Shown piece by piece: positions 1-64,000 of a DNA stretch of 64,000 nt (positions are counted from its first letter, which is position 1; every line of letters begins with the position of its first letter). Location of the stretch: the NCBI GenBank assembly GCA_022241785.1, contig JAKOMP010000019.1, positions 1 through 64,000 on the forward strand, read 5' to 3'. The notes beneath the pieces are model-generated. The model was given only the letters and a program-made list of their open reading frames with translations, was not told the origin of the DNA and made no database searches. Position numbers and translations under genes: made by a program. Source of the stretch: Cyanocohniella sp. LLY (GTDB lineage Bacteria; Cyanobacteriota; Cyanobacteriia; Cyanobacteriales; Nostocaceae).

Positions 1-10
1 GAGGAGAATA

Positions 11-162
11 AATGTCATTGCGAGGAGGAACGACGTTCGCGTAGCGTGTCGCTTTGCGACTCAGCAATCGCAAAGTCTCGCACTAAGAATAAAACCATGC
101 GATTGCTAGAGCCTCCGGCACGCTACGCGAACACTCCACTTCGTTGCGTTCGCAATGACATT
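11..162. repeat. Palindromic mini-element (MITE-like)
   Basis: The element is bounded by a 13-base perfect inverted repeat, AATGTCATTGCGA at 11-23 and its complement at 150-162. Nested inside are GTTCGCGTAGCGTG (35-48) with its complement (119-132), and AGCAATCGCA (63-72) with its complement (98-107). The whole unit can fold into one long hairpin. It has no coding capacity of its own. It forms the 3' end of the neighbouring minus-strand carboxypeptidase-like gene, so it probably inserted there. Related motifs (ACGAGACGCTGCGCG, CGCGTAGCGT) recur elsewhere in the window. Confidence 0.8.
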
Positions 163-942
163 CAAAAAAGTGGGATGCTCCCATTCTAATGTCCAAGCTT
201 CTAGATCAAATTTGATATCCCTACCTAGCTGTTTGAAACAGGCTGCTAAAGCCAGCCACGGTTTAATAAAAGCTTCATCGAAGGCATCCCCATCATATTT
301 ATCTAGCAAAACTCCCAAATCTAAGCGGAAAAATTTAGCGCTTTCTTCCTGATTTGGAAAATAATATAGGTAATTTAATCCTTGATTTGTCGCACTATGT
401 AAATCAATCAAGTAATCTGCATCTAAACTCAGATATTGGAGTTTGTAGCTAAACTGATCAGTGTAAGGTATGCTACTAGGAGAATGAACTTTTTCGGAAA
501 CTTTCCTAAATTCTTGCTGAATTTTCGTTAAATAATTTTTTCGGACGACATCTTGATGAAGATGAAGTTGAGATTTAGCAAAAGCGACTAAATCATTAGT
601 TTCTTTCTCGTAATCCCAAAAAATGCGATTCCAATCTCTAGCTTCGTAGAAACAAAATCGCCCTGGGGAAAAAACATGAGAACGTTCGTTAGTTCCCATA
701 GGATTACAAACTGGAACTAACCAAATTTCCCCAATTAATTCAGTCTCATTGAGGGTTAATAGAAATTCAATTAGTTGGTGAATAACGGCATTACCAGCAA
801 TTTCTGCCCCGTGTAAATTCGCTTGAATATAAACTTTTTTTCCTGGATGCTTGCCAATGAATTTGTATACTTGAAGAGACAGGCGATCGCCTGAAGCCAT
901 TTGGCGTAAAAAAACCGTTTCAATAATCGGAATCATAACCAT
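106..942 (-). CDS. Zinc carboxypeptidase / AstE-AspA-like protein, C-terminus altered by a repeat
   Basis: This resembles M14 / succinylglutamate desuccinylase-aspartoacylase metal hydrolases, which cleave amide bonds using one zinc. The zinc motif HGAE lies near the N-terminus (in the phrase ANLHGAEIAGN) and a second ligand His is plausible in IDLHSATNQG. The ATG at 942 is chosen because AAGGAG lies 5 bases upstream; the longer start on the ORF track would include that ribosome binding site. The motif expected to carry the catalytic Glu begins (EAWTLE), but the frame then runs into the mini-element and ends with residues encoded by the repeat (NVIANATKWSVRVACRRL). The protein is about 278 residues; I would expect a longer C-terminal domain from family knowledge. 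It is therefore probably truncated, possibly inactive. The substrate is unknown. Confidence 0.7.
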   Translation of the reverse strand: MVMIPIIETVFLRQMASGDRLSLQVYKFIGKHPGKKVYIQANLHGAEIAGNAVIHQLIEFLLTLNETELIGEIWLVPVCNPMGTNERSHVFSPGRFCFYEARDWNRIFWDYEKETNDLVAFAKSQLHLHQDVVRKNYLTKIQQEFRKVSEKVHSPSSIPYTDQFSYKLQYLSLDADYLIDLHSATNQGLNYLYYFPNQEESAKFFRLDLGVLLDKYDGDAFDEAFIKPWLALAACFKQLGRDIKFDLEAWTLEWEHPTFLNVIANATKWSVRVACRRL

Positions 943-1117
943 ATAACTCCTTTTTTTTACCAATAAATATTTAGTATATAATTAATTAACCAAATACCAG
1001 GCTTTAGCAATCTGTATAATTAAAGTAGTGGCAATCAAAAATTACGCAATTGATTTATATAATATCATTAATTGAACACTTAATAAAGTTAATTTTTATT
1101 CCATAAACTGAACCTCA

Positions 1118-3700
1118 ATGTGGCAATCAAGCAGTATAAAAATCACCAACAATCATCAAAATTCATTAAATTTTTTGAGTTTAACGAAATGTTTGACCAG
1201 AAACTTTCTCTATGAAGTAGACCTTCTAAGAATTGCTGCCAGCTTGAAGCAGGAGCAAAAACAGAAAAGGACACTAGGACAGTTTTTAACTCCTGCTCCC
1301 GTAGCAGAATTAATGACGGGAATGTTTAATAAACTTAATCTTTCTCAAATATCCTTAATTGATGCAGGAGCAGGATCTGGGTCATTACTTGCAGCCTTTG
1401 TGGCTAAACTTTGTACTCAGCAGCAACGTCCAGACAATTTAGAAATTGTTGCTTATGAAATTGATCCTTTCCTAATTAAATATTTGCATCAAACATTAGA
1501 ATTATGTGCAAAAGAATGTCAAAGAGTAGGTATTTCTTTAAATTACGAAATTCGAGAAAAAGACTTTATTGAGGATGCTGTCAGGCTTCTTCAGCCTAGT
1601 TTGTTTGATCATTCTGACAATTTAAGATTTACACACGCTATTATTAATCCCCCATATTTAAAAATTAATGCTCATTCTCAGGTTCGTACTTTGTTACGTT
1701 CTCTGGGTTTAGAAACCAGCAATCTCTATTCAGGTTTTATAGCTGCTACATCTCAACTTCTCCAATCAGGGGGGGAGCTTGTAGCTATTTCGCCACGTAG
1801 TTTTTGTAATGGGCCATATTTTAAGGATTTCCGAAAAATGTTTTTGGCAATGATGGCTTTAGAAAAGATACATCTTTTTGAATCTCGACAAGAAAGTTTT
1901 AGTGATGATGAGGTTTTGCAGGAGACAATCATTATTCATGCTACAAAACAAAAACAGAAATTTGACACCGTACTCATCACAACAAGTAGGAGTACTGAAG
2001 ATGATTTTATTATGTCTAATAACTTGGCTTATGGGGAGGTAGTCCACTCCAACGACTCGCAACAATTCATTCGCATTATTCCAGATACATTAAGTCAGCA
2101 GGTAGTTCAACAAATAGCAAATTTTACTTGCACATTAAAAGACATCGGCTTAACAGTATCAACGGGACGTGTTGTAGATTTTCGCGTAAAAGAATATCTG
2201 CGTTTAAACCTAGAAAAAGACAGTCTTCCTTTAATTTATCCAGTAAATTTATTTAAAGGATATGTAGAATATCCTCAAACAACGAGGAAATCTCAAGCCT
2301 TAGTATATACAGAAAAAACCGCTTCACTTCTAGTACCGAATGAACATTATGTTTTGACTAAACGCTTCTCTCCAAAAGAGGAAAAAAAACGAGTGGTAGC
2401 TGCTGTATATAATGCTAACCAAATGTGTTATCCCTGGGTAGGTTTTGAAAATCATCTGAATTATTTTCACCAGGAAGGAAAAGGACTTAATCTTACCCTA
2501 GCACGCGGTCTTGCTGCCTATCTTAACTCAACCCTCATCGATACATTTTTTCGATTATTTAATGGTCATACTCAAGTTAATGCAACTGATTTACAAAATC
2601 TAAAATACCCTAAAATAGAACAACTTATATCCCTGGGAGGACGAATTGGAGAAAATTTTCCATCACAGAGGGAAATTGATGAACTTATGGAAGAGGAATT
2701 ACTGAGTATGACAAATCAGTCGGAAAACAATTTTTTAATAATCAAAACTCGTATTGATGAAGCACTGCAAATATTAGTTGAACTTGAGCTTCCCAAGGCA
2801 CAACTCAATGAATGTTCAGCATTGACCCTTCTGGCTTTACTTGCTTTGAAGCCCACTGATTCATGGAAAACTGCTGCATCTCCGTTGATGGGAATCACAC
2901 CAATGATGGAATTTATGGCACAGTACTATGGCAAAACATATAAACCGAATACTCGTGAAACTGTTCGTCGCCAAACAATCCATCAATTCTTAGACGCGAC
3001 TTTAGTTATTGCCAATCCTGATGTTCCTGAACGTCCTATTAATAGTCCAAAGACAGTATATCAGATTGAAGAAAGTGCGCTGGAATTACTACGCACTTAT
3101 GGAACTAATGAGTGGAAAAAGAGCCTTCGCACTTATCTTTCTTCAGTTGAAAGTTTGAAAAAACAATATGCTCAAGAGCGCGAACTATTACGTATTCCTA
3201 TAATAGTTGAAGGAGAGTTAAAAACTTTATCACCAGGTGGACAGAATATTCTGATTGAAAAGATTATTAAGGAGTTTGCACAACGGTTTACACCTGGAGG
3301 AAAACTGATTTATGTTGGTGATACTGATGAAAAATTTGCGTATTTTAATGAAATCGCATTAAAAAATTTAGGTGTTACTATCAATTCTCATGGTAAAATG
3401 CCTGATGTGATTATCCATCACATAAACAATGATTGGCTAGTCTTAATTGAAGCTGTCACTTCTCATGGCCCAATTAATCCTAAGAGAAAGAAAGAACTTG
3501 CAACTCTCTTTGCTAATACAAAAATTCCCCTGGTAATGGTAACTACATTTCTGAGCCGTAAAGCTATGGTTGAGTATTTGGCAGAAGTGGCGTGGGAAAC
3601 AGATGTCTGGGTTGCGGAAGATGCTACCCACCTGATTCATTTTAATGGTGAGTATTTGTTACAGGCTTATAAGGTAGATAAAAATTCTGACTCAGAATAA
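1118..3700 (+). CDS. Fused N6-adenine methyltransferase / BsuBI-PstI-type restriction endonuclease
   Basis: This single 860-residue protein appears to hold both halves of a restriction-modification system. The N-terminal half is a class I N6-adenine methyltransferase: a GQFLTP lead-in, the AdoMet motif DAGAGSGS near residues 82-89, and the catalytic motif NPPY near 177-180. From about residue 545 it resembles the helical N-domain of BsuBI/PstI endonucleases. From about 700 to the end it carries the nuclease domain (VEGELKTLSPGGQN, GDTDEK, then PDV near 762 and IEAVTSHGPINPKRK near 778), which fits a PD-(D/E)XK-type centre. BsuBI and PstI recognise CTGCAG and are normally separate M and R genes, so a CTGCAG specificity is only an inference. 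The start codon is uncertain because no clear ribosome site precedes 1118. It stands alone, without a specificity subunit or controller gene nearby. Confidence 0.85.
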   Translation: MWQSSSIKITNNHQNSLNFLSLTKCLTRNFLYEVDLLRIAASLKQEQKQKRTLGQFLTPAPVAELMTGMFNKLNLSQISLIDAGAGSGSLLAAFVAKLCTQQQRPDNLEIVAYEIDPFLIKYLHQTLELCAKECQRVGISLNYEIREKDFIEDAVRLLQPSLFDHSDNLRFTHAIINPPYLKINAHSQVRTLLRSLGLETSNLYSGFIAATSQLLQSGGELVAISPRSFCNGPYFKDFRKMFLAMMALEKIHLFESRQESFSDDEVLQETIIIHATKQKQKFDTVLITTSRSTEDDFIMSNNLAYGEVVHSNDSQQFIRIIPDTLSQQVVQQIANFTCTLKDIGLTVSTGRVVDFRVKEYLRLNLEKDSLPLIYPVNLFKGYVEYPQTTRKSQALVYTEKTASLLVPNEHYVLTKRFSPKEEKKRVVAAVYNANQMCYPWVGFENHLNYFHQEGKGLNLTLARGLAAYLNSTLIDTFFRLFNGHTQVNATDLQNLKYPKIEQLISLGGRIGENFPSQREIDELMEEELLSMTNQSENNFLIIKTRIDEALQILVELELPKAQLNECSALTLLALLALKPTDSWKTAASPLMGITPMMEFMAQYYGKTYKPNTRETVRRQTIHQFLDATLVIANPDVPERPINSPKTVYQIEESALELLRTYGTNEWKKSLRTYLSSVESLKKQYAQERELLRIPIIVEGELKTLSPGGQNILIEKIIKEFAQRFTPGGKLIYVGDTDEKFAYFNEIALKNLGVTINSHGKMPDVIIHHINNDWLVLIEAVTSHGPINPKRKKELATLFANTKIPLVMVTTFLSRKAMVEYLAEVAWETDVWVAEDATHLIHFNGEYLLQAYKVDKNSDSE

Positions 3701-3775
3701 CCACAAACCGAATCATTTTATTTGATATAGTTTCCCCCCAGTCCAACTTTTCGAGCCAACGTCCGCGCAGTGGTA

Positions 3776-4441
3776 CTAGTCCAACTGACTAGGTGTCATT
3801 TCTACTTTTGCTGGTGATAGCGGTGGACGCAGACATAAATAAATTAAGGGGCCAAATAATGGGATTAAGGAGGTTAACCAGAAAACTGGCTGATTTTTCC
3901 AACCGCGACGTGCCATATCATCTCCTAGTAATGAGGGAAATAATAGACACAGCAGACAGAAATCTAAACTCATGACATGGATGAAACGGCTGGTTTGCCA
4001 CTGCTGCACAAAATCGCCCCAATCGCCTTGTAAACCGTAAGCAACTAAAATCGCTGCGGCTATAGTCAAGACAATACCAGTGATGCGAGAATCTAGAAAT
4101 TTGAGCAAGAGATTTTTTTGCCCAACAAACTCTTGATTGGGATTTCGGAGAATTAAATAAGGCAAAAGGGCAAAAGCACCAACGGCAAAAGCAGCAGTAG
4201 CGAAAGGCCAAGCTAGTATTTTTTGACTTCTACCATCAATAAATAATACTGCACTGTAGATGAGAGGCCAGATGCCCATGACATTGAATAGGGCAATGAC
4301 TAGAGGGTTAATACCTTGCCATTGTCCCATAGATAGGTTTTGGATCAACTCAAATGTATTTGGTTGATCGGGAGGTGCAAAAATAAATGCATAGGTAATA
4401 AATCCTAGCCATAGCACCCCAAAAGTAATTTTTCTGAGCAT
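3776..4441 (-). CDS. Conserved cyanobacterial multi-pass membrane protein
   Basis: The protein has 221 residues and about six hydrophobic segments: an N-terminal helix (ITFGVLWLGFITYAFIFA), then helices around residues 45-70, 78-98, 118-136, 155-172 and 185-205. No catalytic motif is recognised. It starts only 12 bases after the hrcA stop on the same strand, so it is probably the second gene of an hrcA operon, although nothing in the sequence links it to heat shock. I do not recognise a function. The ORF track entries 3793..3975 and 3918..4211 are shadows of it. Confidence 0.75.
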   Translation of the reverse strand: MLRKITFGVLWLGFITYAFIFAPPDQPNTFELIQNLSMGQWQGINPLVIALFNVMGIWPLIYSAVLFIDGRSQKILAWPFATAAFAVGAFALLPYLILRNPNQEFVGQKNLLLKFLDSRITGIVLTIAAAILVAYGLQGDWGDFVQQWQTSRFIHVMSLDFCLLCLLFPSLLGDDMARRGWKNQPVFWLTSLIPLFGPLIYLCLRPPLSPAKVEMTPSQLD

Positions 4442-4453
4442 CTTCTCAACAAA

Positions 4454-5551
4454 TTAACTAAAAGCTTCCGAGAGGTAATCAGCTGCTGCTGCTACCACTG
4501 CGATCGCACCTTCGTAATCTAGGCGTGTCGGCCCTAATACTCCCACACTTCCGACAGGTAGTAAACCCCGGCGATAGGTAGAAGAAATCAAAGTACAGGT
4601 ACGTATCGGCTCTAGTGGGTTTTCGGCTCCAATGCGAACGGTTACCCTGGACTTACCAGCCTCTTCTGTCTCCGGTTCCTCAAAGATTAATCGCCATAGC
4701 TGGTCTTGTTCTTCTTCCAGCAGGTGGATAATTGTCTGTACTTGCTGTAATTGAGAAAATTCTGGCTGACGCAACACCTCGGCTACACCCCGAACCATAA
4801 TTTGGGTGGTATTTGGTGCTAGAGTGCGTCGGGTTAATTCGGCAACTGAATTTTTCAAAAATTCACCATAACGCTGGAACTCTTGATCTAATTCGCTCCA
4901 GTCTAAACTAGCTAATTCTAATAAACTCCGGCCCCGCAAATGGGTATTCAAAAAGTTAGAGACAATTTGCAATTCATGGTCTATCACCTCTGGATCTGGT
5001 TGTGTTTCTACATTAACTGGTGATAAATCCATCAACCTAGAATGAGTTTCGTAAGCATCCGTCACCACAATCAGCATGATTCGTCCGACTTCAATTTGCA
5101 TCAATTGCAAATGTCGCAAAGTTGCTGTGTTGGTTTGCGGCATGGTAATCAAGCTAATGCAACCACTCAAAGTTGCTAAAATTTGTGCAGCTCCTTGTAA
5201 TGTGGCTTCCAAACTCCAATCTTCCCATTGCAGACGCTGTTGCAGTGCTAATTCTACTTCTTTAGTTAAAAATTCCGTGCGCGTAACGTCTCGTAAAGAA
5301 GGTGTAATTAGCTGGTCAACATAAATGCGATAGCCTGAGTCCGAAGGTACTCTGCCGGCGGATGTGTGTGGTTGGTAAAGTAACCCAGATTTCTCTAAGA
5401 CACCCATCACATTGCGAATTGTGGCTGAACTCACACCCAGGTCGTACTCCTCGACCAACGCTTTTGAACCAACCGGCTCTGCCGTAGCGATGTAGTGACG
5501 TACCGTTGCCCAAAGTATATGCTGTTGTCGATTTGTCAACTGGACTTCCAT
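4454..5551 (-). CDS. hrcA: Heat-inducible transcription repressor HrcA
   Basis: HrcA represses chaperone genes (groESL, sometimes dnaK) by binding the CIRCE inverted repeat. The N-terminal winged helix is clear: [25 protein letters not shown], followed by [12 protein letters not shown] and the wing [18 protein letters not shown]. The rest (about residues 80-365) matches the HrcA dimerisation and GAF-like region, ending with a typical [21 protein letters not shown]. The length of 365 is normal for the family. No CIRCE element (TTAGCACTC-N9-GAGTGCTAA) was seen upstream, so autoregulation is not evident here, and groE genes are not in the window. It is followed closely by the membrane protein gene. 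Confidence 0.95.
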
Positions 5552-5875
5552 AGGATATGTTTTGCTGAACGCAAATTTTAATCAAACTTTAAAAAAATTT
5601 GGGATTTGAAAGCCAAAAAGTTAAATAATAATTAATTAAGATAGCAAGTTATATAATTTTATTGTAGTTGCGAAAGGTAAAGTTCTGTGATTAGTGTTGC
5701 TATAGCTTGACTGTTGTTAACCACGATAAGTTCGCTGGATCTGATTATTAGGAGTTTTTCCGTATTTTTGCAGCTTCTTTTCCAAAAAGCTGTATTTTAT
5801 ACTACTACTTTTTAGTAGAAGTTAATATATATAGCTTCAGTAAATGTACCCTGATATACAGATTGAGGAATTTTA

Positions 5876-5950
5876 ACCCTAATAATTTCCTGAAATATTA
5901 GGGTATCAAAGATAGCACTGTTGAGATGGTGTTACTATGACATCTCAACA
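5876..5950 (-). terminator. Two adjacent hairpins downstream of the rhodanese gene
   Basis: Two perfect stems lie just past the rhodanese stop codon: TGTTGAGATG/CATCTCAACA (5919-5928 with 5941-5950, 12-base loop) and ACCCTAATA/TATTAGGGT (5876-5884 with 5896-5904, 11-base loop). Neither is followed by a strong run of T on the minus strand, so termination is only a likely role; they could also stabilise the 3' end of the mRNA. The rest of the hrcA-rhodanese gap (5552-5875) is AT-rich and shows nothing else I can name. Confidence 0.4.
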
Positions 5951-5960
5951 ATTTGGTCAG

Positions 5961-6320
5961 CTAATATTGGGGAACTGAAGAGTCAACTAATAGAGAATAG
6001 GCATCAATCCCACCAGCAATATTTTTCACATTTGTGAAACCTTGAACCATTAACCACTGACACATTTGGGCAGAACGAATGCCGTGGTGACAAAGCACGA
6101 GGGTTTCCGCTTGGGGATTGAACATCGTCGGAACTTGATCGCCCCATTCCACAAATTCGCTCAGGGGTAAGTTAACAAAGCCTTCAATGCTCGCGATAGC
6201 TAATTCTTGCGGTTCGCGCACATCTACTAACTGAATAGTTGCATCATTAGAAGACAGACGTTGCGCCAGTTCCTCTACACTAATCTGAGTAATGCTTAGA
6301 CCAGAAGGATTCCCTGTCAT
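5961..6320 (-). CDS. Single-domain rhodanese-like protein
   Basis: This is a 119-residue protein made of one rhodanese domain, which carries sulfane sulfur on an active-site cysteine. The conserved opening LVDVREPQELAIASIEG and the active-site loop with Cys (LCHHGIRSAQMCQWL) are both present, followed by the closing IAGGIDAYSL. The loop HHGIRS is typical of small cytosolic rhodaneses of the GlpE/PspE/MoeB-C type. No signal peptide is seen. It is an isolated gene with a repeat-rich upstream region, and the physiological sulfur acceptor cannot be told from the context. Confidence 0.9.
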   Translation of the reverse strand: MTGNPSGLSITQISVEELAQRLSSNDATIQLVDVREPQELAIASIEGFVNLPLSEFVEWGDQVPTMFNPQAETLVLCHHGIRSAQMCQWLMVQGFTNVKNIAGGIDAYSLLVDSSVPQY

Positions 6321-6392
6321 GCGTTTTTTGTAAACAACCTTATCTTCCTTATGGTGACAGAAAATTCTTCCCCTAGCATGAGCATCTATTAC

Positions 6393-6487
6393 TAGGGGAG
6401 TGGGGAGTGTACTTCTCTACGAGACGCTGCGCGAACGACTGCGCTCAGTAACCGGGGAGTGGGGAGTGGGGAGTGGGGAGTAGGGGG
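6393..6487. repeat. Heptameric short tandem repeats plus a dispersed repeat
   Basis: The run GGGGAGTGGGGAGTG (7-base unit GGGGAGT) is repeated about five times near 6452-6483, with a shorter run near 6399-6409. Between them is CTTCTCTACGAGACGCTGCGCG, a motif that recurs near 11733, 30031 and (reversed) 44040. Such short tandemly repeated sequences are well known in heterocystous cyanobacteria. They lie in the divergent intergenic region between the rhodanese gene and the DUF3352 gene. Confidence 0.85.
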
Positions 6488-6592
6488 GAAAGACTTTGCA
6501 GTATTACTGTCATCTTTTTTCTTTTCTTCTTAGTCACCACTTCCAACAAATGAGGCTTTCTGGTTAAATGGCTGTAAAACTGCTGGTTTAGT

Positions 6593-8248
6593 ATGTCTAA
6601 TGTAAGTAGTCAACGTTCATTATTTGGTTTCTTGGTTGCAGGAGCGATCGCTTTGCTAGTTGCGATCGCCGGTTTTTGGTTTTTCGCTAGAAGTCCGGCT
6701 AGATTGGCTTCTAGTTCCCAGCCTGGTGCTGCCATATTTGTGTCGAAACTGGCTCCGGTGATGGTTTCTTTGCTGGCGAATCCTGATAAATTACAGGCTT
6801 TGGAGCGTGAAGGAGAGTTATCTCAGATCAAAACTAGTTTATTTGCTAAGAGTGGCATCGATTACAAACAAGATATTCAACCCTGGCTAGGAAATGAAAT
6901 TACTCTTTCTGTGACTACCTTGGATATTGACCGCGATGCGGAGAATGGCAAGCAACCAGGGTATCTTATGGCACTAGCCACTGATAAACCAGAGAAAAGT
7001 CGCGAGTTTTTAGATTTGTTGTTTTCTCGGCGGGTGTTATCTGGTGCCAACTTGGCTGTTGAACAATATGAAGGCGCAAAGCTGATTTATGACGATTCCC
7101 TACCACAGCAGGATGCCCTTGCTGGTGCAGTTGTGGATGGCTTTGTATTGTTTGCCAATGATCCTAAGGTGCTGCGAGATGCGATTAATAATGTCCAAGC
7201 ACCTGATCTGAATTTGAGTAGTTCCCCCCAATACCAAAAAGCTGTCGAAAAATTGCCCCAGTCAGCCTTTGCTACGACTTTTTTTAATCTGCCGATTTTG
7301 GCAGAATGGCAAGGTTTAGAATTACCCGAAGCCACCTATGATAGTCAAATTATTTCTTTGTCGTTGAACTCCAAGGGCATTCTGGCAGAAACTAACTTTT
7401 TGACGAACTCGGAAATTCTGCCTTTATCCCCAACCCTAGATAAACCTGTAGGAGCATTAGAGTATGTTCCTGCGGCTGCAAGTATGGTAATTGCTAGTTC
7501 TGATTTACAAAATTTGGGTAATAGTGATTTAGCCCAAGTGTGGACACAGGTGAAAACAGCCGTATCTGGTTCTGGGACAGATATTATTTCCAGATTGGTA
7601 CAACCACTGACAGAACTACAGAAAACCAAGGATATTAACTTGGCAGAAGATATATTTAGCTGGGTAAAAGGAGAATACGCCTTAGCATTGTTACCCCAAG
7701 AAGGACAAAGTAATCCTGATTGGATTTTTGTGGTCGAAAGATTAGAAAATGTACCAGAAGGTATATCTCATTTAGATGCGATCGCTTCAGATCATGGGCT
7801 AAATATTAGTTCTTTCAACTTGAATCAACAAAAAATTTCCGCCTGGACGGAGTTAAGGGCGGCGACTCAACAAACCGATACCAAAAAACGTCCCACCTTT
7901 GCCATTGAGGCTAAAGTCCAGGGAGTACATACCACTCTGGGAGATTACGAAATTTTCGCCTCCAACTTGGAAACGTTAAACGAAGTAATTACAGCCAAGA
8001 AAAATTCTTTGATTAACGATCGCAATTTCCAAGACAGTATCGCGGCTATTCCCCAACCCAATCAAGGGTATATATATCTGGACTGGCAAAAAAGCCAAAC
8101 TCTGTTAGAGCGTCAACTACCGATTCTCAAGCTAGTAGAAGTAGTTGGTAAACCCATTTTTAACAACCTGCGATCGCTGACTGTTAGTAGTTATGGTCAT
8201 GATACAGGATTGCTTAAAGGCGATGTGTTATTCCGATTCCATAACTGA
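6593..8248 (+). CDS. DUF3352 domain protein, membrane-anchored
   Basis: The protein has 551 residues with one N-terminal membrane anchor (FLVAGAIALLVAIAGFWFF, about residues 13-31). The remainder is a large predicted extracytoplasmic domain of the DUF3352 type, recognisable from AIFVSKLAPVMVSLLANPDKL and from the repeated pattern of allowing a small-protein total through EITLSVTTLDID and GYLMALATDKPEKSREFL. The function of this cyanobacterial family is unknown. No enzymatic motif is visible. It is transcribed alone, divergent from the rhodanese gene. It contains several HIP1 sites and ordinary cyanobacterial codon use, so it is probably a resident gene. Confidence 0.85.
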   Translation: MSNVSSQRSLFGFLVAGAIALLVAIAGFWFFARSPARLASSSQPGAAIFVSKLAPVMVSLLANPDKLQALEREGELSQIKTSLFAKSGIDYKQDIQPWLGNEITLSVTTLDIDRDAENGKQPGYLMALATDKPEKSREFLDLLFSRRVLSGANLAVEQYEGAKLIYDDSLPQQDALAGAVVDGFVLFANDPKVLRDAINNVQAPDLNLSSSPQYQKAVEKLPQSAFATTFFNLPILAEWQGLELPEATYDSQIISLSLNSKGILAETNFLTNSEILPLSPTLDKPVGALEYVPAAASMVIASSDLQNLGNSDLAQVWTQVKTAVSGSGTDIISRLVQPLTELQKTKDINLAEDIFSWVKGEYALALLPQEGQSNPDWIFVVERLENVPEGISHLDAIASDHGLNISSFNLNQQKISAWTELRAATQQTDTKKRPTFAIEAKVQGVHTTLGDYEIFASNLETLNEVITAKKNSLINDRNFQDSIAAIPQPNQGYIYLDWQKSQTLLERQLPILKLVEVVGKPIFNNLRSLTVSSYGHDTGLLKGDVLFRFHN

Positions 8249-8652
8249 TAAATTCTCTGGGAGGGAAAAATACTAGAAATATTTTTAGGAACTGGAAAAG
8301 TAGCTAATATCAGGAATTAACACTCTTGTAGCCAGCAAAACAAGCTTACTCACCCTGAGCCATATACCTAAAACGTAGTTATTGCTACATACACTAGCAA
8401 TAACCACATATACCATTAGAAAAAACTTGCACTCAAACTAAGTTCAGGACAAATACTTGTTCTGCTGGTTGGTCTTGGCATTTCATCACCAGACATGCAA
8501 ATGATCTATCGAGAATTAAGTAATTGTGCTGTTTTACTTAGTAGTTCTGCTCACACATACTAGGGAGATAAAAAATTATCCCACAAGGCCGAGGCAGGTA
8601 TTGACAAAAATCTGCCATTATGCAAAATAAGCGAAACGCAAAGGAGTTTGCT
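8249..8652. other. Intergenic region without recognised gene
   Basis: About 400 bases between the DUF3352 gene and the next small gene. I found no tRNA-like cloverleaf, no strong hairpin with a T tail and no coding-looking frame. AAAGGAG at the right end is the ribosome binding site of the following gene. Confidence 0.6.
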
Positions 8653-8916
8653 ATGCAGCGACAAATGTGCTGGTTATCTAAGTCCGGCAGTGATGGAGAG
8701 AAAATTTTGCATTTGCAAGCCTCACCTAATCAGCCTTGGCGACCCTACACAGCTTTTCCTCAATTTGCAGTACCAGATTACCAAATCCCTGGTGGCTCAA
8801 AAGGTTGGGCAACTTATCAAAAACTTCTGAAAGCAGGCTGGACTCTAGTACATAGCGCACGGGCAAACGAATTTGGTAGCAGCAGCTATGTCGAATCAAG
8901 ACTGCAAAATTCATAA
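8653..8916 (+). CDS. Small conserved-looking protein of unknown function
   Basis: This 87-residue protein starts at the internal ATG at 8653, not at the 8620 ATG on the ORF track, because AAAGGAG lies 6 bases before it. It is soluble, rich in aromatic and polar residues (MQRQMCWLSKSG, PNQPWRPYTAFPQF, GWATYQKLLKAGWTLVHS). The closing half looks like a compact domain that could mix with a GWxxYxxLLxxGWxL motif. I do not recognise the family. Its stop lies 2 bases from the convergent ggt stop codon, so the pair share almost no terminator space. Confidence 0.6.
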   Translation: MQRQMCWLSKSGSDGEKILHLQASPNQPWRPYTAFPQFAVPDYQIPGGSKGWATYQKLLKAGWTLVHSARANEFGSSSYVESRLQNS

Positions 8917-8917
8917 T

Positions 8918-10684
8918 TTACCATCCTCTGGGGAAACCTTCACCGCGAGGATCGGCGGCACCTTCTAAATTGCCGTCTTTGGTGACAACGATCGCGTTAG
9001 CATTACCCCAAGAATTAATCTCATTAATATTGTGTCCGCGACGGCTTAACTCTTGCAAAGTTAGTGCATCTAATCCCCAACGTTCCACACGTAAATTATC
9101 GGGTAACCACTGATGATGTATGCGGGAAACGGACACAGCAGCCCCAATATCCATTTCGTATTCCAGCACATTCAGGATAATTTGTAATACCTGAGTGATG
9201 ATGGTGCTACCACCAGGAGTACCCACCGCCATCCGCAGGCGGCCATTCTCCGTGATCATTGTCGGAGTCATACTAGATAAAGGAGTTTTGCGAGGTGCGA
9301 TCGCATTAGCTTCATTACCTATTAAACCAAAAGCATTTGGCACTCCTGGTGCAACAGCAAAGTCATCCATTTCGTTGTTGAGAATAATCCCTGTCCCTGG
9401 TGTGACGACACTGGCACCAAAGCCTAAGTTAATGGTGAATGTGAGACTGATAGCATTACGTTGTGCATCGACAACGGTTAAATGACTGGTTTCAGGAGAT
9501 TCACTTTTAATGAAAGTGGGAATAGGGAATAGGGAGTGGGGAGTGGGGAAAGAGTTGAAATTTCCTGGCTGAACTTGGGATGCCGGTTTCGCCACTTCCA
9601 TATCAATTTCTTGACGGCGTTTTTGGGCATATTCTGGACTGATTAGTTGTTGTACAGGGACTTTGACAAAATCGGGATCACCTAAATGTACTGAGCGATC
9701 AGCATAAGCAATCTTCATGGCTTCGATCATTAAATGCAAAGCATCGGGATGACGCCAACCTAAAGACTTGAAATCAGTTTCACCAATAATATTTAACATC
9801 TGCAATAAATGAACACCCCCCGATGAAGGTGGTGGCATTGAGCAGATTTTTGCTTGACGGAACTTTCCACACACAGGAGTCCGCCAAATTGGTCTATAAG
9901 CTTTGAGGTCTTCTAGGGTAATTAAACCACCATTTTTGGCCATATCAGAGGCGATCGCCCAAGCAATACCACCTGTGTAAAAACTTTGGGGATTACGAGC
10001 AATTTCTGTGAAAGTCCGAGCCAAATCATGCTGTACCAGTCTTTCTCCTGGTTGATAAAACTCATTATTACGAGTGAAAATTTCCCGCCCTGCTGGATTG
10101 TCGAAAATTGGGTGTCTGGGAGACTCACTGACTTGTAGATAACGAGGAGAGAGAATACGGCGGAGAATATAACCATCTTTAGCTAAAGCGATCGCAGGTT
10201 TCACCACCTCTTGCCAAGGTAAATTACCATAACGACGATGCACTTCATACATACCGGCCACAGTCCCTGGTGTCGCCACCGCCAAATGACCATTGACACT
10301 TGCATTGGGACGCACATTACCTGCTGCATCCAGGTACATATCTTTTGTGGCTTTGATGGGTGCGCGTTCCCGAAAATCTAGCGCTTTGATTTCACCAGTT
10401 TCCCCAGAATGCATCAATAAAAATCCGCCACCACCAATTCCTGCTGAAAAAGGCTCAACTACAGAAATAGCAAAAGTTGTAGCTACTGCTGCATCAATAG
10501 CATTACCACCCTGACGCAACATCGCAATTCCCGCATCACTGGCGAGGGGATGTGCTGAAACAACCATTCCCTTTTGGCTGCGTAGAGGTACTGTAATAGT
10601 TGCTACTGCTGCTTGGTTGCACAAGACAACGCCAAAGGAAAAGACAGTGATAGCAATGCGTCGGGATTTAGTAAAAATACCCAT
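8918..10684 (-). CDS. ggt: Gamma-glutamyltransferase with an in-frame tandem-repeat insertion
   Basis: This enzyme transfers or hydrolyses the gamma-glutamyl group of glutathione, usually in the periplasm. An N-terminal signal sequence is visible (ITVFSFGVVLCNQAAVA). The large-subunit core is clear (GMVVSAHPLASDAGIAMLRQGGNAIDAA, FSAGIGGGGFLLM, DFRERAP). The self-cleavage site and nucleophile Thr fall in ETSHLTVVD at about residue 399, and the small subunit continues with NNEMDDF and PLSSMTPTM, GTPGGSTI. Family members usually have TT at the cleavage site; here it is TS. Immediately before it the chain contains FPTPHSLFPIPTF, which is encoded by a GGGAGTG/GGGAATA short tandem repeat. This keeps the frame and sits in the linker removed from the active site, so activity may survive. 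It is convergent with the small upstream gene in coordinates. Confidence 0.93.
   Translation of the reverse strand: MGIFTKSRRIAITVFSFGVVLCNQAAVATITVPLRSQKGMVVSAHPLASDAGIAMLRQGGNAIDAAVATTFAISVVEPFSAGIGGGGFLLMHSGETGEIKALDFRERAPIKATKDMYLDAAGNVRPNASVNGHLAVATPGTVAGMYEVHRRYGNLPWQEVVKPAIALAKDGYILRRILSPRYLQVSESPRHPIFDNPAGREIFTRNNEFYQPGERLVQHDLARTFTEIARNPQSFYTGGIAWAIASDMAKNGGLITLEDLKAYRPIWRTPVCGKFRQAKICSMPPPSSGGVHLLQMLNIIGETDFKSLGWRHPDALHLMIEAMKIAYADRSVHLGDPDFVKVPVQQLISPEYAQKRRQEIDMEVAKPASQVQPGNFNSFPTPHSLFPIPTFIKSESPETSHLTVVDAQRNAISLTFTINLGFGASVVTPGTGIILNNEMDDFAVAPGVPNAFGLIGNEANAIAPRKTPLSSMTPTMITENGRLRMAVGTPGGSTIITQVLQIILNVLEYEMDIGAAVSVSRIHHQWLPDNLRVERWGLDALTLQELSRRGHNINEINSWGNANAIVVTKDGNLEGAADPRGEGFPRGW
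9517..9557. repeat. Short tandem repeat inside ggt
   Basis: The plus strand reads GGGAATAGGGAATAGGGAGT then GGGGAGTGGGG, the same heptameric family found between genes at 6.4, 31.7 and 49.9 kb. Here it lies within the coding sequence and is translated in frame as a Pro/Phe/Ser/Thr-rich segment a few residues before the autoprocessing Thr. Confidence 0.9.
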
Positions 10685-10716
10685 TTTATAATTTTTTCAG
10701 TAATTATTGATTACTT

Positions 10717-10860
10717 TAACGCCGTGTGCGACTTTCTCTCAGACCTAACCCCCAACCCCTTCCCTACAAGGGAAGGGAGCAAGAATCAAAGCCTCTCTCC
10801 GTTTCGTTTCGGGGAGAGGAATGGAAGCGGGGTTTCAAGAATAAGTCGCACATCGCGTTA
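10717..10860. repeat. MITE-like element with 18-base inverted ends
   Basis: The left end TAACGCCGTGTGCGACTT (10717-10734) matches the complement of the right end (10843-10860) with two mismatches. The interior holds ACCCCTTCCCTACAAGGGAA, itself a small hairpin, and the CCTAACCCCC / GGGGAGAGG pattern common in cyanobacterial intergenic repeats. It has no gene. It lies directly upstream of ggt and could affect its promoter. The remainder of the gap to 11104 shows nothing I can name. Confidence 0.7.
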
Positions 10861-11104
10861 CTTTTAGATACTGTCACCTTTTCGTTCTTTTTCAGCAAGC
10901 CCTAGTAGACTGACACCGCTACAATAGTGTATTAGATATAGGTTGGTTTGACGTAGGAAACCCAAAATCATTGGCAGCGTTGGGTTTTGCAAAATCTCAA
11001 CTACAATTTTTTTGCACGAATTTATGCGATCGCTCATAGCAAATAACAGCGAAATATCACCAGTAGTAGAGATTTAAGCCATTATTTGATGAAGGTTCGT
11101 AAAA

Positions 11105-11626
11105 ATGACACAGGAATTAACTGACCTCAGAAATAGCATTTTACAAGGACGTTACGCAGATGCTTTGGCAATTGTGGATGAGTTAGAGGGGATGAGTAAG
11201 CAAGCAGTTTTGCGTAATATCCAGTCTTATGTAAATATCTTGTTAATTCATTTAATTAAAAATCAAATAGAACAGCGATTAACAAATTCTTGGGTGGCAT
11301 CTATTCGCAACTCGATCCGAGAAATTCAAAAACTGAATACCAAAGAAAATAAAACATCCTATTATGTCAATCAAGATGAATGGGAAATATTGATAGTAGA
11401 GGAAGTAATTGAAGATGCTATAGCTGATGCCAGTGTGGAAGTAATGAATGGTAAATATAATCAATTTCAACTAGCTAAAATTATCAAGAGAACTGAGTTA
11501 ATTGAAACCGCTTTAAAATTTTTAGCTCTTACTTATTCTTATGCAGCAAAAGAAATCCCTACAATTGTGGCAGAAACAATAACTCAGTTACCTGGTGGCG
11601 AAGATTGGCAAGCAGGAAGATGGTGA
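11105..11626 (+). CDS. DUF29 family protein, copy 1 of a tandem pair
   Basis: The 173-residue protein has the DUF29 signature: a short N-terminal helix, an ELEGMSKQ segment, an LLIHLIKNQIEQRLTNSW helix and SIRNSIREIQKL. The function of DUF29 is not established; the family is highly expanded in cyanobacteria. It is nearly identical to the next gene up to the NGKY segment (about residue 118) and then differs sharply. Its last residues (DWQAGRW) are encoded at the edge of the following repeat, which suggests the original 3' end was replaced. The neighbour copy ends GGEIWR. No membrane segment is seen; it is probably cytoplasmic. Confidence 0.8.
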   Translation: MTQELTDLRNSILQGRYADALAIVDELEGMSKQAVLRNIQSYVNILLIHLIKNQIEQRLTNSWVASIRNSIREIQKLNTKENKTSYYVNQDEWEILIVEEVIEDAIADASVEVMNGKYNQFQLAKIIKRTELIETALKFLALTYSYAAKEIPTIVAETITQLPGGEDWQAGRW

Positions 11627-11830
11627 AAAAGCAGGGGGGCAGGGGGCAGGGGAGAAAAACCACCCACAAGGAGGAGCCACTGCGGTGGAAGGGTTTCCCG
11701 ACTTGAGTGGACTGGCGTCAAGTGGCGTTGGGGCTTCTCTACGAGACGCTGCGCGTAGCTTGCTTCTCCGTAGGAGTACAACCACCAGAGCAAGGGAGCT
11801 ATCGCCCACAATTCCACTCGGCTTTAAACC
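11627..11830. repeat. Dispersed repeat between the two DUF29 copies
   Basis: It begins with AAAAAGCAGGGGGGCAGGG, which also occurs in reverse orientation near 30077-30098, and contains GCTTCTCTACGAGACGCTGC (11731-11750), shared with the repeats at 6.4, 30.0 and 44.0 kb. The ORFs on the track here (11584..11817, 11588..11809, 11595..11867) are translations of repeat and are not supported as genes. Confidence 0.75.
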
Positions 11831-11847
11831 TTATCTTTTGGTAAACA

Positions 11848-12357
11848 ATGACACAAGAATTAACTGACCTCAGAAATAGCATTTTACAAGGACGTTACGC
11901 AGATGCTTTGGCAATTGTGGATGAGTTAGAGGGGATGAGTAAGCAAGCAGTTTTGCGTAATATCCAGTCTTATGTAAATATCTTGTTAATTCATTTAATT
12001 AAAAATCAAATAGAACAGCGATTAACAAATTCTTGGATGGCATCTATTCGCAACTCAATCCGAGAAATTCAAAAGCTGAATACCAAAGAAAATAAAATAT
12101 CCTATTATGTCAATCAAGATGAATGGGAAATGTTGATATTAGAAGAAGTAATTGAGGATGCCATCTCTGATGCCAGTGTGGAAGTAATGAATGGTAAATA
12201 TACGCGCTCTCAATTATCAGCCATTGTGGATAAAAACCAATTGATAACTAGAGCAATTCAATTTCTTGATTTAACTTATTCCTATTCGGCCAAGGAATTA
12301 CCAACAATTATGGATAATTATCTAATTCACTTACCTGGAGGAGAAATTTGGCGTTAG
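11848..12357 (+). CDS. DUF29 family protein, copy 2 of a tandem pair
   Basis: The 169-residue DUF29 protein is a recent duplicate of the preceding gene. The first roughly 190 bases differ at about one position, differences accumulate over the next 160 bases, and after the NGKY codons the two are only distantly alike (TRSQLSAIVDKNQLITRAIQFLDLTY here). This pattern fits duplication followed by partial gene conversion or recombination with another family member. Its stop is 7 bases from the convergent Uma2-family gene. The function is unknown. Confidence 0.8.
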   Translation: MTQELTDLRNSILQGRYADALAIVDELEGMSKQAVLRNIQSYVNILLIHLIKNQIEQRLTNSWMASIRNSIREIQKLNTKENKISYYVNQDEWEMLILEEVIEDAISDASVEVMNGKYTRSQLSAIVDKNQLITRAIQFLDLTYSYSAKELPTIMDNYLIHLPGGEIWR

Positions 12358-12364
12358 AAAATAC

Positions 12365-12940
12365 CTAATAAGTTGATAAACTTAAGCTAAGTCCTGGCAA
12401 GACATTTTCACCAGACAACACTCTAGGCAAATCTTGCACTTCTACGTTTTTTCCTGAGCGATAAATTTCTACTTGCTGCTGTTGAGGGTTAATTAACCAT
12501 CCCAAATTTACCCCTGCATCCCTGTATTCCTGCATTTTCTGACGCAGAGTTGCTAAATCATCGGTAGCTGACCTTAATTCCATGACAAAATCTGGTGCTA
12601 TAGGAGGAAATTTACGTTTTTGTTCAGGAGTAAGAGCTTCCCATCGTTCACGTTTTATCCACGCTGCATCAGGAGAAAGGTCTGCACCATTAGGTAATTT
12701 AAATATAGTCGAAGAACTAAAAGTGTAGCCGAGTTTTGTTTGTCGATTCCAGATTCCCAAATCAATAATTAAATCAGCTTCTCGATTCCCGCTTTCTCCT
12801 CCCACAGGTGGCATAATAATTAATTCTCCGGTAGCTGTCCGCTCAAATTTTAACTCCTGATTATTTTGGCATAGCTGATAAAACTGTTCGTCTGTGAGAG
12901 CAACGGTATCTAAGTTTAACTTTAAAGGACTAGTAACCAT
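12365..12940 (-). CDS. Uma2 family (DUF820) PD-(D/E)XK-fold protein
   Basis: The protein matches the Uma2 family, a restriction-endonuclease-fold group that is expanded in cyanobacteria and has no settled biological role. Visible features are LTDEQFYQLCQNNQELKFER, GELIIMPPVGGESG, the putative catalytic segment LSPDAAWIKRERW, then PDFVMELRSATDD and the K in LRQKMQEYRDAG, ending with NPQQQQVEIYR. These give an Asp, a Glu and a Lys in the expected order. The ATG at 12940 is preferred (TAGGTGA upstream) over the GTG used in the ORF track. It is convergent with the second DUF29 gene. Confidence 0.85.
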   Translation of the reverse strand: MVTSPLKLNLDTVALTDEQFYQLCQNNQELKFERTATGELIIMPPVGGESGNREADLIIDLGIWNRQTKLGYTFSSSTIFKLPNGADLSPDAAWIKRERWEALTPEQKRKFPPIAPDFVMELRSATDDLATLRQKMQEYRDAGVNLGWLINPQQQQVEIYRSGKNVEVQDLPRVLSGENVLPGLSLSLSTY

Positions 12941-12968
12941 ATAAATCACCTACTATAAATTGAGCGAT

Positions 12969-12989
12969 AGGGCGGGATATTCCCACCCT
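12969..12989 (-). terminator. Hairpin downstream of icd
   Basis: On the minus strand AGGGTGGGA ATA TCCCGCCCT forms a 9-pair stem with one G-U pair, 10 bases past the icd stop codon. There is no marked T run after it, so this is a probable 3'-end structure and not a textbook terminator. Confidence 0.5.
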
Positions 12990-12998
12990 AATCATCAT

Positions 12999-14420
12999 TT
13001 ATCCAAAATGTTTGATAATTGCGTCGGCAAATTCAGAACACTTTAAAGGCTCTACTGGTGGTTCTAGCAACCTGGCTAAATCATAGGTGACTTGACTACT
13101 AGCGATCGCCTGGCCTAAACCTTTCTTCACTAGGTCTGCGGCTTCTTGCCAACCCATAAATTCCAGCATCATCACACCAGACAAAATCACTGAACCAGGA
13201 TTAATCCGATCTAAGCCGGCGTGTTTGGGTGCGGTGCCGTGGGTAGCTTCAAAGATGGCACAAGCATCGCCAATATTAGCCCCTGGCCCCATTCCTAAAC
13301 CACCAACAATGGCCGCAGCCGCATCAGATAAATAATCACCGTTTAAGTTCATCGTCGCCAGAATCGAATACTCATCGGGTCTGGTTTGGATTTGTTGGAA
13401 AATACTGTCAGCAATCCGGTCATTGACCATGATTTTGTCTTTCCACTGGCCGTTACCGTGGGTTTCCCAAATTGAGTTAAGAACTGTTTCCACTTCTTGG
13501 ACAATTTGCGCCTTTTTCTCTGGTGTCAAGGAATCATAACCAGGGTCAATCTCACGGGCATTATCTTCTGAGGAGATATCAGGATTTTTCTCTTTGTTGC
13601 TTAAAATCCAAGATTCCCTTTCAGTAACGCATTCAGTGCGAAATTCACTGGTTACCAATTCATAACCCCAATCACGAAAAGCGCCTTCGGTGTACTTCAT
13701 AATGTTGCCTTTATGCACCAAGGTCACTTGTTGCTTGTCTTTGGGTAACAGTAAGGCGTGTTTGATGGCGCGTCGTACTAAACGCTGAGAACCAGTTTTA
13801 CTGATGGGTTTGATGCCAATACCCGCATCGAGGGGGATTTGTTTTTTGCCGTGTTCTGGGGTAGCGGGAATGAGTTCTTCGTTGAGAATTTTAATCAAGC
13901 GATCGCCGATTTCACTTCCCTGTTTCCACTCGATACCCAAATAAATATCTTCCGTATTTTCTCGATAAACAATTACATCTAGTTTTTCTGGGTTTTTGTG
14001 GGGCGAGGGTGTACCTGCATAATAACGGCAAGGACGTACACAGGCATACAGATCAAAAATTTGCCGCAGTGCTACATTTAAAGAACGAATCCCACCGCCG
14101 ACGGGAGTAGTCAAGGGGCCTTTTATGGCTACACCGTATTCTTTAATTGCCGTTAAAGTATCCTGAGGTAAATACTGATATGTGCCGTATAAATCACAAG
14201 CCTCATCCCCAGCGTAAACCTTAAACCAACTAATTTGACGTTGATTATTGTATGCCTTGGCTACCGCTGCATCTAGCACTTTTTGGGTAGCAGGCCAAAT
14301 ATCAATACCTGTGCCATCGCCCCGAATAAAAGGGATAATTGGATTGTCAGGCACAATTGGCTCACCATTTTTAAAGGTGATTTTTGTTCCGGCTGTGGGG
14401 GGGATAATCTTGTCGTACAT
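12999..14420 (-). CDS. icd: NADP-dependent isocitrate dehydrogenase
   Basis: Icd converts isocitrate to 2-oxoglutarate, the carbon skeleton for ammonium assimilation and a main nitrogen-status signal in cyanobacteria. The protein has 473 residues, the usual cyanobacterial length, including the group's insert around residues 270-310. Recognised segments are [19 protein letters not shown], the phosphorylation/substrate loop region [20 protein letters not shown], the YRENTEDIY motif, the [10 protein letters not shown] and [13 protein letters not shown] metal-binding region, and the nucleotide-binding [13 protein letters not shown] good ribosome site (CAGGAG) precedes the ATG. I looked for an NtcA box (GTA-N8-TAC) in the 220-base upstream gap and found no exact match. 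Confidence 0.97.
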
Positions 14421-14645
14421 ATTTCAAACACTCCTGAACGATACGCCGCCAGTCCAAAATTCTTTCTTTGACAGGCTTGCAGATTTTGCTATGTCTTTTG
14501 TTTACCTAGACACAAGGTGCAGATTTTTCCCTCATTCCCCTTGTACAGTATTTGGGGGTAAACTACTTTTCGCTATCAGTGCTTCACCTTGGAGAACAAT
14601 CGATAGCCAATCACTTTTTCACTGAACGCTAACAAGAGTAATGGC

Positions 14646-15374
14646 ATGACAGACCCAATGATTTTATCAGGCACTGCTAATGACATCGACTCCCTACGAG
14701 AATCGTTAATCGCTGGGTCTCTTCAAGTCCAACAACAGATTATCCCACAGTTAGCTAACTTGGGTAATGAAGGATTAGATGTGTTGATGGAATTTTTACG
14801 GCAACGACGTGATCACCCAGCGACTTGGATCGATGGCAAAACTTATCAAGTCCTCTACAATTCTGATGCACCCCAAGTCAAAGAATTTCTGCAAACAGAC
14901 TTCCCTGAAGGAATTGTACCTCTAAAATCAGAGTCAGGGATTAATTACAATCCCTTGCAACAGCTACTTGCTGTCCAGGATTTCCAAGCAGCAGATCGCA
15001 TGACTATCCAAAATCTGTGTGAACTAGCAGGGCCAACGGCTGTACAAAGAAAATGGTTGTATTTTACTGAAGTAGAAAATGCGCCAATTGTTGATTTACA
15101 AACTATTAACCACCTCTGGATAGTCCACTCCGAGGGCAAGTTTGGCTTTTCGGTGCAGCGCGAAATTTGGTTGAGTTTAGGCAAAAATTGGGATAATTTC
15201 TGGCCGAAAATTGGCTGGAAAAGCGGTAATAACTGGACACGATACCCCAACCAGTTTACCTGGGATTTAAGCGCCCCTAAAGGTCATTTACCCCTGTCTA
15301 ATCAACTACGGGGAGTGCGTGTATTTGCTTCGTTGTTGTCTCACCCGGCTTGGTCTACGAGTGGAAAAAAATAA
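14646..15374 (+). CDS. gun4: GUN4 tetrapyrrole-binding regulator of Mg-chelatase
   Basis: GUN4 binds protoporphyrin IX and Mg-protoporphyrin and stimulates magnesium chelatase at the branch point to chlorophyll. The 242-residue layout matches cyanobacterial GUN4: an N-terminal helical bundle (about residues 1-85, with LRESLIAGSLQVQQQIIPQLANLG) followed by the GUN4 core (about 95-235). Core hallmarks present are YNPLQQLLAVQDFQAADRMT, INHLWIVHSEGKFGFSVQREIW, the WPKIGWKSGNNWTRYP loop and the RGVRVFASLLSHPAW end. It is divergent from icd and followed by an ABC ATPase gene 72 bases on. Confidence 0.93.
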   Translation: MTDPMILSGTANDIDSLRESLIAGSLQVQQQIIPQLANLGNEGLDVLMEFLRQRRDHPATWIDGKTYQVLYNSDAPQVKEFLQTDFPEGIVPLKSESGINYNPLQQLLAVQDFQAADRMTIQNLCELAGPTAVQRKWLYFTEVENAPIVDLQTINHLWIVHSEGKFGFSVQREIWLSLGKNWDNFWPKIGWKSGNNWTRYPNQFTWDLSAPKGHLPLSNQLRGVRVFASLLSHPAWSTSGKK

Positions 15375-15446
15375 TGAATGGTAATCTAAAAGGAGTTTAC
15401 CCGCATCTATCTGCATAAATAGAATATTGACGTTTGAAATCGGCTT

Positions 15447-16589
15447 ATGGCAAAAGTTCAACTAGAAGAAATTAGACGTAGATTTAACAACGTCTCCGCC
15501 ATCGAGGATATTACCTTTGAAATTCCCGATGGCGAGTTTTGGGTATTGGTGGGGCCGTCGGGTTGTGGGAAGTCGACAATTTTACGCACCATCGCCGGCT
15601 TGGAATCTGCCACATCAGGTAATCTGTATATTGGCGATCGCCTGATGAATAATGTCCCTGCTAGACAACGGGATATTGCGATGGTATTCCAAAATTATGC
15701 TTTATATCCGCACATGACGGTGGCGCAAAACATCGCTTTTGGCATGAAAATGCGGAAGGTTGACCCGAAGCTGATTCAAGAACGAGTGGTGAAAGTGGCG
15801 CGATCGCTTTCTTTGGAACACCTACTAGATCGCAAACCCAAACAGCTTTCTGGGGGACAGCAACAACGGGTAGCATTAGGACGAGCGATCGCCCGTGAAC
15901 CCCAAGTATTTTTACTAGATGAACCTCTGTCTAATTTAGATGCCCAGTTACGCGATGATACTAGAGCAGAGTTAAAACAGTTACATCACCAGTTGGGAAT
16001 TACTACTATATATGTGACCCATGATCAAGTCGAGGCAATGACCTTGGCTGATAAGATTGTGGTGCTGGAACGGGGTAAAATTCAACAAATTGGTGATCCC
16101 CAAGGTATTTACGCGCGTCCAGCTAATCGCATGGTGGCAACTTTTTTGGGGAATCCTCCCATGAATATTTTGCCTGCAATTTATCAAAATAATGTGTTTG
16201 ATGTGAATGGCCAGTCGTTGAGTGTTCCACCTATGGTGAGGGAACAGGTGCAGTTACGTCAAGGTCAAACTTTTGATTTGGGGATTCGTCCTGAGCATAT
16301 TTATATTGACGAACCGCCAAGTCGCCCGCGCGCAGCGATGCCCGTAAGGGCTGTAGAACGCCAAGAAAAGGATAATAATCAGTTGCTGGTTGAGGTGCAG
16401 GTGGTGGAACCTCTAGGAAGAGAGACTTTGATTCGCGCTAGTTTACCGGGTTTGACTTCGGTGTTGAATATTCAGACTAATGCCAATGTCCGGCCGCGTC
16501 CAGGCGATCGCTTGTCTCTACAATTAGATTTAAGTCAGTTGTTTGTTTTTGATCCTAAAACTGGTGATCGAATTTCGCCTTTAGATTAG
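15447..16589 (+). CDS. ABC transporter ATPase, MalK/UgpC type
   Basis: This is the ATP-hydrolysing subunit of a sugar or sugar-phosphate importer. The Walker A is GPSGCGKST (about residues 34-42), the Q-loop VFQNYALYPHMT, the signature LSGGQQQR, the Walker B VFLLDEPLSNLDAQLR and the switch His in TIYVTHDQVEAMT. A C-terminal TOBE/MalK regulatory domain follows (about residues 240-380, with FDLGIRPEHIYI and VEPLGRETLIRA). No permease or binding-protein genes are adjacent, so it may serve several importers as multitasking MsiK-type ATPases do. The substrate cannot be told from here. Confidence 0.9.
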   Translation: MAKVQLEEIRRRFNNVSAIEDITFEIPDGEFWVLVGPSGCGKSTILRTIAGLESATSGNLYIGDRLMNNVPARQRDIAMVFQNYALYPHMTVAQNIAFGMKMRKVDPKLIQERVVKVARSLSLEHLLDRKPKQLSGGQQQRVALGRAIAREPQVFLLDEPLSNLDAQLRDDTRAELKQLHHQLGITTIYVTHDQVEAMTLADKIVVLERGKIQQIGDPQGIYARPANRMVATFLGNPPMNILPAIYQNNVFDVNGQSLSVPPMVREQVQLRQGQTFDLGIRPEHIYIDEPPSRPRAAMPVRAVERQEKDNNQLLVEVQVVEPLGRETLIRASLPGLTSVLNIQTNANVRPRPGDRLSLQLDLSQLFVFDPKTGDRISPLD

Positions 16590-16608
16590 CGATCGCTTGG
16601 GGGAAAAT

Positions 16609-16764
16609 TTAACTAGTAGGCACAAGTTTAAATCCTGTAGCGTTCAGGATTTCCGTGTCGCCTTTTTTGACGATGAGGGTGGGAGAAGCATTACCATCTT
16701 CTGTAATCGCTTGTGACAAATGTAGCGATAATCTCCATTTACCCAACCTGTAAACCCGGATTTC
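16609..16764 (-). pseudogene. Possible C-terminal gene remnant
   Basis: A 51-codon open frame without a start reads GKWRLSLHLSQAITEDG then SPTLIVKKGDTEILN and GFKLVPTS before a stop. Its composition looks like genuine protein with a beta-strand pattern, unlike the surrounding DNA, and it is blocked upstream by a stop. It may be the tail of a deleted gene. I do not recognise the family, and chance is not excluded. Confidence 0.3.
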
Positions 16765-16870
16765 TCATAAATAATAAGAACATAAGTGAAGTCAGGTTGT
16801 CAGCCGTTAATTCGCACCTATATTTAGACAATTACTCAAACCTGATTTTGAGCCAAAGGTTAATCAACAG

Positions 16871-18184
16871 TTAATAATTGCGCCCAGTGGTGGATAGTCC
16901 TTCGACGATTAGTGATGGAGTATAACAAGAACCATTCCAATCAGCATCGCCACCTAATGCGACTAATTGTTTCAAGGCTGTGTAAACATTACCTGCGACC
17001 ATTGTATCTTTAACACGTCCAATTACCTGACCCTTTTTTACACGGTAACCCAAATCAATATTGATAGAAAAATCACCTGAAATGCCATTACCACCACCTA
17101 GCATTTGATCCACAATTAAGCCATCATCCATCTGTTGAATTAAGTCTTGTAATGATGCCGTACCAGGCTGGATCAAGAAATTAAATAAACCAGGGGTGGG
17201 ATAACTGCCAAAACTAGGGCGAAAACCATTGCCGGTGGTGTTAATACCCAATTGGCGACCAGTGGTGCGATCGCAATAAAAATTCTGTAAAATCCCATCT
17301 TGGATAAAGACTAAATCAGTGGTGGGGGTACCTTCATCATCAAAAGGGCAACTATAAGGGCCAGCTTGGGGGTCTTGATAGAGGGTGAGGCTGGGTGAGG
17401 TGACTAATTTACCGAGGCGTTCTGCCCAAGGAGAAGACACCTCTAAAATGCGCTTGCTATTCAAGGCTGCTTGTGCAGTCCCCCAAAGCATATCAGCAGC
17501 TTTAGAGGTAAACAAAACAGGAAGGCGACCATTGGGGGAAGAGACATTTTCTTTAGCCCAATTTAACCTTTGTAAAATTTGATGAGCTAATTTTTCAGGG
17601 TGGAGAATGTCTCGTTGGGTTTGTCCATCGGCAACACTTAAAAAATCATCACCTCTGACCCATTCGGCTGACATATAGCAACTCAGGGTCGTATCAGTGT
17701 AGTAACAATCTAAACCTTGACTATTAATAAGTCTAGTAGTTTCCACATCACATTCCCAATCACCATTACACAGAACCTCGGGATAGACATCACGAATTAG
17801 AGCGATCGCTTCTTTGCCCCAGTTGACCAATACCTCTAAGGGTACAGTCTGGCCTAGATCTGGATAAAATGGCTGGCTGTTACTGAGCAATTCCACTGGT
17901 TCTGGCTCATTCAGTTGACTCAACGCCAACGCTCGTTCCACCATTACTTGTGCCTGAACAGAACCGTAAGCTACAGCGAGTCCTGGACGCCCATTACGCC
18001 ACAGCCTTAGGGCTGTACCTTCAGATTGACTGGTTTCTAGCTGCTTGAGGCGATTAGCCTCAAAAAACACGGGACGAGAAAGCGATCGCGACTGATATAC
18101 CTCCGCTGCTTCGGCTCCCGATTTTGTGGCTAGTTCTAGCAATTGTTCTGCTAGCGTATCTTGTGACAAGTTTTCAGAATCCAT
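16871..18184 (-). CDS. PmbA/TldE-like metalloprotease homologue
   Basis: The protein is a full-length (437 residues) member of the TldD/PmbA family, which in bacteria forms a TldD-TldE pair that degrades or matures modified peptides. Family features are AEQLLELATKSGAEAAEVYQ at the start, QLETSQSEGTALRLWRNGRPGLAVAYG, PDLGQTVPLEVLVNWGKEA, PVLFTSKAADMLWG, the FDDEGTPTTDLVFIQDGIL segment and GGNGISGDFS. It lacks the HExxxH-type motif that TldD subunits carry, so it fits the non-catalytic PmbA/TldE side. No tldD partner gene lies next to it. The gene stands alone with long gaps on both sides. Confidence 0.88.
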   Translation of the reverse strand: MDSENLSQDTLAEQLLELATKSGAEAAEVYQSRSLSRPVFFEANRLKQLETSQSEGTALRLWRNGRPGLAVAYGSVQAQVMVERALALSQLNEPEPVELLSNSQPFYPDLGQTVPLEVLVNWGKEAIALIRDVYPEVLCNGDWECDVETTRLINSQGLDCYYTDTTLSCYMSAEWVRGDDFLSVADGQTQRDILHPEKLAHQILQRLNWAKENVSSPNGRLPVLFTSKAADMLWGTAQAALNSKRILEVSSPWAERLGKLVTSPSLTLYQDPQAGPYSCPFDDEGTPTTDLVFIQDGILQNFYCDRTTGRQLGINTTGNGFRPSFGSYPTPGLFNFLIQPGTASLQDLIQQMDDGLIVDQMLGGGNGISGDFSINIDLGYRVKKGQVIGRVKDTMVAGNVYTALKQLVALGGDADWNGSCYTPSLIVEGLSTTGRNY

Positions 18185-18807
18185 GACCCTTAGTGAATTG
18201 TGGATTTTGGATTTTGAACTGCAAATGAACGCAGATAATTATCCCAAATCTTTGGTATCCATCCACTTGTATTGGCATGAGCCATTTGGCAACATAGATG
18301 GACGCAAATAATTATCCCAAATCATTGGTATCTATCCGCGAATCATCGCCACAGAGAATTTTCCCCAAATCATCAGCGTGTATCACTCTGTATCAGTATT
18401 CGGCATTGCTACGAGACTTGTGTGTACACTGTAGCTGTTACTAAGTTGCACTCCCAGATAGTAACTGAGGCTGGGGACGAAGAAGTAGAACTCTTAGAGA
18501 ACGCAACTGAGGATGAACTACGAAACTAGAGAATAGATGAGATAATTTCCGATTTTCTTGAGCTTTATTAACAGAGATCAACTCTCAAATCATTTACTAA
18601 TTCTGCAATAATTACTGTATACAGGATGCACAAATATCAAAATGGTGTAGCCTATAGAAATACTCAATGATATGTGAAAAAATTTTAATCATTTAGAATA
18701 AACTTTGTTCACAAAAGTTGGATTTTAATTGACAAAGCTCATCTTACATGTATTTCAAAAATAAAATAAAAGACCCATATATTAATAAAGTTATCTCTAG
18801 CCACTCA
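18185..18807. other. Long intergenic region with imperfect direct repeats
   Basis: ATTATCCCAAATCTTTGGTA (near 18238) recurs as ATTATCCCAAATCATTGGTA (near 18311), each followed by a TATCCATC or TCTATCCGCG tail. Near 18420-18528 a frame reads YTVAVTKLHSQIVTEAGDEE and ends ATEDELRN; it has no convincing start and may be a remnant. I saw no RNA gene. Confidence 0.5.
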
Positions 18808-19665
18808 ATGATATTGGGAAAATTTTCACGTCGTTTCTTACTTTTACAAATACTAGTTGTCATCTTGGCTGGATGCCAATCAAGGTCAAGTCCTCAGGGT
18901 ACGTTAACTGTGGGCGTCATTAATTATGGTGGAGGGTCAGAAATCATTGATCAGTACGCTAAGTTCAATAGTTATTTGGGCGAAAAAACCAAAGCACGGA
19001 TTTTGCTAGAGCCTACGTTTAATGAAAATAAAGCAATTGAACGTTTGGAAACAAAGGCTTGGTCATTGGTATTTGCTCCACCTGGTTTAGCTGCTATTGC
19101 CATCTCCCGTTACCAATATACTCCGGTGGCTCCTTTATTAGGTGTAACTAATTTACGCTCAGTCTTGATTGTTCGCAAAGACAATCCTATTCGTGAATTA
19201 CAACAGCTACAAGGACAAACAATTGCATTAGGTCAACCAGGTTCAGCGACAGGATATTATTTGCCCTTGTACAATCTTTATGGTTTAACTTTAAAGGAAA
19301 TATTATTTGCACCTACACCTCAAACTGCTTTGGAATGGGTTGCTGAAGGAAAAGCCGCAGCGGGTGCTGTCTCTTTAGAGGAATTTAAACTTTATGGTTC
19401 ACAGTTCAACCAGACAGAATTTCATATACTCCATACAGATCCGCACAATGTACCATCGGGTGTGATTTTAATTGGGCCTAATATAGAGAAAAATCGCCAA
19501 CAATACATCACCCAAGTCATCAGAGAATTTCCTGCAACTTTGGCTCAAGAAGTCGGGTATGTACCTAATGGGCAAGTACCCGATTATAAATATATGATTT
19601 CTGTCGTTGAACGGGTCAAATTTATTACTTCTGATCTCCAGACTCAGCCTGTCGATTTATTTTGA
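18808..19665 (+). CDS. PhnD-like phosphate/phosphonate-type substrate-binding lipoprotein
   Basis: This is a periplasmic binding protein anchored as a lipoprotein: LLLQILVVILAGC gives a lipobox with the modified Cys. The body follows the PhnD fold seen in phosphonate, phosphite and related importers: TVGVINYGGGSEIIDQYAKF, the YLPLYNLYGLTL hinge segment, VAEGKAAAGAVSLEEF and a terminal substrate-release helix. I prefer the internal ATG at 18808 (MILGKFSRRFLLL) to the 18748 ATG because it places the signal peptide at the N-terminus. No ABC permease or ATPase gene is adjacent, so the ligand is unknown. Many cyanobacteria carry such orphan PhnD-like proteins. Confidence 0.82.
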   Translation: MILGKFSRRFLLLQILVVILAGCQSRSSPQGTLTVGVINYGGGSEIIDQYAKFNSYLGEKTKARILLEPTFNENKAIERLETKAWSLVFAPPGLAAIAISRYQYTPVAPLLGVTNLRSVLIVRKDNPIRELQQLQGQTIALGQPGSATGYYLPLYNLYGLTLKEILFAPTPQTALEWVAEGKAAAGAVSLEEFKLYGSQFNQTEFHILHTDPHNVPSGVILIGPNIEKNRQQYITQVIREFPATLAQEVGYVPNGQVPDYKYMISVVERVKFITSDLQTQPVDLF

Positions 19666-19679
19666 GTCAAACTTTTTGT

Positions 19680-20450
19680 TTAAAAAAACAATTTAAATCT
19701 TGCTAATTGCGTGGCGATCGCTTCAGTTAATATTTTATTTAGTTCTGTACTGTCTTGAAATTGTAAAATTTGCTGTGTGGGCAAATCGAAAGGAAATTTC
19801 CCCTCCAAGTCTGGGCGCTGCATGTGAGCTAGTAAAATTTGTTCTGAGCGTTTACTTTGAATGGCATAACCAATTTCTACACAGACATTAGGACTAGGTA
19901 TCAATTGACTAGTTTCTTTGCCTGCAATGCTAGCAATGGGTGTAGTATCAGCGATAAATAACAGACTCTTACGGATTTTTCGCATAATGGCGCGACTGAG
20001 CCTGATGGGAGTATCACTTGAGCGATGAGACTCTACTAATGCTAACGGCATCCGCGATCGCAAGTTCAATTGTGCCAAACTTTTTTGCAGTTCCTCTCGC
20101 AGAGCATCACTGGCTGCGGCATACTCAGCTTGGGAGCATAAAAAAATCGTTGGTTCTAACTGCGCTAGTAATGCTTGTTTGGTGAAATAAATTTCATGAC
20201 TAATCAAGTCAATGTTAGCTACGCAATAACCGCCACTACCTTCAATATAAAATTCAATATTTTCTCCTTCTAGGTAGCGACCAAACCAGGTTGATTGCTT
20301 AACTTCGTCACTGTCTTCTAAAAAATCTGCTCGTAATGCTGATCTCAGCAGACTTTTTTTACTGAGGCGAATGTCTGGTAGGCGCTTTTCCAGTTCTGCA
20401 ATCGGCTCGTAATCTTCAATGTACCATGCTCTGAGCGCAATAATTGACAT
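19680..20450 (-). CDS. Unknown protein with a TIR/nucleotide-hydrolase-like C-terminus
   Basis: The protein has 256 residues and no membrane segment. The N-terminal half (about 1-110) is unrecognised. The C-terminal half has a pattern seen in TIR-like and related nucleotide-binding Rossmann proteins: a strand ending in LLFIADTTP, then SPNVCVEIGYAIQ, a strand ILLAHMQ, and FPFDLPTQQILQF. That order of PNVxxExGYA and PFDL is the basis of my assignment; I cannot confirm the fold. It ends 15 bases from the convergent PhnD-like gene. A link to defence is possible but unsupported by neighbours. Confidence 0.55.
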   Translation of the reverse strand: MSIIALRAWYIEDYEPIAELEKRLPDIRLSKKSLLRSALRADFLEDSDEVKQSTWFGRYLEGENIEFYIEGSGGYCVANIDLISHEIYFTKQALLAQLEPTIFLCSQAEYAAASDALREELQKSLAQLNLRSRMPLALVESHRSSDTPIRLSRAIMRKIRKSLLFIADTTPIASIAGKETSQLIPSPNVCVEIGYAIQSKRSEQILLAHMQRPDLEGKFPFDLPTQQILQFQDSTELNKILTEAIATQLARFKLFF

Positions 20451-21084
20451 AAGAGGCTATTTCAAATGTCTCATACTATTTAACTTCGTCATTAGCTTAC
20501 ACCCTGATGTACCCATCAAAACAACAACACCCAAGCATCTACTAGCTTTTGGATTTTCCTCACTTTTGTTTATACTAGCCAGGGATGTAATTAATCTCAT
20601 TACCAAATAAGCAATGAAAACCAGTTACAGCGCCCCCTGATTTTCAATCTTTGAGGAAATATCAGCGTTCGCGTTGGGTGTTGTTGGGTTTTGACGAGAC
20701 AGACATAAATTAAACAGCGTCTTTACCTCTTTGTTTATTGCAAATTTAGCTGTTGCATCTGCCAGGGAAGCTTTATAGCTTCAATTATTAGATTAGCATT
20801 CTCTAGATTAACGGTCATGCTTTTGCAACCAAACTTTACTTTTAATACTAAGTAAGTAAAGTTTATTTACAGTTGATGCTCCAGATAAATGTGTTAACTA
20901 AATTTAAAAATTTCCCCATCAAAGCTTTTTGACTTTTGTCTTCTGTGAAGTGGTACTAACTGCCTTTGTTTTTTTATTAATTTCGAGTTATAACACCGAT
21001 AAATCGGTGACGGAGGCGGCAATATTTTTGATGCGAATGCTGATAATACTTCAACATAATATGAAATCTAAATTGAGTCATAGC
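20451..21084. other. Intergenic region with one perfect hairpin
   Basis: Over 600 bases without a recognised gene. The hairpin AAACTTTACTT/AAGTAAAGTTT (20831-20841 with 20854-20864, 12-base loop) is followed by ATTTAC. It could be a weak terminator for the kinase gene on the minus strand or an operator. Near 20928 there is a TTTTGACTTTTG run of the heptamer type. Confidence 0.55.
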
Positions 21085-23844
21085 TCAGGAATTGTTTAAG
21101 TTTTGAAAAGAATTAATTTTACCTATGCTTTGAATAGGAATTTCAATCCAGAATTCTGTACCTTTGCCTATGTCCGAAATACACTCCATGACTCCGCCAT
21201 GTTTTTCGACAACAATTTGGTAGCTGATGGCTAGTCCTAGTCCTGTACCCTTGCCCACCGATTTTGTAGTGAAGAATGGATCGAAAATGCGTTTTTTCAC
21301 ATCCTCCGTCATTCCCGGGCCGTTATCAGCAATGCGAACTAGTAGCCGACATTTATCTAGAGAAACTTGAGTAGAAATCCAGATTTTTGGTGAGGAAAGA
21401 TTATTTTCTGCTTTTGCCTTTATCCCTTGCTCCTCTAAAGCATCAATAGCATTGCTGAGAATATTCATAAATACCTGATTCATTTGACCGGCGTAACATT
21501 CTACAAGGGGCAAATTACCATAATCTTTAATAATTTCAATGCTACTCAAGTTGGTACTTGATTTGAGGCGATGTTGTAAAATTAATAAGGTGTTTTCTAT
21601 GCCTTCATGCAGGTCAACAGCCTTATTATCAGCCTCATCCAAACGGGAAAAGTTGCGGAGCGATAATACTATGGAGCGGATACGTTCAGCTCCCATTTGC
21701 ATGGAAGATATAGTTTTTGGTAAGTCTTCTCGGAGAAATTCTAAATCAATGGTCTTAATGAATGAGGAAATATCAAGATTTGGTTGGGGATAATGTAACT
21801 TGTACAAATCTAAAAGTTCCAGCAGGTTTTGAGTGTAGTTATTCGCGTGGGAAAGATTACCATAGATAAAGTTAATCGGGTTGTTGATTTCATGGGCTAC
21901 ACCCGCCACTAACTGTCCTAAGCTGGACATTTTTTCAGTTTGAATTAATTGGGACTGGGTTTCTTGCAGTTCAGTTAAAGTTTGTTCTAATTGTGCCGCT
22001 TTATTTCTGGCTTCGGTTTCTGCCGTACAGCTTTGTTCATATAGTTGAGCTTGTTGAATTGCGATCGCAGCCTGATCTGCTAGCTGTTGTAGTAACTCAA
22101 TTTCTGCATCTTGCCATTTTCTGGGTGCATTGCATTGATGGGCTATCAGTAACCCCCAGAGTTGCATACTGATATTAATTGGTACAATTAAATTAGCTTT
22201 TACCGACAAACTCTGCAAAAATTCTTGATGACAAGCACTTAAAGATTCTGTTGATACATTATCAATTGCCCTAATTCTCCCCCGTAAGTAGAGACGTGCC
22301 GATTCATCAGGAAAGCAATTTAGTGGTGCTTTCATGCCTAAAAGTGACGGCCAATTGCCACTAATTTCTTCCACAATTATTTCACCAGCAGATTCACCTA
22401 CCAACTGATAAATCAGCACTCTGTCTGAATTTAGTAAAGGACGGACTTCCTTGACGATAGTTTGCAAGGTTGTTTTCAAGTCCAATGTACTGCGAATTTG
22501 CTCTGAGACTTGCTTAATGGCCTTGGTTAGTAGTAATGATTGTTCGAGTTCAGCCGTTTTTTGTTGTACCCGGCATTCTAAGTTGGCATTCAGCGCTTGC
22601 ACCTGTTGGTACATTTGCTGCTGCTGAATTGCCATTGAAAAGTGATAACACAAAGCTTGCCCCAAGGAAATTTCTTCGGGTTTCCACTCTAGAGGTTGCC
22701 CTTTTTTTTGCTCTCGCCAAGCTGCAAAAGACAGTCGGGGTAGTCTTTGTTGCTGATTTTGGTCGTGCTGTCCCGCCCATAAAATTTCGCTGTCACATCC
22801 GGCGCGAAAAATACTAATCATGCCGATAAAACTTTGACGCATATGTAGAGGAATCAGCAAAATTCCCCGAATCTCAGTTGCTTGAAACGCCGCAGTTACA
22901 CTTTGCAGACTTGGTTCTTGGTAGAGATCAGTAATTGCCCAAATATTACTTGGTTTAAACTCACCTATCCAGTTTTGCCAGACGGGATGCTGTTCAATGA
23001 CTGTATTCTCTAATTCATCAGGAAGTTGCGGTTGTGCGCCTGATGTATGTACTTCTCCACTATGTTCAATAAAAATTCTCCCCCCAACACCATTGAATGC
23101 AGTAATAATTGCTTGTAGGGCTTCTGATAATTGGATTGTGGGTAGTTGGTGCAACAACATACTCACTTGATTAATCGTGGCTTCTCGCTGTTGGTTAGCA
23201 CGGGCTTCGGTGAGTAAATTACTTTGAGCGATCGCTATTGCTACTTGATCCGCAACTTGTTGGACTACTTTCAGTTCCCGCTTCAAAATCGTGCGTGGTT
23301 GGCTATGATGCGAAACCAATAATCCCCATAATTTGGGTTTTGTTGATTGCCCTCCCAGCTCTTGATGTAAAATTGGCACCACCAGCGAAGATTGTACCCC
23401 CATTGCCTGTAAGTATTGAATATGACATGGGTCTACCTGCCGATAATGGATATTCTCTGTTGGTAAATTTTCACCAGTTTCTTTTGACTTGAGTGGTGAT
23501 AGTCCTATCCTGCCACTAGCTACATCAACTATTGAACGCTGTCGCGCTAATAACAACATCTCGCGTGCGGCTAGAGGAATATCATCTGCTGGAAAGTGTA
23601 ACCGCAGTAACGATGGCAAACGTTGTTCCTCAATAGATTCGGCAATGACTTCACCACTACCATCAGCATCAAATTGATACACCATCACCCGGTCGGTAGC
23701 CAAAAATAACCGGACTTCGGCAACAGTAGCCGCCAGTATCTCTTGAAGTTCGAGCGATCGCCTAATCCGTTTGGTGATCCGATGCAATAAACCTTCTTGG
23801 TTAAACGGTAATTGCGAATCACTGGAGTTATCAGTAAAAGCCAT
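21085..23844 (-). CDS. Multi-GAF sensor histidine kinase with candidate bilin-binding GAF domains
   Basis: The 919-residue cytoplasmic kinase has the order GAF1 (about 35-215), GAF2 (about 235-415), coiled coil, GAF3 (about 445-605), coiled coil, HisKA and HATPase. The phosphorylated His is in GVAHEINNP (about residue 651), and the ATPase boxes are NILSNAIDAL, DNGPGM and GKGTGLGLA. GAF1 carries the phytochrome-type FPADDIP motif and a Cys-His pair in DPCHIQYL (about 140-141), where phytochromes and cyanobacteriochromes attach their bilin. GAF3 also has a Cys-His pair (SACHQEFL, about 538-539) next to KANLIVPI, a cyanobacteriochrome-like phrase. It is thus a likely light sensor, though bilin binding is inferred. 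No response regulator gene is adjacent, and no transmembrane segment is seen. Confidence 0.88.
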   Translation of the reverse strand: MAFTDNSSDSQLPFNQEGLLHRITKRIRRSLELQEILAATVAEVRLFLATDRVMVYQFDADGSGEVIAESIEEQRLPSLLRLHFPADDIPLAAREMLLLARQRSIVDVASGRIGLSPLKSKETGENLPTENIHYRQVDPCHIQYLQAMGVQSSLVVPILHQELGGQSTKPKLWGLLVSHHSQPRTILKRELKVVQQVADQVAIAIAQSNLLTEARANQQREATINQVSMLLHQLPTIQLSEALQAIITAFNGVGGRIFIEHSGEVHTSGAQPQLPDELENTVIEQHPVWQNWIGEFKPSNIWAITDLYQEPSLQSVTAAFQATEIRGILLIPLHMRQSFIGMISIFRAGCDSEILWAGQHDQNQQQRLPRLSFAAWREQKKGQPLEWKPEEISLGQALCYHFSMAIQQQQMYQQVQALNANLECRVQQKTAELEQSLLLTKAIKQVSEQIRSTLDLKTTLQTIVKEVRPLLNSDRVLIYQLVGESAGEIIVEEISGNWPSLLGMKAPLNCFPDESARLYLRGRIRAIDNVSTESLSACHQEFLQSLSVKANLIVPINISMQLWGLLIAHQCNAPRKWQDAEIELLQQLADQAAIAIQQAQLYEQSCTAETEARNKAAQLEQTLTELQETQSQLIQTEKMSSLGQLVAGVAHEINNPINFIYGNLSHANNYTQNLLELLDLYKLHYPQPNLDISSFIKTIDLEFLREDLPKTISSMQMGAERIRSIVLSLRNFSRLDEADNKAVDLHEGIENTLLILQHRLKSSTNLSSIEIIKDYGNLPLVECYAGQMNQVFMNILSNAIDALEEQGIKAKAENNLSSPKIWISTQVSLDKCRLLVRIADNGPGMTEDVKKRIFDPFFTTKSVGKGTGLGLAISYQIVVEKHGGVMECISDIGKGTEFWIEIPIQSIGKINSFQNLNNS

Positions 23845-24179
23845 ATTGCCGACTATACCTAAAAATTAAAGTATAAAATTTTTTGAATTATTTTATTTGC
23901 TAGTGTTTACCACTAAAAGGTTTGATTAATCAAGGGTTAAAGGTTAAGAAAAGTTTATTAATTTACACTCAATTCTATATCTTCAATATTAAGATGCATA
24001 GAGTAAAACTATGTAAAGCAGAAAAATTCATATATTTTCTTGGTTTGAGCAAAAAACTTGACAAATTTTTAATTAATTTATCAAAAAAACAGGAATTATC
24101 ATTAGTTGAGCCGCTGTTTTTTTACAGGGGAAAGGATAAAAATGTTCCCCTGTGATCACTAATATTTAATTCAATGTAC
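23845..24179. other. AT-rich gap with a hairpin before the NADAR gene end
   Basis: The perfect stem ACAGGGGAA/TTCCCCTGT (24124-24132 with 24145-24153) lies 27 bases past the NADAR stop. On the minus strand it is followed by A residues, not T, so it is not a canonical terminator. The 77-residue ORF 23922..24155 overlaps it and has no support. Confidence 0.5.
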
Positions 24180-24665
24180 TTAATCGCACTGAAGCTCACC
24201 AGAAGATACAGTAATAAGACGTAATTGACGAATTTCTGCACGCACACTCATCAGGATTTTGCCGAGATGGTTTTGACCTGTGTTTTCTGCACCACAGCCC
24301 CAAAAATAATCTTTTGGCGAATTTTCTACTAAAATTTCGTCGCCTGTACTGAGGAGAATTTCGCGAATTTCATCATGGGTGGAAAATTTTTTGCGTACTG
24401 CTTCTCGCATCACTTGAGTTTTGACTGTCTCCCAGTCTGAACGGAGTTGGCGCGTGCTACAGCGTCCTAAAGCAGCAGCATCTTCGGGAGTAGCGGCAGC
24501 ATGAATAACAGGAATAATCACTGCATCAACACTACCCACAAACTTTTGTGCTTGATAATAATGCTCTACAGTCGGCCAATAAGTACCTTGGATATGGATG
24601 CCGTGGCGAGAAAAATTAGAAAAACAGCCATAAGGCTGCCAAACCTTGTAAAAGTATATGGTCAT
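24180..24665 (-). CDS. NADAR family protein (YbiA-like)
   Basis: NADAR proteins include YbiA, an N-glycosidase that removes reactive riboflavin precursors, and members acting on ADP-ribosylated nucleotides in phage defence. Family marks here are YGCFSNFSRHGI, WPTVEHYYQAQKF, the AAALGR segment, RKKFSTHDEIREILLSTGDEILVE, and the typical SPKDYFWGCGAENTGQNHLGKILM end. It is about 161 residues, a normal length. I use the ATG at 24665 (MTIYFYK) as start, as the upstream 11 codons look like leader. It is an orphan gene here, so riboflavin housecleaning is the simpler reading. Confidence 0.88.
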   Translation of the reverse strand: MTIYFYKVWQPYGCFSNFSRHGIHIQGTYWPTVEHYYQAQKFVGSVDAVIIPVIHAAATPEDAAALGRCSTRQLRSDWETVKTQVMREAVRKKFSTHDEIREILLSTGDEILVENSPKDYFWGCGAENTGQNHLGKILMSVRAEIRQLRLITVSSGELQCD

Positions 24666-24974
24666 TTGAAAATTGCTCTTTATATATATCAATTTCACTC
24701 TAGCCGAGTGTCTACAGCCTTTACCAACTCCTTTGGGGAGATGAGGGTATCAGGGAGAAAGATTTAAGGGACTGACAAATAAATAAATGTTCCATTACTT
24801 TTGAGGCTGGGGGAGTTGGGGAGGCAGCTAATTTTTCACGGTATCTGGAAAACCTCACTTACATCTGTGCAATTGTATATTTCCTAGAAGAGAAAGCTAG
24901 CACTGGCCTCCAGACAGAAGATATGGCTAAAGAAAAATTCTATGGTGGTAAAAAAGTCGGTTTGAGAGGTTGAG
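24666..24974. other. Divergent intergenic region
   Basis: About 300 bases between NADAR and the DUF2243 gene, both reading outward. It must hold both promoters, but I could not identify a convincing -35/-10 pair. No repeats of the window's families were recognised. Confidence 0.4.
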
Positions 24975-25475
24975 ATGGAGGTTAACAGAGAAACTGCTCA
25001 TCGGCGGATGCCACTGATTGTATCGGGAATTTTCTTGGGATTGGGACTGGGAGGCTTTGTTGATGGCATCCTGCTGCATCAGATTTTGCAATGGCATCAT
25101 ATGTTAAGCAATGTTCGTCCTCTGAAAACCGATTCTAATATAGATTTAAACATGGCATGGGATGGTTTATTTCATGCCTTTGATTGGATATTGACCGTAA
25201 TCGGCATCGCATTGCTATGGCGCGCCGGAAGTCAAGAGGATGTTCCTTGGTCACCCCATACTTTTGTTGGGTCGATACTCATGGGTGCAGGCTTATTCAA
25301 TTTCGTTGAAGGACTCATTGACCATCAAATTCTGGGGATTCATCACGTTAAACCAGGGCCGCATCAATTAGCTTGGGATTTGGGATTTCTCCTATCTGGT
25401 GTACTGCTGATTGTGGTTGGTTGGATCATGCTTCAAAATAGCCAAGATAGTTCACACGTAGAAATGAAACATTAA
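24975..25475 (+). CDS. DUF2243 membrane protein
   Basis: The 166-residue protein matches DUF2243: an opening helix with GIFLGLGLGGFVDGILLHQILQWHHMLS, then FHAFDWILTVIGIALLW, an NFVEGLIDHQILGIHHV helix and a last membrane helix (LGFLLSGVLLIVVGWIML). There are four predicted membrane segments, and repeated His-rich HQILQWHH and DHQILGIHH motifs suggest an internal duplication and possible metal or haem contacts, a reading based only on the pattern. Function unknown. A GAGAGG ribosome site precedes the ATG. It is followed 75 bases later by the aldo/keto reductase gene, possibly in one operon. Confidence 0.85.
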   Translation: MEVNRETAHRRMPLIVSGIFLGLGLGGFVDGILLHQILQWHHMLSNVRPLKTDSNIDLNMAWDGLFHAFDWILTVIGIALLWRAGSQEDVPWSPHTFVGSILMGAGLFNFVEGLIDHQILGIHHVKPGPHQLAWDLGFLLSGVLLIVVGWIMLQNSQDSSHVEMKH

Positions 25476-25550
25476 TCTCCATCTCCCTGATGTCTACAAA
25501 AATGAAAAGTTCAGTAAAATCAAGCAGTGACGATTAATCAGGATAAAAGC

Positions 25551-26510
25551 ATGGAAATGCGACAATTGGGCAACTCAAACGTGCAAATTACGCCCATTCT
25601 TATGGGAACTTGGCAAGCCGGGAAAAAAATGTGGGTGGGAATTGAAGATGATGACTCGATTAAAACCATTCGGGCAGCATTTGAAGCAGGTATTACCACT
25701 ATAGATACAGCCGAGGTATATGGAGAAGGACACTCTGAGCGGATTATTGCCGCAGCTTTATCTGATGTCCGCGATCGCGTCCAGTATGCCACAAAAGTGT
25801 TCGCCAACCATCTCCAGTTCAATTTGGTAATTGAAGCGTGCGATCGCTCTTTGCAAAACCTCAAAACTGACTACATCGACCTGTACCAAATTCATTGGCC
25901 CTCTGGGTCTTTTAATAGTGAAACTGTCCCCATCGAAGAGACGATGAGCGCTCTCAATCGGCTGCAAGAGCAAGGTAAAATTCGGGCTATTGGTGTTTCT
26001 AACTTTTCTGGCGACCAATTAATAGAAGCATCGCAGTATGGGCGGATTGATAGCTTACAACCCCCGTATTCACTATTTTGGCGGCAGGTCGAACAAGATG
26101 CTATGTCTTATTGCATCGAAAATAATATTTCCATCTTGGCTTATTCACCTCTAGCCCAGGGATTATTAACGGGGAAATTTGCCCCAGACCAGAAATTTGA
26201 CCCCCAAGACAATCGTGCTAAAAACAAACTGTTTCAAGGCGAAAACTTTCAACGGGCCCAGCAAGCTTTAGAAAAACTACGTCCCCTAGCTGCTAGCCAT
26301 GATTGTAGCCTGGCTCAGTTGGCATTAGCTTGGTTAATTGCTCAACCCCAAACAAGTGCCATCGCCGGGGCGCGTTATCCCGAACAAGCAAAAGATAATG
26401 CTTTAGCTGCGAACGTTCAACTTTCTCCCACAGAACTCGCAGAAATTGATGCCATCGGACGTATTGTCACCGATCATCTTGATAACAACTCTGTGATGTG
26501 GAATTGGTAA
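25551..26510 (+). CDS. Aldo/keto reductase
   Basis: This NADPH-dependent reductase has the full aldo/keto reductase tetrad: Asp and Tyr in TIDTAEVYGEG, Lys in YATKVF and His in LYQIHWP. The NADP site segment LAQGLLTGKF and the C-terminal SAIAGARYPEQAKDNALA also match. The substrate is unknown, since the family acts on many aldehydes, ketones and sugars. The ATG at 25551 (AGGA 8 bases upstream) is preferred over the GTG at 25527. Length after that start is 319, which is standard. Confidence 0.93.
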   Translation: MEMRQLGNSNVQITPILMGTWQAGKKMWVGIEDDDSIKTIRAAFEAGITTIDTAEVYGEGHSERIIAAALSDVRDRVQYATKVFANHLQFNLVIEACDRSLQNLKTDYIDLYQIHWPSGSFNSETVPIEETMSALNRLQEQGKIRAIGVSNFSGDQLIEASQYGRIDSLQPPYSLFWRQVEQDAMSYCIENNISILAYSPLAQGLLTGKFAPDQKFDPQDNRAKNKLFQGENFQRAQQALEKLRPLAASHDCSLAQLALAWLIAQPQTSAIAGARYPEQAKDNALAANVQLSPTELAEIDAIGRIVTDHLDNNSVMWNW

Positions 26511-26948
26511 TTCCTTTGTAGAGAGAAGAAACAGGGCGAAAGACTTGAGGCTATTCACAAAATCTTTCTTCCCCATCTCCCCATTTCCTCTTAAAGATGA
26601 AAAAACGTTGGGGATCAACAAACTCTGGTTTATTGCAAAATTAAACAAAACATCAACTTTAGTAAAGTCAGGTTTGCTTTTCCTCAACAGAGTGATAACT
26701 TAAATAGTAGGACACTCAAACAAGCAAAACCAAAACTTAATGGGTAAATGAATTTGTGTCCCCCGTCATTAGCCCAAGCAAATCTCGGCAGATAAATGGT
26801 AAGTGGCAAAAACCTAACTTAACAGGTAAAGCCAAATCCCACAGCGGAAAAACTAAGATTGCTGAGAATGCTAGTTGTTATTGTCCACCTTAGTTATTGA
26901 CTCTTTCAATTAATTAACAAGTTAACAAATTTGAAACCTGTGAATCGT

Positions 26949-26980
26949 AAAAAACCTGGTCAACCCGTACCAGGTTTTTT
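26949..26980. terminator. Strong bidirectional terminator
   Basis: AAAAAACCTGG and CCAGGTTTTTT form an 11-pair stem with a 10-base loop and T runs on both strands. It lies 44 bases beyond the stop codon of the minus-strand adenylate cyclase gene and fits as its Rho-independent terminator. The rest of the gap from 26511 contains no recognised gene. Confidence 0.85.
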
Positions 26981-27023
26981 AATGGGCAAATGATTTATAG
27001 CAAATTGCGAAGCACATAGAGAT

Positions 27024-28649
27024 TTACGAATCATGCACATATTTTGTTTGATAAACCTTCACTAATCGGTCAATACCTTTGAAACGATGATGCCCCATTT
27101 CTTGAAAATCCGAGGATTGGGAAAGCAAATTATAAGTAACTTCACTGATTACACATTCACTAGGGGGACAAACGGCTTCCATACGAGCGGCGAGATTAAT
27201 TGTTGCCCCCAATGCCGTATAATCCACCCTTTGGGAACTACCAACATCTCCCACCACAGCCTTACCACTGTTAATGGCAATACGTAATTGTAAAGGTTCG
27301 TGCCAAAAATTATTGGCGTTGAGACGTTCAAGACGAGCCAGCATTCCCTTAGCAGCAGCGGTGGCGCGATCGGCATGATCTGCTTGTGGTTCGGGAGCGC
27401 CAAAAAAAGCCATAATACAATCACCAATATACTTATCCAAAGTGCCACCATAAGCAAACACTTCTTGCAACATCTCTTCAAATAAATTATTTAATAATTG
27501 AGCGATCGCAGTTGGTGTTAATTTTTCTGATATGGCCGTAAAACCCACTAAATCTGCGAACAAAATACTAATTTCGCTTTCTGCGGGAGCTAAACGACCA
27601 TCTGGTAAACCACCCATAGTGATTAATTGCTGGACAACACCTGGAGAATGATAACGCTCTAATCGATGACGAATTACTTCTTCAGTTTTTAACTTATCTG
27701 CCAATAACCAACGCTGCACACTAGACGCTACTAAATTCGCTAAAGCCGAAAAAAAGCTAAGTTCTTCCTCGCCATCATCTGCCCAATGATAAGAAGAAAG
27801 ATGAGCATCAGCGTAAAGAACACCGACAACTTTATTTTCATCCCACAAAGGTACAGCCATAGCACTACGAATGCCTTTGACCAAAATACTGTGTTCTCCA
27901 GAAAACCGTTCATCCTTATGGGTATCAGCGCTTTGAATAGCGACTTTTTCTGCAAATACCTTTTGGCAAATACTATGACTAATCCAGTTGCTATCACCTG
28001 CTAGATATTTTTGTTGGGAAACGTCTCTAGTACCAGCATTGACTAACTCTAGGTGACCACATCCGCCGACATCAATTAATAATGCCAAGCGGTCAATACT
28101 ATCAAGGTAACGAAACACAACTTGTTGTACCTGAGAGAAAATCTCTTCGATAGATGCTGCTGCACAAAGATTTTTAGCTATATCTACCAAGTCTTTGAGA
28201 CGGGCAATGGTTTTATCTTTATTACTGGGTTCCCCATCCTTACTATCAGCTTCTATCCATTGCTGTTGCAATTGCTTGACATTGCGAAAAATGGTTCTTG
28301 GCTCAGAAGTGCCAGCCGCTACAGTATGCTGGTGCATTAACTCTGTACCAGGATGAGCAAATAACACTACCAAATTCACATTTCCTAGCCAAATGATATC
28401 GCCATGATGTAACTCTTGAGCATGACTGATAAGAGTTTGGTTTACTTGTGTCCCATTTTTACTGCCCACATCCTCAATAGTCCACATCCCTTGAGCCGTC
28501 TTCACTAGACGGGCATGTCTACGAGATACTCCCCCGAAAGGTAAGTACAAGTCACATTCCGGCAAACGACCAATTGTGAATTCATCTTGATTCACTACTA
28601 CCGTTGTTTCCGTATCTCCCTGTTGTAGACGTAATGTAATTTCAGTCAT
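27024..28649 (-). CDS. Adenylate cyclase with FHA and GAF domains
   Basis: This soluble class III cyclase makes cAMP, a common signal in cyanobacteria. Order: FHA (about residues 1-95 of this start; FTIGRLPECDLYLPFGGVSRRHARL, VGSKNGT), which binds phosphothreonine; GAF (about 150-310); cyclase domain (about 360-540). Catalytic features include the metal Asp in FADLVGFT and DCIMAFFG, the adenine-selecting Lys in TLDKYIGD with Asp in RVDYTALG, and Asn/Arg in TINLAARME. The Lys-Asp pair argues for adenylate over guanylate cyclase. I start at MTEITLRL where the FHA strand begins; the ORF track adds 19 residues. The architecture recalls known Anabaena cyclases, but I cannot tie it to a named one. 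Confidence 0.92.
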   Translation of the reverse strand: MTEITLRLQQGDTETTVVVNQDEFTIGRLPECDLYLPFGGVSRRHARLVKTAQGMWTIEDVGSKNGTQVNQTLISHAQELHHGDIIWLGNVNLVVLFAHPGTELMHQHTVAAGTSEPRTIFRNVKQLQQQWIEADSKDGEPSNKDKTIARLKDLVDIAKNLCAAASIEEIFSQVQQVVFRYLDSIDRLALLIDVGGCGHLELVNAGTRDVSQQKYLAGDSNWISHSICQKVFAEKVAIQSADTHKDERFSGEHSILVKGIRSAMAVPLWDENKVVGVLYADAHLSSYHWADDGEEELSFFSALANLVASSVQRWLLADKLKTEEVIRHRLERYHSPGVVQQLITMGGLPDGRLAPAESEISILFADLVGFTAISEKLTPTAIAQLLNNLFEEMLQEVFAYGGTLDKYIGDCIMAFFGAPEPQADHADRATAAAKGMLARLERLNANNFWHEPLQLRIAINSGKAVVGDVGSSQRVDYTALGATINLAARMEAVCPPSECVISEVTYNLLSQSSDFQEMGHHRFKGIDRLVKVYQTKYVHDS

Positions 28650-28892
28650 GAGTGTGACGTGTCTATCCTGGAAACTGGGGACGCAAGCATCTTGAAGATA
28701 AAGCATATGCAGAGTGTATACTTTACCTTTTCTTTATGGCACTGTTAATAGCATTACGACAACTATGTGTAGTTAAAGTAACACCAAAAAATCAACGATT
28801 CCAGCTTGTTAGATGGTCATCCTGCTATTGATGATTAGCGCTCCAGATGCCTGCACCACAAGGAATTATGGGATATTTTTTGATTTTTAAAA

Positions 28893-28919
28893 GGGAACAG
28901 GAAAATCTCTCCTGCTCCC
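28893..28919 (-). terminator. Rho-independent terminator of the BI-1 family gene
   Basis: On the minus strand GGGAGCAGGA and TCCTGTTCCC pair (one G-U) and are followed by TTTTAAAAATC, 55 bases past the BI-1 stop. The gap 28650-28973 otherwise contains the upstream region of the cyclase gene, with no identified promoter. Confidence 0.7.
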
Positions 28920-28973
28920 CTACGTCTTTGGTCAGTACTTAAAGTTTACTTACTGCCTCATATTCAGTAACAC

Positions 28974-29702
28974 TTAGTCACGGCCATTGAGGGCAATCAG
29001 TAACCGCAAGATAAAAACAAACAGGTTGATGTAGGTAAGGTACATCGATAAAGCCGCAGGTAGGTATTGGTCATCTTCGTAAGTGCGGGGCAAGATGTAG
29101 AAATCAACTACAGATACACCCACAAACAGAAATACTCCTAAACCTGAAATACCGATTTCTAACCAACTGGGTGTGTAAACACCAAATAAGGCCAGCCCAA
29201 ATTGGATAAGTACGACCACTACCAAAGCCATGACACCAAGGCTGACAGTTTTTGTCAAAGCCATGCCATCTTGCTCAGAGAGATTAGAACCGATTTGACG
29301 AGCAGCAATAAAGGTGATGCCACAACCGAGGGCTGCCAAACCAATACCTTGAATACCAACGCCTTGGGTTCTCAAGGCCATAAATACTAAACCACTGAGA
29401 GTATATCCAGATAAAAGGCTGTAGGTGGCTAATAACGGTAGCGCCACACCCTTGTTACCTTTTTCAGCCACATTGCGAGCCACAAAAAATAAAATTAACT
29501 CCACAATCATTGCCCCAATGAAAGTGGGAAAGAAAATCTCCGGGTTGCTACGGATAACGCTCAAACCACCGTAGGTTCCTAAAGCGGTTAGCACAAGTCC
29601 GCCACCGACATAAGGCAGGGCATTGGCAATTACATTTGGGCCGATGAGGGCTTGAGTTTTAGCCTCACGAATAGCATTACGAAAGTTACTTGTATTGCTC
29701 AT
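28974..29702 (-). CDS. Bax inhibitor-1 family membrane protein
   Basis: The 242-residue protein has seven predicted helices: YVGGGLVLTALGTYGGL, IGAMIVELILFFVA, LPLLATYSLLSGYTLSGLVFMA, IGLAALGCGITFIAAR, LGVMALVVVVLIQFGLALF, LEIGISGLGVFLFVGVSVVDF and a final LTYINLFVFILRLLIALNGRD. That topology and the late Asp in VVDFYILPRTYEDD fit the BI-1/YccA (TMBIM) family, which is linked to calcium leak or FtsH in other bacteria. The role here is unknown. It ends with a clear terminator and starts beside a repeat-rich region. Confidence 0.88.
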   Translation of the reverse strand: MSNTSNFRNAIREAKTQALIGPNVIANALPYVGGGLVLTALGTYGGLSVIRSNPEIFFPTFIGAMIVELILFFVARNVAEKGNKGVALPLLATYSLLSGYTLSGLVFMALRTQGVGIQGIGLAALGCGITFIAARQIGSNLSEQDGMALTKTVSLGVMALVVVVLIQFGLALFGVYTPSWLEIGISGLGVFLFVGVSVVDFYILPRTYEDDQYLPAALSMYLTYINLFVFILRLLIALNGRD

Positions 29703-29839
29703 AAGTTAATTTTGCAGATGAATGTCTGGTTTACTCCCATTCTTACCAATTTTTGTAGTTAACAGCCAGAACTCACCCAGAGAAATAACTTGCTGCTGGG
29801 ATGAGCCTCTGACAAAATTGCATCCCCAGGTCAAAAGAG

Positions 29840-30094
29840 GCAGGGGGGCAGGGAGCAAGGGAGCAAGGGAGAAAGCTGAGACGGAGCTTGTTACTCCGCC
29901 CCAGCAAGAGCACCCAAGAAGGCGATGCCCTGAGCAGTTCGGCCGGTGGCACAGTGAGCTTGTCGAACTGCTCACTGTATCACTTGTCGAAGGGGCGGGG
30001 CGTTATACCCATTTTCCGCTCTACTTCACGGCTTCTCTGCGAGACGCTGCACGAACGGGGCAGGGCTTGCTCCCCCTGCTCCCTGCCCCCCTGC
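29840..30094. repeat. Composite repeat element with 18-base perfect inverted ends
   Basis: GCAGGGGGGCAGGGAGCA at 29840-29857 and its exact complement at 30077-30094 enclose 255 bases. Inside are GAGCAGTTCG/CGAACTGCTC (29932-29941 with 29964-29973) and CTTCTCTGCGAGACGCTGC, which is related to the repeats at 6.4, 11.7 and 44.0 kb. The right end (CCCCCCTGCTTTTTCAC) matches the repeat after the first DUF29 gene in reverse. ORFs 29706..29975, 29722..30117 and others lie in it and are not genes. From 30095 to 30428 I see only the sigF upstream region, without an identified promoter. Confidence 0.8.
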
Positions 30095-30428
30095 TTTTTC
30101 ACACCGGACTGTACTAGGTTTGGCTGATCATACAAAATAGCTGTTGAGTAATGAATGCATTTTTCAGCATAAATAGCTAGCTTTGATCGCAAAAAATCAA
30201 CATTTTGTTGTAATTAATTTCTAAATAGAAAAACAAAATAACTAACAACAGATGAAAGTCCCAAATCATGCGTGTATATACTGATTGGCAAAGTAGGTTT
30301 CTTCGTAAATTCAGTAAAACGACGATGGTTTATTCAGCGTTGACTAAGGAAAATAATGACAGATTTGAAGGCAATATACGTAACTCCATTTTTTCCCATA
30401 ACAGGAGTTCAACCAAAGGAATTTTTAT

Positions 30429-31214
30429 ATGGCAACAAGCGAATCCTCTATGCGAATTGATGGTATGGAGTTATTGCACTCATACCACCAAAATCCCTCT
30501 ATTAAACTTCGTAATCAACTGGTACAGTTACATACTGGTTTAGTTCGTAAGATGGCACATAAATTTAGTCATCAATGTAATGAACCTTATGAAGATTTAG
30601 AGCAAATCGGTTATTTTGGTTTAATTAGAGCTATTGAGCGCTTCGATCCCAGCCAAGGATATGCATTTAGTTCCTTCGCTGTGCCATATATTCGAGGTGA
30701 GATGCTGCACTTTTTACGCGATCGCAGTACGCTATTAAAAATTCCTCGTCGTTGGCAAGAACTTTACAATGAGGGGCAAAGAGTTCGTAAAGAATTATCT
30801 ATTTCTCTAGGTCGTTCTCCCAGAGATTCAGAAATTGCCGATGTACTTCACGTTTCTGTACAAGAATGGCAAGAAACTAAATTAGCAGCACAAAATCGGA
30901 TGCCTTTAAGCTTAGATGCTACCGCAGTCCATTACGTTGATTGCCAAATAACTTTAGGCGAAGCACTTCCTTGTCCTCGTTCTACTGCCCTTCAACAACA
31001 AGACGAAGAACGGCAACAACTACAAGGGGCAATCAGTATGTTAGAAGAAAAGCCCCGCATGGCAGTTGAGATGGTATTTTTAAAGGAACTTTCTCGCAAG
31101 GATGCTGCTAAAAATATTGGCACTAGTCCCATGACAGTTACGCGGTATTTGCAAAAAGGTATTCAGGATCTCATTGGCTATTTGCAACCACAAGCAATGC
31201 CTACAGGGTCTTGA
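30429..31214 (+). CDS. sigF: Alternative sigma factor SigF (group 3, SigB/F/G type)
   Basis: This is an RNA polymerase sigma factor of the general-stress/sporulation type; cyanobacterial SigF has been linked to pili, motility and secreted products. Region 2 is clear (HTGLVRKMAHKFSHQC, EDLEQIGYFGLIRAIERFDPSQGYAFSSFAVPYIRGEM, HFLRDR), region 3 follows (IPRRWQELYNEGQRVRKELS, DSEIADVLHVS), and region 4 (about 195-250, LSRKDAAKNIGTSPMTVTRYLQKGI) ends the protein. The 261-residue length is normal. AAAGGA precedes the ATG by 8 bases. No anti-sigma or anti-anti-sigma gene is adjacent. Confidence 0.93.
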   Translation: MATSESSMRIDGMELLHSYHQNPSIKLRNQLVQLHTGLVRKMAHKFSHQCNEPYEDLEQIGYFGLIRAIERFDPSQGYAFSSFAVPYIRGEMLHFLRDRSTLLKIPRRWQELYNEGQRVRKELSISLGRSPRDSEIADVLHVSVQEWQETKLAAQNRMPLSLDATAVHYVDCQITLGEALPCPRSTALQQQDEERQQLQGAISMLEEKPRMAVEMVFLKELSRKDAAKNIGTSPMTVTRYLQKGIQDLIGYLQPQAMPTGS

Positions 31215-31223
31215 GGCGGGGAG

Positions 31224-31319
31224 ATGGTGAAAATGGGTACAAAAGTTATTAAAGACCACAAGGATTTAGAAGTGTATCAAGCAGAATCAGCCACAACTCA
31301 AATTTGTAATAGCAGATAA
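31224..31319 (+). pseudogene. Truncated four-helix-bundle (S23/avd-like) protein fragment
   Basis: MVKMGTKVIKDHKDLEVYQ is the typical opening of small four-helix-bundle proteins of the 23S intervening-sequence/avd type. After about 20 residues the frame reads unrelated residues and stops, so only the first helix remains. It begins 10 bases after the sigF stop. The loss coincides with the start of the transposase debris that follows. Confidence 0.6.
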
Positions 31320-31560
31320 TGCTGTAGGGGTCATTTACCATCGATTACACCACTGTTTAACCGAAGTACCTTGGTTTAGTACCAAAGTCAATAAACCATG
31401 AAATCGCCTCACCCCCATTGATAGTTGATACTTATGGGGACAGAAATTGGATAGAAGTTTTTATAAGCCAAGGTTTGGTTACAGTTAAAAGAATATCATG
31501 TCCGAAATAAAAGAAATCTAACTCTACATTTTATCTTAGTTTTTTGTGCATATAGTTGAT
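31291..31560 (+). pseudogene. Decayed transposase remnant, probably IS701 family
   Basis: In shifting frames the plus strand reads DTYGDRNWIEVF, then AKVWLQLKEYHVRNKRNLT and LHFILVFCAYS. This matches the WxEVFYREAK...LKEYQVR...HFILVFCAY region near the end of IS701-type transposases as I remember them. A frameshift lies between WIEVF and AKVWL. Another frame upstream (31291-31401) reads LKFVIADNAVGVIYHRLHH, of uncertain origin. No terminal repeats were identified. Confidence 0.55.
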
Positions 31561-31663
31561 CAATTGAGCTTAATTTGTGTCTCAGTCCCGTTAATCGTAG
31601 CCCACATATAGGACTCCTATTTAATTATTGAAAAAACTCTGTATACTCAAAAAATCTTCTTTC

Positions 31664-31892
31664 CTACTCCCCACTCTCTACTCCCTGACAAGTGTAGGTT
31701 TTTAATTTAGGTGTGAGTTGACACTCTCAAACACAATTTTAAACTGTGTGAAAACACCAAATTTCGTTCTTGAGTGGGAAACCAGAGGGGAAAGATGAGT
31801 TTTCAATCAACGAAAACACCCCATTTCAGATGCATTCGTGAAAAACCTACACCTGTCAGCTCTCTACTCCCCACTCTCTACTCCCCACTCCC
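31664..31892. repeat. Two short tandem repeat tracts
   Basis: CTACTCCCCACTCTCTACTC at about 31667-31690 and again at about 31860-31892 are reverse-strand copies of the GGGGAGT/GAGAGTG heptamer family. Between them is non-coding sequence. The ORF 31838..32134 crosses a tract and is not supported. Confidence 0.75.
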
Positions 31893-31964
31893 AGCCTACG
31901 CAAGTAATTTTAGGAATCAAACCGGATTCCTATAGGTGGGCTTTTCACATCTGTTCCCACTGGA

Positions 31965-32420
31965 TTAACAAGGCATCAACGCATCTAATCTGCCCAATAC
32001 TGTCATATCTTCTGCATCCAACTCCACAGGAATACCACTACGAATTAATTCTGAAAAATCTTCATTGGGAACCATCACAGTCAAAGTATACAAGCGAGTA
32101 TTTCCTGTATTTTTCAGCAAATGAGTACCAGTAGGAGGCACTAACAAACTATCTCCAGCTTTAATTGGAACACTCTTGCCGTCACAAATAGCTATTCCTT
32201 CCCCTTTCAGGACAAAAAACATTTCCACCGCCCACTGATGATGATTTGGCGGTGTTTGACCCCCAACATCAAAAATTTCTACACAGCAAGTTAAAGAGGT
32301 ATTGGCATTAATAGAATCGAAAATAATCGCTAGCCGATTGGAGTCGTGTGGACTGATACGATATGTTTGATAGTCTTTGGGTGACTTGATAATAGGAATT
32401 ACACATCTAGTAGCGTGCAT
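31965..32420 (-). CDS. Cupin-domain protein
   Basis: The 151-residue protein is a single cupin barrel. Motif 1 is PPNHHQWAVEMFFVLKGEG (two His, one Glu) and motif 2 is VPPTGTHLLKNTG with the last His, so a divalent-metal site looks intact. Cupins range from dioxygenases to simple binding proteins, so the reaction is unknown. It is followed (in transcription order it is downstream) by nothing on this strand; the cysteine hydrolase gene lies 40 bases upstream on the same strand, which suggests one operon. Confidence 0.85.
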   Translation of the reverse strand: MHATRCVIPIIKSPKDYQTYRISPHDSNRLAIIFDSINANTSLTCCVEIFDVGGQTPPNHHQWAVEMFFVLKGEGIAICDGKSVPIKAGDSLLVPPTGTHLLKNTGNTRLYTLTVMVPNEDFSELIRSGIPVELDAEDMTVLGRLDALMPC

Positions 32421-32460
32421 ATTTATCCCCTAATTCGTAATTCGTGTTTGAATTCAAGAC

Positions 32461-33231
32461 TCAAGACTTCAGTGCTGTGAAAACTGCTTGCGAATCTGTA
32501 ACAAAACCGAAACATTGCTTAATGTTGTACAACGTTGCCAGCCAACAATACTCAGGAGAAGTGGTAGCGGTGCAGTCTTTGACTAAAATGCAGTCATATC
32601 CTAAAAAGTTGGCGTCACACAGCGTACTCATGACACATTGATCAGCATTGACACCCCCAAATAATAGTGTCGTTATTCCCAAGTTCCGCAAAATACTATC
32701 TAAAGGCGTATCCCAAAATCCACTCATGCGGTATTTATCCACACAAATATCTTCTGGTAGCTGTGGAAGTTCGTCTACCACCGCCGCCGCCCAACTACCC
32801 GCCATCAGTACTTTAGCACCGTTGCTAGGTAAAGGATCACCCAGTCCCACACCGTCGCCTGTGGGGTTATAAACGTGATGCGAAGCCGCACTAATATTTA
32901 ATAAATCGGAACGATTTCCCCAGTTTACCCAAATTACAGGCACACCGATGGCCCGTAGTTCTGGAAGTAAGTTATTTAAAGGTTGGATGGGTTGACGCGC
33001 TGGATTGACATCTACACCGATATGTGAAAGCCAACCATCAGGGTGACAAAAGTCGTTTTGCATATCAATCACCAGAATGGCAGTTTTGGCTAAATCCAGG
33101 TGCAGAGTTTTAGTTTCTGTGGATACGGTAACAGGTAGGGGGGACTTTGGCGGACGAGTAATGTCTGCAATATCCTGATTCACACTCCAAGCGTTTGGTG
33201 CGACTCCCAAAGTCCGAAATGACGGATTCAT
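32461..33231 (-). CDS. Isochorismatase-family cysteine hydrolase
   Basis: The enzyme belongs to the cysteine hydrolase group that includes nicotinamidase, RutB-type ureidoacrylate hydrolase and biuret hydrolase. The triad is present: Asp in VIDMQNDF, Lys in CVDKYRMSGF and Cys in NADQCVMSTL. About 30 extra N-terminal residues precede the core. The ATG at 33231 (MNPSFRTL) replaces the TTG used in the ORF track. It is in line with the cupin gene and divergent from an amidohydrolase gene 154 bases away, so a shared pathway for a nitrogenous ring or amide compound is plausible. The true substrate is not known. Confidence 0.87.
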   Translation of the reverse strand: MNPSFRTLGVAPNAWSVNQDIADITRPPKSPLPVTVSTETKTLHLDLAKTAILVIDMQNDFCHPDGWLSHIGVDVNPARQPIQPLNNLLPELRAIGVPVIWVNWGNRSDLLNISAASHHVYNPTGDGVGLGDPLPSNGAKVLMAGSWAAAVVDELPQLPEDICVDKYRMSGFWDTPLDSILRNLGITTLLFGGVNADQCVMSTLCDANFLGYDCILVKDCTATTSPEYCWLATLYNIKQCFGFVTDSQAVFTALKS

Positions 33232-33385
33232 AAATAACAACACACAAGACAGTACCTAAATTTGTAACCTGAATTGCTATTGAAAGTGCGATCGCTTCAT
33301 CAAGGTTAAAATCGCAGATCAGCTAGCGGTAAAGTTTCAACGTGTTACTCATAGAATAGTTGAAATCTAGTAATAGAGGTAAATT

Positions 33386-34783
33386 GTGAATTTTACTATC
33401 GAAAATGTTTTGATTGCTGATGAAGATGCCTACACAACCGTCAATGTGCAGGTTGCAGACAATCAGATAGTTGCCATTGCACCTAACCTCGATGTCATCG
33501 GTACTGCCGTTGATGGTACAAATAAGCTATTACTCCCAGGTTTCGTTAATGCTCATACCCATTCCTCGGAAATGTGGCAACGGGGTATAATGTCGATTTT
33601 TCCCTTGGAATTATGGTTGGCAGAATTATATGACTTTGCGCCCCTGGATTTAGAAAAAGTTTATCTCAGTGCTTTAGGTACAGCCGTAGAAACTTTACTT
33701 TCTGGTGGTACAAGTGTGGTAGATCATTTGGTGTTAATTCCGGGACAAGAGTTAGCCACCATCGCCACAGCTGTTCGTGCTTACAAAGAAGTGGGGATTC
33801 GGGCTTTTATTGCGCCCCTGATTCAAGATGAATCCCTCACCGCCGGTCTACCCTCTGGGGAATCAGCACAAAATCATGAGCCTTATTTTCGCTCAACTGC
33901 GGCCACATTGGAAATTATGGAAGAGGCCATCAAGCAGTTTCATCGCCCGGATGAGGGTGTAAATATGTTAGTTGCACCTACAGGGATTCAGCTGTGTACC
34001 GATGCCTTATTTACAGGATGTATTGAGTTAAGCGATCGCTATCATATTTGTCGTCACTCTCACTTGCTGGAAACTAAGGCCCAAGAAAAACTCGCCCAAG
34101 AAAAATATGGTTGTACTGCTGTTGAACATCTTCAACGTATCGGTTATTTGAGCGATCGCACTTCTTTAGCCCATTGTGTCTGGTTAAGTGATAATGATAT
34201 TACTATTCTGGCTCAAACCCAATCTACAGTTGTTCACAATCCTTTAAGTAACCTACGTTTAGGTAGTGGTATCGCCCCGATTTTAAAATATCGCCAAGCT
34301 GGGGTAAATGTCTCTTTTGGTTGTGATGGTGCTTCTAGTAATGATTCACAGGATTTGCTGGAAGCCATTAAAATTGGTTCTATTTTGCATAATATTACAG
34401 ACTCGGATTATCAGCACTGGATTACTCCCCGCCAATCTGTAGCAATGGCCTCTTTGGGGGGTGCTAAAGGACTAAATGTAGCTGATCAACTTGGTTCCTT
34501 GACCGTTGGGAAAAAAGCTGATTTAGTAATGTATGATTTGACTAATTTATCATTACTTCCCCGGACAGATCCCATTGGTTTATTAGTGTTAGGACGTCCC
34601 GCAAATGTTGTGGCTAGTGCGTGGGTGAATGGTAAACAAATTGTGGCTGATGGTCAAGTTACCACAATTAATGTTGATCAATTACGGCAAGAATTATTTA
34701 AACATAGTCAATGGGAGACAAAGCGTAAGTCTCAAAGTGTGGCACAAATTGAGGCACATTACCGCAAAGTTATGGATTTATGA
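33386..34783 (+). CDS. Amidohydrolase-superfamily deaminase/hydrolase
   Basis: This 465-residue metal-dependent hydrolase resembles the TRZ/ATZ and 8-oxoguanine/SAH deaminase group. Metal and catalytic residues are HTH in GFVNAHTHSSEMWQRG, a His in CRHSHLLETKAQE, a later His in LAHCVWLS, and Asp in FGCDGASSNDSQD. The start is a GTG with AGAGG 6 bases upstream. Family substrates include aminated purines, pyrimidines, triazines and S-adenosylhomocysteine, so a ring-deaminating role next to the cysteine hydrolase is plausible. The specific substrate cannot be read from sequence. Confidence 0.88.
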   Translation: MNFTIENVLIADEDAYTTVNVQVADNQIVAIAPNLDVIGTAVDGTNKLLLPGFVNAHTHSSEMWQRGIMSIFPLELWLAELYDFAPLDLEKVYLSALGTAVETLLSGGTSVVDHLVLIPGQELATIATAVRAYKEVGIRAFIAPLIQDESLTAGLPSGESAQNHEPYFRSTAATLEIMEEAIKQFHRPDEGVNMLVAPTGIQLCTDALFTGCIELSDRYHICRHSHLLETKAQEKLAQEKYGCTAVEHLQRIGYLSDRTSLAHCVWLSDNDITILAQTQSTVVHNPLSNLRLGSGIAPILKYRQAGVNVSFGCDGASSNDSQDLLEAIKIGSILHNITDSDYQHWITPRQSVAMASLGGAKGLNVADQLGSLTVGKKADLVMYDLTNLSLLPRTDPIGLLVLGRPANVVASAWVNGKQIVADGQVTTINVDQLRQELFKHSQWETKRKSQSVAQIEAHYRKVMDL

Positions 34784-34839
34784 AATCTGGTGAGTGGGGA
34801 TTAAGGACTGGGAAGTGTTATCCCCATTATTCCCCTCAT

Positions 34840-35310
34840 TTATCTTTTTGACTGATATTTAACGTAACCTAATTGCCAATTTTGTGCTTGTTTTAACTGA
34901 TTTAACTTGCCTTGAGCAATTAGCTTTAAAGCAATACGAGTGTTTAATTGCCCCTTGATTATGGTGTAATATTTTGGCTGCTCAACTCCTGTAAACACCT
35001 TGCCACGATTGAAAAATTGTCCACAGTAAAGTTCAGTTCCCGGTATTGATACTGTAAATAATCCGTCACTTCTATATCCATTGGGAATGGCAAATATAGC
35101 ATAGACATTGTGCGGGCCGCGCCAAGGCTGAACTACTAGTTTCTCAGGATGGGTGTAGTATTTTTCACCTGAGGCAGATCTAAACGCACCTGGTTGACAT
35201 CTGACTACAGGTGGTTTTTCGGCGATGTAAGAGGAAACATAAGAAAATCCTAGAACTCCACATAAGCTCAGGAAAAATAATACGTAGAATATTAATTTTT
35301 TCACTTGCAC
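34840..35310 (-). CDS. Small protein with N-terminal membrane anchor, unknown function
   Basis: The 156-residue protein has one N-terminal hydrophobic segment (LIFYVLFFLSLCGVLGFSYV) that may be a signal or anchor, followed by a soluble domain with two Cys (VVRCQPG, ELYCGQF) that could form a disulfide outside the membrane. Aromatic and Pro-rich phrases such as PWRGPHNVYAIFAIPNGY suggest a beta-rich fold. I recognise no family. It is convergent with the amidohydrolase gene and starts 160 bases from the divergent SLH gene. The GTG start is tentative. Confidence 0.6.
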   Translation of the reverse strand: MQVKKLIFYVLFFLSLCGVLGFSYVSSYIAEKPPVVRCQPGAFRSASGEKYYTHPEKLVVQPWRGPHNVYAIFAIPNGYRSDGLFTVSIPGTELYCGQFFNRGKVFTGVEQPKYYTIIKGQLNTRIALKLIAQGKLNQLKQAQNWQLGYVKYQSKR

Positions 35311-35534
35311 TTGACTAGATACTGGATTGCTTCATGTAAGTTCATATTTTAGCGAATCATGACGATTTTGCGGGAAGCGCAGCTATGCCGTTAAGCTGAT
35401 CGCACTGAGATGAGTCACTTGTACATGTCATCTGGCAACTGTGAAAATTTATACAATACCACAGACGCGATCGCTTGCATGTTGCTAAATTAACAAAGAA
35501 TATTAGAACCAAGCACAGTTACTTACAAACTCTT

Positions 35535-37553
35535 ATGGTATCTACTACTACACGCTTCTCGGATGTTCAAAACCATTGGGCGCTTCCATTCATTGAAGCC
35601 CTAGCAGCACGGCGGATTTTAAATGGCTATCCTAATGGAACTTTTCGTCCCGATAATTCTGTGACTCGCGCTGAGTTCGCAGCCATAATTGGGGCGGTAT
35701 TTACAATGCCGCTGTTGCGGAAATATGTCCCTTTTGTGGATGTCCCGGCTAATCACTGGGCCATAAGTGCCATTCAAAAAACTTACGAAACGGGATTTCT
35801 CATCGGCTATCCTGATGGGCGTTTTCGTCCCAATGACCGAATTTTCCGCAGCGATGTTTTAGTTGCTTTGGTCAATGGCTTGAATATTGCGGCTGATGTC
35901 AAACCTGATTTGTTGAGTGCTCTACCACAAATTTATCAAGATGCAGATAAAATTCCTGGTTATGCCAGAAGCCAAGTAGCTATTGCTACTAGTATAAATT
36001 TAGTGGCGAGTCATCCCAATGTAAAATTACTCAACCCGACTGTAGCGGCAACTCGCGCTGAAGTATCAGTAATGGTATATCAAGCTTTGGTGTATTTGGG
36101 GCAGATAGAAAAAATAGCTTCCAACTTCATCATAGTGCCACCGCTAGCCGTGCCAACTTCGGGAACTGTGAGTGTCAGTCATCAGCGAGAGTTTCGCGCG
36201 GCCTGGGTAACAACAGTTTGGAATAGTGATTGGCCTTCCAAAGCGGGACTTCCTGTAGCCCAACAGCAAGCGGAATTTTTAGAAATTCTCAACCGCCTCC
36301 AAGCATTAAACTTTAACGCCCTAATTTTGCAAGTGCGACCAGAGGGCGATGCTTTATATTCTTCCCCATTAGAGCCGTGGAGTGCTTGGCTGACGGGAAC
36401 TCAAGGTAGAGCGCCAGAACCATTTTATGATCCTTTAGAGTTTGCGATCGCAGAATGTCACAAGCGTAATATTGAACTTCATGCTTGGTTTAATCCTTAC
36501 CGCGCCAAAACTAGTCTCACAGCTAGACCCAATGCCCGCCCCCATATAGCTTTGACCAATCCCGAAGTAGTTTACCAGTGGGGTACTCAGCTATGGATGG
36601 ACCCAGGAATCAAAATTGTCCAAGATAGAGCCTATAACGTCATTATGGATGTTGTCAGTCGCTACAATTTGGATGGCATTCACCTAGATGATTATTTTTA
36701 CCCTTATCCCATCCAGGGTCAGACTTTCCCCGATGATAAAACCTATGCAGCATATAGGGCTACAGGTGGTGGACTTAGCTTAGGTGATTGGCGACGAGAA
36801 AATGTCAATCAAATGGTGTTGCGTCTATTTCAGGGAATTAAAGCTACAAAGCCCCATGTCAAATTTGGCATTAGTCCTTTTGGGATTTATCGACCTGGAC
36901 AACCACCAGGAATCACTGGCTTAGATGCCTATAATGTGCTTTATGCCGATGCTAAAAAATGGTTAGAGCAAGGCTGGGTTGATTATATGGCCCCCCAACT
37001 TTATTGGCGCACTGATCAAACAGCTCAGAGTTACCCAGTATTACTGCAATGGTGGACAGGAATTAATCCCCAACGACGACATATATATGTAGGTAATACT
37101 CTTAGTCAACTAGATGGTAAGGCCTGGAAAGATGAAGAAATTGATAAACAAGTAAAAATTACGCGCAACCTTGTAGGAAACTTAGCATTAGGAAACATTT
37201 TCTTCAGCATGACTCCGATTAATCAAAATCGCCAAGGCATTGCTGATAGATTCCAAAATTCACTTTATGCTAGTCCTGCAATAGTACCTACCATGCCTTG
37301 GCAGAATACAGTTGCACCACCTCCTCCTAAAGAACTGCAAGTTAACAATCGTCGGTTAAGTTGGCAACTAGGTGATAATCAACCTGTTCGTTCTTGGACT
37401 CTATACCGCCAAACTGGTACTACTTGGATACTTCAGCGGGTTTTGTCTGCCGGTACAACTTTCGCCACTGTGCAACAAGCTGGAACCTATGCCGTATGTG
37501 CAGTTGATAGATTGGCAAATGAGAGTTTAGGAACAGTAATTGCCGTAAGTTAG
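35535..37553 (+). CDS. SLH-repeat protein with a glycoside-hydrolase-like (GHL10/DUF187) domain
   Basis: Three surface-layer-homology repeats come first (TRFSDVQNHWALPFIEALAA, RKYVPFVDVPANHWAISAIQ and a weaker third up to about residue 200), which in other bacteria bind cell-wall polymers. A TIM-barrel domain follows (about 215-580): REFRAAWVTTVWNSDWP, NALILQVRPEGDALYSS, LHAWFNPYRAK, DGIHLDDYFYPYP and YMAPQLYWR, all typical of the GHL10 family. A short C-terminal beta domain (about 610-670) ends it. No signal peptide is visible at this ATG or at the 35475 ATG on the track, which is odd for a surface protein. Its substrate would presumably be a wall or sheath glycan. Confidence 0.88.
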   Translation: MVSTTTRFSDVQNHWALPFIEALAARRILNGYPNGTFRPDNSVTRAEFAAIIGAVFTMPLLRKYVPFVDVPANHWAISAIQKTYETGFLIGYPDGRFRPNDRIFRSDVLVALVNGLNIAADVKPDLLSALPQIYQDADKIPGYARSQVAIATSINLVASHPNVKLLNPTVAATRAEVSVMVYQALVYLGQIEKIASNFIIVPPLAVPTSGTVSVSHQREFRAAWVTTVWNSDWPSKAGLPVAQQQAEFLEILNRLQALNFNALILQVRPEGDALYSSPLEPWSAWLTGTQGRAPEPFYDPLEFAIAECHKRNIELHAWFNPYRAKTSLTARPNARPHIALTNPEVVYQWGTQLWMDPGIKIVQDRAYNVIMDVVSRYNLDGIHLDDYFYPYPIQGQTFPDDKTYAAYRATGGGLSLGDWRRENVNQMVLRLFQGIKATKPHVKFGISPFGIYRPGQPPGITGLDAYNVLYADAKKWLEQGWVDYMAPQLYWRTDQTAQSYPVLLQWWTGINPQRRHIYVGNTLSQLDGKAWKDEEIDKQVKITRNLVGNLALGNIFFSMTPINQNRQGIADRFQNSLYASPAIVPTMPWQNTVAPPPPKELQVNNRRLSWQLGDNQPVRSWTLYRQTGTTWILQRVLSAGTTFATVQQAGTYAVCAVDRLANESLGTVIAVS

Positions 37554-37593
37554 GGAACTTTCATTTCAATAAACATCCCCAAATTTATTGTAG

Positions 37594-37635
37594 AGCAGGC
37601 ATACTTCGACAAGCTCAGTACAAGTCTTGCCTGCT
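37594..37635. terminator. Hairpin between convergent genes
   Basis: AGCAGGCA (37594-37601) and TGCCTGCT (37628-37635) can pair around CTTCGACAAGCTCAGTACAA. The structure overlaps the last base of the dynamin stop codon. It lies between the convergent SLH and dynamin genes and contains the GACAAGCTCA motif of the 29.9 and 44 kb repeats, so it may be repeat-derived and still end transcripts. Confidence 0.45.
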
Positions 37636-40201
37636 AATTACCAATACATTGACTCAGCAAAACTTCTAAATCATTGTTTACCTGTTCAAGTTCTTGACGC
37701 TTTTGATAAATCAACTCTTTTTCAGCTTCGCGTTGTTCCAGAGTTTCTTGATGAGCTTTTTCTTGTTGTTCCAGAAGGTTTTCATAAAGTGCGATCGCTT
37801 GCTCAATTACTCGGCTTGCTGACTCAACACGGCTATCAAAAATTGTGTTAATTATTTCTTTTAACTTATTATAAAATTCCTGTTTTGAGTCTTTCAACTT
37901 TTTAGTACCTGTGTCAGAAACTTTCTTCTTTATTTGGTCGTTTAATCCATCTAAATCAAGCATTCCTAAACCAAATGAACTAGCAATTGTAGCAGCAAGA
38001 CTAGCGACAACAACTGCAATGAATCCAATTCCTGCGAATACTATTAACCCCGCTGCTAAAGCAGCACCTATTCCCAGCCCTCCACCTATTCCTCCGAGAC
38101 CCATAAAATCATCATGGATACCAGTAATGGAAAGATCCATTTGTTTACTAAAATTTGTTTTAATCTTCTGATCTAAGCGTTGAAAATCTTCTTGAATCGC
38201 TTCTATTTCGTAAGCAATATTTGCATCTAAATAATCAACACCTTCTTTGATGATAATATCTTTTAGTGTCTGATTACCCCACTCATCTATTTCTTTTGAT
38301 AAGTCTCTGATAAATTGATTAGTATAATCTTTAATCAGTTTGTCTTGGCTTGTAACTGGGTTATGTTCCGAATACCAAATTTGACTTTTTTTAGCCATCT
38401 TTTTATCTAATTTCTTAAGCCACTCATCCCAAGACTTAGTAGCTTCTTCATAAACTTTCGTTACTAAATTAGATAATAATTTACGTATTTTTACATCTCG
38501 TCCACTGGCTTCTCCTATCTTTTCTAAAATTCCTAACTTTTCAGCCTCAGAAATTTGAATTTTTCCGTTTAAAGTATTTTCAGATTGAGATAAAGCATTG
38601 AAACATTTGTGAATTATTTTATTAATTTGACTGACAGAAGATTCAATTTTTACTCTGCCACTTTCAACTGTAAGAAATTGCTCAAGAGAAGAAGTAAAAT
38701 TTTGAAAGCTTTGCAAATACTCATTTTCTACTCCCTGTAAAATGGCATCTAGTGTAGCTTGAGCAGAAATTAAATGAACGCGGTTGTTACCTGTAACTAA
38801 GGGCTTTTGACCCAAGACAAACTTTTCAATTCTCTGTCTTACTTGTTCACGACCTTTCTCACTACGCACTAAATCTATGAAATTACCTACTACAAAAAGA
38901 TTATTGGCAGGTTCATTTTCTTGACCATGATTTAGTTGAATTTTTATATCCTGGAGTAAGTCACGCTCTCCTTGAGATAAGGAACATGAAGCATTAGTGA
39001 GAAAAATGACTGCATCAGTATCTTTGAGCAATCTTTGTGTAACTGTAGTGCGGTCAGGATGTTCGTTTAAGCCTGGAGAGTCTATGATTTCCACCCCACT
39101 ACTACATAACTCTAAATCAGGATGCTCAAAAACAATTTCTGCAATTTCCGAATGTGCTAATTCATCACTGAGACAACCTAATGCTGCTTCTTCTGAAATT
39201 GTCGCTTTTAGTTGATACTCTTCAGCAGGTATCTCTTCTTCTCGTCCATCTTTATAACGGCAAGTTACTCGTTTTTTAGTGCCATATTTTAAAACGGTTA
39301 TTGCACCACTACAAGGAATTTCCCTCACAGGTTGTATTTCTTCCCCTAGTAAAGCATTTAAAAAAGTTGATTTACCTCGGCTAAATTCACCGACAACTGC
39401 TAACCTAAATTGTTGAGATTGCAATTTTTTAAATACTTGGTTGGCTTCTTCTATCAAAGTATGAGGAAGAAATTCTTGCTGCTGGCATTCCTCAATAATT
39501 TCAAAAATCTGATTACAATAATTATCTAATTTTTTATGACGGCTTTGAACCTTTTTAAATTCTTTGTAATCTATATTCTTCTGCTGTTTAGTATTTTTGT
39601 GTTCTAGCTTAACAGGTAAAGTCTTCAGAATATCACTGGCGGCTTTGACAAATATAGTATCCAGTTCTTGGAAACGAGAGGGGTCAAGTAAAAAATGCAC
39701 TTCATTGACAGCAGTAAGTTCTACATTTCCATGATGAGTAAATCCAGTTTCTAAAACTGCTAAGTGTTGTAGATTAATCCCTAACTGCTTGGCAACTATT
39801 TGTAAATACTTTTTCTCACGGGAATCCATGTCTCCATCTGCGGCTGATATTTCATAACCAAAGTTGATTAACAACAATCTTTCTGATTCGGAAAGTGGAG
39901 CCGCAAGTGTCAATAAGTCATTAGCTTTTTGATAAACTTGATTTTCTTTTACACCCTTAATCATCAAATGTGTTAATCGACGCACATCACTGTCTGGAAG
40001 GCTAAATCGATAAACAATGGTCAGTAACCTTTGCTTTTCCGACTCAGCTACTTTGCCATCTACAAATATCACTCCCAGTAATACTGTGACTAAATTTGCT
40101 AAAAATATTACAAGCGGCGTGATATCTCGTTGACTCAGTTTTTGTCCTGTGATGCGCGACAATAATTCAATAGTCTGAGCGCCGACCTGTGCAGTTTTCA
40201 T
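37634..40201 (-). CDS. Large dynamin-like GTPase with an N-terminal TerB-like domain
   Basis: This predicted membrane-remodelling GTPase has about 855 residues from the ATG at 40201 (the ORF track uses an upstream TTG). A TerB-like helical domain comes first (about 40-150; VDGKVAESEKQRLL and AADGDMDSREKKYL, with the acidic pattern of tellurite-resistance TerB). A dynamin GTPase follows: P-loop GEFSRGKST (about 271-279), switch II in IIDSPGL, and a G4 position reading GNFID where TKxD-like motifs are usual. A long helical stalk follows, with two hydrophobic stretches (AALAAGLIVFAGIGFIAVVV and a following one) that may insert in membrane, and a Gln/Glu-rich coiled coil at the end. It is divergent from two unknown genes, which may work with it. 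Confidence 0.85.
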   Translation of the reverse strand: MKTAQVGAQTIELLSRITGQKLSQRDITPLVIFLANLVTVLLGVIFVDGKVAESEKQRLLTIVYRFSLPDSDVRRLTHLMIKGVKENQVYQKANDLLTLAAPLSESERLLLINFGYEISAADGDMDSREKKYLQIVAKQLGINLQHLAVLETGFTHHGNVELTAVNEVHFLLDPSRFQELDTIFVKAASDILKTLPVKLEHKNTKQQKNIDYKEFKKVQSRHKKLDNYCNQIFEIIEECQQQEFLPHTLIEEANQVFKKLQSQQFRLAVVGEFSRGKSTFLNALLGEEIQPVREIPCSGAITVLKYGTKKRVTCRYKDGREEEIPAEEYQLKATISEEAALGCLSDELAHSEIAEIVFEHPDLELCSSGVEIIDSPGLNEHPDRTTVTQRLLKDTDAVIFLTNASCSLSQGERDLLQDIKIQLNHGQENEPANNLFVVGNFIDLVRSEKGREQVRQRIEKFVLGQKPLVTGNNRVHLISAQATLDAILQGVENEYLQSFQNFTSSLEQFLTVESGRVKIESSVSQINKIIHKCFNALSQSENTLNGKIQISEAEKLGILEKIGEASGRDVKIRKLLSNLVTKVYEEATKSWDEWLKKLDKKMAKKSQIWYSEHNPVTSQDKLIKDYTNQFIRDLSKEIDEWGNQTLKDIIIKEGVDYLDANIAYEIEAIQEDFQRLDQKIKTNFSKQMDLSITGIHDDFMGLGGIGGGLGIGAALAAGLIVFAGIGFIAVVVASLAATIASSFGLGMLDLDGLNDQIKKKVSDTGTKKLKDSKQEFYNKLKEIINTIFDSRVESASRVIEQAIALYENLLEQQEKAHQETLEQREAEKELIYQKRQELEQVNNDLEVLLSQCIGN

Positions 40202-40344
40202 AAAGATTGTGAGCCGATAAAGTTTTCCAGTTTTAGTATGCCCAGGTTTTACCAAAATTCACTTATTTACCGAATAATTACGGTTATATTTTTGACTTAT
40301 AATTAGTTAGGCTCAGAAAAATTAGCTTTTAGTAATGCAGAAAT

Positions 40345-41640
40345 ATGTTGTTCCAATTTGCCCCTGCAATTCGAGCTGGTATTGAAACTGGTAAATATAT
40401 TCAAGTCTTGAGCAATGGAATACCAATCAGTATGGCTAGAGATGGAGCTACGGGACAGTTTATTGCTCATGCGATTGGTGCAACAGTCAATAATAGCCCT
40501 TTATCACCCCTGGTAGTTGCTCCTAATTTGTTGATAAATGGGATGCAAATGTATCAAAACCATCAAGGCTTTACATCTGTACTCAATAGTCTGCAAACTT
40601 TACAAACTAGCTTGGGAGTGTTGCAAGCCACAACAGCTTTGATTGGTGTGGGAACAATCGCAGGTGTAGCACTAACAGCAGTCAATCTACATCAGACACT
40701 CAAGCTGAGAAAAGAAGTAGAGCAAATGCGGCTGGAAGTCAAAAATGGCTTTATTGACTTAAAACAAGCTTTAAAAGACCAAGGAGCAGAAATTCGACAA
40801 TTAATTGAAGAAGTAGCCCAAGATATCAAATTTGAACAACATCGTACTGTTTTAATTCGGGCGTATGGGCTGTTTATCCAGGCGATGAACCGCTTTCGTT
40901 CAGCAATGCAATTACAGGATATGAACCGGAGAAACGCTGAGATTGATGGTGTGCGGGGAATGTTATTTGAGGCTTTAGCCGATTACACTAATCCTCATTT
41001 GTTATCAGAAACTTGTGCAGCTGGACAACTCCGCAGACTGGAATGTGCTTGGACAATTGAACAGGGGATTATTGCGACATATCAAGCCCAAAACGAAATG
41101 TCAGCCGTTAGCGATAGACTTTACCATCTGCAAAATACCATCAGTGAAAATGCTTGCATGGTAATCAATTCATGCGAATCATGCGATGAACTTGATTTTC
41201 TTTTCCCTGAAATCAGCCGGATTCGTAACCACGATTTAGCAGTTGTGGAAACATGGCATCATCAAGTTGAGTGGATGCGATCGCTATCTCCATCAGATCT
41301 GAAACTCTTAAATAGCGCTGATTTCAATACTTCAGAATCTAACGACACCCCAGACACCAACGCAGCCACAACTGCTTTAGTACCACCAGAACAACTAACG
41401 TATGAAAATTTAAGTGAAAAATCTCACTTTGCTTCTCTGCGTGACCAGTTACTATTTATATTTAAGCCAGCGCTACGTAAAGACTATGAAGCCTACGTAA
41501 ATCAACAAGCTGGTGTTGCTGGTTACAGAACATTATTTCCTAAGAATTTACAGCAAGCTTCAGATTTAACGGTTGCTAATCTTTATTACTACTTCAAGAT
41601 TCGAGATGAATCGAAAGTTGAGCAAGAACAAGCAGTGTAG
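40345..41640 (+). CDS. Unknown protein with membrane hairpin and coiled coil, next to the dynamin gene
   Basis: The 431-residue protein begins with an uncharged region, then a hydrophobic Gly/Ala/Val/Thr-rich stretch (TTALIGVGTIAGVALTAVNL, about residues 97-116) that could be one membrane segment. A coiled coil with heptad-like Leu/Ile/Val spacing follows (LKLRKEVEQMRLEVKNGFIDLKQ). The remainder (about 160-420) is largely helical and contains a few Cys (CESCDEL). This layout of membrane segment plus coil recalls small partners or effectors of membrane systems, but I recognise no family. It starts 143 bases from the divergent dynamin gene and precedes a second unknown gene by 82 bases. Confidence 0.65.
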   Translation: MLFQFAPAIRAGIETGKYIQVLSNGIPISMARDGATGQFIAHAIGATVNNSPLSPLVVAPNLLINGMQMYQNHQGFTSVLNSLQTLQTSLGVLQATTALIGVGTIAGVALTAVNLHQTLKLRKEVEQMRLEVKNGFIDLKQALKDQGAEIRQLIEEVAQDIKFEQHRTVLIRAYGLFIQAMNRFRSAMQLQDMNRRNAEIDGVRGMLFEALADYTNPHLLSETCAAGQLRRLECAWTIEQGIIATYQAQNEMSAVSDRLYHLQNTISENACMVINSCESCDELDFLFPEISRIRNHDLAVVETWHHQVEWMRSLSPSDLKLLNSADFNTSESNDTPDTNAATTALVPPEQLTYENLSEKSHFASLRDQLLFIFKPALRKDYEAYVNQQAGVAGYRTLFPKNLQQASDLTVANLYYYFKIRDESKVEQEQAV

Positions 41641-41722
41641 GTTATGACAACAAAGCAGTATCTAGTTTCTCAATCACAAAATTCTGAAGTACAAGAAATT
41701 CATCTTCTCTAATTAACTAAAT

Positions 41723-42334
41723 ATGGGCGTATTTAACAAAATTACAGCAACGTTTCAGGAGTCTAGACAATTTATCAAGAAAAGTCTAGAAGAATACATT
41801 ATGTTTAGCTCAGAAGCTAAACAATTGACTTTGAAAAATAAAATGGTTTTACTTCTCTGTCAACAAGCTATATCTAGAGTTGAGCAATTGAAAAGCTTAG
41901 AACCAGACTCTGAGGAAGGGCTGATTGCGACAATAGAGTATAATAAAATACAAGTAAAATTACATTTTACTCCTGAAAAAATTACTCTTCATGAAGATTG
42001 TATTGCAGGTGAACTTCGTTTATTAAAGCAACCTGAATTTGACACAGAATCAATAATTTACCGTTACCTCATCGCAGGTTGGAAAACATTTTTGGGAGGT
42101 AAAATACCCAATGGTACTTTACCAAAAGAAGTGAAAATCGAAAATGATAAGGTTTACTATACTCTCCCTCGAAATCAGTTACAGCTTTTAGATTCCCTTT
42201 TCCATAATCTGGAAACTGGTTCTGCTTTGATAACTAACCTTAAACAAGGGGATTTAACTATTGAAACTTCAGTAGCTTTGAGTTGGAATAATTTCAAACT
42301 TCAAAATCTGCTTCAACTTTTGAATCCAAAATAG
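41723..42334 (+). CDS. Unknown protein downstream of the dynamin-linked gene
   Basis: The 203-residue protein has no membrane segment or known motif. It begins with a helical part (FQESRQFIKKSLEEYI, LKNKMVLLLCQQAISRVEQL) and ends with a mixed alpha/beta part (KITLHEDCIAGELRLLK, GNLTIETSV-like strands near the end). It follows the previous unknown gene in the same direction with a gap of 82 bases, so a joint role with the dynamin locus is likely but unproven. It is convergent with the GNAT gene, whose stop lies 15 bases away. Confidence 0.65.
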   Translation: MGVFNKITATFQESRQFIKKSLEEYIMFSSEAKQLTLKNKMVLLLCQQAISRVEQLKSLEPDSEEGLIATIEYNKIQVKLHFTPEKITLHEDCIAGELRLLKQPEFDTESIIYRYLIAGWKTFLGGKIPNGTLPKEVKIENDKVYYTLPRNQLQLLDSLFHNLETGSALITNLKQGDLTIETSVALSWNNFKLQNLLQLLNPK

Positions 42335-42349
42335 ACAAAACAAACAATA

Positions 42350-42796
42350 TTACTCTGATTTATCACTTTTTTGAGAAAAATTAAGATCATTTCCATCATA
42401 TATCCACATTGGTTTGACACCCTGTGAATGCTGGAAACCAAGTTTTTCATAAAATGGAACAGCATTATTTATTGCCAGTAATATTTGCTGATGAAAATTA
42501 ATATAACGGCTTTGCAAACGCTTGAGAATTTCTCGCCCTATACCTCTATTTTGATATGAGGGTAACACTAATAAATGAGGATAATAAACAACTAATGCTC
42601 CATCTGAAATGGCATTACCAAGACCAATCAGCAAATTTTGATGCCATGCTGAAATAACTGTGTGCGAATTGCCAAGAGCTAATAAAAGTTGTTCAGGCTT
42701 CTCTGCTGATGACCATCCACATTGTGCATAAAGATTGATGACTTGATTACGGGTAAGTTTTGCTTTATCTTGATACTCAATTTCTGCAAAATTCAT
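42350..42796 (-). CDS. GNAT family N-acetyltransferase
   Basis: This 148-residue protein is one GNAT domain. The acetyl-CoA phosphate loop is VLPSYQNRGIGREILKRL (the Q/RxxGxG/A motif), followed by the substrate-binding helix and the late NNAVPFYEKLGFQ motif. The acceptor is not known, as the family acetylates proteins, small amines and antibiotics. It is convergent with the unknown gene upstream in coordinates, and its start lies beside a mini-element. Confidence 0.87.
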   Translation of the reverse strand: MNFAEIEYQDKAKLTRNQVINLYAQCGWSSAEKPEQLLLALGNSHTVISAWHQNLLIGLGNAISDGALVVYYPHLLVLPSYQNRGIGREILKRLQSRYINFHQQILLAINNAVPFYEKLGFQHSQGVKPMWIYDGNDLNFSQKSDKSE

Positions 42797-42804
42797 ATAA
42801 TCTT

Positions 42805-42896
42805 AGGACTTACGCACTCGCCACGAAAATTAAGGCTTTGAGATTGCTTCCCTACGGTCGCAATGACGGAAATACGTGGTTGGTTACGTAAGTCCT
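42805..42896. repeat. Mini-element with 10-base inverted ends
   Basis: AGGACTTACG (42805-42814) and CGTAAGTCCT (42887-42896) bound 92 bases that contain GATTGCTTCCCTACGGTCGC and CAATGACGG. This is of the type of non-autonomous elements often seen in Nostoc genomes. It has no ORF of its own and sits within the GNAT promoter region. Confidence 0.75.
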
Positions 42897-43025
42897 GTAA
42901 TCTGTATAATCTTTATTCTCAGTGGCTTAAAAGCCACCGAGTCGTTTTTCATCCTTGGTCTAAAGCACAGAATCCAGTACGACATACCTATTCTTCCAGG
43001 GCTTTCAAACTCCCGTCTGTTTCTT

Positions 43026-43059
43026 GTAACGCACCATGCCCTATGATGAGGTGCGTTAC
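43026..43059. repeat. Perfect hairpin repeat GTAACGCACC
   Basis: GTAACGCACC (43026-43035) pairs with GGTGCGTTAC (43050-43059) around a 14-base loop. The surrounding 42900-43200 region holds no gene; it also has GTGGCTTAAAAGCCAC near 42923, and phrases that look like insertion-sequence edges, but I could not resolve an element. Confidence 0.65.
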
Positions 43060-43202
43060 GCTTTTCAAGGTGCCATGCCTCTCGGCTGAAGGGTTTTTTG
43101 AATGGTTGAATACCCTACCACAAGCATGATCGTACCAAAAAAGTCCTTCTCAAAGAACGAGGCTTTAAACCCAATTTTTCGGTAAATTACAATTTTGCCT
43201 GA

Positions 43203-43727
43203 CTACTTGCCAACATATCTACTAAACAATTGAATAGCGTCGGCAATATTGACATCTCCATCCCCGTTGGCATCTAAGAAAGAATTTAAGACAGAATTTC
43301 CACCAGTTCGGGGATTTTGGGCATTAGCACCAGATTGTAATAAATTCAATACTATAGGCACAATCATAGGTAACAATTGCATGATTGTACCAGCATCTAA
43401 TCCTGTCTGTTGGGAAGCTACCTGTGCTACCTGCTGTTGGATTTGAGGGGGAAACAGGGAACTGACGGCTTGAGGGTTAGAAGAAGTCCCAGCATATTGA
43501 TTAACCAATGCTTGGGTTGCTTCACTACCCTCTGTGGATTGCTTCTGTTGTAAAGCAGAACGTACATAGTTACCTACTACACCGACAACAGATTGCATGG
43601 TTGAAGGATTTGTCCCAGTAGCATTACTCAGCTGATTAACAGTGTTAAGAATACCGCCGAGTTGACCTAAACTAGCTTGTTGACTGGGATTACTCACAGC
43701 ACCGAGAATTTGGTCAAATAGACCCAT
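43203..43727 (-). CDS. DUF937 protein with a C-terminal calcium-type loop
   Basis: The protein begins MGLFDQILGAVSNPSQQASLGQLGG, as DUF937 proteins do, with helical segments rich in Gln, Ser and Asn, and a LLPMIVPIVLNLLQSG helix. At the C-terminus DANGDGDVNIADAIQLF is a dockerin/EF-hand-like calcium loop. The function is unknown. Two ATGs are possible (43733 and 43727); GGAG lies close to the first, but the second matches the family start. It is a solitary gene followed by a repeat-rich gap. Confidence 0.75.
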   Translation of the reverse strand: MGLFDQILGAVSNPSQQASLGQLGGILNTVNQLSNATGTNPSTMQSVVGVVGNYVRSALQQKQSTEGSEATQALVNQYAGTSSNPQAVSSLFPPQIQQQVAQVASQQTGLDAGTIMQLLPMIVPIVLNLLQSGANAQNPRTGGNSVLNSFLDANGDGDVNIADAIQLFSRYVGK

Positions 43728-43970
43728 AATCATCGTTCTCCTTGTGTTTTCATTTTTTGACTGCGGAAAAGCTGTTGCTATTATGAAAGAATTAACTCCG
43801 CAAAACTAGAGACTTAAGGATGAAAAATTGGTGTCATCAGGGTGTACAAATAAAGTTTTGTTCGTAGTGAGCGATTTATCGCTCTCTTGCAATATTTTAA
43901 AGGTCTAGAGCCGCTGACTACAAACTTATAGGGTAGCCAGCCCTATTAGGGTAAATGGCAGACAAGACTT

Positions 43971-44070
43971 GTACTGAGCAGTTCGGCAAGCTCACTGTAA
44001 CACTTGTCGTAAAGCCCTGAAGGGCATAGCTGCGCTTACCGCGTAGCGTCTCGTAGAGAAGTATGCCTAC
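43971..44070. repeat. Dispersed repeat motifs upstream of the proS end
   Basis: CTGAGCAGTTCGGCAAGCTCACTG (43976-43999 approximately) and GCGTAGCGTCTCGTAGAG (44041-44058, complement of the CTCTACGAGACGCTGCGCG family) are found here. Both families also occur at 29.9-30.1 kb. The gap from 43734 to 44087 shows no gene. Confidence 0.65.
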
Positions 44071-44087
44071 CCCACAAAATTTGTGTT

Positions 44088-45896
44088 TCACGCTGCTACT
44101 GCTTCTTTAATCCATTGTTGCAGTGTATTAATAACTTCCTCAATGGCTATTTCTTGGGTTTCACGGGTGGCGCGTTTGACTACTTCAACTTTGCCATTGT
44201 TAATCGCCCTACCTGTAACTATTCTGTATGGGATACCAATTAAATCAGCATCTTTGAATTTTACTCCCGCCCGTTCATCACGGTCATCAAGTAATGTTTC
44301 TACACCTGCTTTATTCAGTTCGGTGTAAAGTTTTTCGGCAATTTCTACTTGTTTAGCATCTTTGATGTTGGGAATCGTGACGATCGCCTGATAAGGTGCG
44401 ATCGCAACTGGCCAAATAATGCCGTCTTTATCGTAAGATTGCTCCACAGCCGATTGTGCCAACCTGGATACACCCACGCCATAGCAACCCATGAATAAGG
44501 GGTTTTCTTCACCCTGTTCACTTGTATACGTTGCATTCATAGCTTGGGAGTATTTGATACCCAGTTGGAAAATGTGACCTACTTCGATACCACGGGCGGT
44601 TTGTAGGGTTTGTTCTGGATTATGTACGGCGCGATCGCCTGGTCTGGATTTGCGTATATCTACTTTTAATTCTGGTAGCTTAAATTGTTCATTCCAGTTT
44701 GCCCCCACGACGTGATAACCAGTTTCATTGGCACCTGTGACGAAGTTTTTTAAGTCAACGACTGTTTGATCAACTAACCGCAAAAACTGAGGATGTAATT
44801 GTTTATTAGCAGTAATATACTCATCGCCAATATCAGGAGCAATATAACCTAAAGGTAGAGATTTAGTAGCCCATTTTGCTTGAGTTTCAGCATCGGGGAC
44901 ATCCAAGGAAATAATAGCTTTAGCACCGTAATTAGTAGCTAATTTTGTCAATTCATTTTGTAATTTAACTTCATTGACTTCTTGATCACCCCGAATATTC
45001 ACCAGCACTAACACAGTCATACCATTGTCGTAAACTGTTTGGTAAAGGACATTTTTGACAATTTGGGTGGGAGAACATTTGAGAAAATCACAAAGTTTTT
45101 CAATGGTTTCTGTTCCTGGGGTTTCCCGTTTTTCATAACTAGTAAACGGTGAAGTTTCCGCATCCACAGGTAAAGAAACGGCTTTTTCCACATTGGCGGC
45201 ATATTTACCATCTTCGGTATAGAGAACCTCATCCTCGCCAGCATCCGCTAACACCATAAATTCTGTCGAACCAGAACCGCCAATAGCCCCAGAATCAGCT
45301 TCCACTGCCCGAAATGCTAACCCAGAACGCCTTAGCATATTGCTATAGGCTTGGTACATATCTTGGTAGGTTTCCTTAAGACTGGCTTCATCGGTATGGA
45401 ACGAGTAGCCGTCCTTCATAATAAATTCTCGTCCGCGCATCAACCCAAAACGGGGACGAATTTCATCGCGGAATTTAGTTTGAATTTGATATAAATGTAG
45501 CGGTAGTTGACGATAGGAGCGAATCATATCACGGGCAACAGTCGTGATTACTTCTTCATGAGTCGGCCCTAATCCTAATTGTTGTTCACGACGGTCGATG
45601 AGGGAAAACATAATTCCCTCGGCTTTGGTGTAGGTATCCCAGCGTCCCGACTCTTTCCACAACTCAGCAGGTTGTAATTGTGGTAAAAGACATTCTTGTG
45701 CGCCTGTGGCGTTCATTTCTTCCCGGACAATTTGGGAAACCTTTTGTAGTACCCGCCACATCAAAGGCAAATAAGCATAAACTCCGCTACCGATGCGACG
45801 AATGTAACCTGCACGCAGTAATAATTTATGGCTGGGAATCTCAGCATCAGCTGGATCATCCCGCAGTGTAACGAATAACATTTGTGACAGTCGCAT
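44088..45896 (-). CDS. proS: Prolyl-tRNA synthetase (bacterial type with editing domain)
   Basis: This class II synthetase charges tRNA-Pro. The opening [15 protein letters not shown] and motif 1 region [20 protein letters not shown] match, motif 2 is [30 protein letters not shown], and motif 3 is in the [15 protein letters not shown] segment. An editing insertion domain (INS, about residues 225-385) is present, which marks the bacterial form. A C-terminal anticodon-binding domain ([34 protein letters not shown]) follows. Length 602 is normal. It is divergent from the acyltransferase gene (68 bases between starts). Confidence 0.97.
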
Positions 45897-45964
45897 CGTG
45901 ATTTTCCCTTTCCAGAAGTAATCGGTTAAATTTATAATTTTCCATCCATCAGGAGCAAATTACC

Positions 45965-47356
45965 TTGTCAGATGTAATTTATCAAGCACAAGCACCCCTG
46001 GAATTTATTCCCCCAGCCTTCAATCCCCTAATTTTGAAAGGCTTTCATCTGTTGTTACCGAGTTGGATTAACTGGCAAACAGCTATTACCCAAATTGAAG
46101 CAGATAACGTAGAGGTTTTGGTGGATCTTTATCGTCAGTTTCAAGAGGGAAAAATCCGCTTTATGCTGGCATTTCGCCATCCCAAAACAGATGATCCGTT
46201 TTGTTTGGGCTACTTATTTTCTCAAATTATGCCCAAAGTAGCACGCCAGCAGAATGCAGCCTTACAACTACCAATTCATGCTCATTTTATCTACGATCGC
46301 GGCATTCCTTTATGGGCGGGTGCCTATACCGGCTGGATTGCTTCGCATTTGGGTGGGACTTCCATTCAACGGGGTAAAGCTGACTGGACGGGGTTACGTT
46401 CGGCGCGGGACTTGTTTGCCAATGGCAAATTTCCGATGGCGGCGGCGCCAGAAGGGGCTACCAATGGTTTGTCGGAGATCATCAGTCCTTTGGAACCAGG
46501 GATTTCCCAATTAGGCTTTTGGTGTGCAGAAGACTTGCAGAAACTAGGACGCTCTGAACAAGTTTTAATTGTACCAGTTGGGATGAAATATAGTTATGTG
46601 GCGGCTCCTTGGAAGGCGATCGCGGATTTATTAAGTGAATTAGAAGCGGCTAGTGGTTTAGTGGTGAACCCCAAAGAACAAAGTCAGCATCCCTGTTTAG
46701 AATCGCTGTATCCCAGGTTATTAACTTTAGCCGAACACTTACTTTCTTTGATGGAAAAGTTTTACACGCAGTTTTATCATCAAACTTTGCCGGATACCAA
46801 AACAACGGCAACAGAAACCAGTAATCGTAATGAAATCTTAGCCATGCGGTTGCAAGCTTTATTAAATACAGCCTTACAAATATCCGAACAGTATTTTAAC
46901 TTACAGCCTAAAGGCGAATTAAGCGATCGCTGTCGGCGGGTAGAGCAAGCTGGCTGGAATTATATATTTAGAGAAGAGTATAAAGATATCAAAACATTAT
47001 CACCTGTAGAGAAAGCCTTAGGCGATCGCGTTGCCAACGAAGCCAATTCTCGAATGTGGCATATGCGGTTAGTAGAAAGCTTTGTGGCGGTTTCTGGCAG
47101 TTATATCCGCGAAAAACCCACAGTAGAAAGGTTTGCGGAGACAACTTTAATTTTATGGAAAATGATTGCCCGAATTAAAGGTGATAAAGCTACCCAACTT
47201 CCCCAACTAGGTAAGCAAAGGGTGAAAATTACCATTGGTGAGCCGATATCAGTATCAGAGCGTTATCCTGTGTATAAAGAAAATCGCTTAAATGCGAGGC
47301 AAGCTGTTGCTGATTTAACCAATGATTTGCAGCAAGCGATGGAGAATTTAATTTGA
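45965..47356 (+). CDS. PlsC-type phospholipid/glycerol acyltransferase
   Basis: The 463-residue protein probably transfers an acyl group to a glycerophospholipid. The HxxxxD motif can be read in FRHPKTDDPFC, and the later PEGATNG and FVVPVGMKYSY (here LIVPVGMKYSY) motifs match the family. It is much longer than the usual 1-acyl-G3P acyltransferase, with a C-terminal helical half of about 200 residues, so its substrate may differ. The start is a TTG with CAGGAG 9 bases upstream. It is divergent from proS. Confidence 0.8.
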   Translation: MSDVIYQAQAPLEFIPPAFNPLILKGFHLLLPSWINWQTAITQIEADNVEVLVDLYRQFQEGKIRFMLAFRHPKTDDPFCLGYLFSQIMPKVARQQNAALQLPIHAHFIYDRGIPLWAGAYTGWIASHLGGTSIQRGKADWTGLRSARDLFANGKFPMAAAPEGATNGLSEIISPLEPGISQLGFWCAEDLQKLGRSEQVLIVPVGMKYSYVAAPWKAIADLLSELEAASGLVVNPKEQSQHPCLESLYPRLLTLAEHLLSLMEKFYTQFYHQTLPDTKTTATETSNRNEILAMRLQALLNTALQISEQYFNLQPKGELSDRCRRVEQAGWNYIFREEYKDIKTLSPVEKALGDRVANEANSRMWHMRLVESFVAVSGSYIREKPTVERFAETTLILWKMIARIKGDKATQLPQLGKQRVKITIGEPISVSERYPVYKENRLNARQAVADLTNDLQQAMENLI

Positions 47357-47510
47357 GAATGATTCAGTTTAGAGTGTCAATCTATCTGTAAATTCAAACT
47401 GGAGTCGTTATTTTACAGTGTTTCCCACATTCTAAATTGATGATCAGTCGCATTAAGATAACGAATATGAATTAAATAACATAAATAACATGATGCAAGT
47501 CTAGTTTTTG

Positions 47511-47581
47511 ACCTCACCCTGCCTTTGACTTGCGTCAAAGTCTCCCCTCTCCTTGGTAAGGAGAGGGGTTGGGGGTGAGGT
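47511..47581. repeat. Nested palindromic repeat
   Basis: ACCTCACCC (47511-47519) pairs with GGGTGAGGT (47573-47581). Inside are CTTTGAC/GTCAAAG (47524-47540 region) and CCCCTCTCCTT/AAGGAGAGGGG (47544-47554 with 47558-47568). It is a typical cyanobacterial intergenic hairpin. It lies between the acyltransferase gene and the lipoprotein gene. Confidence 0.8.
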
Positions 47582-47692
47582 TCTGTATTTTATTAAATCC
47601 ACATTCCTAAGTAGCGCTTCAGCACCACTGCTTTGGAACTATATCCGCAAGCAGTTTAGTGCTGTGTGCCATTACATTTGTCAGTAACAAAT

Positions 47693-48421
47693 ATGTTAAA
47701 TATACGGTTGCAAATTATAATTTTTATGACAATAGGAGTTCTACTAGGTTGTCAAGAATCTCAAGTTTCATCACAACCAAATCCTGGTAATTCTTCTATG
47801 GCACCTACTGTACCTCACAGTGTTGCAGTCTCTAAAATTACTCCCAATTCTCCATCTACTGAGTCCAGCAAATCTCAGAAAACTGGCAAAATAATTGGGC
47901 AAGCTATTGACTGTAATAACGACGGCAAAGATAACGGTTACCGTATCGATTACGACAACGATGGCATTCCCGATGACTGTATTACTTACGATGATAATGG
48001 TAATGTCATCAAGAATGAGGAAGCCACAAACAATATTGACACCACAAATCCTCAAGCCTTATATGACACTCGCATGATTGCTTTAGAACAACTAATTGAA
48101 GGTTGTCAAGAAAATAGCAAGGTTGAAGGCGATATAACTTACACAACTTGTATACTTAACAATCGCCCTGTAAAAGCAACAGAATATCTCACAGAGTTAG
48201 GCGATGGATTAATCATTTGGTTTGAAAATGGGAACGTCAAAGCTGTACAACGCACCCATAACGGTGAAACTTTCTTTTTTGACAACGGGCGACTAGAAGT
48301 AAAATTTGAGGAAGCTGGGGAAAAAGTGTTTACTACTTTCAGTAATGAAGAACGCAGCGAATTGGAAGAACTGGGACGCACTAGCTACCAACGCATCTTT
48401 CAAGAGTTTGGCATTCGCTAG
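47693..48421 (+). CDS. Predicted lipoprotein with a calcium-type acidic repeat
   Basis: The protein starts with LQIIIFMTIGVLLGC, a lipoprotein signal and lipobox. A Ser/Pro-rich linker follows, then DCNNDGKDNGYRIDYDNDGIPDDC, an Asp-rich arrangement like thrombospondin type 3 or calcium-binding loops. The remainder (about 95-240) is a beta-rich domain (GDGLIIWFENGNVKAVQ, TFFFDNGRLEVKFEE) without a known family. I start at the ATG at 47693 so that the signal peptide is N-terminal; the ORF track begins 9 codons earlier. Function unknown; it is presumably on the outside of the inner membrane. Confidence 0.7.
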   Translation: MLNIRLQIIIFMTIGVLLGCQESQVSSQPNPGNSSMAPTVPHSVAVSKITPNSPSTESSKSQKTGKIIGQAIDCNNDGKDNGYRIDYDNDGIPDDCITYDDNGNVIKNEEATNNIDTTNPQALYDTRMIALEQLIEGCQENSKVEGDITYTTCILNNRPVKATEYLTELGDGLIIWFENGNVKAVQRTHNGETFFFDNGRLEVKFEEAGEKVFTTFSNEERSELEELGRTSYQRIFQEFGIR

Positions 48422-48501
48422 CCCCTAGCCTCTAGTATCTAGTACAGCACGGCGTAAATAGGCATACCATTTGAAATCGTCATACAGCCTGTTTGATAAG
48501 C

Positions 48502-48532
48502 TTTTTGACTTTTGACTTTTGACTTTTGACTT
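48502..48532. repeat. TTTTGAC heptamer tandem repeat
   Basis: The 7-base unit TTTTGAC is repeated about four times. It belongs to the heptameric short tandem repeats of this type of genome. It lies between the lipoprotein gene and clpS. Confidence 0.85.
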
Positions 48533-48632
48533 CCGCGCAGCGGTACTAGTCTCTATTCCCCAGTCTCCAGACAATAGACTAAACTAGTTATTTATAGTGT
48601 AGTTTTGTAAAATCCTGTTGGCTAACTGTTTT

Positions 48633-48959
48633 ATGGTTACAAGACTTTCAGCAGCTATTTACGCAACGGGTACGTCACCGACTGTAGCGCCTGAACGGTC
48701 TGATCAAGTTACCCGTAAGCCTTATCCGAATTATAAGGTGATCGTGTTAAATGACGACTTTAATACTTTTCAACACGTAGCTGAGTGTTTGATGAAGTAT
48801 ATTCCCGGAATGACGGGTGATCTAGCGTGGGATTTGACTAATCAGGTACATTACGAAGGACAAGCCATTGTTTGGGTAGGCCCCCAAGAACCAGCAGAAC
48901 TGTATCATCAACAGCTGCGTCGTGCTGGTTTAACAATGGCTCCTTTGGAAGCGGCTTAA
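48633..48959 (+). CDS. clpS: Clp protease adaptor ClpS
   Basis: ClpS delivers N-degron proteins to the ClpAP/ClpCP protease. The core is intact: NYKVIVLNDDFNTFQHVAECL (the NDD pocket residues for N-terminal amino acids), then IPGMTGDLAWDLTNQVHYEG and HQQLRRAGLTMAPLEA. The ATG at 48633 is chosen in place of the TTG at 48618 on the ORF track. It is 108 residues, standard. The DUF2103 gene follows after 5 bases, so they form an operon. Confidence 0.92.
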   Translation: MVTRLSAAIYATGTSPTVAPERSDQVTRKPYPNYKVIVLNDDFNTFQHVAECLMKYIPGMTGDLAWDLTNQVHYEGQAIVWVGPQEPAELYHQQLRRAGLTMAPLEAA

Positions 48960-48964
48960 ATATC

Positions 48965-49276
48965 ATGGGTAAAGCCAATAAAGACGCTGCTCACAAAGAC
49001 GGTAGATTAGTCTGGAATCACTCAACTCATATTTCTGGTCTCATCCCAATTTTAGAACGCCTCTGTCAACAGCATGGGATTCAAACTGTCACGCCAGGTG
49101 TGATTGGGCGTGCAAAGGGTCATTGTCCCAAAATGCAACTGCGTGTGTCTGTACCCATTCGTGGTGGGTATAAAGTCATCGCCCGTCAGGGTAAGACAGT
49201 ACAAGAGGTATTTATCCTGACCACTTTAGATCAGGACACATTCAAAGATACGCTAGCGATCGCCATGAAAAATTAA
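48965..49276 (+). CDS. DUF2103 family protein
   Basis: The 103-residue protein is encoded from the ATG at 48965; the ORF on the track (48872..49276) begins inside clpS in another frame and is a false extension. DUF2103 hallmarks are DGRLVWNHSTHISGLIPILERLCQ, TVTPGVIGRAKGHCPKMQLRVSVP and GYKVIARQGKTVQEVF. The function is unknown. The clustering with clpS, 5 bases apart, suggests a link to protein quality control. The stop lies 48 bases from that of the convergent membrane protein gene. Confidence 0.8.
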   Translation: MGKANKDAAHKDGRLVWNHSTHISGLIPILERLCQQHGIQTVTPGVIGRAKGHCPKMQLRVSVPIRGGYKVIARQGKTVQEVFILTTLDQDTFKDTLAIAMKN

Positions 49277-49324
49277 TCAGCCCCATAGTCTCTTGTCTAC
49301 GGTTCAGCGACTGTTGACTATTGA

Positions 49325-49645
49325 TTATTCTTCAATCCGGCGGACTGCGAATTTATGTAGCGGCAAACTCAAAATACAAGAAAAAGTCAAAAAATACGAT
49401 AAAGCCGTAGTTATTTTCACAGACATGAGTAGAGTTTCCCAGTCAGGTAAAATCATCTTCTCAACGCCAAACGCCACACAGTAAACGAGCCAATAAGAAA
49501 AGCTCATTCTAAAGAGAATTTTCTCTGTTTCTTCTAGATTATCTTTTGGTTGCTTGCGATCCCACAGTAACAGTAGGCCAGCAATACAAGCAACAAAGGA
49601 TACAGCAACTACAAATTCATGACACAATACATTGATTGAATGCAT
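49325..49645 (-). CDS. Small multi-pass membrane protein of unknown function
   Basis: The 106-residue protein has about three hydrophobic segments: FVVAVSFVACIAGLLLLW, FRMSFSYWLVYCVAFGVEKMIL and ITTALSYFLTFSCILSL. The loop between the first two is acidic and charged (RKQPKDNLEETEK). No family is recognised. The gene stands alone and could be a hypothetical resident gene. I consider it real because of the consistent membrane pattern. Confidence 0.55.
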   Translation of the reverse strand: MHSINVLCHEFVVAVSFVACIAGLLLLWDRKQPKDNLEETEKILFRMSFSYWLVYCVAFGVEKMILPDWETLLMSVKITTALSYFLTFSCILSLPLHKFAVRRIEE

Positions 49646-49900
49646 TTGCGCTTATCCCAATACTTGAATCAGTTGAGATTCAGTCTAAAGGAATAATCCT
49701 CCGGCTTACAAAAAACATTTACAAACTGCAATAGAACACTGTAATTAATTTAAAAAATTGCAACAAAAGTTATATTTTTATCAAGATTGCTATTAATAAT
49801 AAGTTTTAAATTCAATTATGGAGATTTATCAAGAAAGTAGGCGATCGCTAATTGTGATTTGATGTAGCAGTCCTAAATACATTAAAAATAAATCTACTCC
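49646..49900. other. Intergenic region ending in short tandem repeats
   Basis: CTACTCCCTACTCCCTATTC at 49891-49910 overlaps the start of the next minus-strand coding region. No gene or RNA was recognised in the rest. Confidence 0.6.
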
Positions 49901-50458
49901 CTACTCCCTATTCCCTATTCCCTTCTTCCGTTCCTTAATAGGTTCAGCCGGATTACCTGCATAAATCATCATCGGCTCTAAAGAGCGCCCCGTAACCCCA
50001 CCTAAAGTCAGAACTGCTCCCCGACCAACCGTCACACCAGGCCCAATAACTGACTTAGCCGCAATCCAACTACTTTCCTGAATATGAATTGGAGCAGTAA
50101 TTAGTTGAAAATCAGGATGATTCCAATCATGATTACCTGTGCAAAGATAAACATTTTGAGATAGGCAAACATGACTATCTATGGTGACATGAGCCAAATT
50201 ATCTATCCAAGCATCTTCTCCAATCCAAACATAATCGCCCACAGTTAATCGCCAAGGAAACTTCACCCGCACCCCAGACTTAATGCGAACACCCTGACCA
50301 ATTTTTGCCCCAAATTTACGAAGTACCCAAACCTTTAAGCCTGACATGGGAAGCCAACGACTCTCAACCAAGGGTGACCCTAAAAAGTACCACAAAAGTT
50401 GTTGCCAGTAAGGAGCGCCAGGAGTATAAGTACCAAGACTATAGTTATCTAAACGCAT
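49901..50458 (-). CDS. WcaF-like hexapeptide-repeat acyltransferase
   Basis: This protein resembles the left-handed beta-helix acetyltransferases that modify exopolysaccharides, such as WcaF. The opening MRLDNYSLGTYTPGAPYW and PLVESRWLPMSGLKVWVLRKFGAKIG fit, and the hexapeptide repeats run through IGEDAWIDNLAHVTIDSHVCLSQNVYLCTGNHDWN to GRGAVLTLGGV and IYAGNPAEPI. The last residues (KKGIGNRE) and the stop are encoded by a GGGAATAGGGAATAGGGAGTAG tandem repeat, so the repeat supplies the C-terminus. A copy of its first 15 bases lies at 51311, part of the rearranged locus. Confidence 0.87.
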   Translation of the reverse strand: MRLDNYSLGTYTPGAPYWQQLLWYFLGSPLVESRWLPMSGLKVWVLRKFGAKIGQGVRIKSGVRVKFPWRLTVGDYVWIGEDAWIDNLAHVTIDSHVCLSQNVYLCTGNHDWNHPDFQLITAPIHIQESSWIAAKSVIGPGVTVGRGAVLTLGGVTGRSLEPMMIYAGNPAEPIKERKKGIGNRE

Positions 50459-50466
50459 ATTTATAG

Positions 50467-50667
50467 TTAATCAAGGGCGGGATTGAGACTTGCTCCTGTA
50501 CGACCTGTAAAAATCCACAAGAGGGCGCGAGCAATATCGCGAATAATCCGGATGATAGATTCTTGGGGGCGACTCGATGGTACAGCCAATGGAGTAAAAG
50601 CGATACCTTGACTACCAAGGATGATGGTGGCGATCGCTTTAGCCCTAGGCATGTAAAAATCTAAGGG
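50467..50667 (-). pseudogene. Truncated duplicate of the YdcF-like gene (3' end)
   Basis: The frame reads MPRAKAIATIILGSQGIAF to GASLNPALD, the same tail as the intact YdcF-like protein at 51333-51920 with few changes. The upstream homology continues for a few codons (DFYMPRA) and then ends near 50667. It is thus a copy of the gene's 3' third, lying directly before the wcaF-like start as in the original order. Confidence 0.8.
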
Positions 50668-50705
50668 AATTAGTTATATGTGTAGAATTTATGCACTACG
50701 TAAAT

Positions 50706-51125
50706 CTATGCAATTAAGTTGAGGGCATGATTAATAATAACATTTTGATCAATTTTTGATTCTAACTCTTCTACTTCATATCTTCCTTCTTCTACTTCCA
50801 AAGAGGCATTATCTAAAGCTGAGGGATAGGCTTCTTCAAAAACCAATCGCAACTCTTCTGATGTTAAGTAAGAGCCTCCTGACTTACGTCGTTTATTTTT
50901 TAGCTGAATTTCCCGAACACAATTGCGAATTGATACATCCCAAGACCGGGTTGTTCGATCCTCAGCTTTTTGCTTAATGAGATGTAGTAGCAAGACTTTA
51001 GCATAACTGCGGATATTATTAATTTTATCTTCACGGCTCATTTCTTCTAATTCTTCAACAATAGCTAATGCTTCCGCGATGTTACCTTGTAACAATAAAG
51101 ATTTTAAGGTGAGTATTTCTTCCAT
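50706..51125 (-). CDS. DUF29 family protein, third copy, short C-terminus
   Basis: The 139-residue protein shares the DUF29 pattern (LLLQGNIAEALAIVEELEEMS, LLLHLIKQKAEDRTTRSW, SIRNCVREIQLKN), but it ends after VIINHALNLIA, about 30 residues shorter than the two copies at 11.1-12.4 kb. It may be truncated or a natural short form. It lies between a YdcF remnant and the intact ydcF-like gene, in a segment flanked by direct repeats. The function is unknown. Confidence 0.75.
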   Translation of the reverse strand: MEEILTLKSLLLQGNIAEALAIVEELEEMSREDKINNIRSYAKVLLLHLIKQKAEDRTTRSWDVSIRNCVREIQLKNKRRKSGGSYLTSEELRLVFEEAYPSALDNASLEVEEGRYEVEELESKIDQNVIINHALNLIA

Positions 51126-51310
51126 AAACGTCCATTAAAGTTGAAGGTTGAATGCTGAATGCTGATCTCAATTATCTAAAACAGGGGGCTGTTCCAATAT
51201 TTCAATACAGTTCAGTTAATGATAATTGTAGATGGGGTCCACAGGCAGCACAACTCAACATATTCTTGATCATGTTGCTTCTTCTTGCATAAACTTAACT
51301 GTTGACTGAT

Positions 51311-51536
51311 TTATCTAAACGCATATTTGTCGTTAATCAAGAGCAGGATTAATACTTGCTCCTGTACGCCCTGTAAAAATCCACAAGAGGGCGCGAGTAA
51401 TATCACGAATAATACGGATAGTAGCTTCTTGGGGTTGATTCGATGGTACAGCCACTGGAGTAAAAGCGATACCTTGACTACCCAGTACGAGAGTTGCGAT
51501 CGCTTTGGCTCTCGGCATATGAAAATCTGAAGTAAT
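51311..51536. repeat. Direct repeat of the wcaF start and ydcF end (second copy at 50445-50667)
   Basis: TTATCTAAACGCATATTTGT... at 51311 and TTATCTAAACGCATATTTAT... at 50445 begin two near-identical segments of about 225 bases, each holding the first 15 bases of the wcaF-like gene and the 3' part of the ydcF-like gene, in the same orientation. The offset is 866 bases. The intervening 640 bases contain the DUF29 gene. Confidence 0.8.
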
Positions 51537-51920
51537 CAAAAATAAGTGCTGAATTCCGTGTTGTTTGAATTCTGGGATGAGGGTAGTAAAGTTAGTAACT
51601 GTATCAACAGCACGATAATCCAGATAAAGTCTGCTTTCTGATACACCCGCAGCTTGAAAAATTGGTTTTACTAATTTAGGTGGAGTACCAGAAGAAACCC
51701 AAATTTTTAAATCAGGATACCAACGTGCTATTTCAGCCGCAGAATTTTCCCGATCTGTCCAACCGCCGAGGGTCAGGATAGCTTGAGGTTGAGGAGACTG
51801 GTGATAGGCGATCGCTAGTCTTCCAGGAATGAGCAATAGTATTGTCAGGACAAAAATTACTGGAGCCAAAATCAAATATTTTGTAAGTGGAAATTTGAAT
51901 AATTTTACCCATAGTTTCAT
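51333..51920 (-). CDS. YdcF/SanA-type DUF218 membrane protein
   Basis: The 195-residue protein has an N-terminal membrane segment (YLILAPVIFVLTILLLIPGRLAI) and a DUF218 domain: AILTLGGWTDRENSAAEIARWYP, IWVSSGTPP, VDTVTNFTTLIPEF, HLFLITSDFHMPRAKAIATLVLG. DUF218 proteins such as SanA/ElyC are tied to envelope integrity. It is the intact copy of a duplicated gene; its 3' third also occurs at 50467-50667. It is near the polysaccharide-modifying wcaF-like gene, so an envelope role is plausible. Confidence 0.85.
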   Translation of the reverse strand: MKLWVKLFKFPLTKYLILAPVIFVLTILLLIPGRLAIAYHQSPQPQAILTLGGWTDRENSAAEIARWYPDLKIWVSSGTPPKLVKPIFQAAGVSESRLYLDYRAVDTVTNFTTLIPEFKQHGIQHLFLITSDFHMPRAKAIATLVLGSQGIAFTPVAVPSNQPQEATIRIIRDITRALLWIFTGRTGASINPALD

Positions 51921-52512
51921 AAATTTAATTTATCTATTTCACAAAAAAATCTCCTATTATCTTTTCACATAAACGACATACTTCATAGACACTTCATATT
52001 GAAGCACGTACTACACAGTGAAATAAATCATTAAATCGGTACTATAAATTTAAACTTTTTTCTTTACCAAAGCATCGCCAGGTTTACTTTATAAGGTTTT
52101 TACATCAAGGAAAGTCATGTAGTTTTAGTGTAATTCTTTTGACAATATGTGAAATTATGGTAAATTTACCCAGGCGAAACAAAAAAATTTCAGGTTTATT
52201 GAGAGGTAACAGTAATGACTGTTCACAGCATCTGTTGGATTTGTGCGATCGTATTTAAAACCACCTTTGAAAATCTGGTTTCTTCATTGATTTAACGTAG
52301 TGTTAGTCACAATTTAAGATTTCGGTGCCAATTTATTCTGTAAGCAAGTTTTATGGCTTACTAGAAGCAATCAATTGTTGAAAAGCTGCCAAAGGTAGTT
52401 AATAATTTCATGCGATTCAATTTTTCAGTGTGTATCTCTAAATACTACTGAACTTCTGAATTTAGATAGAAATGTGTTTGCAACATCAAAATAGTTGGTG
52501 GATGAGGATTCT
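51921..52512. other. Intergenic region upstream of a secreted protein
   Basis: About 590 bases, AT-rich, with no recognised gene, RNA or repeat. GAGG before the ATG at 52513 is the ribosome site of the next gene. A short ORF starting ATGACTGTTCAC near 52214 has no support. Confidence 0.5.
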
Positions 52513-54651
52513 ATGAAGCTTTTCAATAATATTCTGAGAGTAATTTATTCTCCTACTGTTCTCTTGTGGGCTGTTGTCTTTGGGGCGGTTCCAACTAATG
52601 CAGGAAATCTAGTACCAACGAATACAACTCGAACAGCACTTAACCAAATTAGTGTCTCAGGCAATACTTCAGATATAGCTGCCAATGGTAGTGATATTAC
52701 ATCAGTAAAAGTAACAAAAGTCACAGACATCAACAATAGCTATATTCAGAATGTTCTGAATAGTGATCTAGACAAATTGAGTGCCAACATACAGTTGGCA
52801 CAGGCAACAACCAACAGCCCTTGGAGAGAACGAATTCTCAACGCTAATGGAACTATCAATTGGCAAGAATATACTAATGTAGCGCAGAACTATCACAAGC
52901 GCGAAATGATCGATTACCGTTTCGGTCCCAAATATAGCGACTTTCACACCACAGAAGAATCATTTCCGTTAGTGTATCAGCCGTCAAGTGATGGTATCAT
53001 TCGCAAAAATGCTGGAAATTGGTGTCGAGTAAGCCCAGGAACAGACGGTGATCCGGGAGGTGCTTGGATAATGTCTGGTCAGATGCTATTCTCACCTGAT
53101 GCCAGTGCACCTCCAGAGTATCAATTCGGCTCATCAAATATGCGAAGTGCCGATGCTGCTATGAGGTTTAGCGATAATGGATTATGCTTGAGAGTCCGTC
53201 CAGAATGGACGGCAGATTGGTGGAATCGGAATAATATTAGTACACCCACGACTCCAGCAGTAAAGCAATTTTACAATGCATCTGGTAGCCAATTACCGTT
53301 GCCACCGATTGCAACAGCCAGAGGGGTTGGTGGTGCCTCTGTGACTGGTTTTTTAGCATTCCAGAATGGAGTGATAGGAATTACTGGGACTGGAAACGAT
53401 CCTTATACTTCGGAAGGATTTAGCTACCTTTCGGCAAAACTGGGTAATGGCAAGGTACCAACAGCAATGGCGGTTACTAACAACAACGAATTCGTGTTGG
53501 TGACGGTTTGGGATACTGTTAACCGCAAGGGACAAGTGGCGGTACTAGCAGTGAAAACACGCCAAATGGCACAGGAAAGTAGATTCTATTGGGGATTGCC
53601 AGGATGGCCAACTGTCAAAGGTCTCAAGTTAGTTGGATATGTAGATTTACCCTTTGCTGCACCAAACGCGATCGATGTAACTGTAAGTACTAGACTAGGA
53701 AATCCTCGGGGCTATAACGATAATCGAAACGATGATTTGAACCTCCAATCTGTACGTGATAACTGGTATAAGAATACAGCTTGGGATACTTCATGGGGAA
53801 ATAATTACTGGAAGCAGACAGCGCAAAGTGGATATGCAATTGTAAGCTCACGAGCAGAAAATAAAGTTGCATTTATTGATCTTCGGCCTATGCTTAAATA
53901 CTACCGGAAGATGTATTTAACTACTCCAGCTAACTTCGATCAAACGAAGAATGAAGGTACTGCTTCTAATCAATGGCCACATACATTTGGCCACGCGCCA
54001 GAGCAGAAGCCCGTTGTAGCTAAAGTGTTGACTATAGATAAACCAACTGCGGTAGCAACAGGCAATAGATGGAATACTCTTCGGACTCCAAGATCATATT
54101 ATGACGGCGACTTCACCAAGCCTCTCAAAACAGCATACATCGCTTCTATGGATGGAACTGTGCGGATGTATAATGTGGATTCTTTGATTTTCCCGAACGC
54201 TACTGCCTCTGTTTCAGATATTCCGTTTAAATCATTTCAAGTGGGCAGAAATCCAGTCCAGATGTTTCATGGATTTCACAGCACCGCAAATGATGATTAT
54301 TACATAGTAAGTCGTGGTGATCGGGCTATTTACTACACACGTTATAACGGAAACATCAGGGGAATCTTGCGTGATTCTCGTCTTAAAGATCCTGTGAATG
54401 TCGCAGTATCGTTAGATCAAGCTGGATATGGTGGTAGCGGACCAGACAAGGCGATGTATGCTAATGTTCTAACAGTGATGGATTTCAATGGTAAGCAAAT
54501 TGTCAACTATATGGTAGACGATGGCTCTAATGTGAATAAAGAACAAGTGAATTTTATCGGGCCGAATGGACAAAAAATGCTCTTCCAGCACGGATATTCT
54601 AATCCGGTTAATGGCTACCCTTTTATGTTCACTGTTGAGGAGGTAATATAA
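52513..54651 (+). CDS. Large secreted protein of unknown function
   Basis: The protein has about 712 residues and a typical signal peptide: MKLFNNILRVIYSP, hydrophobic VLLWAVVFGAV, cleavage near TNAG. The mature part is rich in Asn, Thr, Tyr and Trp and has many short strands, with SAKLGNGKVPTAMAVTNNNEFVLVTVWD, AIVSSRAENKVAFIDLRP and AYIASMDGTVRMYNVDS resembling blades of a beta-propeller. No catalytic motif is recognised. The ATG at 52513 (GAGG upstream) is preferred to the GTG at 52495. It is close to an exopolysaccharide cluster on the other strand, from which an IS66 remnant separates it. Confidence 0.7.
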   Translation: MKLFNNILRVIYSPTVLLWAVVFGAVPTNAGNLVPTNTTRTALNQISVSGNTSDIAANGSDITSVKVTKVTDINNSYIQNVLNSDLDKLSANIQLAQATTNSPWRERILNANGTINWQEYTNVAQNYHKREMIDYRFGPKYSDFHTTEESFPLVYQPSSDGIIRKNAGNWCRVSPGTDGDPGGAWIMSGQMLFSPDASAPPEYQFGSSNMRSADAAMRFSDNGLCLRVRPEWTADWWNRNNISTPTTPAVKQFYNASGSQLPLPPIATARGVGGASVTGFLAFQNGVIGITGTGNDPYTSEGFSYLSAKLGNGKVPTAMAVTNNNEFVLVTVWDTVNRKGQVAVLAVKTRQMAQESRFYWGLPGWPTVKGLKLVGYVDLPFAAPNAIDVTVSTRLGNPRGYNDNRNDDLNLQSVRDNWYKNTAWDTSWGNNYWKQTAQSGYAIVSSRAENKVAFIDLRPMLKYYRKMYLTTPANFDQTKNEGTASNQWPHTFGHAPEQKPVVAKVLTIDKPTAVATGNRWNTLRTPRSYYDGDFTKPLKTAYIASMDGTVRMYNVDSLIFPNATASVSDIPFKSFQVGRNPVQMFHGFHSTANDDYYIVSRGDRAIYYTRYNGNIRGILRDSRLKDPVNVAVSLDQAGYGGSGPDKAMYANVLTVMDFNGKQIVNYMVDDGSNVNKEQVNFIGPNGQKMLFQHGYSNPVNGYPFMFTVEEVI

Positions 54652-54871
54652 AACTTTACTTTATAGTTTATGTAATGTGAAATAGTTCCAATAATAAGCT
54701 TGTACACACTATACAGCACTTCCAGCAGCTATGAGGTACATCCTCAAAACTGAGAACTTTGCTAGGAAAAGGGCAGGGAGAAAAACTGTATTCCATAATA
54801 GCGGTAACCGCTGTATGTGTGTATGAGATTTTTTTGTTGATCAACCTGCGATTTTTAAGTGACTGTTCACA

Positions 54872-55420
54872 TCACACTATATCAACAGAGTATTCTTGTA
54901 ACTGCCTAGCTAGTAGTAATAGAGGAAAGGAAAACAGAGACATTACCTCTAAAGCATCAGTAATAACTTCGAGGAGATTAAGACCATGCTTAGAAGCAGT
55001 GGAAAGAAAAGAACGGATATTGGCGAATGAAACCGCAAAATCAAATGAGCGAAAGCCACCAGAAATTTTCTGCTTACACTTCATCATCCGCAAGTCACGT
55101 TCTGCTACAACAGACATATCACATCCACATCCAGGAGATGAACATAGTGTTGGATGTTCTACGATATTGTCTGGCGGCAATACTTGTTTTAATGTCTGCC
55201 CTGGATGACCTATTTGTCCCCCTGATGGCCGCTTTCCTGTTTCTCTTAAACTTTTTGTCCATATTTTACTTGACTTTTTGAGTCTGTCGCTTGCCGGTGG
55301 TTTTGAACTTGTTTTGCTATCTAGTCCCAAACGTCTCTCTAGCTCTGCTATCCGTTCCCGCAGTTCTTGATTTTCTTTCTCCAGTCTCTCGATTTTTTGA
55401 TCTTTTTCTTCTGGACTCAT
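54872..55420 (-). mobile_element. IS66-type transposase with internal deletion
   Basis: The first 110 residues match the N-terminus of IS66-family transposases: a leucine-zipper-like LEKENQELRERIAELERRLG, SKTSSKPPASDRLKK, GGQIGHPGQTLKQV and a Cys-rich SSPGCGCDMS. Then, in frame, the reading jumps to RMMKCKQKISGGFRSFDFA and IRSFLSTASKHGLNLLEVI, which match the C-terminal part of the same family. The DDE catalytic domain between them is missing, so this cannot transpose by itself. Terminal inverted repeats were not identified. The tail EVMSLFSFPLLLLARQL is probably read-through. Confidence 0.7.
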
Positions 55421-55446
55421 GCTTGAACACTACCATCTTTCTTCCC

Positions 55447-56454
55447 TCATGGGAATCTTCCTGACATTCCTACCTGGGCAGTTACATATTTTTGCTGAAT
55501 GCAAAGTTGCTGGAAAATTAAGTTGGCTGCTGCTTGATTACCAACTTCATTCAAATGTACATCGTCTCGAAAGTAACTTTTAACAGTACTACTAGGAAGC
55601 TTAGACCAAGCTTTGTGAGTATCAAATACTGGTATTTGCAAGGATTTAAGCACTTCCATAAACTCCGGTTTGTAAGGTGGAGTGATAGGCTCAGGAACTA
55701 AGTCATAACGATTAGGTGTAAAAAGCACATAAATCAGTATCTTTTCATCCCGTACTAAATTTACCACCTCTTTGAAAAGCTGCATATTTTTTTGAAACTC
55801 TTGATTCAATTGTGCAGAGGAGACTTGAGGGGTTTCTGGATGAAAAAATTGGTTGAAGTCAGCATTCTCCAATACTCGCGGTATTACGTAGCGAGCAACA
55901 GCCTCCTGAATTGCTGATATTGGAGGACGATCTGGGTAATTAGGGTGGTTTCCCACATGTTCACTGGTGCTAGTAGGTTGAGTTAGGTCATGCGTCCCAA
56001 CTTGCAAAATTACAGCATCACTGTTAAAAGTGCCGAACTGTTGGAGATAACCTAACTGATTGCCCATTCCCCATGAGCCGGCAGAAGCATTCAAAACTTC
56101 TGCGGGTTTTCCGGAAGCTTGAATTTTGGCTGCCAATAGTTCGGTAATAATTTCTTTTTGATCAATAGGATTACCACCATTAAGTACCGAATCACCAATC
56201 ATTAAAATTCTAAGAGTATCTTGAGGCTTTTTGAGTGTAATTGGTGAAGTTCTTTGAGAGTATTGATTATATTCAATTGTTTTACCAAAGCGAAATATTT
56301 TTTGGTTAGGTTGAAAGCGATAGCCTGTATAGTTATCAACTTGGCTGAGTACAGGACTTCCAAGCCCGAACAGAAGTCTTAATGCTATTTCACTACCTAA
56401 TACAGTAATTATTGCTACAAAGGGTATTTTGTAATTACGTAAAAATTTATTCAT
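55447..56454 (-). CDS. SGNH/GDSL hydrolase-like protein of the polysaccharide cluster
   Basis: The 335-residue protein has an N-terminal membrane segment (IPFVAIITVLGSEIALRLLFG) and an SGNH fold: block I ILMIGDSVLNGG, block II SAGSWGMG, block III LQVGTHD, where Asn is usual but His stands here, and block V DDVHLN. Such proteins often remove or add acyl groups on polysaccharides. The substitution in block III may alter the oxyanion hole. Its start overlaps the end of the GT2 gene by 8 bases, so they are co-transcribed. Its 3' end runs close to the IS66 remnant. Confidence 0.82.
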   Translation of the reverse strand: MNKFLRNYKIPFVAIITVLGSEIALRLLFGLGSPVLSQVDNYTGYRFQPNQKIFRFGKTIEYNQYSQRTSPITLKKPQDTLRILMIGDSVLNGGNPIDQKEIITELLAAKIQASGKPAEVLNASAGSWGMGNQLGYLQQFGTFNSDAVILQVGTHDLTQPTSTSEHVGNHPNYPDRPPISAIQEAVARYVIPRVLENADFNQFFHPETPQVSSAQLNQEFQKNMQLFKEVVNLVRDEKILIYVLFTPNRYDLVPEPITPPYKPEFMEVLKSLQIPVFDTHKAWSKLPSSTVKSYFRDDVHLNEVGNQAAANLIFQQLCIQQKYVTAQVGMSGRFP

Positions 56455-57253
56455 CCACTTGTGTCAAACTGCTGTCTACTGTTTTTTCTTCCTCAATCAA
56501 GCGGATGGATAACAAAATTTCAGCTAGCATTCGTTGGTAAGCATAGTACAAACCTGCCCATCCGTCCAATATTCCTCCTTTTACAATTAGACAATAAAAT
56601 AAAACTATAAAAGGAGCGAACAGCTTTTTTTTACGAATTTTATCGCCTAAACCTAATTCATTTACTGGAGTTTCTAGTAATTTCTTAACTTCAATAACCA
56701 TATACCTATCCTGTGCCCACAGCCAACGACTCAAGGATTTGCGATCATCATGATTGATATACCCCGAAAGTGTTGCTGATTTACCAGTAACTTGCAAAAG
56801 CTGAGTATGACCATCATCTATGTAAATTGCTTTTTTTTTGCGGAAGAGGATTTGTCGAGGGGGAAGTATTGTACCTCTTAGAGGTTTGCCAAAAACGCAG
56901 TATTTAAATCTGACAAAGTATCCATTTATCTTGCTATCGATTGGTAGAACTTCAATTTCAGCCATTAACTCATCTGTGACAATATAATCTGCATCCAATG
57001 AAAGCACCCATTGAGATTTTACTTGTTCCAAACCATAATTCCACTGAGTAGCATGAGTATCAAATTTTTTTTGAAAAACTTGTAATTGTGGGTAAGAATG
57101 CAAGATTTCAAGGGTTTCGTCATTGCTATAACTATCAATAACTACAATCTCCTTTGCCCAAGTCAAATGTTGGAGAGTGCGCTCAATATTTGGTGCTTCG
57201 TTATATGTGAGTATGAGAGGGGTAACATTTTCGGCTATTGACGCAGGATTCAT
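56447..57253 (-). CDS. Family 2 glycosyltransferase
   Basis: The 268-residue GT-A enzyme begins VTPLILTYNEAPNIERTLQHL, and its nucleotide-sugar motif is LSLDADYIVTDEL (a DxD). It resembles the WaaE/KdtX group of core or capsule glucosyltransferases. The phrase YRMLAEILLSIRLI near the end is amphipathic. No membrane anchor is seen. It is the first of a close-packed pair with the SGNH gene. The sugar is not known. Confidence 0.87.
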   Translation of the reverse strand: MNPASIAENVTPLILTYNEAPNIERTLQHLTWAKEIVVIDSYSNDETLEILHSYPQLQVFQKKFDTHATQWNYGLEQVKSQWVLSLDADYIVTDELMAEIEVLPIDSKINGYFVRFKYCVFGKPLRGTILPPRQILFRKKKAIYIDDGHTQLLQVTGKSATLSGYINHDDRKSLSRWLWAQDRYMVIEVKKLLETPVNELGLGDKIRKKKLFAPFIVLFYCLIVKGGILDGWAGLYYAYQRMLAEILLSIRLIEEEKTVDSSLTQVDE

Positions 57254-57414
57254 GAAACTTGCCTAGAAATTGAAAATTTAATCGGTTCAATACTGAGAAA
57301 TCAAGTTTTTGAAAACGCTTACAAAATATAGCACTCAAAGTTGAATATACTTATTTAATCTGATAACTAAAACTAGAATTAACCTAGATATCTAAGGTAA
57401 AGGTACCATAGCTG

Positions 57415-58596
57415 TTAAGCATCTTTGTGTTTGAGGATATTTTTGTAAACTTCAATTAAATTTGAGCTAATACTATTCCAAGTATATTTATCAAGAATTA
57501 GTTGGCGAGCACGATCGCCCATTTGTTTCCCAAATTGAGGAGAATTCAGAAAGTCATCAAAAGCATTAGTAATCTCTGATACATCCTGTTGTGTGATGTA
57601 ACCAAGGTTATATTGCTCAACTACAGAAGCAAGTGCTACACCAGGCGTGATTATAACAGGAAGGCCTGCGGCTAAAGCTTCTAGGACTGCTACGCCAAAA
57701 TTTTCAGAATAAGAGGTGAGGGCAAACAAATCTGAGCCTTGAAGGAATAAATTTTTGCTCTCACCTTCCACAAATCCAACAACATGAGTGCGATCACTTA
57801 GTCCATAAGAGAGTAGTAGTGATTGAATATGGGCTTCGTAATCGGAGTTACCACTACCTGCCAAAAGAAAAGTGAAATTGTGATGAGTAAGTTTGCTAAG
57901 GGCTTGAATCAGGAAATCTAATCCTTTTTTTGGATGCAGGCGAGACAAAAATAAAATTATGGGTTCGTCTGCTGGGATATTGAAGCGTTGTCGCAGTTTG
58001 TCACGAGCATTGGGAATCTGCTGTGGTAAGGAAATCCCCAGGGGTAAGATAAAACTATGTTTACCAAGTCCCAATTGAGAAACCTCCTGCTGTTCCTGTT
58101 CAGAAGTAAAATGAATAGCTTGACAGTGGTTAATGTTTGCTTGCTCAAACAACCGTAGGTAAATTTGCTTTTTACGGGTACTTTGTTGTAAAGACCATTC
58201 GCATAATAAACCATGTGGGGTAACAATATAAGGTAGATTTTGCAGACGGGCGATCGCCATTGCAATAGTAGATGGGTAAGAAAAAATAGCGTGAACATGA
58301 ACCAGATCGTACTGCGCCATATTCTGCCACAGCCATTGTGTTAACTGCCAAGAGAAGGCATATTCCCTGACAGGTTTGATATTTGGTGAAAAGCGATGAA
58401 AAAACCAAACAGGAACGTTCTGATATTCAATGCGCTTTTGCAGAGGCACATCAAGCAAGCTATCACCATTGTCGTTTGTAGTGACAATTTCGGCATCGAC
58501 ATTGTTTGGTTGCAATGCCTGAACCATGTCTAAAACAGCTTGGCTAGTACCACCTCGCACCTTAGGCACAGAGGGAGTAACGTGGAGAATTCTCAT
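57415..58596 (-). CDS. Family 4 glycosyltransferase
   Basis: The 393-residue GT-B enzyme has the N-terminal acceptor phrase HVTPSVPKVRGGTSQAVLDM and the GT4 nucleotide-sugar region ILFLSRLHPKKGLDFLIQAL, FLLAGSGNSDYEAHIQSL and the EX7E-type segment SYSENFGVAVLEALAAGLPVI. It overlaps the next gene upstream by ATGA, so it is translationally coupled. A 160-base AT-rich gap follows before the GT2 gene. Sugar donor and acceptor cannot be told from the sequence. Confidence 0.9.
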   Translation of the reverse strand: MRILHVTPSVPKVRGGTSQAVLDMVQALQPNNVDAEIVTTNDNGDSLLDVPLQKRIEYQNVPVWFFHRFSPNIKPVREYAFSWQLTQWLWQNMAQYDLVHVHAIFSYPSTIAMAIARLQNLPYIVTPHGLLCEWSLQQSTRKKQIYLRLFEQANINHCQAIHFTSEQEQQEVSQLGLGKHSFILPLGISLPQQIPNARDKLRQRFNIPADEPIILFLSRLHPKKGLDFLIQALSKLTHHNFTFLLAGSGNSDYEAHIQSLLLSYGLSDRTHVVGFVEGESKNLFLQGSDLFALTSYSENFGVAVLEALAAGLPVIITPGVALASVVEQYNLGYITQQDVSEITNAFDDFLNSPQFGKQMGDRARQLILDKYTWNSISSNLIEVYKNILKHKDA

Positions 58597-59750
58597 GAAT
58601 GAGATCCGATAGGTGAAATTTTCATGAGTTCAGCAAGGGTTTGTTTAAATCGTTCAAATCCAAAGATATCGATTACCTTTTGGCGTAAAGCTTCAGGTTG
58701 ATATATTAAAGGATTGGGATAAGTTCCTTGCAAAATCTTTATGAGAGCTTCAGTAATTTGATTTATATCATCTGGATTAATCAAAGCTCCTAGTTCGCCG
58801 TTGCAAAGCGCGTCAATTGCACCATCCTGGTTTCCTCCTAAAGTGGGCTTACCACAAGCTAGGGCTTCTAAATAAACGATCCCAAATCCTTCACCTTTGC
58901 TTGGCATGGCAAACACATCACACAAGTTATAGTGAAGAACTATTTCTTCATCTGGAATAAATCCGGTGAGAGTTACATGGTTTTGCAAATTTAGACTTCG
59001 CACAAGTTCCTCAATTCGAGGGTGGTCATCACCTTTGCCAACTATCAGGTAATGGACATCGGGAATTTGCTGTCGAATTTGGGGTAAGGCTCGAATCACT
59101 TGATCATAACCTTTGTAGGCATCACTACGGGATAGCCGAGCTACAGTTAATATTATCGGTTGTTTTGGGGTTAAACCGTAACGTTCTAGTAATAATGTTG
59201 ATTTAGGAGCAATCTCAAATCGGTTAGCATCAAAAGTTACAGGTAACAGAGAAATTTGATTAGGATCAATATTTTGTTCTTTGAGTAGGCGATCACGGGT
59301 ATAGTTACTAACAGAGACTATTTTTGCCGCCGCTTTTAAGGCTTTCTGCTTGATTGGGTTTTTCAGATCCCAGGCATCAATGCCATGAACTACAATCCAG
59401 TAAGGAGTACTAGTAAAACGGCAAGCAAAGTAAGCAACTGGAGCAAAATTAATGTGTCCAGATAGAACCAAATGCGGTTTTTCTATCAGAAATCCCATTA
59501 ATAGATTCCAAGCAAAATGTATGATTTGTAAATTACCAGGTGTTTTTCCATGGAATTTAAATGATATATTATCTATATTGAAAAATTTTGCGTTATTACC
59601 TTTATCTAACTTATTATAAATTTGGATTTTTAATTCTGGAAAATCTTCAACTATTGCTTGTATTACATCCTGTAAATAAATCTGTATGCCTCCCTTGAAA
59701 TCAAATAAATTCGGAACCCAAACATGAATTAATTTGTCATTATTTTTCAT
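58593..59750 (-). CDS. Family 4 glycosyltransferase
   Basis: This 385-residue GT4 enzyme starts with VWVPNLFDFKGGIQIYLQDV and carries IILTVARLSRSDAYKGYDQVI, YLIVGKGDDHPRIEELV, and the EX7E segment KGEGFGIVYLEALACGKP. It overlaps the following gene by four bases (ATGA). Its start is 56 bases after the Wzy-like gene's stop, so all belong to one probable operon. The sugar transferred is unknown. Confidence 0.9.
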   Translation of the reverse strand: MKNNDKLIHVWVPNLFDFKGGIQIYLQDVIQAIVEDFPELKIQIYNKLDKGNNAKFFNIDNISFKFHGKTPGNLQIIHFAWNLLMGFLIEKPHLVLSGHINFAPVAYFACRFTSTPYWIVVHGIDAWDLKNPIKQKALKAAAKIVSVSNYTRDRLLKEQNIDPNQISLLPVTFDANRFEIAPKSTLLLERYGLTPKQPIILTVARLSRSDAYKGYDQVIRALPQIRQQIPDVHYLIVGKGDDHPRIEELVRSLNLQNHVTLTGFIPDEEIVLHYNLCDVFAMPSKGEGFGIVYLEALACGKPTLGGNQDGAIDALCNGELGALINPDDINQITEALIKILQGTYPNPLIYQPEALRQKVIDIFGFERFKQTLAELMKISPIGSHS

Positions 59751-59806
59751 AATTTATAATTCTTTAATGTCATTTTTGATTGAATTTACGTAATCAAATA
59801 ATTAAA

Positions 59807-61201
59807 CTATAGCTGTCTATGGAGAGTAAACATAGATAAATCATTATTTTCATAAAAATTTTTTCTTTCTAGACGAGGTAACAAAAATATAAACCCACTT
59901 AAAAACCAGTAATACACGTTAGCAACCGGATGAACAACAACTTGAGTAGGTAACAAAACTATATGTAAAAGAAAAGTTACTAATGCTAAGTCTTTAAGAA
60001 AAGGACTCTTAAGATTTTGATAGATAGACCAAAGCGTAATTAAAAGAGCGATACGCATCCCATACCAAAGTATGGCACCAAATTGCCCTATTTCAACAGT
60101 AATACGATCAATCTCATCTTCAACAGGTGGTGTTGGTAAACTTTCAGGTAATTTAAACACTCGCTGTAAAGCTTTACTCCCTGATTGAGTTGAACCTGTA
60201 CCATACCCATCTATGAAAGATTTGCCAGGAACAGAATTAATAGAAAATGCATTTACTATTCGAGTACTCATCTCTGAGCCACTTCCTGGATCATCGATGC
60301 GAGTTGAAAATGCATCAATTGCTGGAGCAAACCATTGGATTAATAAAATAACTCCAATAATTGTAGGAATAGCAAGTTTTTTGATGATTTTCACAACGGC
60401 TTTTAATTGATTAAAAGTCTTGATACCTAAATAAGCTACAAGCAGTAAAAAAGCAAATACAAAAACTCCACGAGCACCAGTCATAAAAAAATTAGCAATC
60501 ATTAAGAATATCTCAACTAAAATAATTTTTTGCCATATCAAAGATTGTTTTTTTGTTAAAAAAGGAAGTATAAGACCGAAAGAAATAGTTAAGTACGTTG
60601 TATATAAATTCGGAAAAGAGAATACACTAGATATCCGGAGTTTACCATCACCAAAGCCAAGTACTTCAGATGCTTCCTCTCCTCCAGGAGCAATATTGAT
60701 AATGCTTGAGGGAGGACTAAGAAATTGAAAAATTCCTAAAATACATACTGGAATTAAAATTAGAAGATAATTACGTAAAAATTTATAAAGCTCCTCTTCC
60801 GAATTAAAAAGGTATGGAAGCATCCAAATTAAAGGAACATACAGCAAATAGCGGCTTAAACCAAATAAACCAATGATTGGCGAACCTAAGTCAGGATTGA
60901 AAGATTGAAAAATTAACCATATTGAGCAAAGACTTATAAATCCATGAAAAAACGAAACCCCATGATTATTGATTAATGAATGTTGTTTATGAGGTAATAA
61001 AAAGTATTTAATATAGGCAACAATTAAAACAAAATCTTTAAAGAAATATATTAGATTACTAGCTTGAGGTAAAAACCATTTTCGCAAAGCGCCATCAATA
61101 ATTATTATTAATAAAACTCCTTTCACCCATTGTCGCCAATTTAAATTAATGATGGCAATTATCAAAATTACAACAAGTGGTAGAATAAAAAAAATATTCA
61201 C
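59807..61201 (-). CDS. Wzy/O-antigen-polymerase-like membrane protein
   Basis: The 464-residue protein has about ten hydrophobic segments, starting IFFILPLVVILIIAIINL and ending LSGFIFLLPRL. It has a long periplasmic loop after the seventh to eighth helix (about residues 285-365) with a conserved-looking SRIV...KSFIDGYGTGSTQ part, which is characteristic of O-antigen polymerase and ligase proteins. It would join repeat units of the polysaccharide made by the neighbours. The GTG start overlaps the upstream stop in GTGA, a coupling signal. Confidence 0.8.
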   Translation of the reverse strand: MNIFFILPLVVILIIAIINLNWRQWVKGVLLIIIIDGALRKWFLPQASNLIYFFKDFVLIVAYIKYFLLPHKQHSLINNHGVSFFHGFISLCSIWLIFQSFNPDLGSPIIGLFGLSRYLLYVPLIWMLPYLFNSEEELYKFLRNYLLILIPVCILGIFQFLSPPSSIINIAPGGEEASEVLGFGDGKLRISSVFSFPNLYTTYLTISFGLILPFLTKKQSLIWQKIILVEIFLMIANFFMTGARGVFVFAFLLLVAYLGIKTFNQLKAVVKIIKKLAIPTIIGVILLIQWFAPAIDAFSTRIDDPGSGSEMSTRIVNAFSINSVPGKSFIDGYGTGSTQSGSKALQRVFKLPESLPTPPVEDEIDRITVEIGQFGAILWYGMRIALLITLWSIYQNLKSPFLKDLALVTFLLHIVLLPTQVVVHPVANVYYWFLSGFIFLLPRLERKNFYENNDLSMFTLHRQL

Positions 61202-62211
61202 TGAATTATTCCTTCCAGGACTTGAAGATATGTTTTTGCAACTGAGCTTTTCCGGTGTCTTGCTAAATGGGTTTCTTGACTGGCTCGATACAGATTTAGT
61301 TTGGTATTATGAAGCAGTAGATCAGCTAAAATCTGGGTCAAACCTTCTACACTTCCATTTGGAAATGTAACTCCACATAGGCCAATGGCATCTTTTAATC
61401 CACCCTGTTCTGAACCAACAACTACGCATCCACAAGCAATTCCCTCTAAAGCAACAATACCAAAAGGTTCTTGCCATCGAGAGGGTACAACCATTATTTT
61501 ATAAGTATTTAATATTTGAGCTAAAGGATATCCAAACTGAGTACCTAGAAACTTGACTTGCTCTGCAATTCCAAGTCTTTTTACTTGCTCTCTAAGATTA
61601 GGTTCTTCTGTTCCTTGACCAATAATAGTTAAATTTGGTTCCAATCCCTTCTGTTTAAGCAATGCTAGGGAGTCTATAAGTAAATCAGCTCCTTTATCAG
61701 ACACTAAGCGACCAAGAAAAACCAAGTCCTGATCACGTCTTACTTTTGGCATTTCATAAAAAATATCATCCTGGTATGAGTTAGGAATAACAGTTACGGG
61801 AACTGGAAGTTCAGCAGCTATAGCTTGACTAGGTGCAATATTACTAGCAGCAAAGCGAGTCACCCAATTCTTCAACGCACCTTGCCAGGTTAATTTAGAC
61901 CCCGGATATAGATACCAAGTTTGATGAGTAACTACTAATGGTTTTCTAAGGATTAAAACAGGCCAAATTGCTTTTAGGCTTATGCAACCGTGGAAACAAA
62001 TATCACACCAATGGGTTAAGTTTAACAATTGATTAATTGTGGGACAGCGAATTACCTCGAAAGAAAAATTATCATCTTCACTTGTGGAAGTTTGGGTAGC
62101 TAATTTTACGTTATGTCCATGAGCGACAAACTCATGAGCCAGATTTAATATAACTGTTTCTAATCCACCAACATTTGGGTAAAATACAGATGAATATACG
62201 AAAATTTTCAT
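61198..62211 (-). CDS. Family 4 glycosyltransferase
   Basis: The 337-residue GT4 enzyme begins with a typical VYSSVFYPNVGGLETVILNLAHEF motif and carries VFLGRLVSDKGADLLIDSL, LTIIGQGTEEPNLREQV and the EX7E segment SRWQEPFGIVALEGIACG. It is followed by the Wzy-like gene with a four-base overlap. The gene on the plus strand at 61149..61370 in the ORF track is a shadow of this one. Sugar unknown. Confidence 0.9.
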   Translation of the reverse strand: MKIFVYSSVFYPNVGGLETVILNLAHEFVAHGHNVKLATQTSTSEDDNFSFEVIRCPTINQLLNLTHWCDICFHGCISLKAIWPVLILRKPLVVTHQTWYLYPGSKLTWQGALKNWVTRFAASNIAPSQAIAAELPVPVTVIPNSYQDDIFYEMPKVRRDQDLVFLGRLVSDKGADLLIDSLALLKQKGLEPNLTIIGQGTEEPNLREQVKRLGIAEQVKFLGTQFGYPLAQILNTYKIMVVPSRWQEPFGIVALEGIACGCVVVGSEQGGLKDAIGLCGVTFPNGSVEGLTQILADLLLHNTKLNLYRASQETHLARHRKSSVAKTYLQVLEGIIQ

Positions 62212-62308
62212 TTTTTTGTATTATTTTTGATATCTTACTACATATTAATTATGCTGTAAAAAAATTACTTTTAAATATATGTAGAATTTTTTATAAAAAA
62301 TCACATAC

Positions 62309-63406
62309 CTATACGGTTGTATTTTTGATAATGTCAGCAAATATTTTAGCTTGCCTGGACAAATTATGGGTTTGATACCAATTGTAAGCATTTTTAGCAA
62401 TCGTCTCTCCAACAGCAAAACTCAGTTCTTTAGTTTGACTATCTATTAACCAGTAGTGTTTATTGATCTCCAATCCATCTTCCTCTTTGCCCCACGCGTA
62501 GTAGTTTGTGCCAATTGGAATAACGCCATGAGCGCAGTAGGCAGCAAATATAGTTGAGCGGGTTAAGAAGTCTAGAGGATAATTGAAAAAACCAGCCCAT
62601 GAATCTTGAAGGATAGCACTCACTTTTTCAGCAGGTTGCAGCCCTAAGCTAAATATGGGAACATTATTAATTTCAAAAATTGGCAAGTTAATTGGTGGAC
62701 CGATATCGATGACTTCCTGGATGTCTAATTCTCGGCAAATAGACTTTAAAGCAGATATGGATTGCTGATAGACTTTGGCCCGATTCCCAGATCCACCGAA
62801 TACCACTAGCCGATGTTTTCGTTCAGCTAGCGGGAGTAATTTTTTTGGTTCACCGATACTAGAAAAGACGGGCAGGATTGGAATTTTTAATTGTTTACCT
62901 GGACACAGTTTACCTAGAACTTCAGCATAACCGGGCTTGTTTGTAATAACGCAATCACTAATATTTAAAAGGTTAGCAGCGAGTCGCTTCTGTAGAGGTG
63001 CAGTCCAAAATGCACTAGTCCAGAAGGGATAACGAGCCGCGTAAATTTCATGAAACATTGTAACTAAATTGCCTGCACTTATTCCCATCTTCCATTGCTG
63101 CAAGCCATTAACTAGCCAAACAGGACAACCCCGTGTAGCATAACCATACCCTACATAATGCAAGAGGATAGTAGCAGAGGGGGAAACAATTTCTCCTAAA
63201 ACAGCATTCAAAGCTTTTGGTGAACGTTCGGAAACTTTTTTAATAGGGAAATCTTCAATCGCTGTTGCCCCAGTCCAATCCGGATCACCCACCAGAAAGT
63301 AGGTTTTGATACCAAAATATCGACGAAATTGTCTGGCAAGTGCTAAAGCGTAGTCACCTACTCCACTAGTTACTGGAGGCATTTGTGGAATAATTTGAAT
63401 AAGCAT
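62309..63406 (-). CDS. Glycosyltransferase-like protein
   Basis: The 365-residue protein opens with IPQMPPVTSGVGDYALALARQ, the acceptor-binding opening of GT4-type enzymes, but lacks a clear EX7E segment and shows FNYPLDFLTRSTIFAAYCAHGVIPIGT in the donor region. It may thus be a divergent GT-B enzyme, possibly acting on an unusual sugar, or a partner of one. It is in line with the neighbours with 97- and 21-base gaps. The ORF 62175..62375 is a shadow. Confidence 0.78.
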   Translation of the reverse strand: MLIQIIPQMPPVTSGVGDYALALARQFRRYFGIKTYFLVGDPDWTGATAIEDFPIKKVSERSPKALNAVLGEIVSPSATILLHYVGYGYATRGCPVWLVNGLQQWKMGISAGNLVTMFHEIYAARYPFWTSAFWTAPLQKRLAANLLNISDCVITNKPGYAEVLGKLCPGKQLKIPILPVFSSIGEPKKLLPLAERKHRLVVFGGSGNRAKVYQQSISALKSICRELDIQEVIDIGPPINLPIFEINNVPIFSLGLQPAEKVSAILQDSWAGFFNYPLDFLTRSTIFAAYCAHGVIPIGTNYYAWGKEEDGLEINKHYWLIDSQTKELSFAVGETIAKNAYNWYQTHNLSRQAKIFADIIKNTTV

Positions 63407-63427
63407 TTTAAGTATATTATTATTTTT

Positions 63428-64000
63428 TTATACCTTAGAACAGAGGAGTTCTTTGAACAAAATTTGTAGTCGTTGGCGATAACGTTGAGGAGTAAATTGC
63501 TGGGAAAATTGACCTGCTATTTCACCCAAACATGCACAATATTCTCGGTCGTCCCGCAACATTATAAGTTTATCGGCGATCACCTCAGCATTCATAATGG
63601 GAACTCGCCAGCTTTCGTCTGGAACGGGAACACCACAGTTTTCGCTAACAATAACAGGTAGACCACAAGTCATTGCTTCCATTCCTACCCATCCAAAAGC
63701 ATCTACAAGAGACGGTAAAACTAAAACATCTGACTGCCAATAGTGATGACATAGTTCTGCTTTCGTTGTTGGTGGTTCATAAATAAAATAATCTTGATAT
63801 TTAGCTAAATAAGGCTCTATTTCAGGCATTATCGCACCTAATAATGTCAGTTCAATTCCCGTACCACATAACTTAATAGCTTCCAGGAGGTAAGGAATGC
63901 CTTTACGTAAAGAAATAGCTCCAACAAATAGTACTTTTAGACGGTCTGGAGATTTAGGAAATGGAATAAGTGATGGTTTAAAAAGAGTAGTATCTGACCA
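63428..64000 (-). CDS. Family 4 glycosyltransferase, partial (runs off the window)
   Basis: The ORF track starts at an internal Met (63829), but the same frame stays open to the window edge and reads LKVLFVGAISLRKGIPYLL upstream, the donor-binding strand of GT4 enzymes. The EX7E segment is DAFGWVGMEAMTCGLPVIVSE. The N-terminal half lies beyond base 64000. It is the first gene of the visible cluster in transcription order, which continues to the right. Confidence 0.88.
   Translation of the reverse strand, partial: WSDTTLFKPSLIPFPKSPDRLKVLFVGAISLRKGIPYLLEAIKLCGTGIELTLLGAIMPEIEPYLAKYQDYFIYEPPTTKAELCHHYWQSDVLVLPSLVDAFGWVGMEAMTCGLPVIVSENCGVPVPDESWRVPIMNAEVIADKLIMLRDDREYCACLGEIAGQFSQQFTPQRYRQRLQILFKELLCSKV

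Follow-up and report, generated by a model that had tools for sequence, protein, structure and literature searches.

Restriction-modification systems of the BsuBI/PstI type are Type IIP systems, in which the methyltransferase (M) and the restriction endonuclease (R) are separate proteins (PstI, BsuBI and split plasmid systems). A stretch of 64,000 nucleotides from Cyanocohniella sp. LLY (hereafter the window) raises the question of whether both activities can naturally reside in one 860-residue chain and, if so, how such an enzyme would spare its host. Based on comparative sequence analysis, we consider it likely that this gene codes for a naturally fused enzyme of Type IIC (single-chain), which derives from a CTGCAG-specific BsuBI/PstI-type Type IIP M-R pair and which would both methylate and cut CTGCAG.

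A single open frame for two predicted activities

The gene consists of one open frame of 860 codons, which starts with ATG and has no internal stops (Table 1). The open reading frame, the Pfam domains and an alignment with the endonuclease SdaI all agree with the original prediction that an NPPY-containing methyltransferase and a BsuBI/PstI endonuclease are joined in this frame. Moreover, the PADLOC-DB profile PDLC03359 (840 positions) spans residues 29-851 of the protein, while separate M and R profiles also match the respective halves. No second relative of the protein was detected in its own 6.78 Mb genome. Since a separate homologous methyltransferase gene is absent from the assembly, one protein must do both jobs, as had been anticipated. 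An endonuclease and a methyltransferase in the same polypeptide are Type IIC by definition (PMC4081073) and, judged by its uninterrupted frame, which is common to several species, the gene would belong to this class. The Type IIP definition, which demands separate proteins, does not fit a joined frame without a second homologue in the genome. A promoter scan gave no score above those of shuffled sequences, and no conserved gene neighbourhood was found around the homologues among the loci compared. The window itself starts (positions 1-190) within a repeat-like stretch (ttcgcgtagcgtgtcgctttgcga) of a kind that is scattered in cyanobacterial genomes.

Table 1 Features of the joined gene, with positions in the window
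Feature	Residues	Position	Strand	Basis
Single-chain M-R gene	860 aa plus stop	1118..3700	+	ORF, fused orthologues, PADLOC PDLC03359
Predicted gamma-class N6-adenine methyltransferase part, M.TaqI/M.BseCI-like	about 30-516	1205..2665	+	PADLOC, Pfam, Foldseek
AdoMet motif I, DAGAGSG	82-88	1361..1381	+	Conservation in fused proteins
Catalytic motif NPPY	177-180	1646..1657	+	Invariant in 16 fused proteins
Junction	517-538	2666..2731	+	AlphaFold; comparison with M end and R start of split systems
Internal ATG where split endonucleases start	Met531	2708..2710	+	Alignment of junction rows
BsuBI_PstI_RE_N (helix-turn-helix) domain	544-681	2747..3160	+	Pfam PF17728, E 1.4e-51
Presumed DNA-reading helix PNTRETVRRQTIHQFL	610-625	2945..2992	+	Comparison with relatives; role by analogy with SdaI
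BsuBI_PstI_RE catalytic domain	698-845	3209..3652	+	Pfam PF06616, E 2.4e-54; 2ixs match
Candidate catalytic lysine	Lys739	3332..3334	+	Invariant in all aligned homologues; SdaI Lys208
PD of PD-(D/E)XK	Pro762-Asp763	3401..3406	+	Invariant; SdaI Pro232-Asp233
Second acidic catalytic residue	Glu778	3449..3451	+	Invariant; SdaI Glu248

The N-terminal part is matched by the PADLOC profile PDLC03227 (residues 33-531) and by the Pfam families N6_Mtase (residues 47-182, E 1.2e-5) and Eco57I methylase (residues 154-257, E 2.8e-9). The AdoMet motif, of which D82, G84, A85, G86 and G88 are unchanged across 16 fused proteins, precedes NPPY, which is the order of the gamma class, and a Foldseek search with the AlphaFold model retrieved M.BseCI, CamA and M.TaqI for this module, in agreement with an M.TaqI-like fold. 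Going by the extent of the modelled fold, the methyltransferase part appears to possess its own C-terminal target-recognition region. The model of the whole protein has a mean pLDDT of 73.5 and a pTM of 0.52, and the relative placement of its two modules is not reliable. The modules are linked via two helices (residues 517-529 and 539-555) and a short loop (residues 531-537) with a pLDDT below 50.

Relatives of the joined gene

A survey of the phylum revealed a PF06616 match in 41 of the 386 genomes sampled. Joined genes occur in two cyanobacterial clades (more than 20 genomes) and on viral or prophage contigs, and in both clades M and R share one frame through the junction. Clade A (L032/L060, which are apparently one locus, L055-L058, L061-L065 and the present gene) shows 63-77% identity to this gene in M and 71-87% in R, and the corresponding values for clade B (L033, L035-L042) are 44-48% and 48-51%. 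In L039, L057 and L065, the frame stops early within the R part. The viral and prophage joined genes (L098-L101, L104, L153 and L158, some of which are near duplicates) are found amid many split ones, and six or more viral contigs carry a joined frame. A contig search with the 860-residue protein as sole query returned one relative, from Planktothrix rubescens. Within clade A, purifying selection on both halves is evident from dN/dS ratios of 0.12-0.23 in M and 0.06-0.15 in R. The search for other fused cases was thus successful, and the idea that the fused form is exceptional finds no support: joined forms exist in more than 20 cyanobacterial loci and on viral contigs, and PADLOC-DB contains a full-length profile. 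With its wide distribution and an existing profile, the joined form is of a known kind, and we regard the gene as ordinary in kind and its recurrence as mildly interesting.

Plasmids, an E. coli prophage and cyanobacterial genomes carry split relatives, all in the order M then R, and most of these show a 4-base ATGA or GTGA overlap, so that a single indel would join both genes. In the R tree as well as in the M tree, viral rows included, parsimony counts four changes between fused and split states, a count that would suggest four separate changes and does not amount to proof. In both trees, the viral joined group L098/L101/L104 is placed within split systems, and this placement has good support; it is therefore well supported by the sequence comparison that genes were joined more than once, or split again later, in the history of the family. 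For a smaller set of rows, the AU test did not reject a single fused clade for M (p 0.34), and for R the outcome was borderline, with p 0.059 for all rows and 0.14 without long branches.

The endonuclease half

The two endonuclease domains were recognised far above the Pfam cut-off of 27 bits (PF17728, 174.5 bits; PF06616, 183.4 bits), which confirms the expected assignment of the C-terminal part to the BsuBI/PstI family. SdaI (CCTGCAGG, PDB 2ixs) aligns with residues 544-851 (E 4.5e-65) and is also the Foldseek match for the endonuclease module. It shares the two-domain architecture and the active-site residues with the C-terminal half and differs in being a stand-alone endonuclease with an 8-base site and another reading helix. 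In SdaI, the winged helix of the N domain reportedly does the recognition, and the C domain is said to harbour a variant PD-(D/E)XK site. By analogy, we take residues 610-625 to be the DNA-reading helix. Both fused clades and most split relatives have nearly the same helix (PNTRETVRRQT-HQF), which differs in SdaI. An altered specificity of the fused form, which had been suggested, is disfavoured because the helix is alike in joined and split relatives; in addition, CTGCAG itself is depleted in the genome.

Concerning catalysis, the expectation of an intact active site held for the PD, the glutamate and the family lysine (Lys739), all of which are conserved in the alignment with SdaI, but not for the lysine at the canonical ExK position, which is Val780 in this protein. 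Together with the decayed endonuclease fragments in other genomes of the family, this substitution could mean that the methyltransferase half is active and the nuclease half no longer functional, the protein being in effect a solitary methyltransferase. We consider this unlikely. No aligned family member has a lysine at this position, SdaI included, and the missing residue is therefore a family trait rather than a sign of decay. Moreover, the residues invariant with SdaI persist, and R is more constrained than M.

The junction

The sequence context of the junction invites an explanation with two products, the full-length chain and a free endonuclease that is translated from the internal ATG. 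A methionine occupies the old endonuclease start in 10 of 11 clade A rows, in all 8 clade B rows and in L098, L100 and L104, i.e. in nearly all fused genes; in the present gene, its ATG is followed by A, thereby preserving the ATGA overlap signature, and a Shine-Dalgarno-like GAGGAA lies 9 bases upstream. However, the GAGGAA of this gene is not conserved in its fused homologues, the methionine is missing from L056 and L101, and the residues neighbouring Met531 are conserved too. Met531 is therefore explained by protein constraint or plain descent and, given the unconserved Shine-Dalgarno-like sequence, internal initiation receives low weight; a second product is improbable. It is equally doubtful that CTGCAG systems became fused several times because the fusion is advantageous, and that some free endonuclease from the internal start provides a built-in timer, with methylation first and cutting later, for which no control protein is needed. 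The methionine is likely a scar of the fusion at the former start codon, as would be expected after a small indel upstream of the overlap.

A single chain with a methyltransferase of the gamma class, for which Foldseek also gave a weak match to the IIG enzyme BpuSI, might also be Type IIG-like, with one recognition domain serving both activities and an altered cut position. This is very unlikely because the endonuclease part has its own helix-turn-helix domain and is complete relative to SdaI; by Pfam, the SdaI match and Foldseek, the recognition domains of M and R appear to be separate. Furthermore, the nuclease follows the methyltransferase in this protein, while the nuclease of most Type IIC enzymes is N-terminal (PMC4081073). 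Finally, a single indel in the 4-base overlap of split relatives would be enough to mimic a fusion, but a frameshift or assembly error that joined adjacent genes is refuted by the comparative data and is next to impossible: the joined frame with its junction of near-constant length recurs in about 20 cyanobacterial loci besides this one and in at least six viral contigs, and purifying selection acts on M as well as on R, so that the gene is neither due to chance nor to base calling, contrary to a concern about the original prediction.

Probable target site and avoidance of CTGCAG

The whole 6.78 Mb genome contains 15 CTGCAG sites vs about 1,619 expected from a Markov model, which was derived from a 424 kb sample of the same genome (GC 40.8%), while CAGCTG, a palindrome of equal composition, is present 1,065 times. 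The site is thus depleted, yet family members that lack the gene avoid CTGCAG too, two of them (G042 and G078) to the same degree as the present genome, and raw depletion was for this reason rejected as proof of activity. The near-absence of the site in these two genomes may be due to past enzymes, to other enzymes or to another cause. GCATGC, TGCGCA, GAGCTC and GTGCAC are equally rare in the Cyanocohniella genome. Strong avoidance of GCATGC, TGCGCA, GAGCTC, CTGCAG, GTGCAC and TTCGAA was seen across the genome G000 and its relatives, for which the same causes may be considered.

The comparison of carriers and non-carriers within the family is more specific. The median number of CTGCAG sites per Mb is 2.9 in 13 genomes with an intact gene, including one (G199) in which the endonuclease is split and has a C5 methyltransferase as its neighbour, vs 10.4 in 18 genomes without it (one-sided p 0.0013; genus means, p 0.0025; kinship roughly controlled). 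Seven control palindromes showed no such contrast (p 0.10-0.92). Outside the family, the genome G099 carries the clade A joined gene L056 and has 801 CTGCAG sites, which may reflect a recent arrival or a changed specificity of L056. In a congeneric genome, G336, which has a split system, there are 74 sites. CTGCAG is cut by AplI, a Type II endonuclease of the cyanobacterium Arthrospira platensis NIES-39 (PMC5741684); AplI resembles the present enzyme in host phylum and probably in site, and differs in being encoded by a separate endonuclease gene. All in all, CTGCAG is likely to be the recognition site.

Proposed mechanism

The single-chain gene would have arisen when the M and R genes of a tandem BsuBI/PstI-type pair were joined in frame, each half retaining its own recognition module. 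We infer that the adenine of CTGCAG is the target of methylation by the N-terminal half, and the C-terminal half, with its own helix-turn-helix domain and PD-(D/E)XK fold, would cut the unmethylated site. The methyltransferase would act as a monomer, while cutting would need two chains paired on the palindrome; for M-R fusions derived from IIP enzymes, pairing is expected to involve the endonuclease part (PMC3850674). If so, a newly made protein would methylate before it is able to cut, and self-protection probably rests on this timing. It is plausible that the fusion affects how the host protects itself, as had been predicted. The engineered R-M fusion RM.Eco29kI, which was made from overlapping genes, is active, having kept 80% of the methylation with a threefold decrease in cutting (PMC3039593).

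Comparison with known systems

The BsuBI/PstI Type IIP systems have PF17728 and PF06616, the class of methyltransferase, the order M then R in split relatives and probably the CTGCAG site in common with the joined protein. Like the present gene, RM.Eco29kI unites overlapping IIP genes in one bifunctional chain, but it was made in the laboratory, has the order R then M and a GIY-YIG nuclease fold, and recognises a different site; its authors name BsuBI among the likely candidates for natural fusions (PMC3039593). A literature search, which reached few subscription papers, found no publication on a natural BsuBI/PstI fusion. The joined gene would be a natural case of what RM.Eco29kI suggested, a palindromic-site system made single-chain with a recognition module for each half. 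Because split, overlapping and joined versions coexist, the taming of a self-endangering nuclease by a tethered methyltransferase can be tested with close homologues. Eco57I, MmeI, BpuSI and BtgZI also combine endonuclease and methyltransferase in one protein (PMC4081073), but in these enzymes one recognition module is common to both activities, and cleavage occurs at a distance from the site. BtgZI has the methyltransferase first, as here, but of the alpha class; unlike in ordinary IIG enzymes, the nuclease is C-terminal here and each half appears to have a recognition module.

PDLC03359 models the whole joined protein, with the viral-contig gene L101 as best scorer here (1795 bits), whereas the cyanobacterial proteins reach 866-889 bits and form separate clades. 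The profile is labelled 'Type II methyltransferase' only. This affects annotation, and systems found via PDLC03359 may be miscounted as lacking a nuclease.

Other members of the family

Open frames of 158-177 aa in L034 (4971-5504), L054 (4995-5471) and L059 (4936-5415; R oriented + in all three) encode the BsuBI/PstI catalytic domain without the helix-turn-helix domain or a methyltransferase. They are probably remnants, yet still open. L054, L059 and L066 adjoin the same ParA-like gene. In L046, L047, L052 and L053, the endonuclease is located directly downstream of a C5-cytosine (Dcm-like) methyltransferase and, judged by this arrangement, has switched its methyltransferase partner; the R of L046/L047 is 60% identical to that of the present gene and thus nearer than clade B. 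AplI presumably also has an adjacent C5-cytosine methyltransferase. An E. coli prophage record (Escherichia phage PPwrbA_EC3734, L079, 601-3086) contains a further M-R pair of this family, which is arranged in tandem and lacks an annotation. The methyltransferase half alone was detected with 41-47% identity in the viral contigs L103, L105-L107, L110-L115, L117, L118, L120 and L140, where it possibly serves as protection from CTGCAG restriction.
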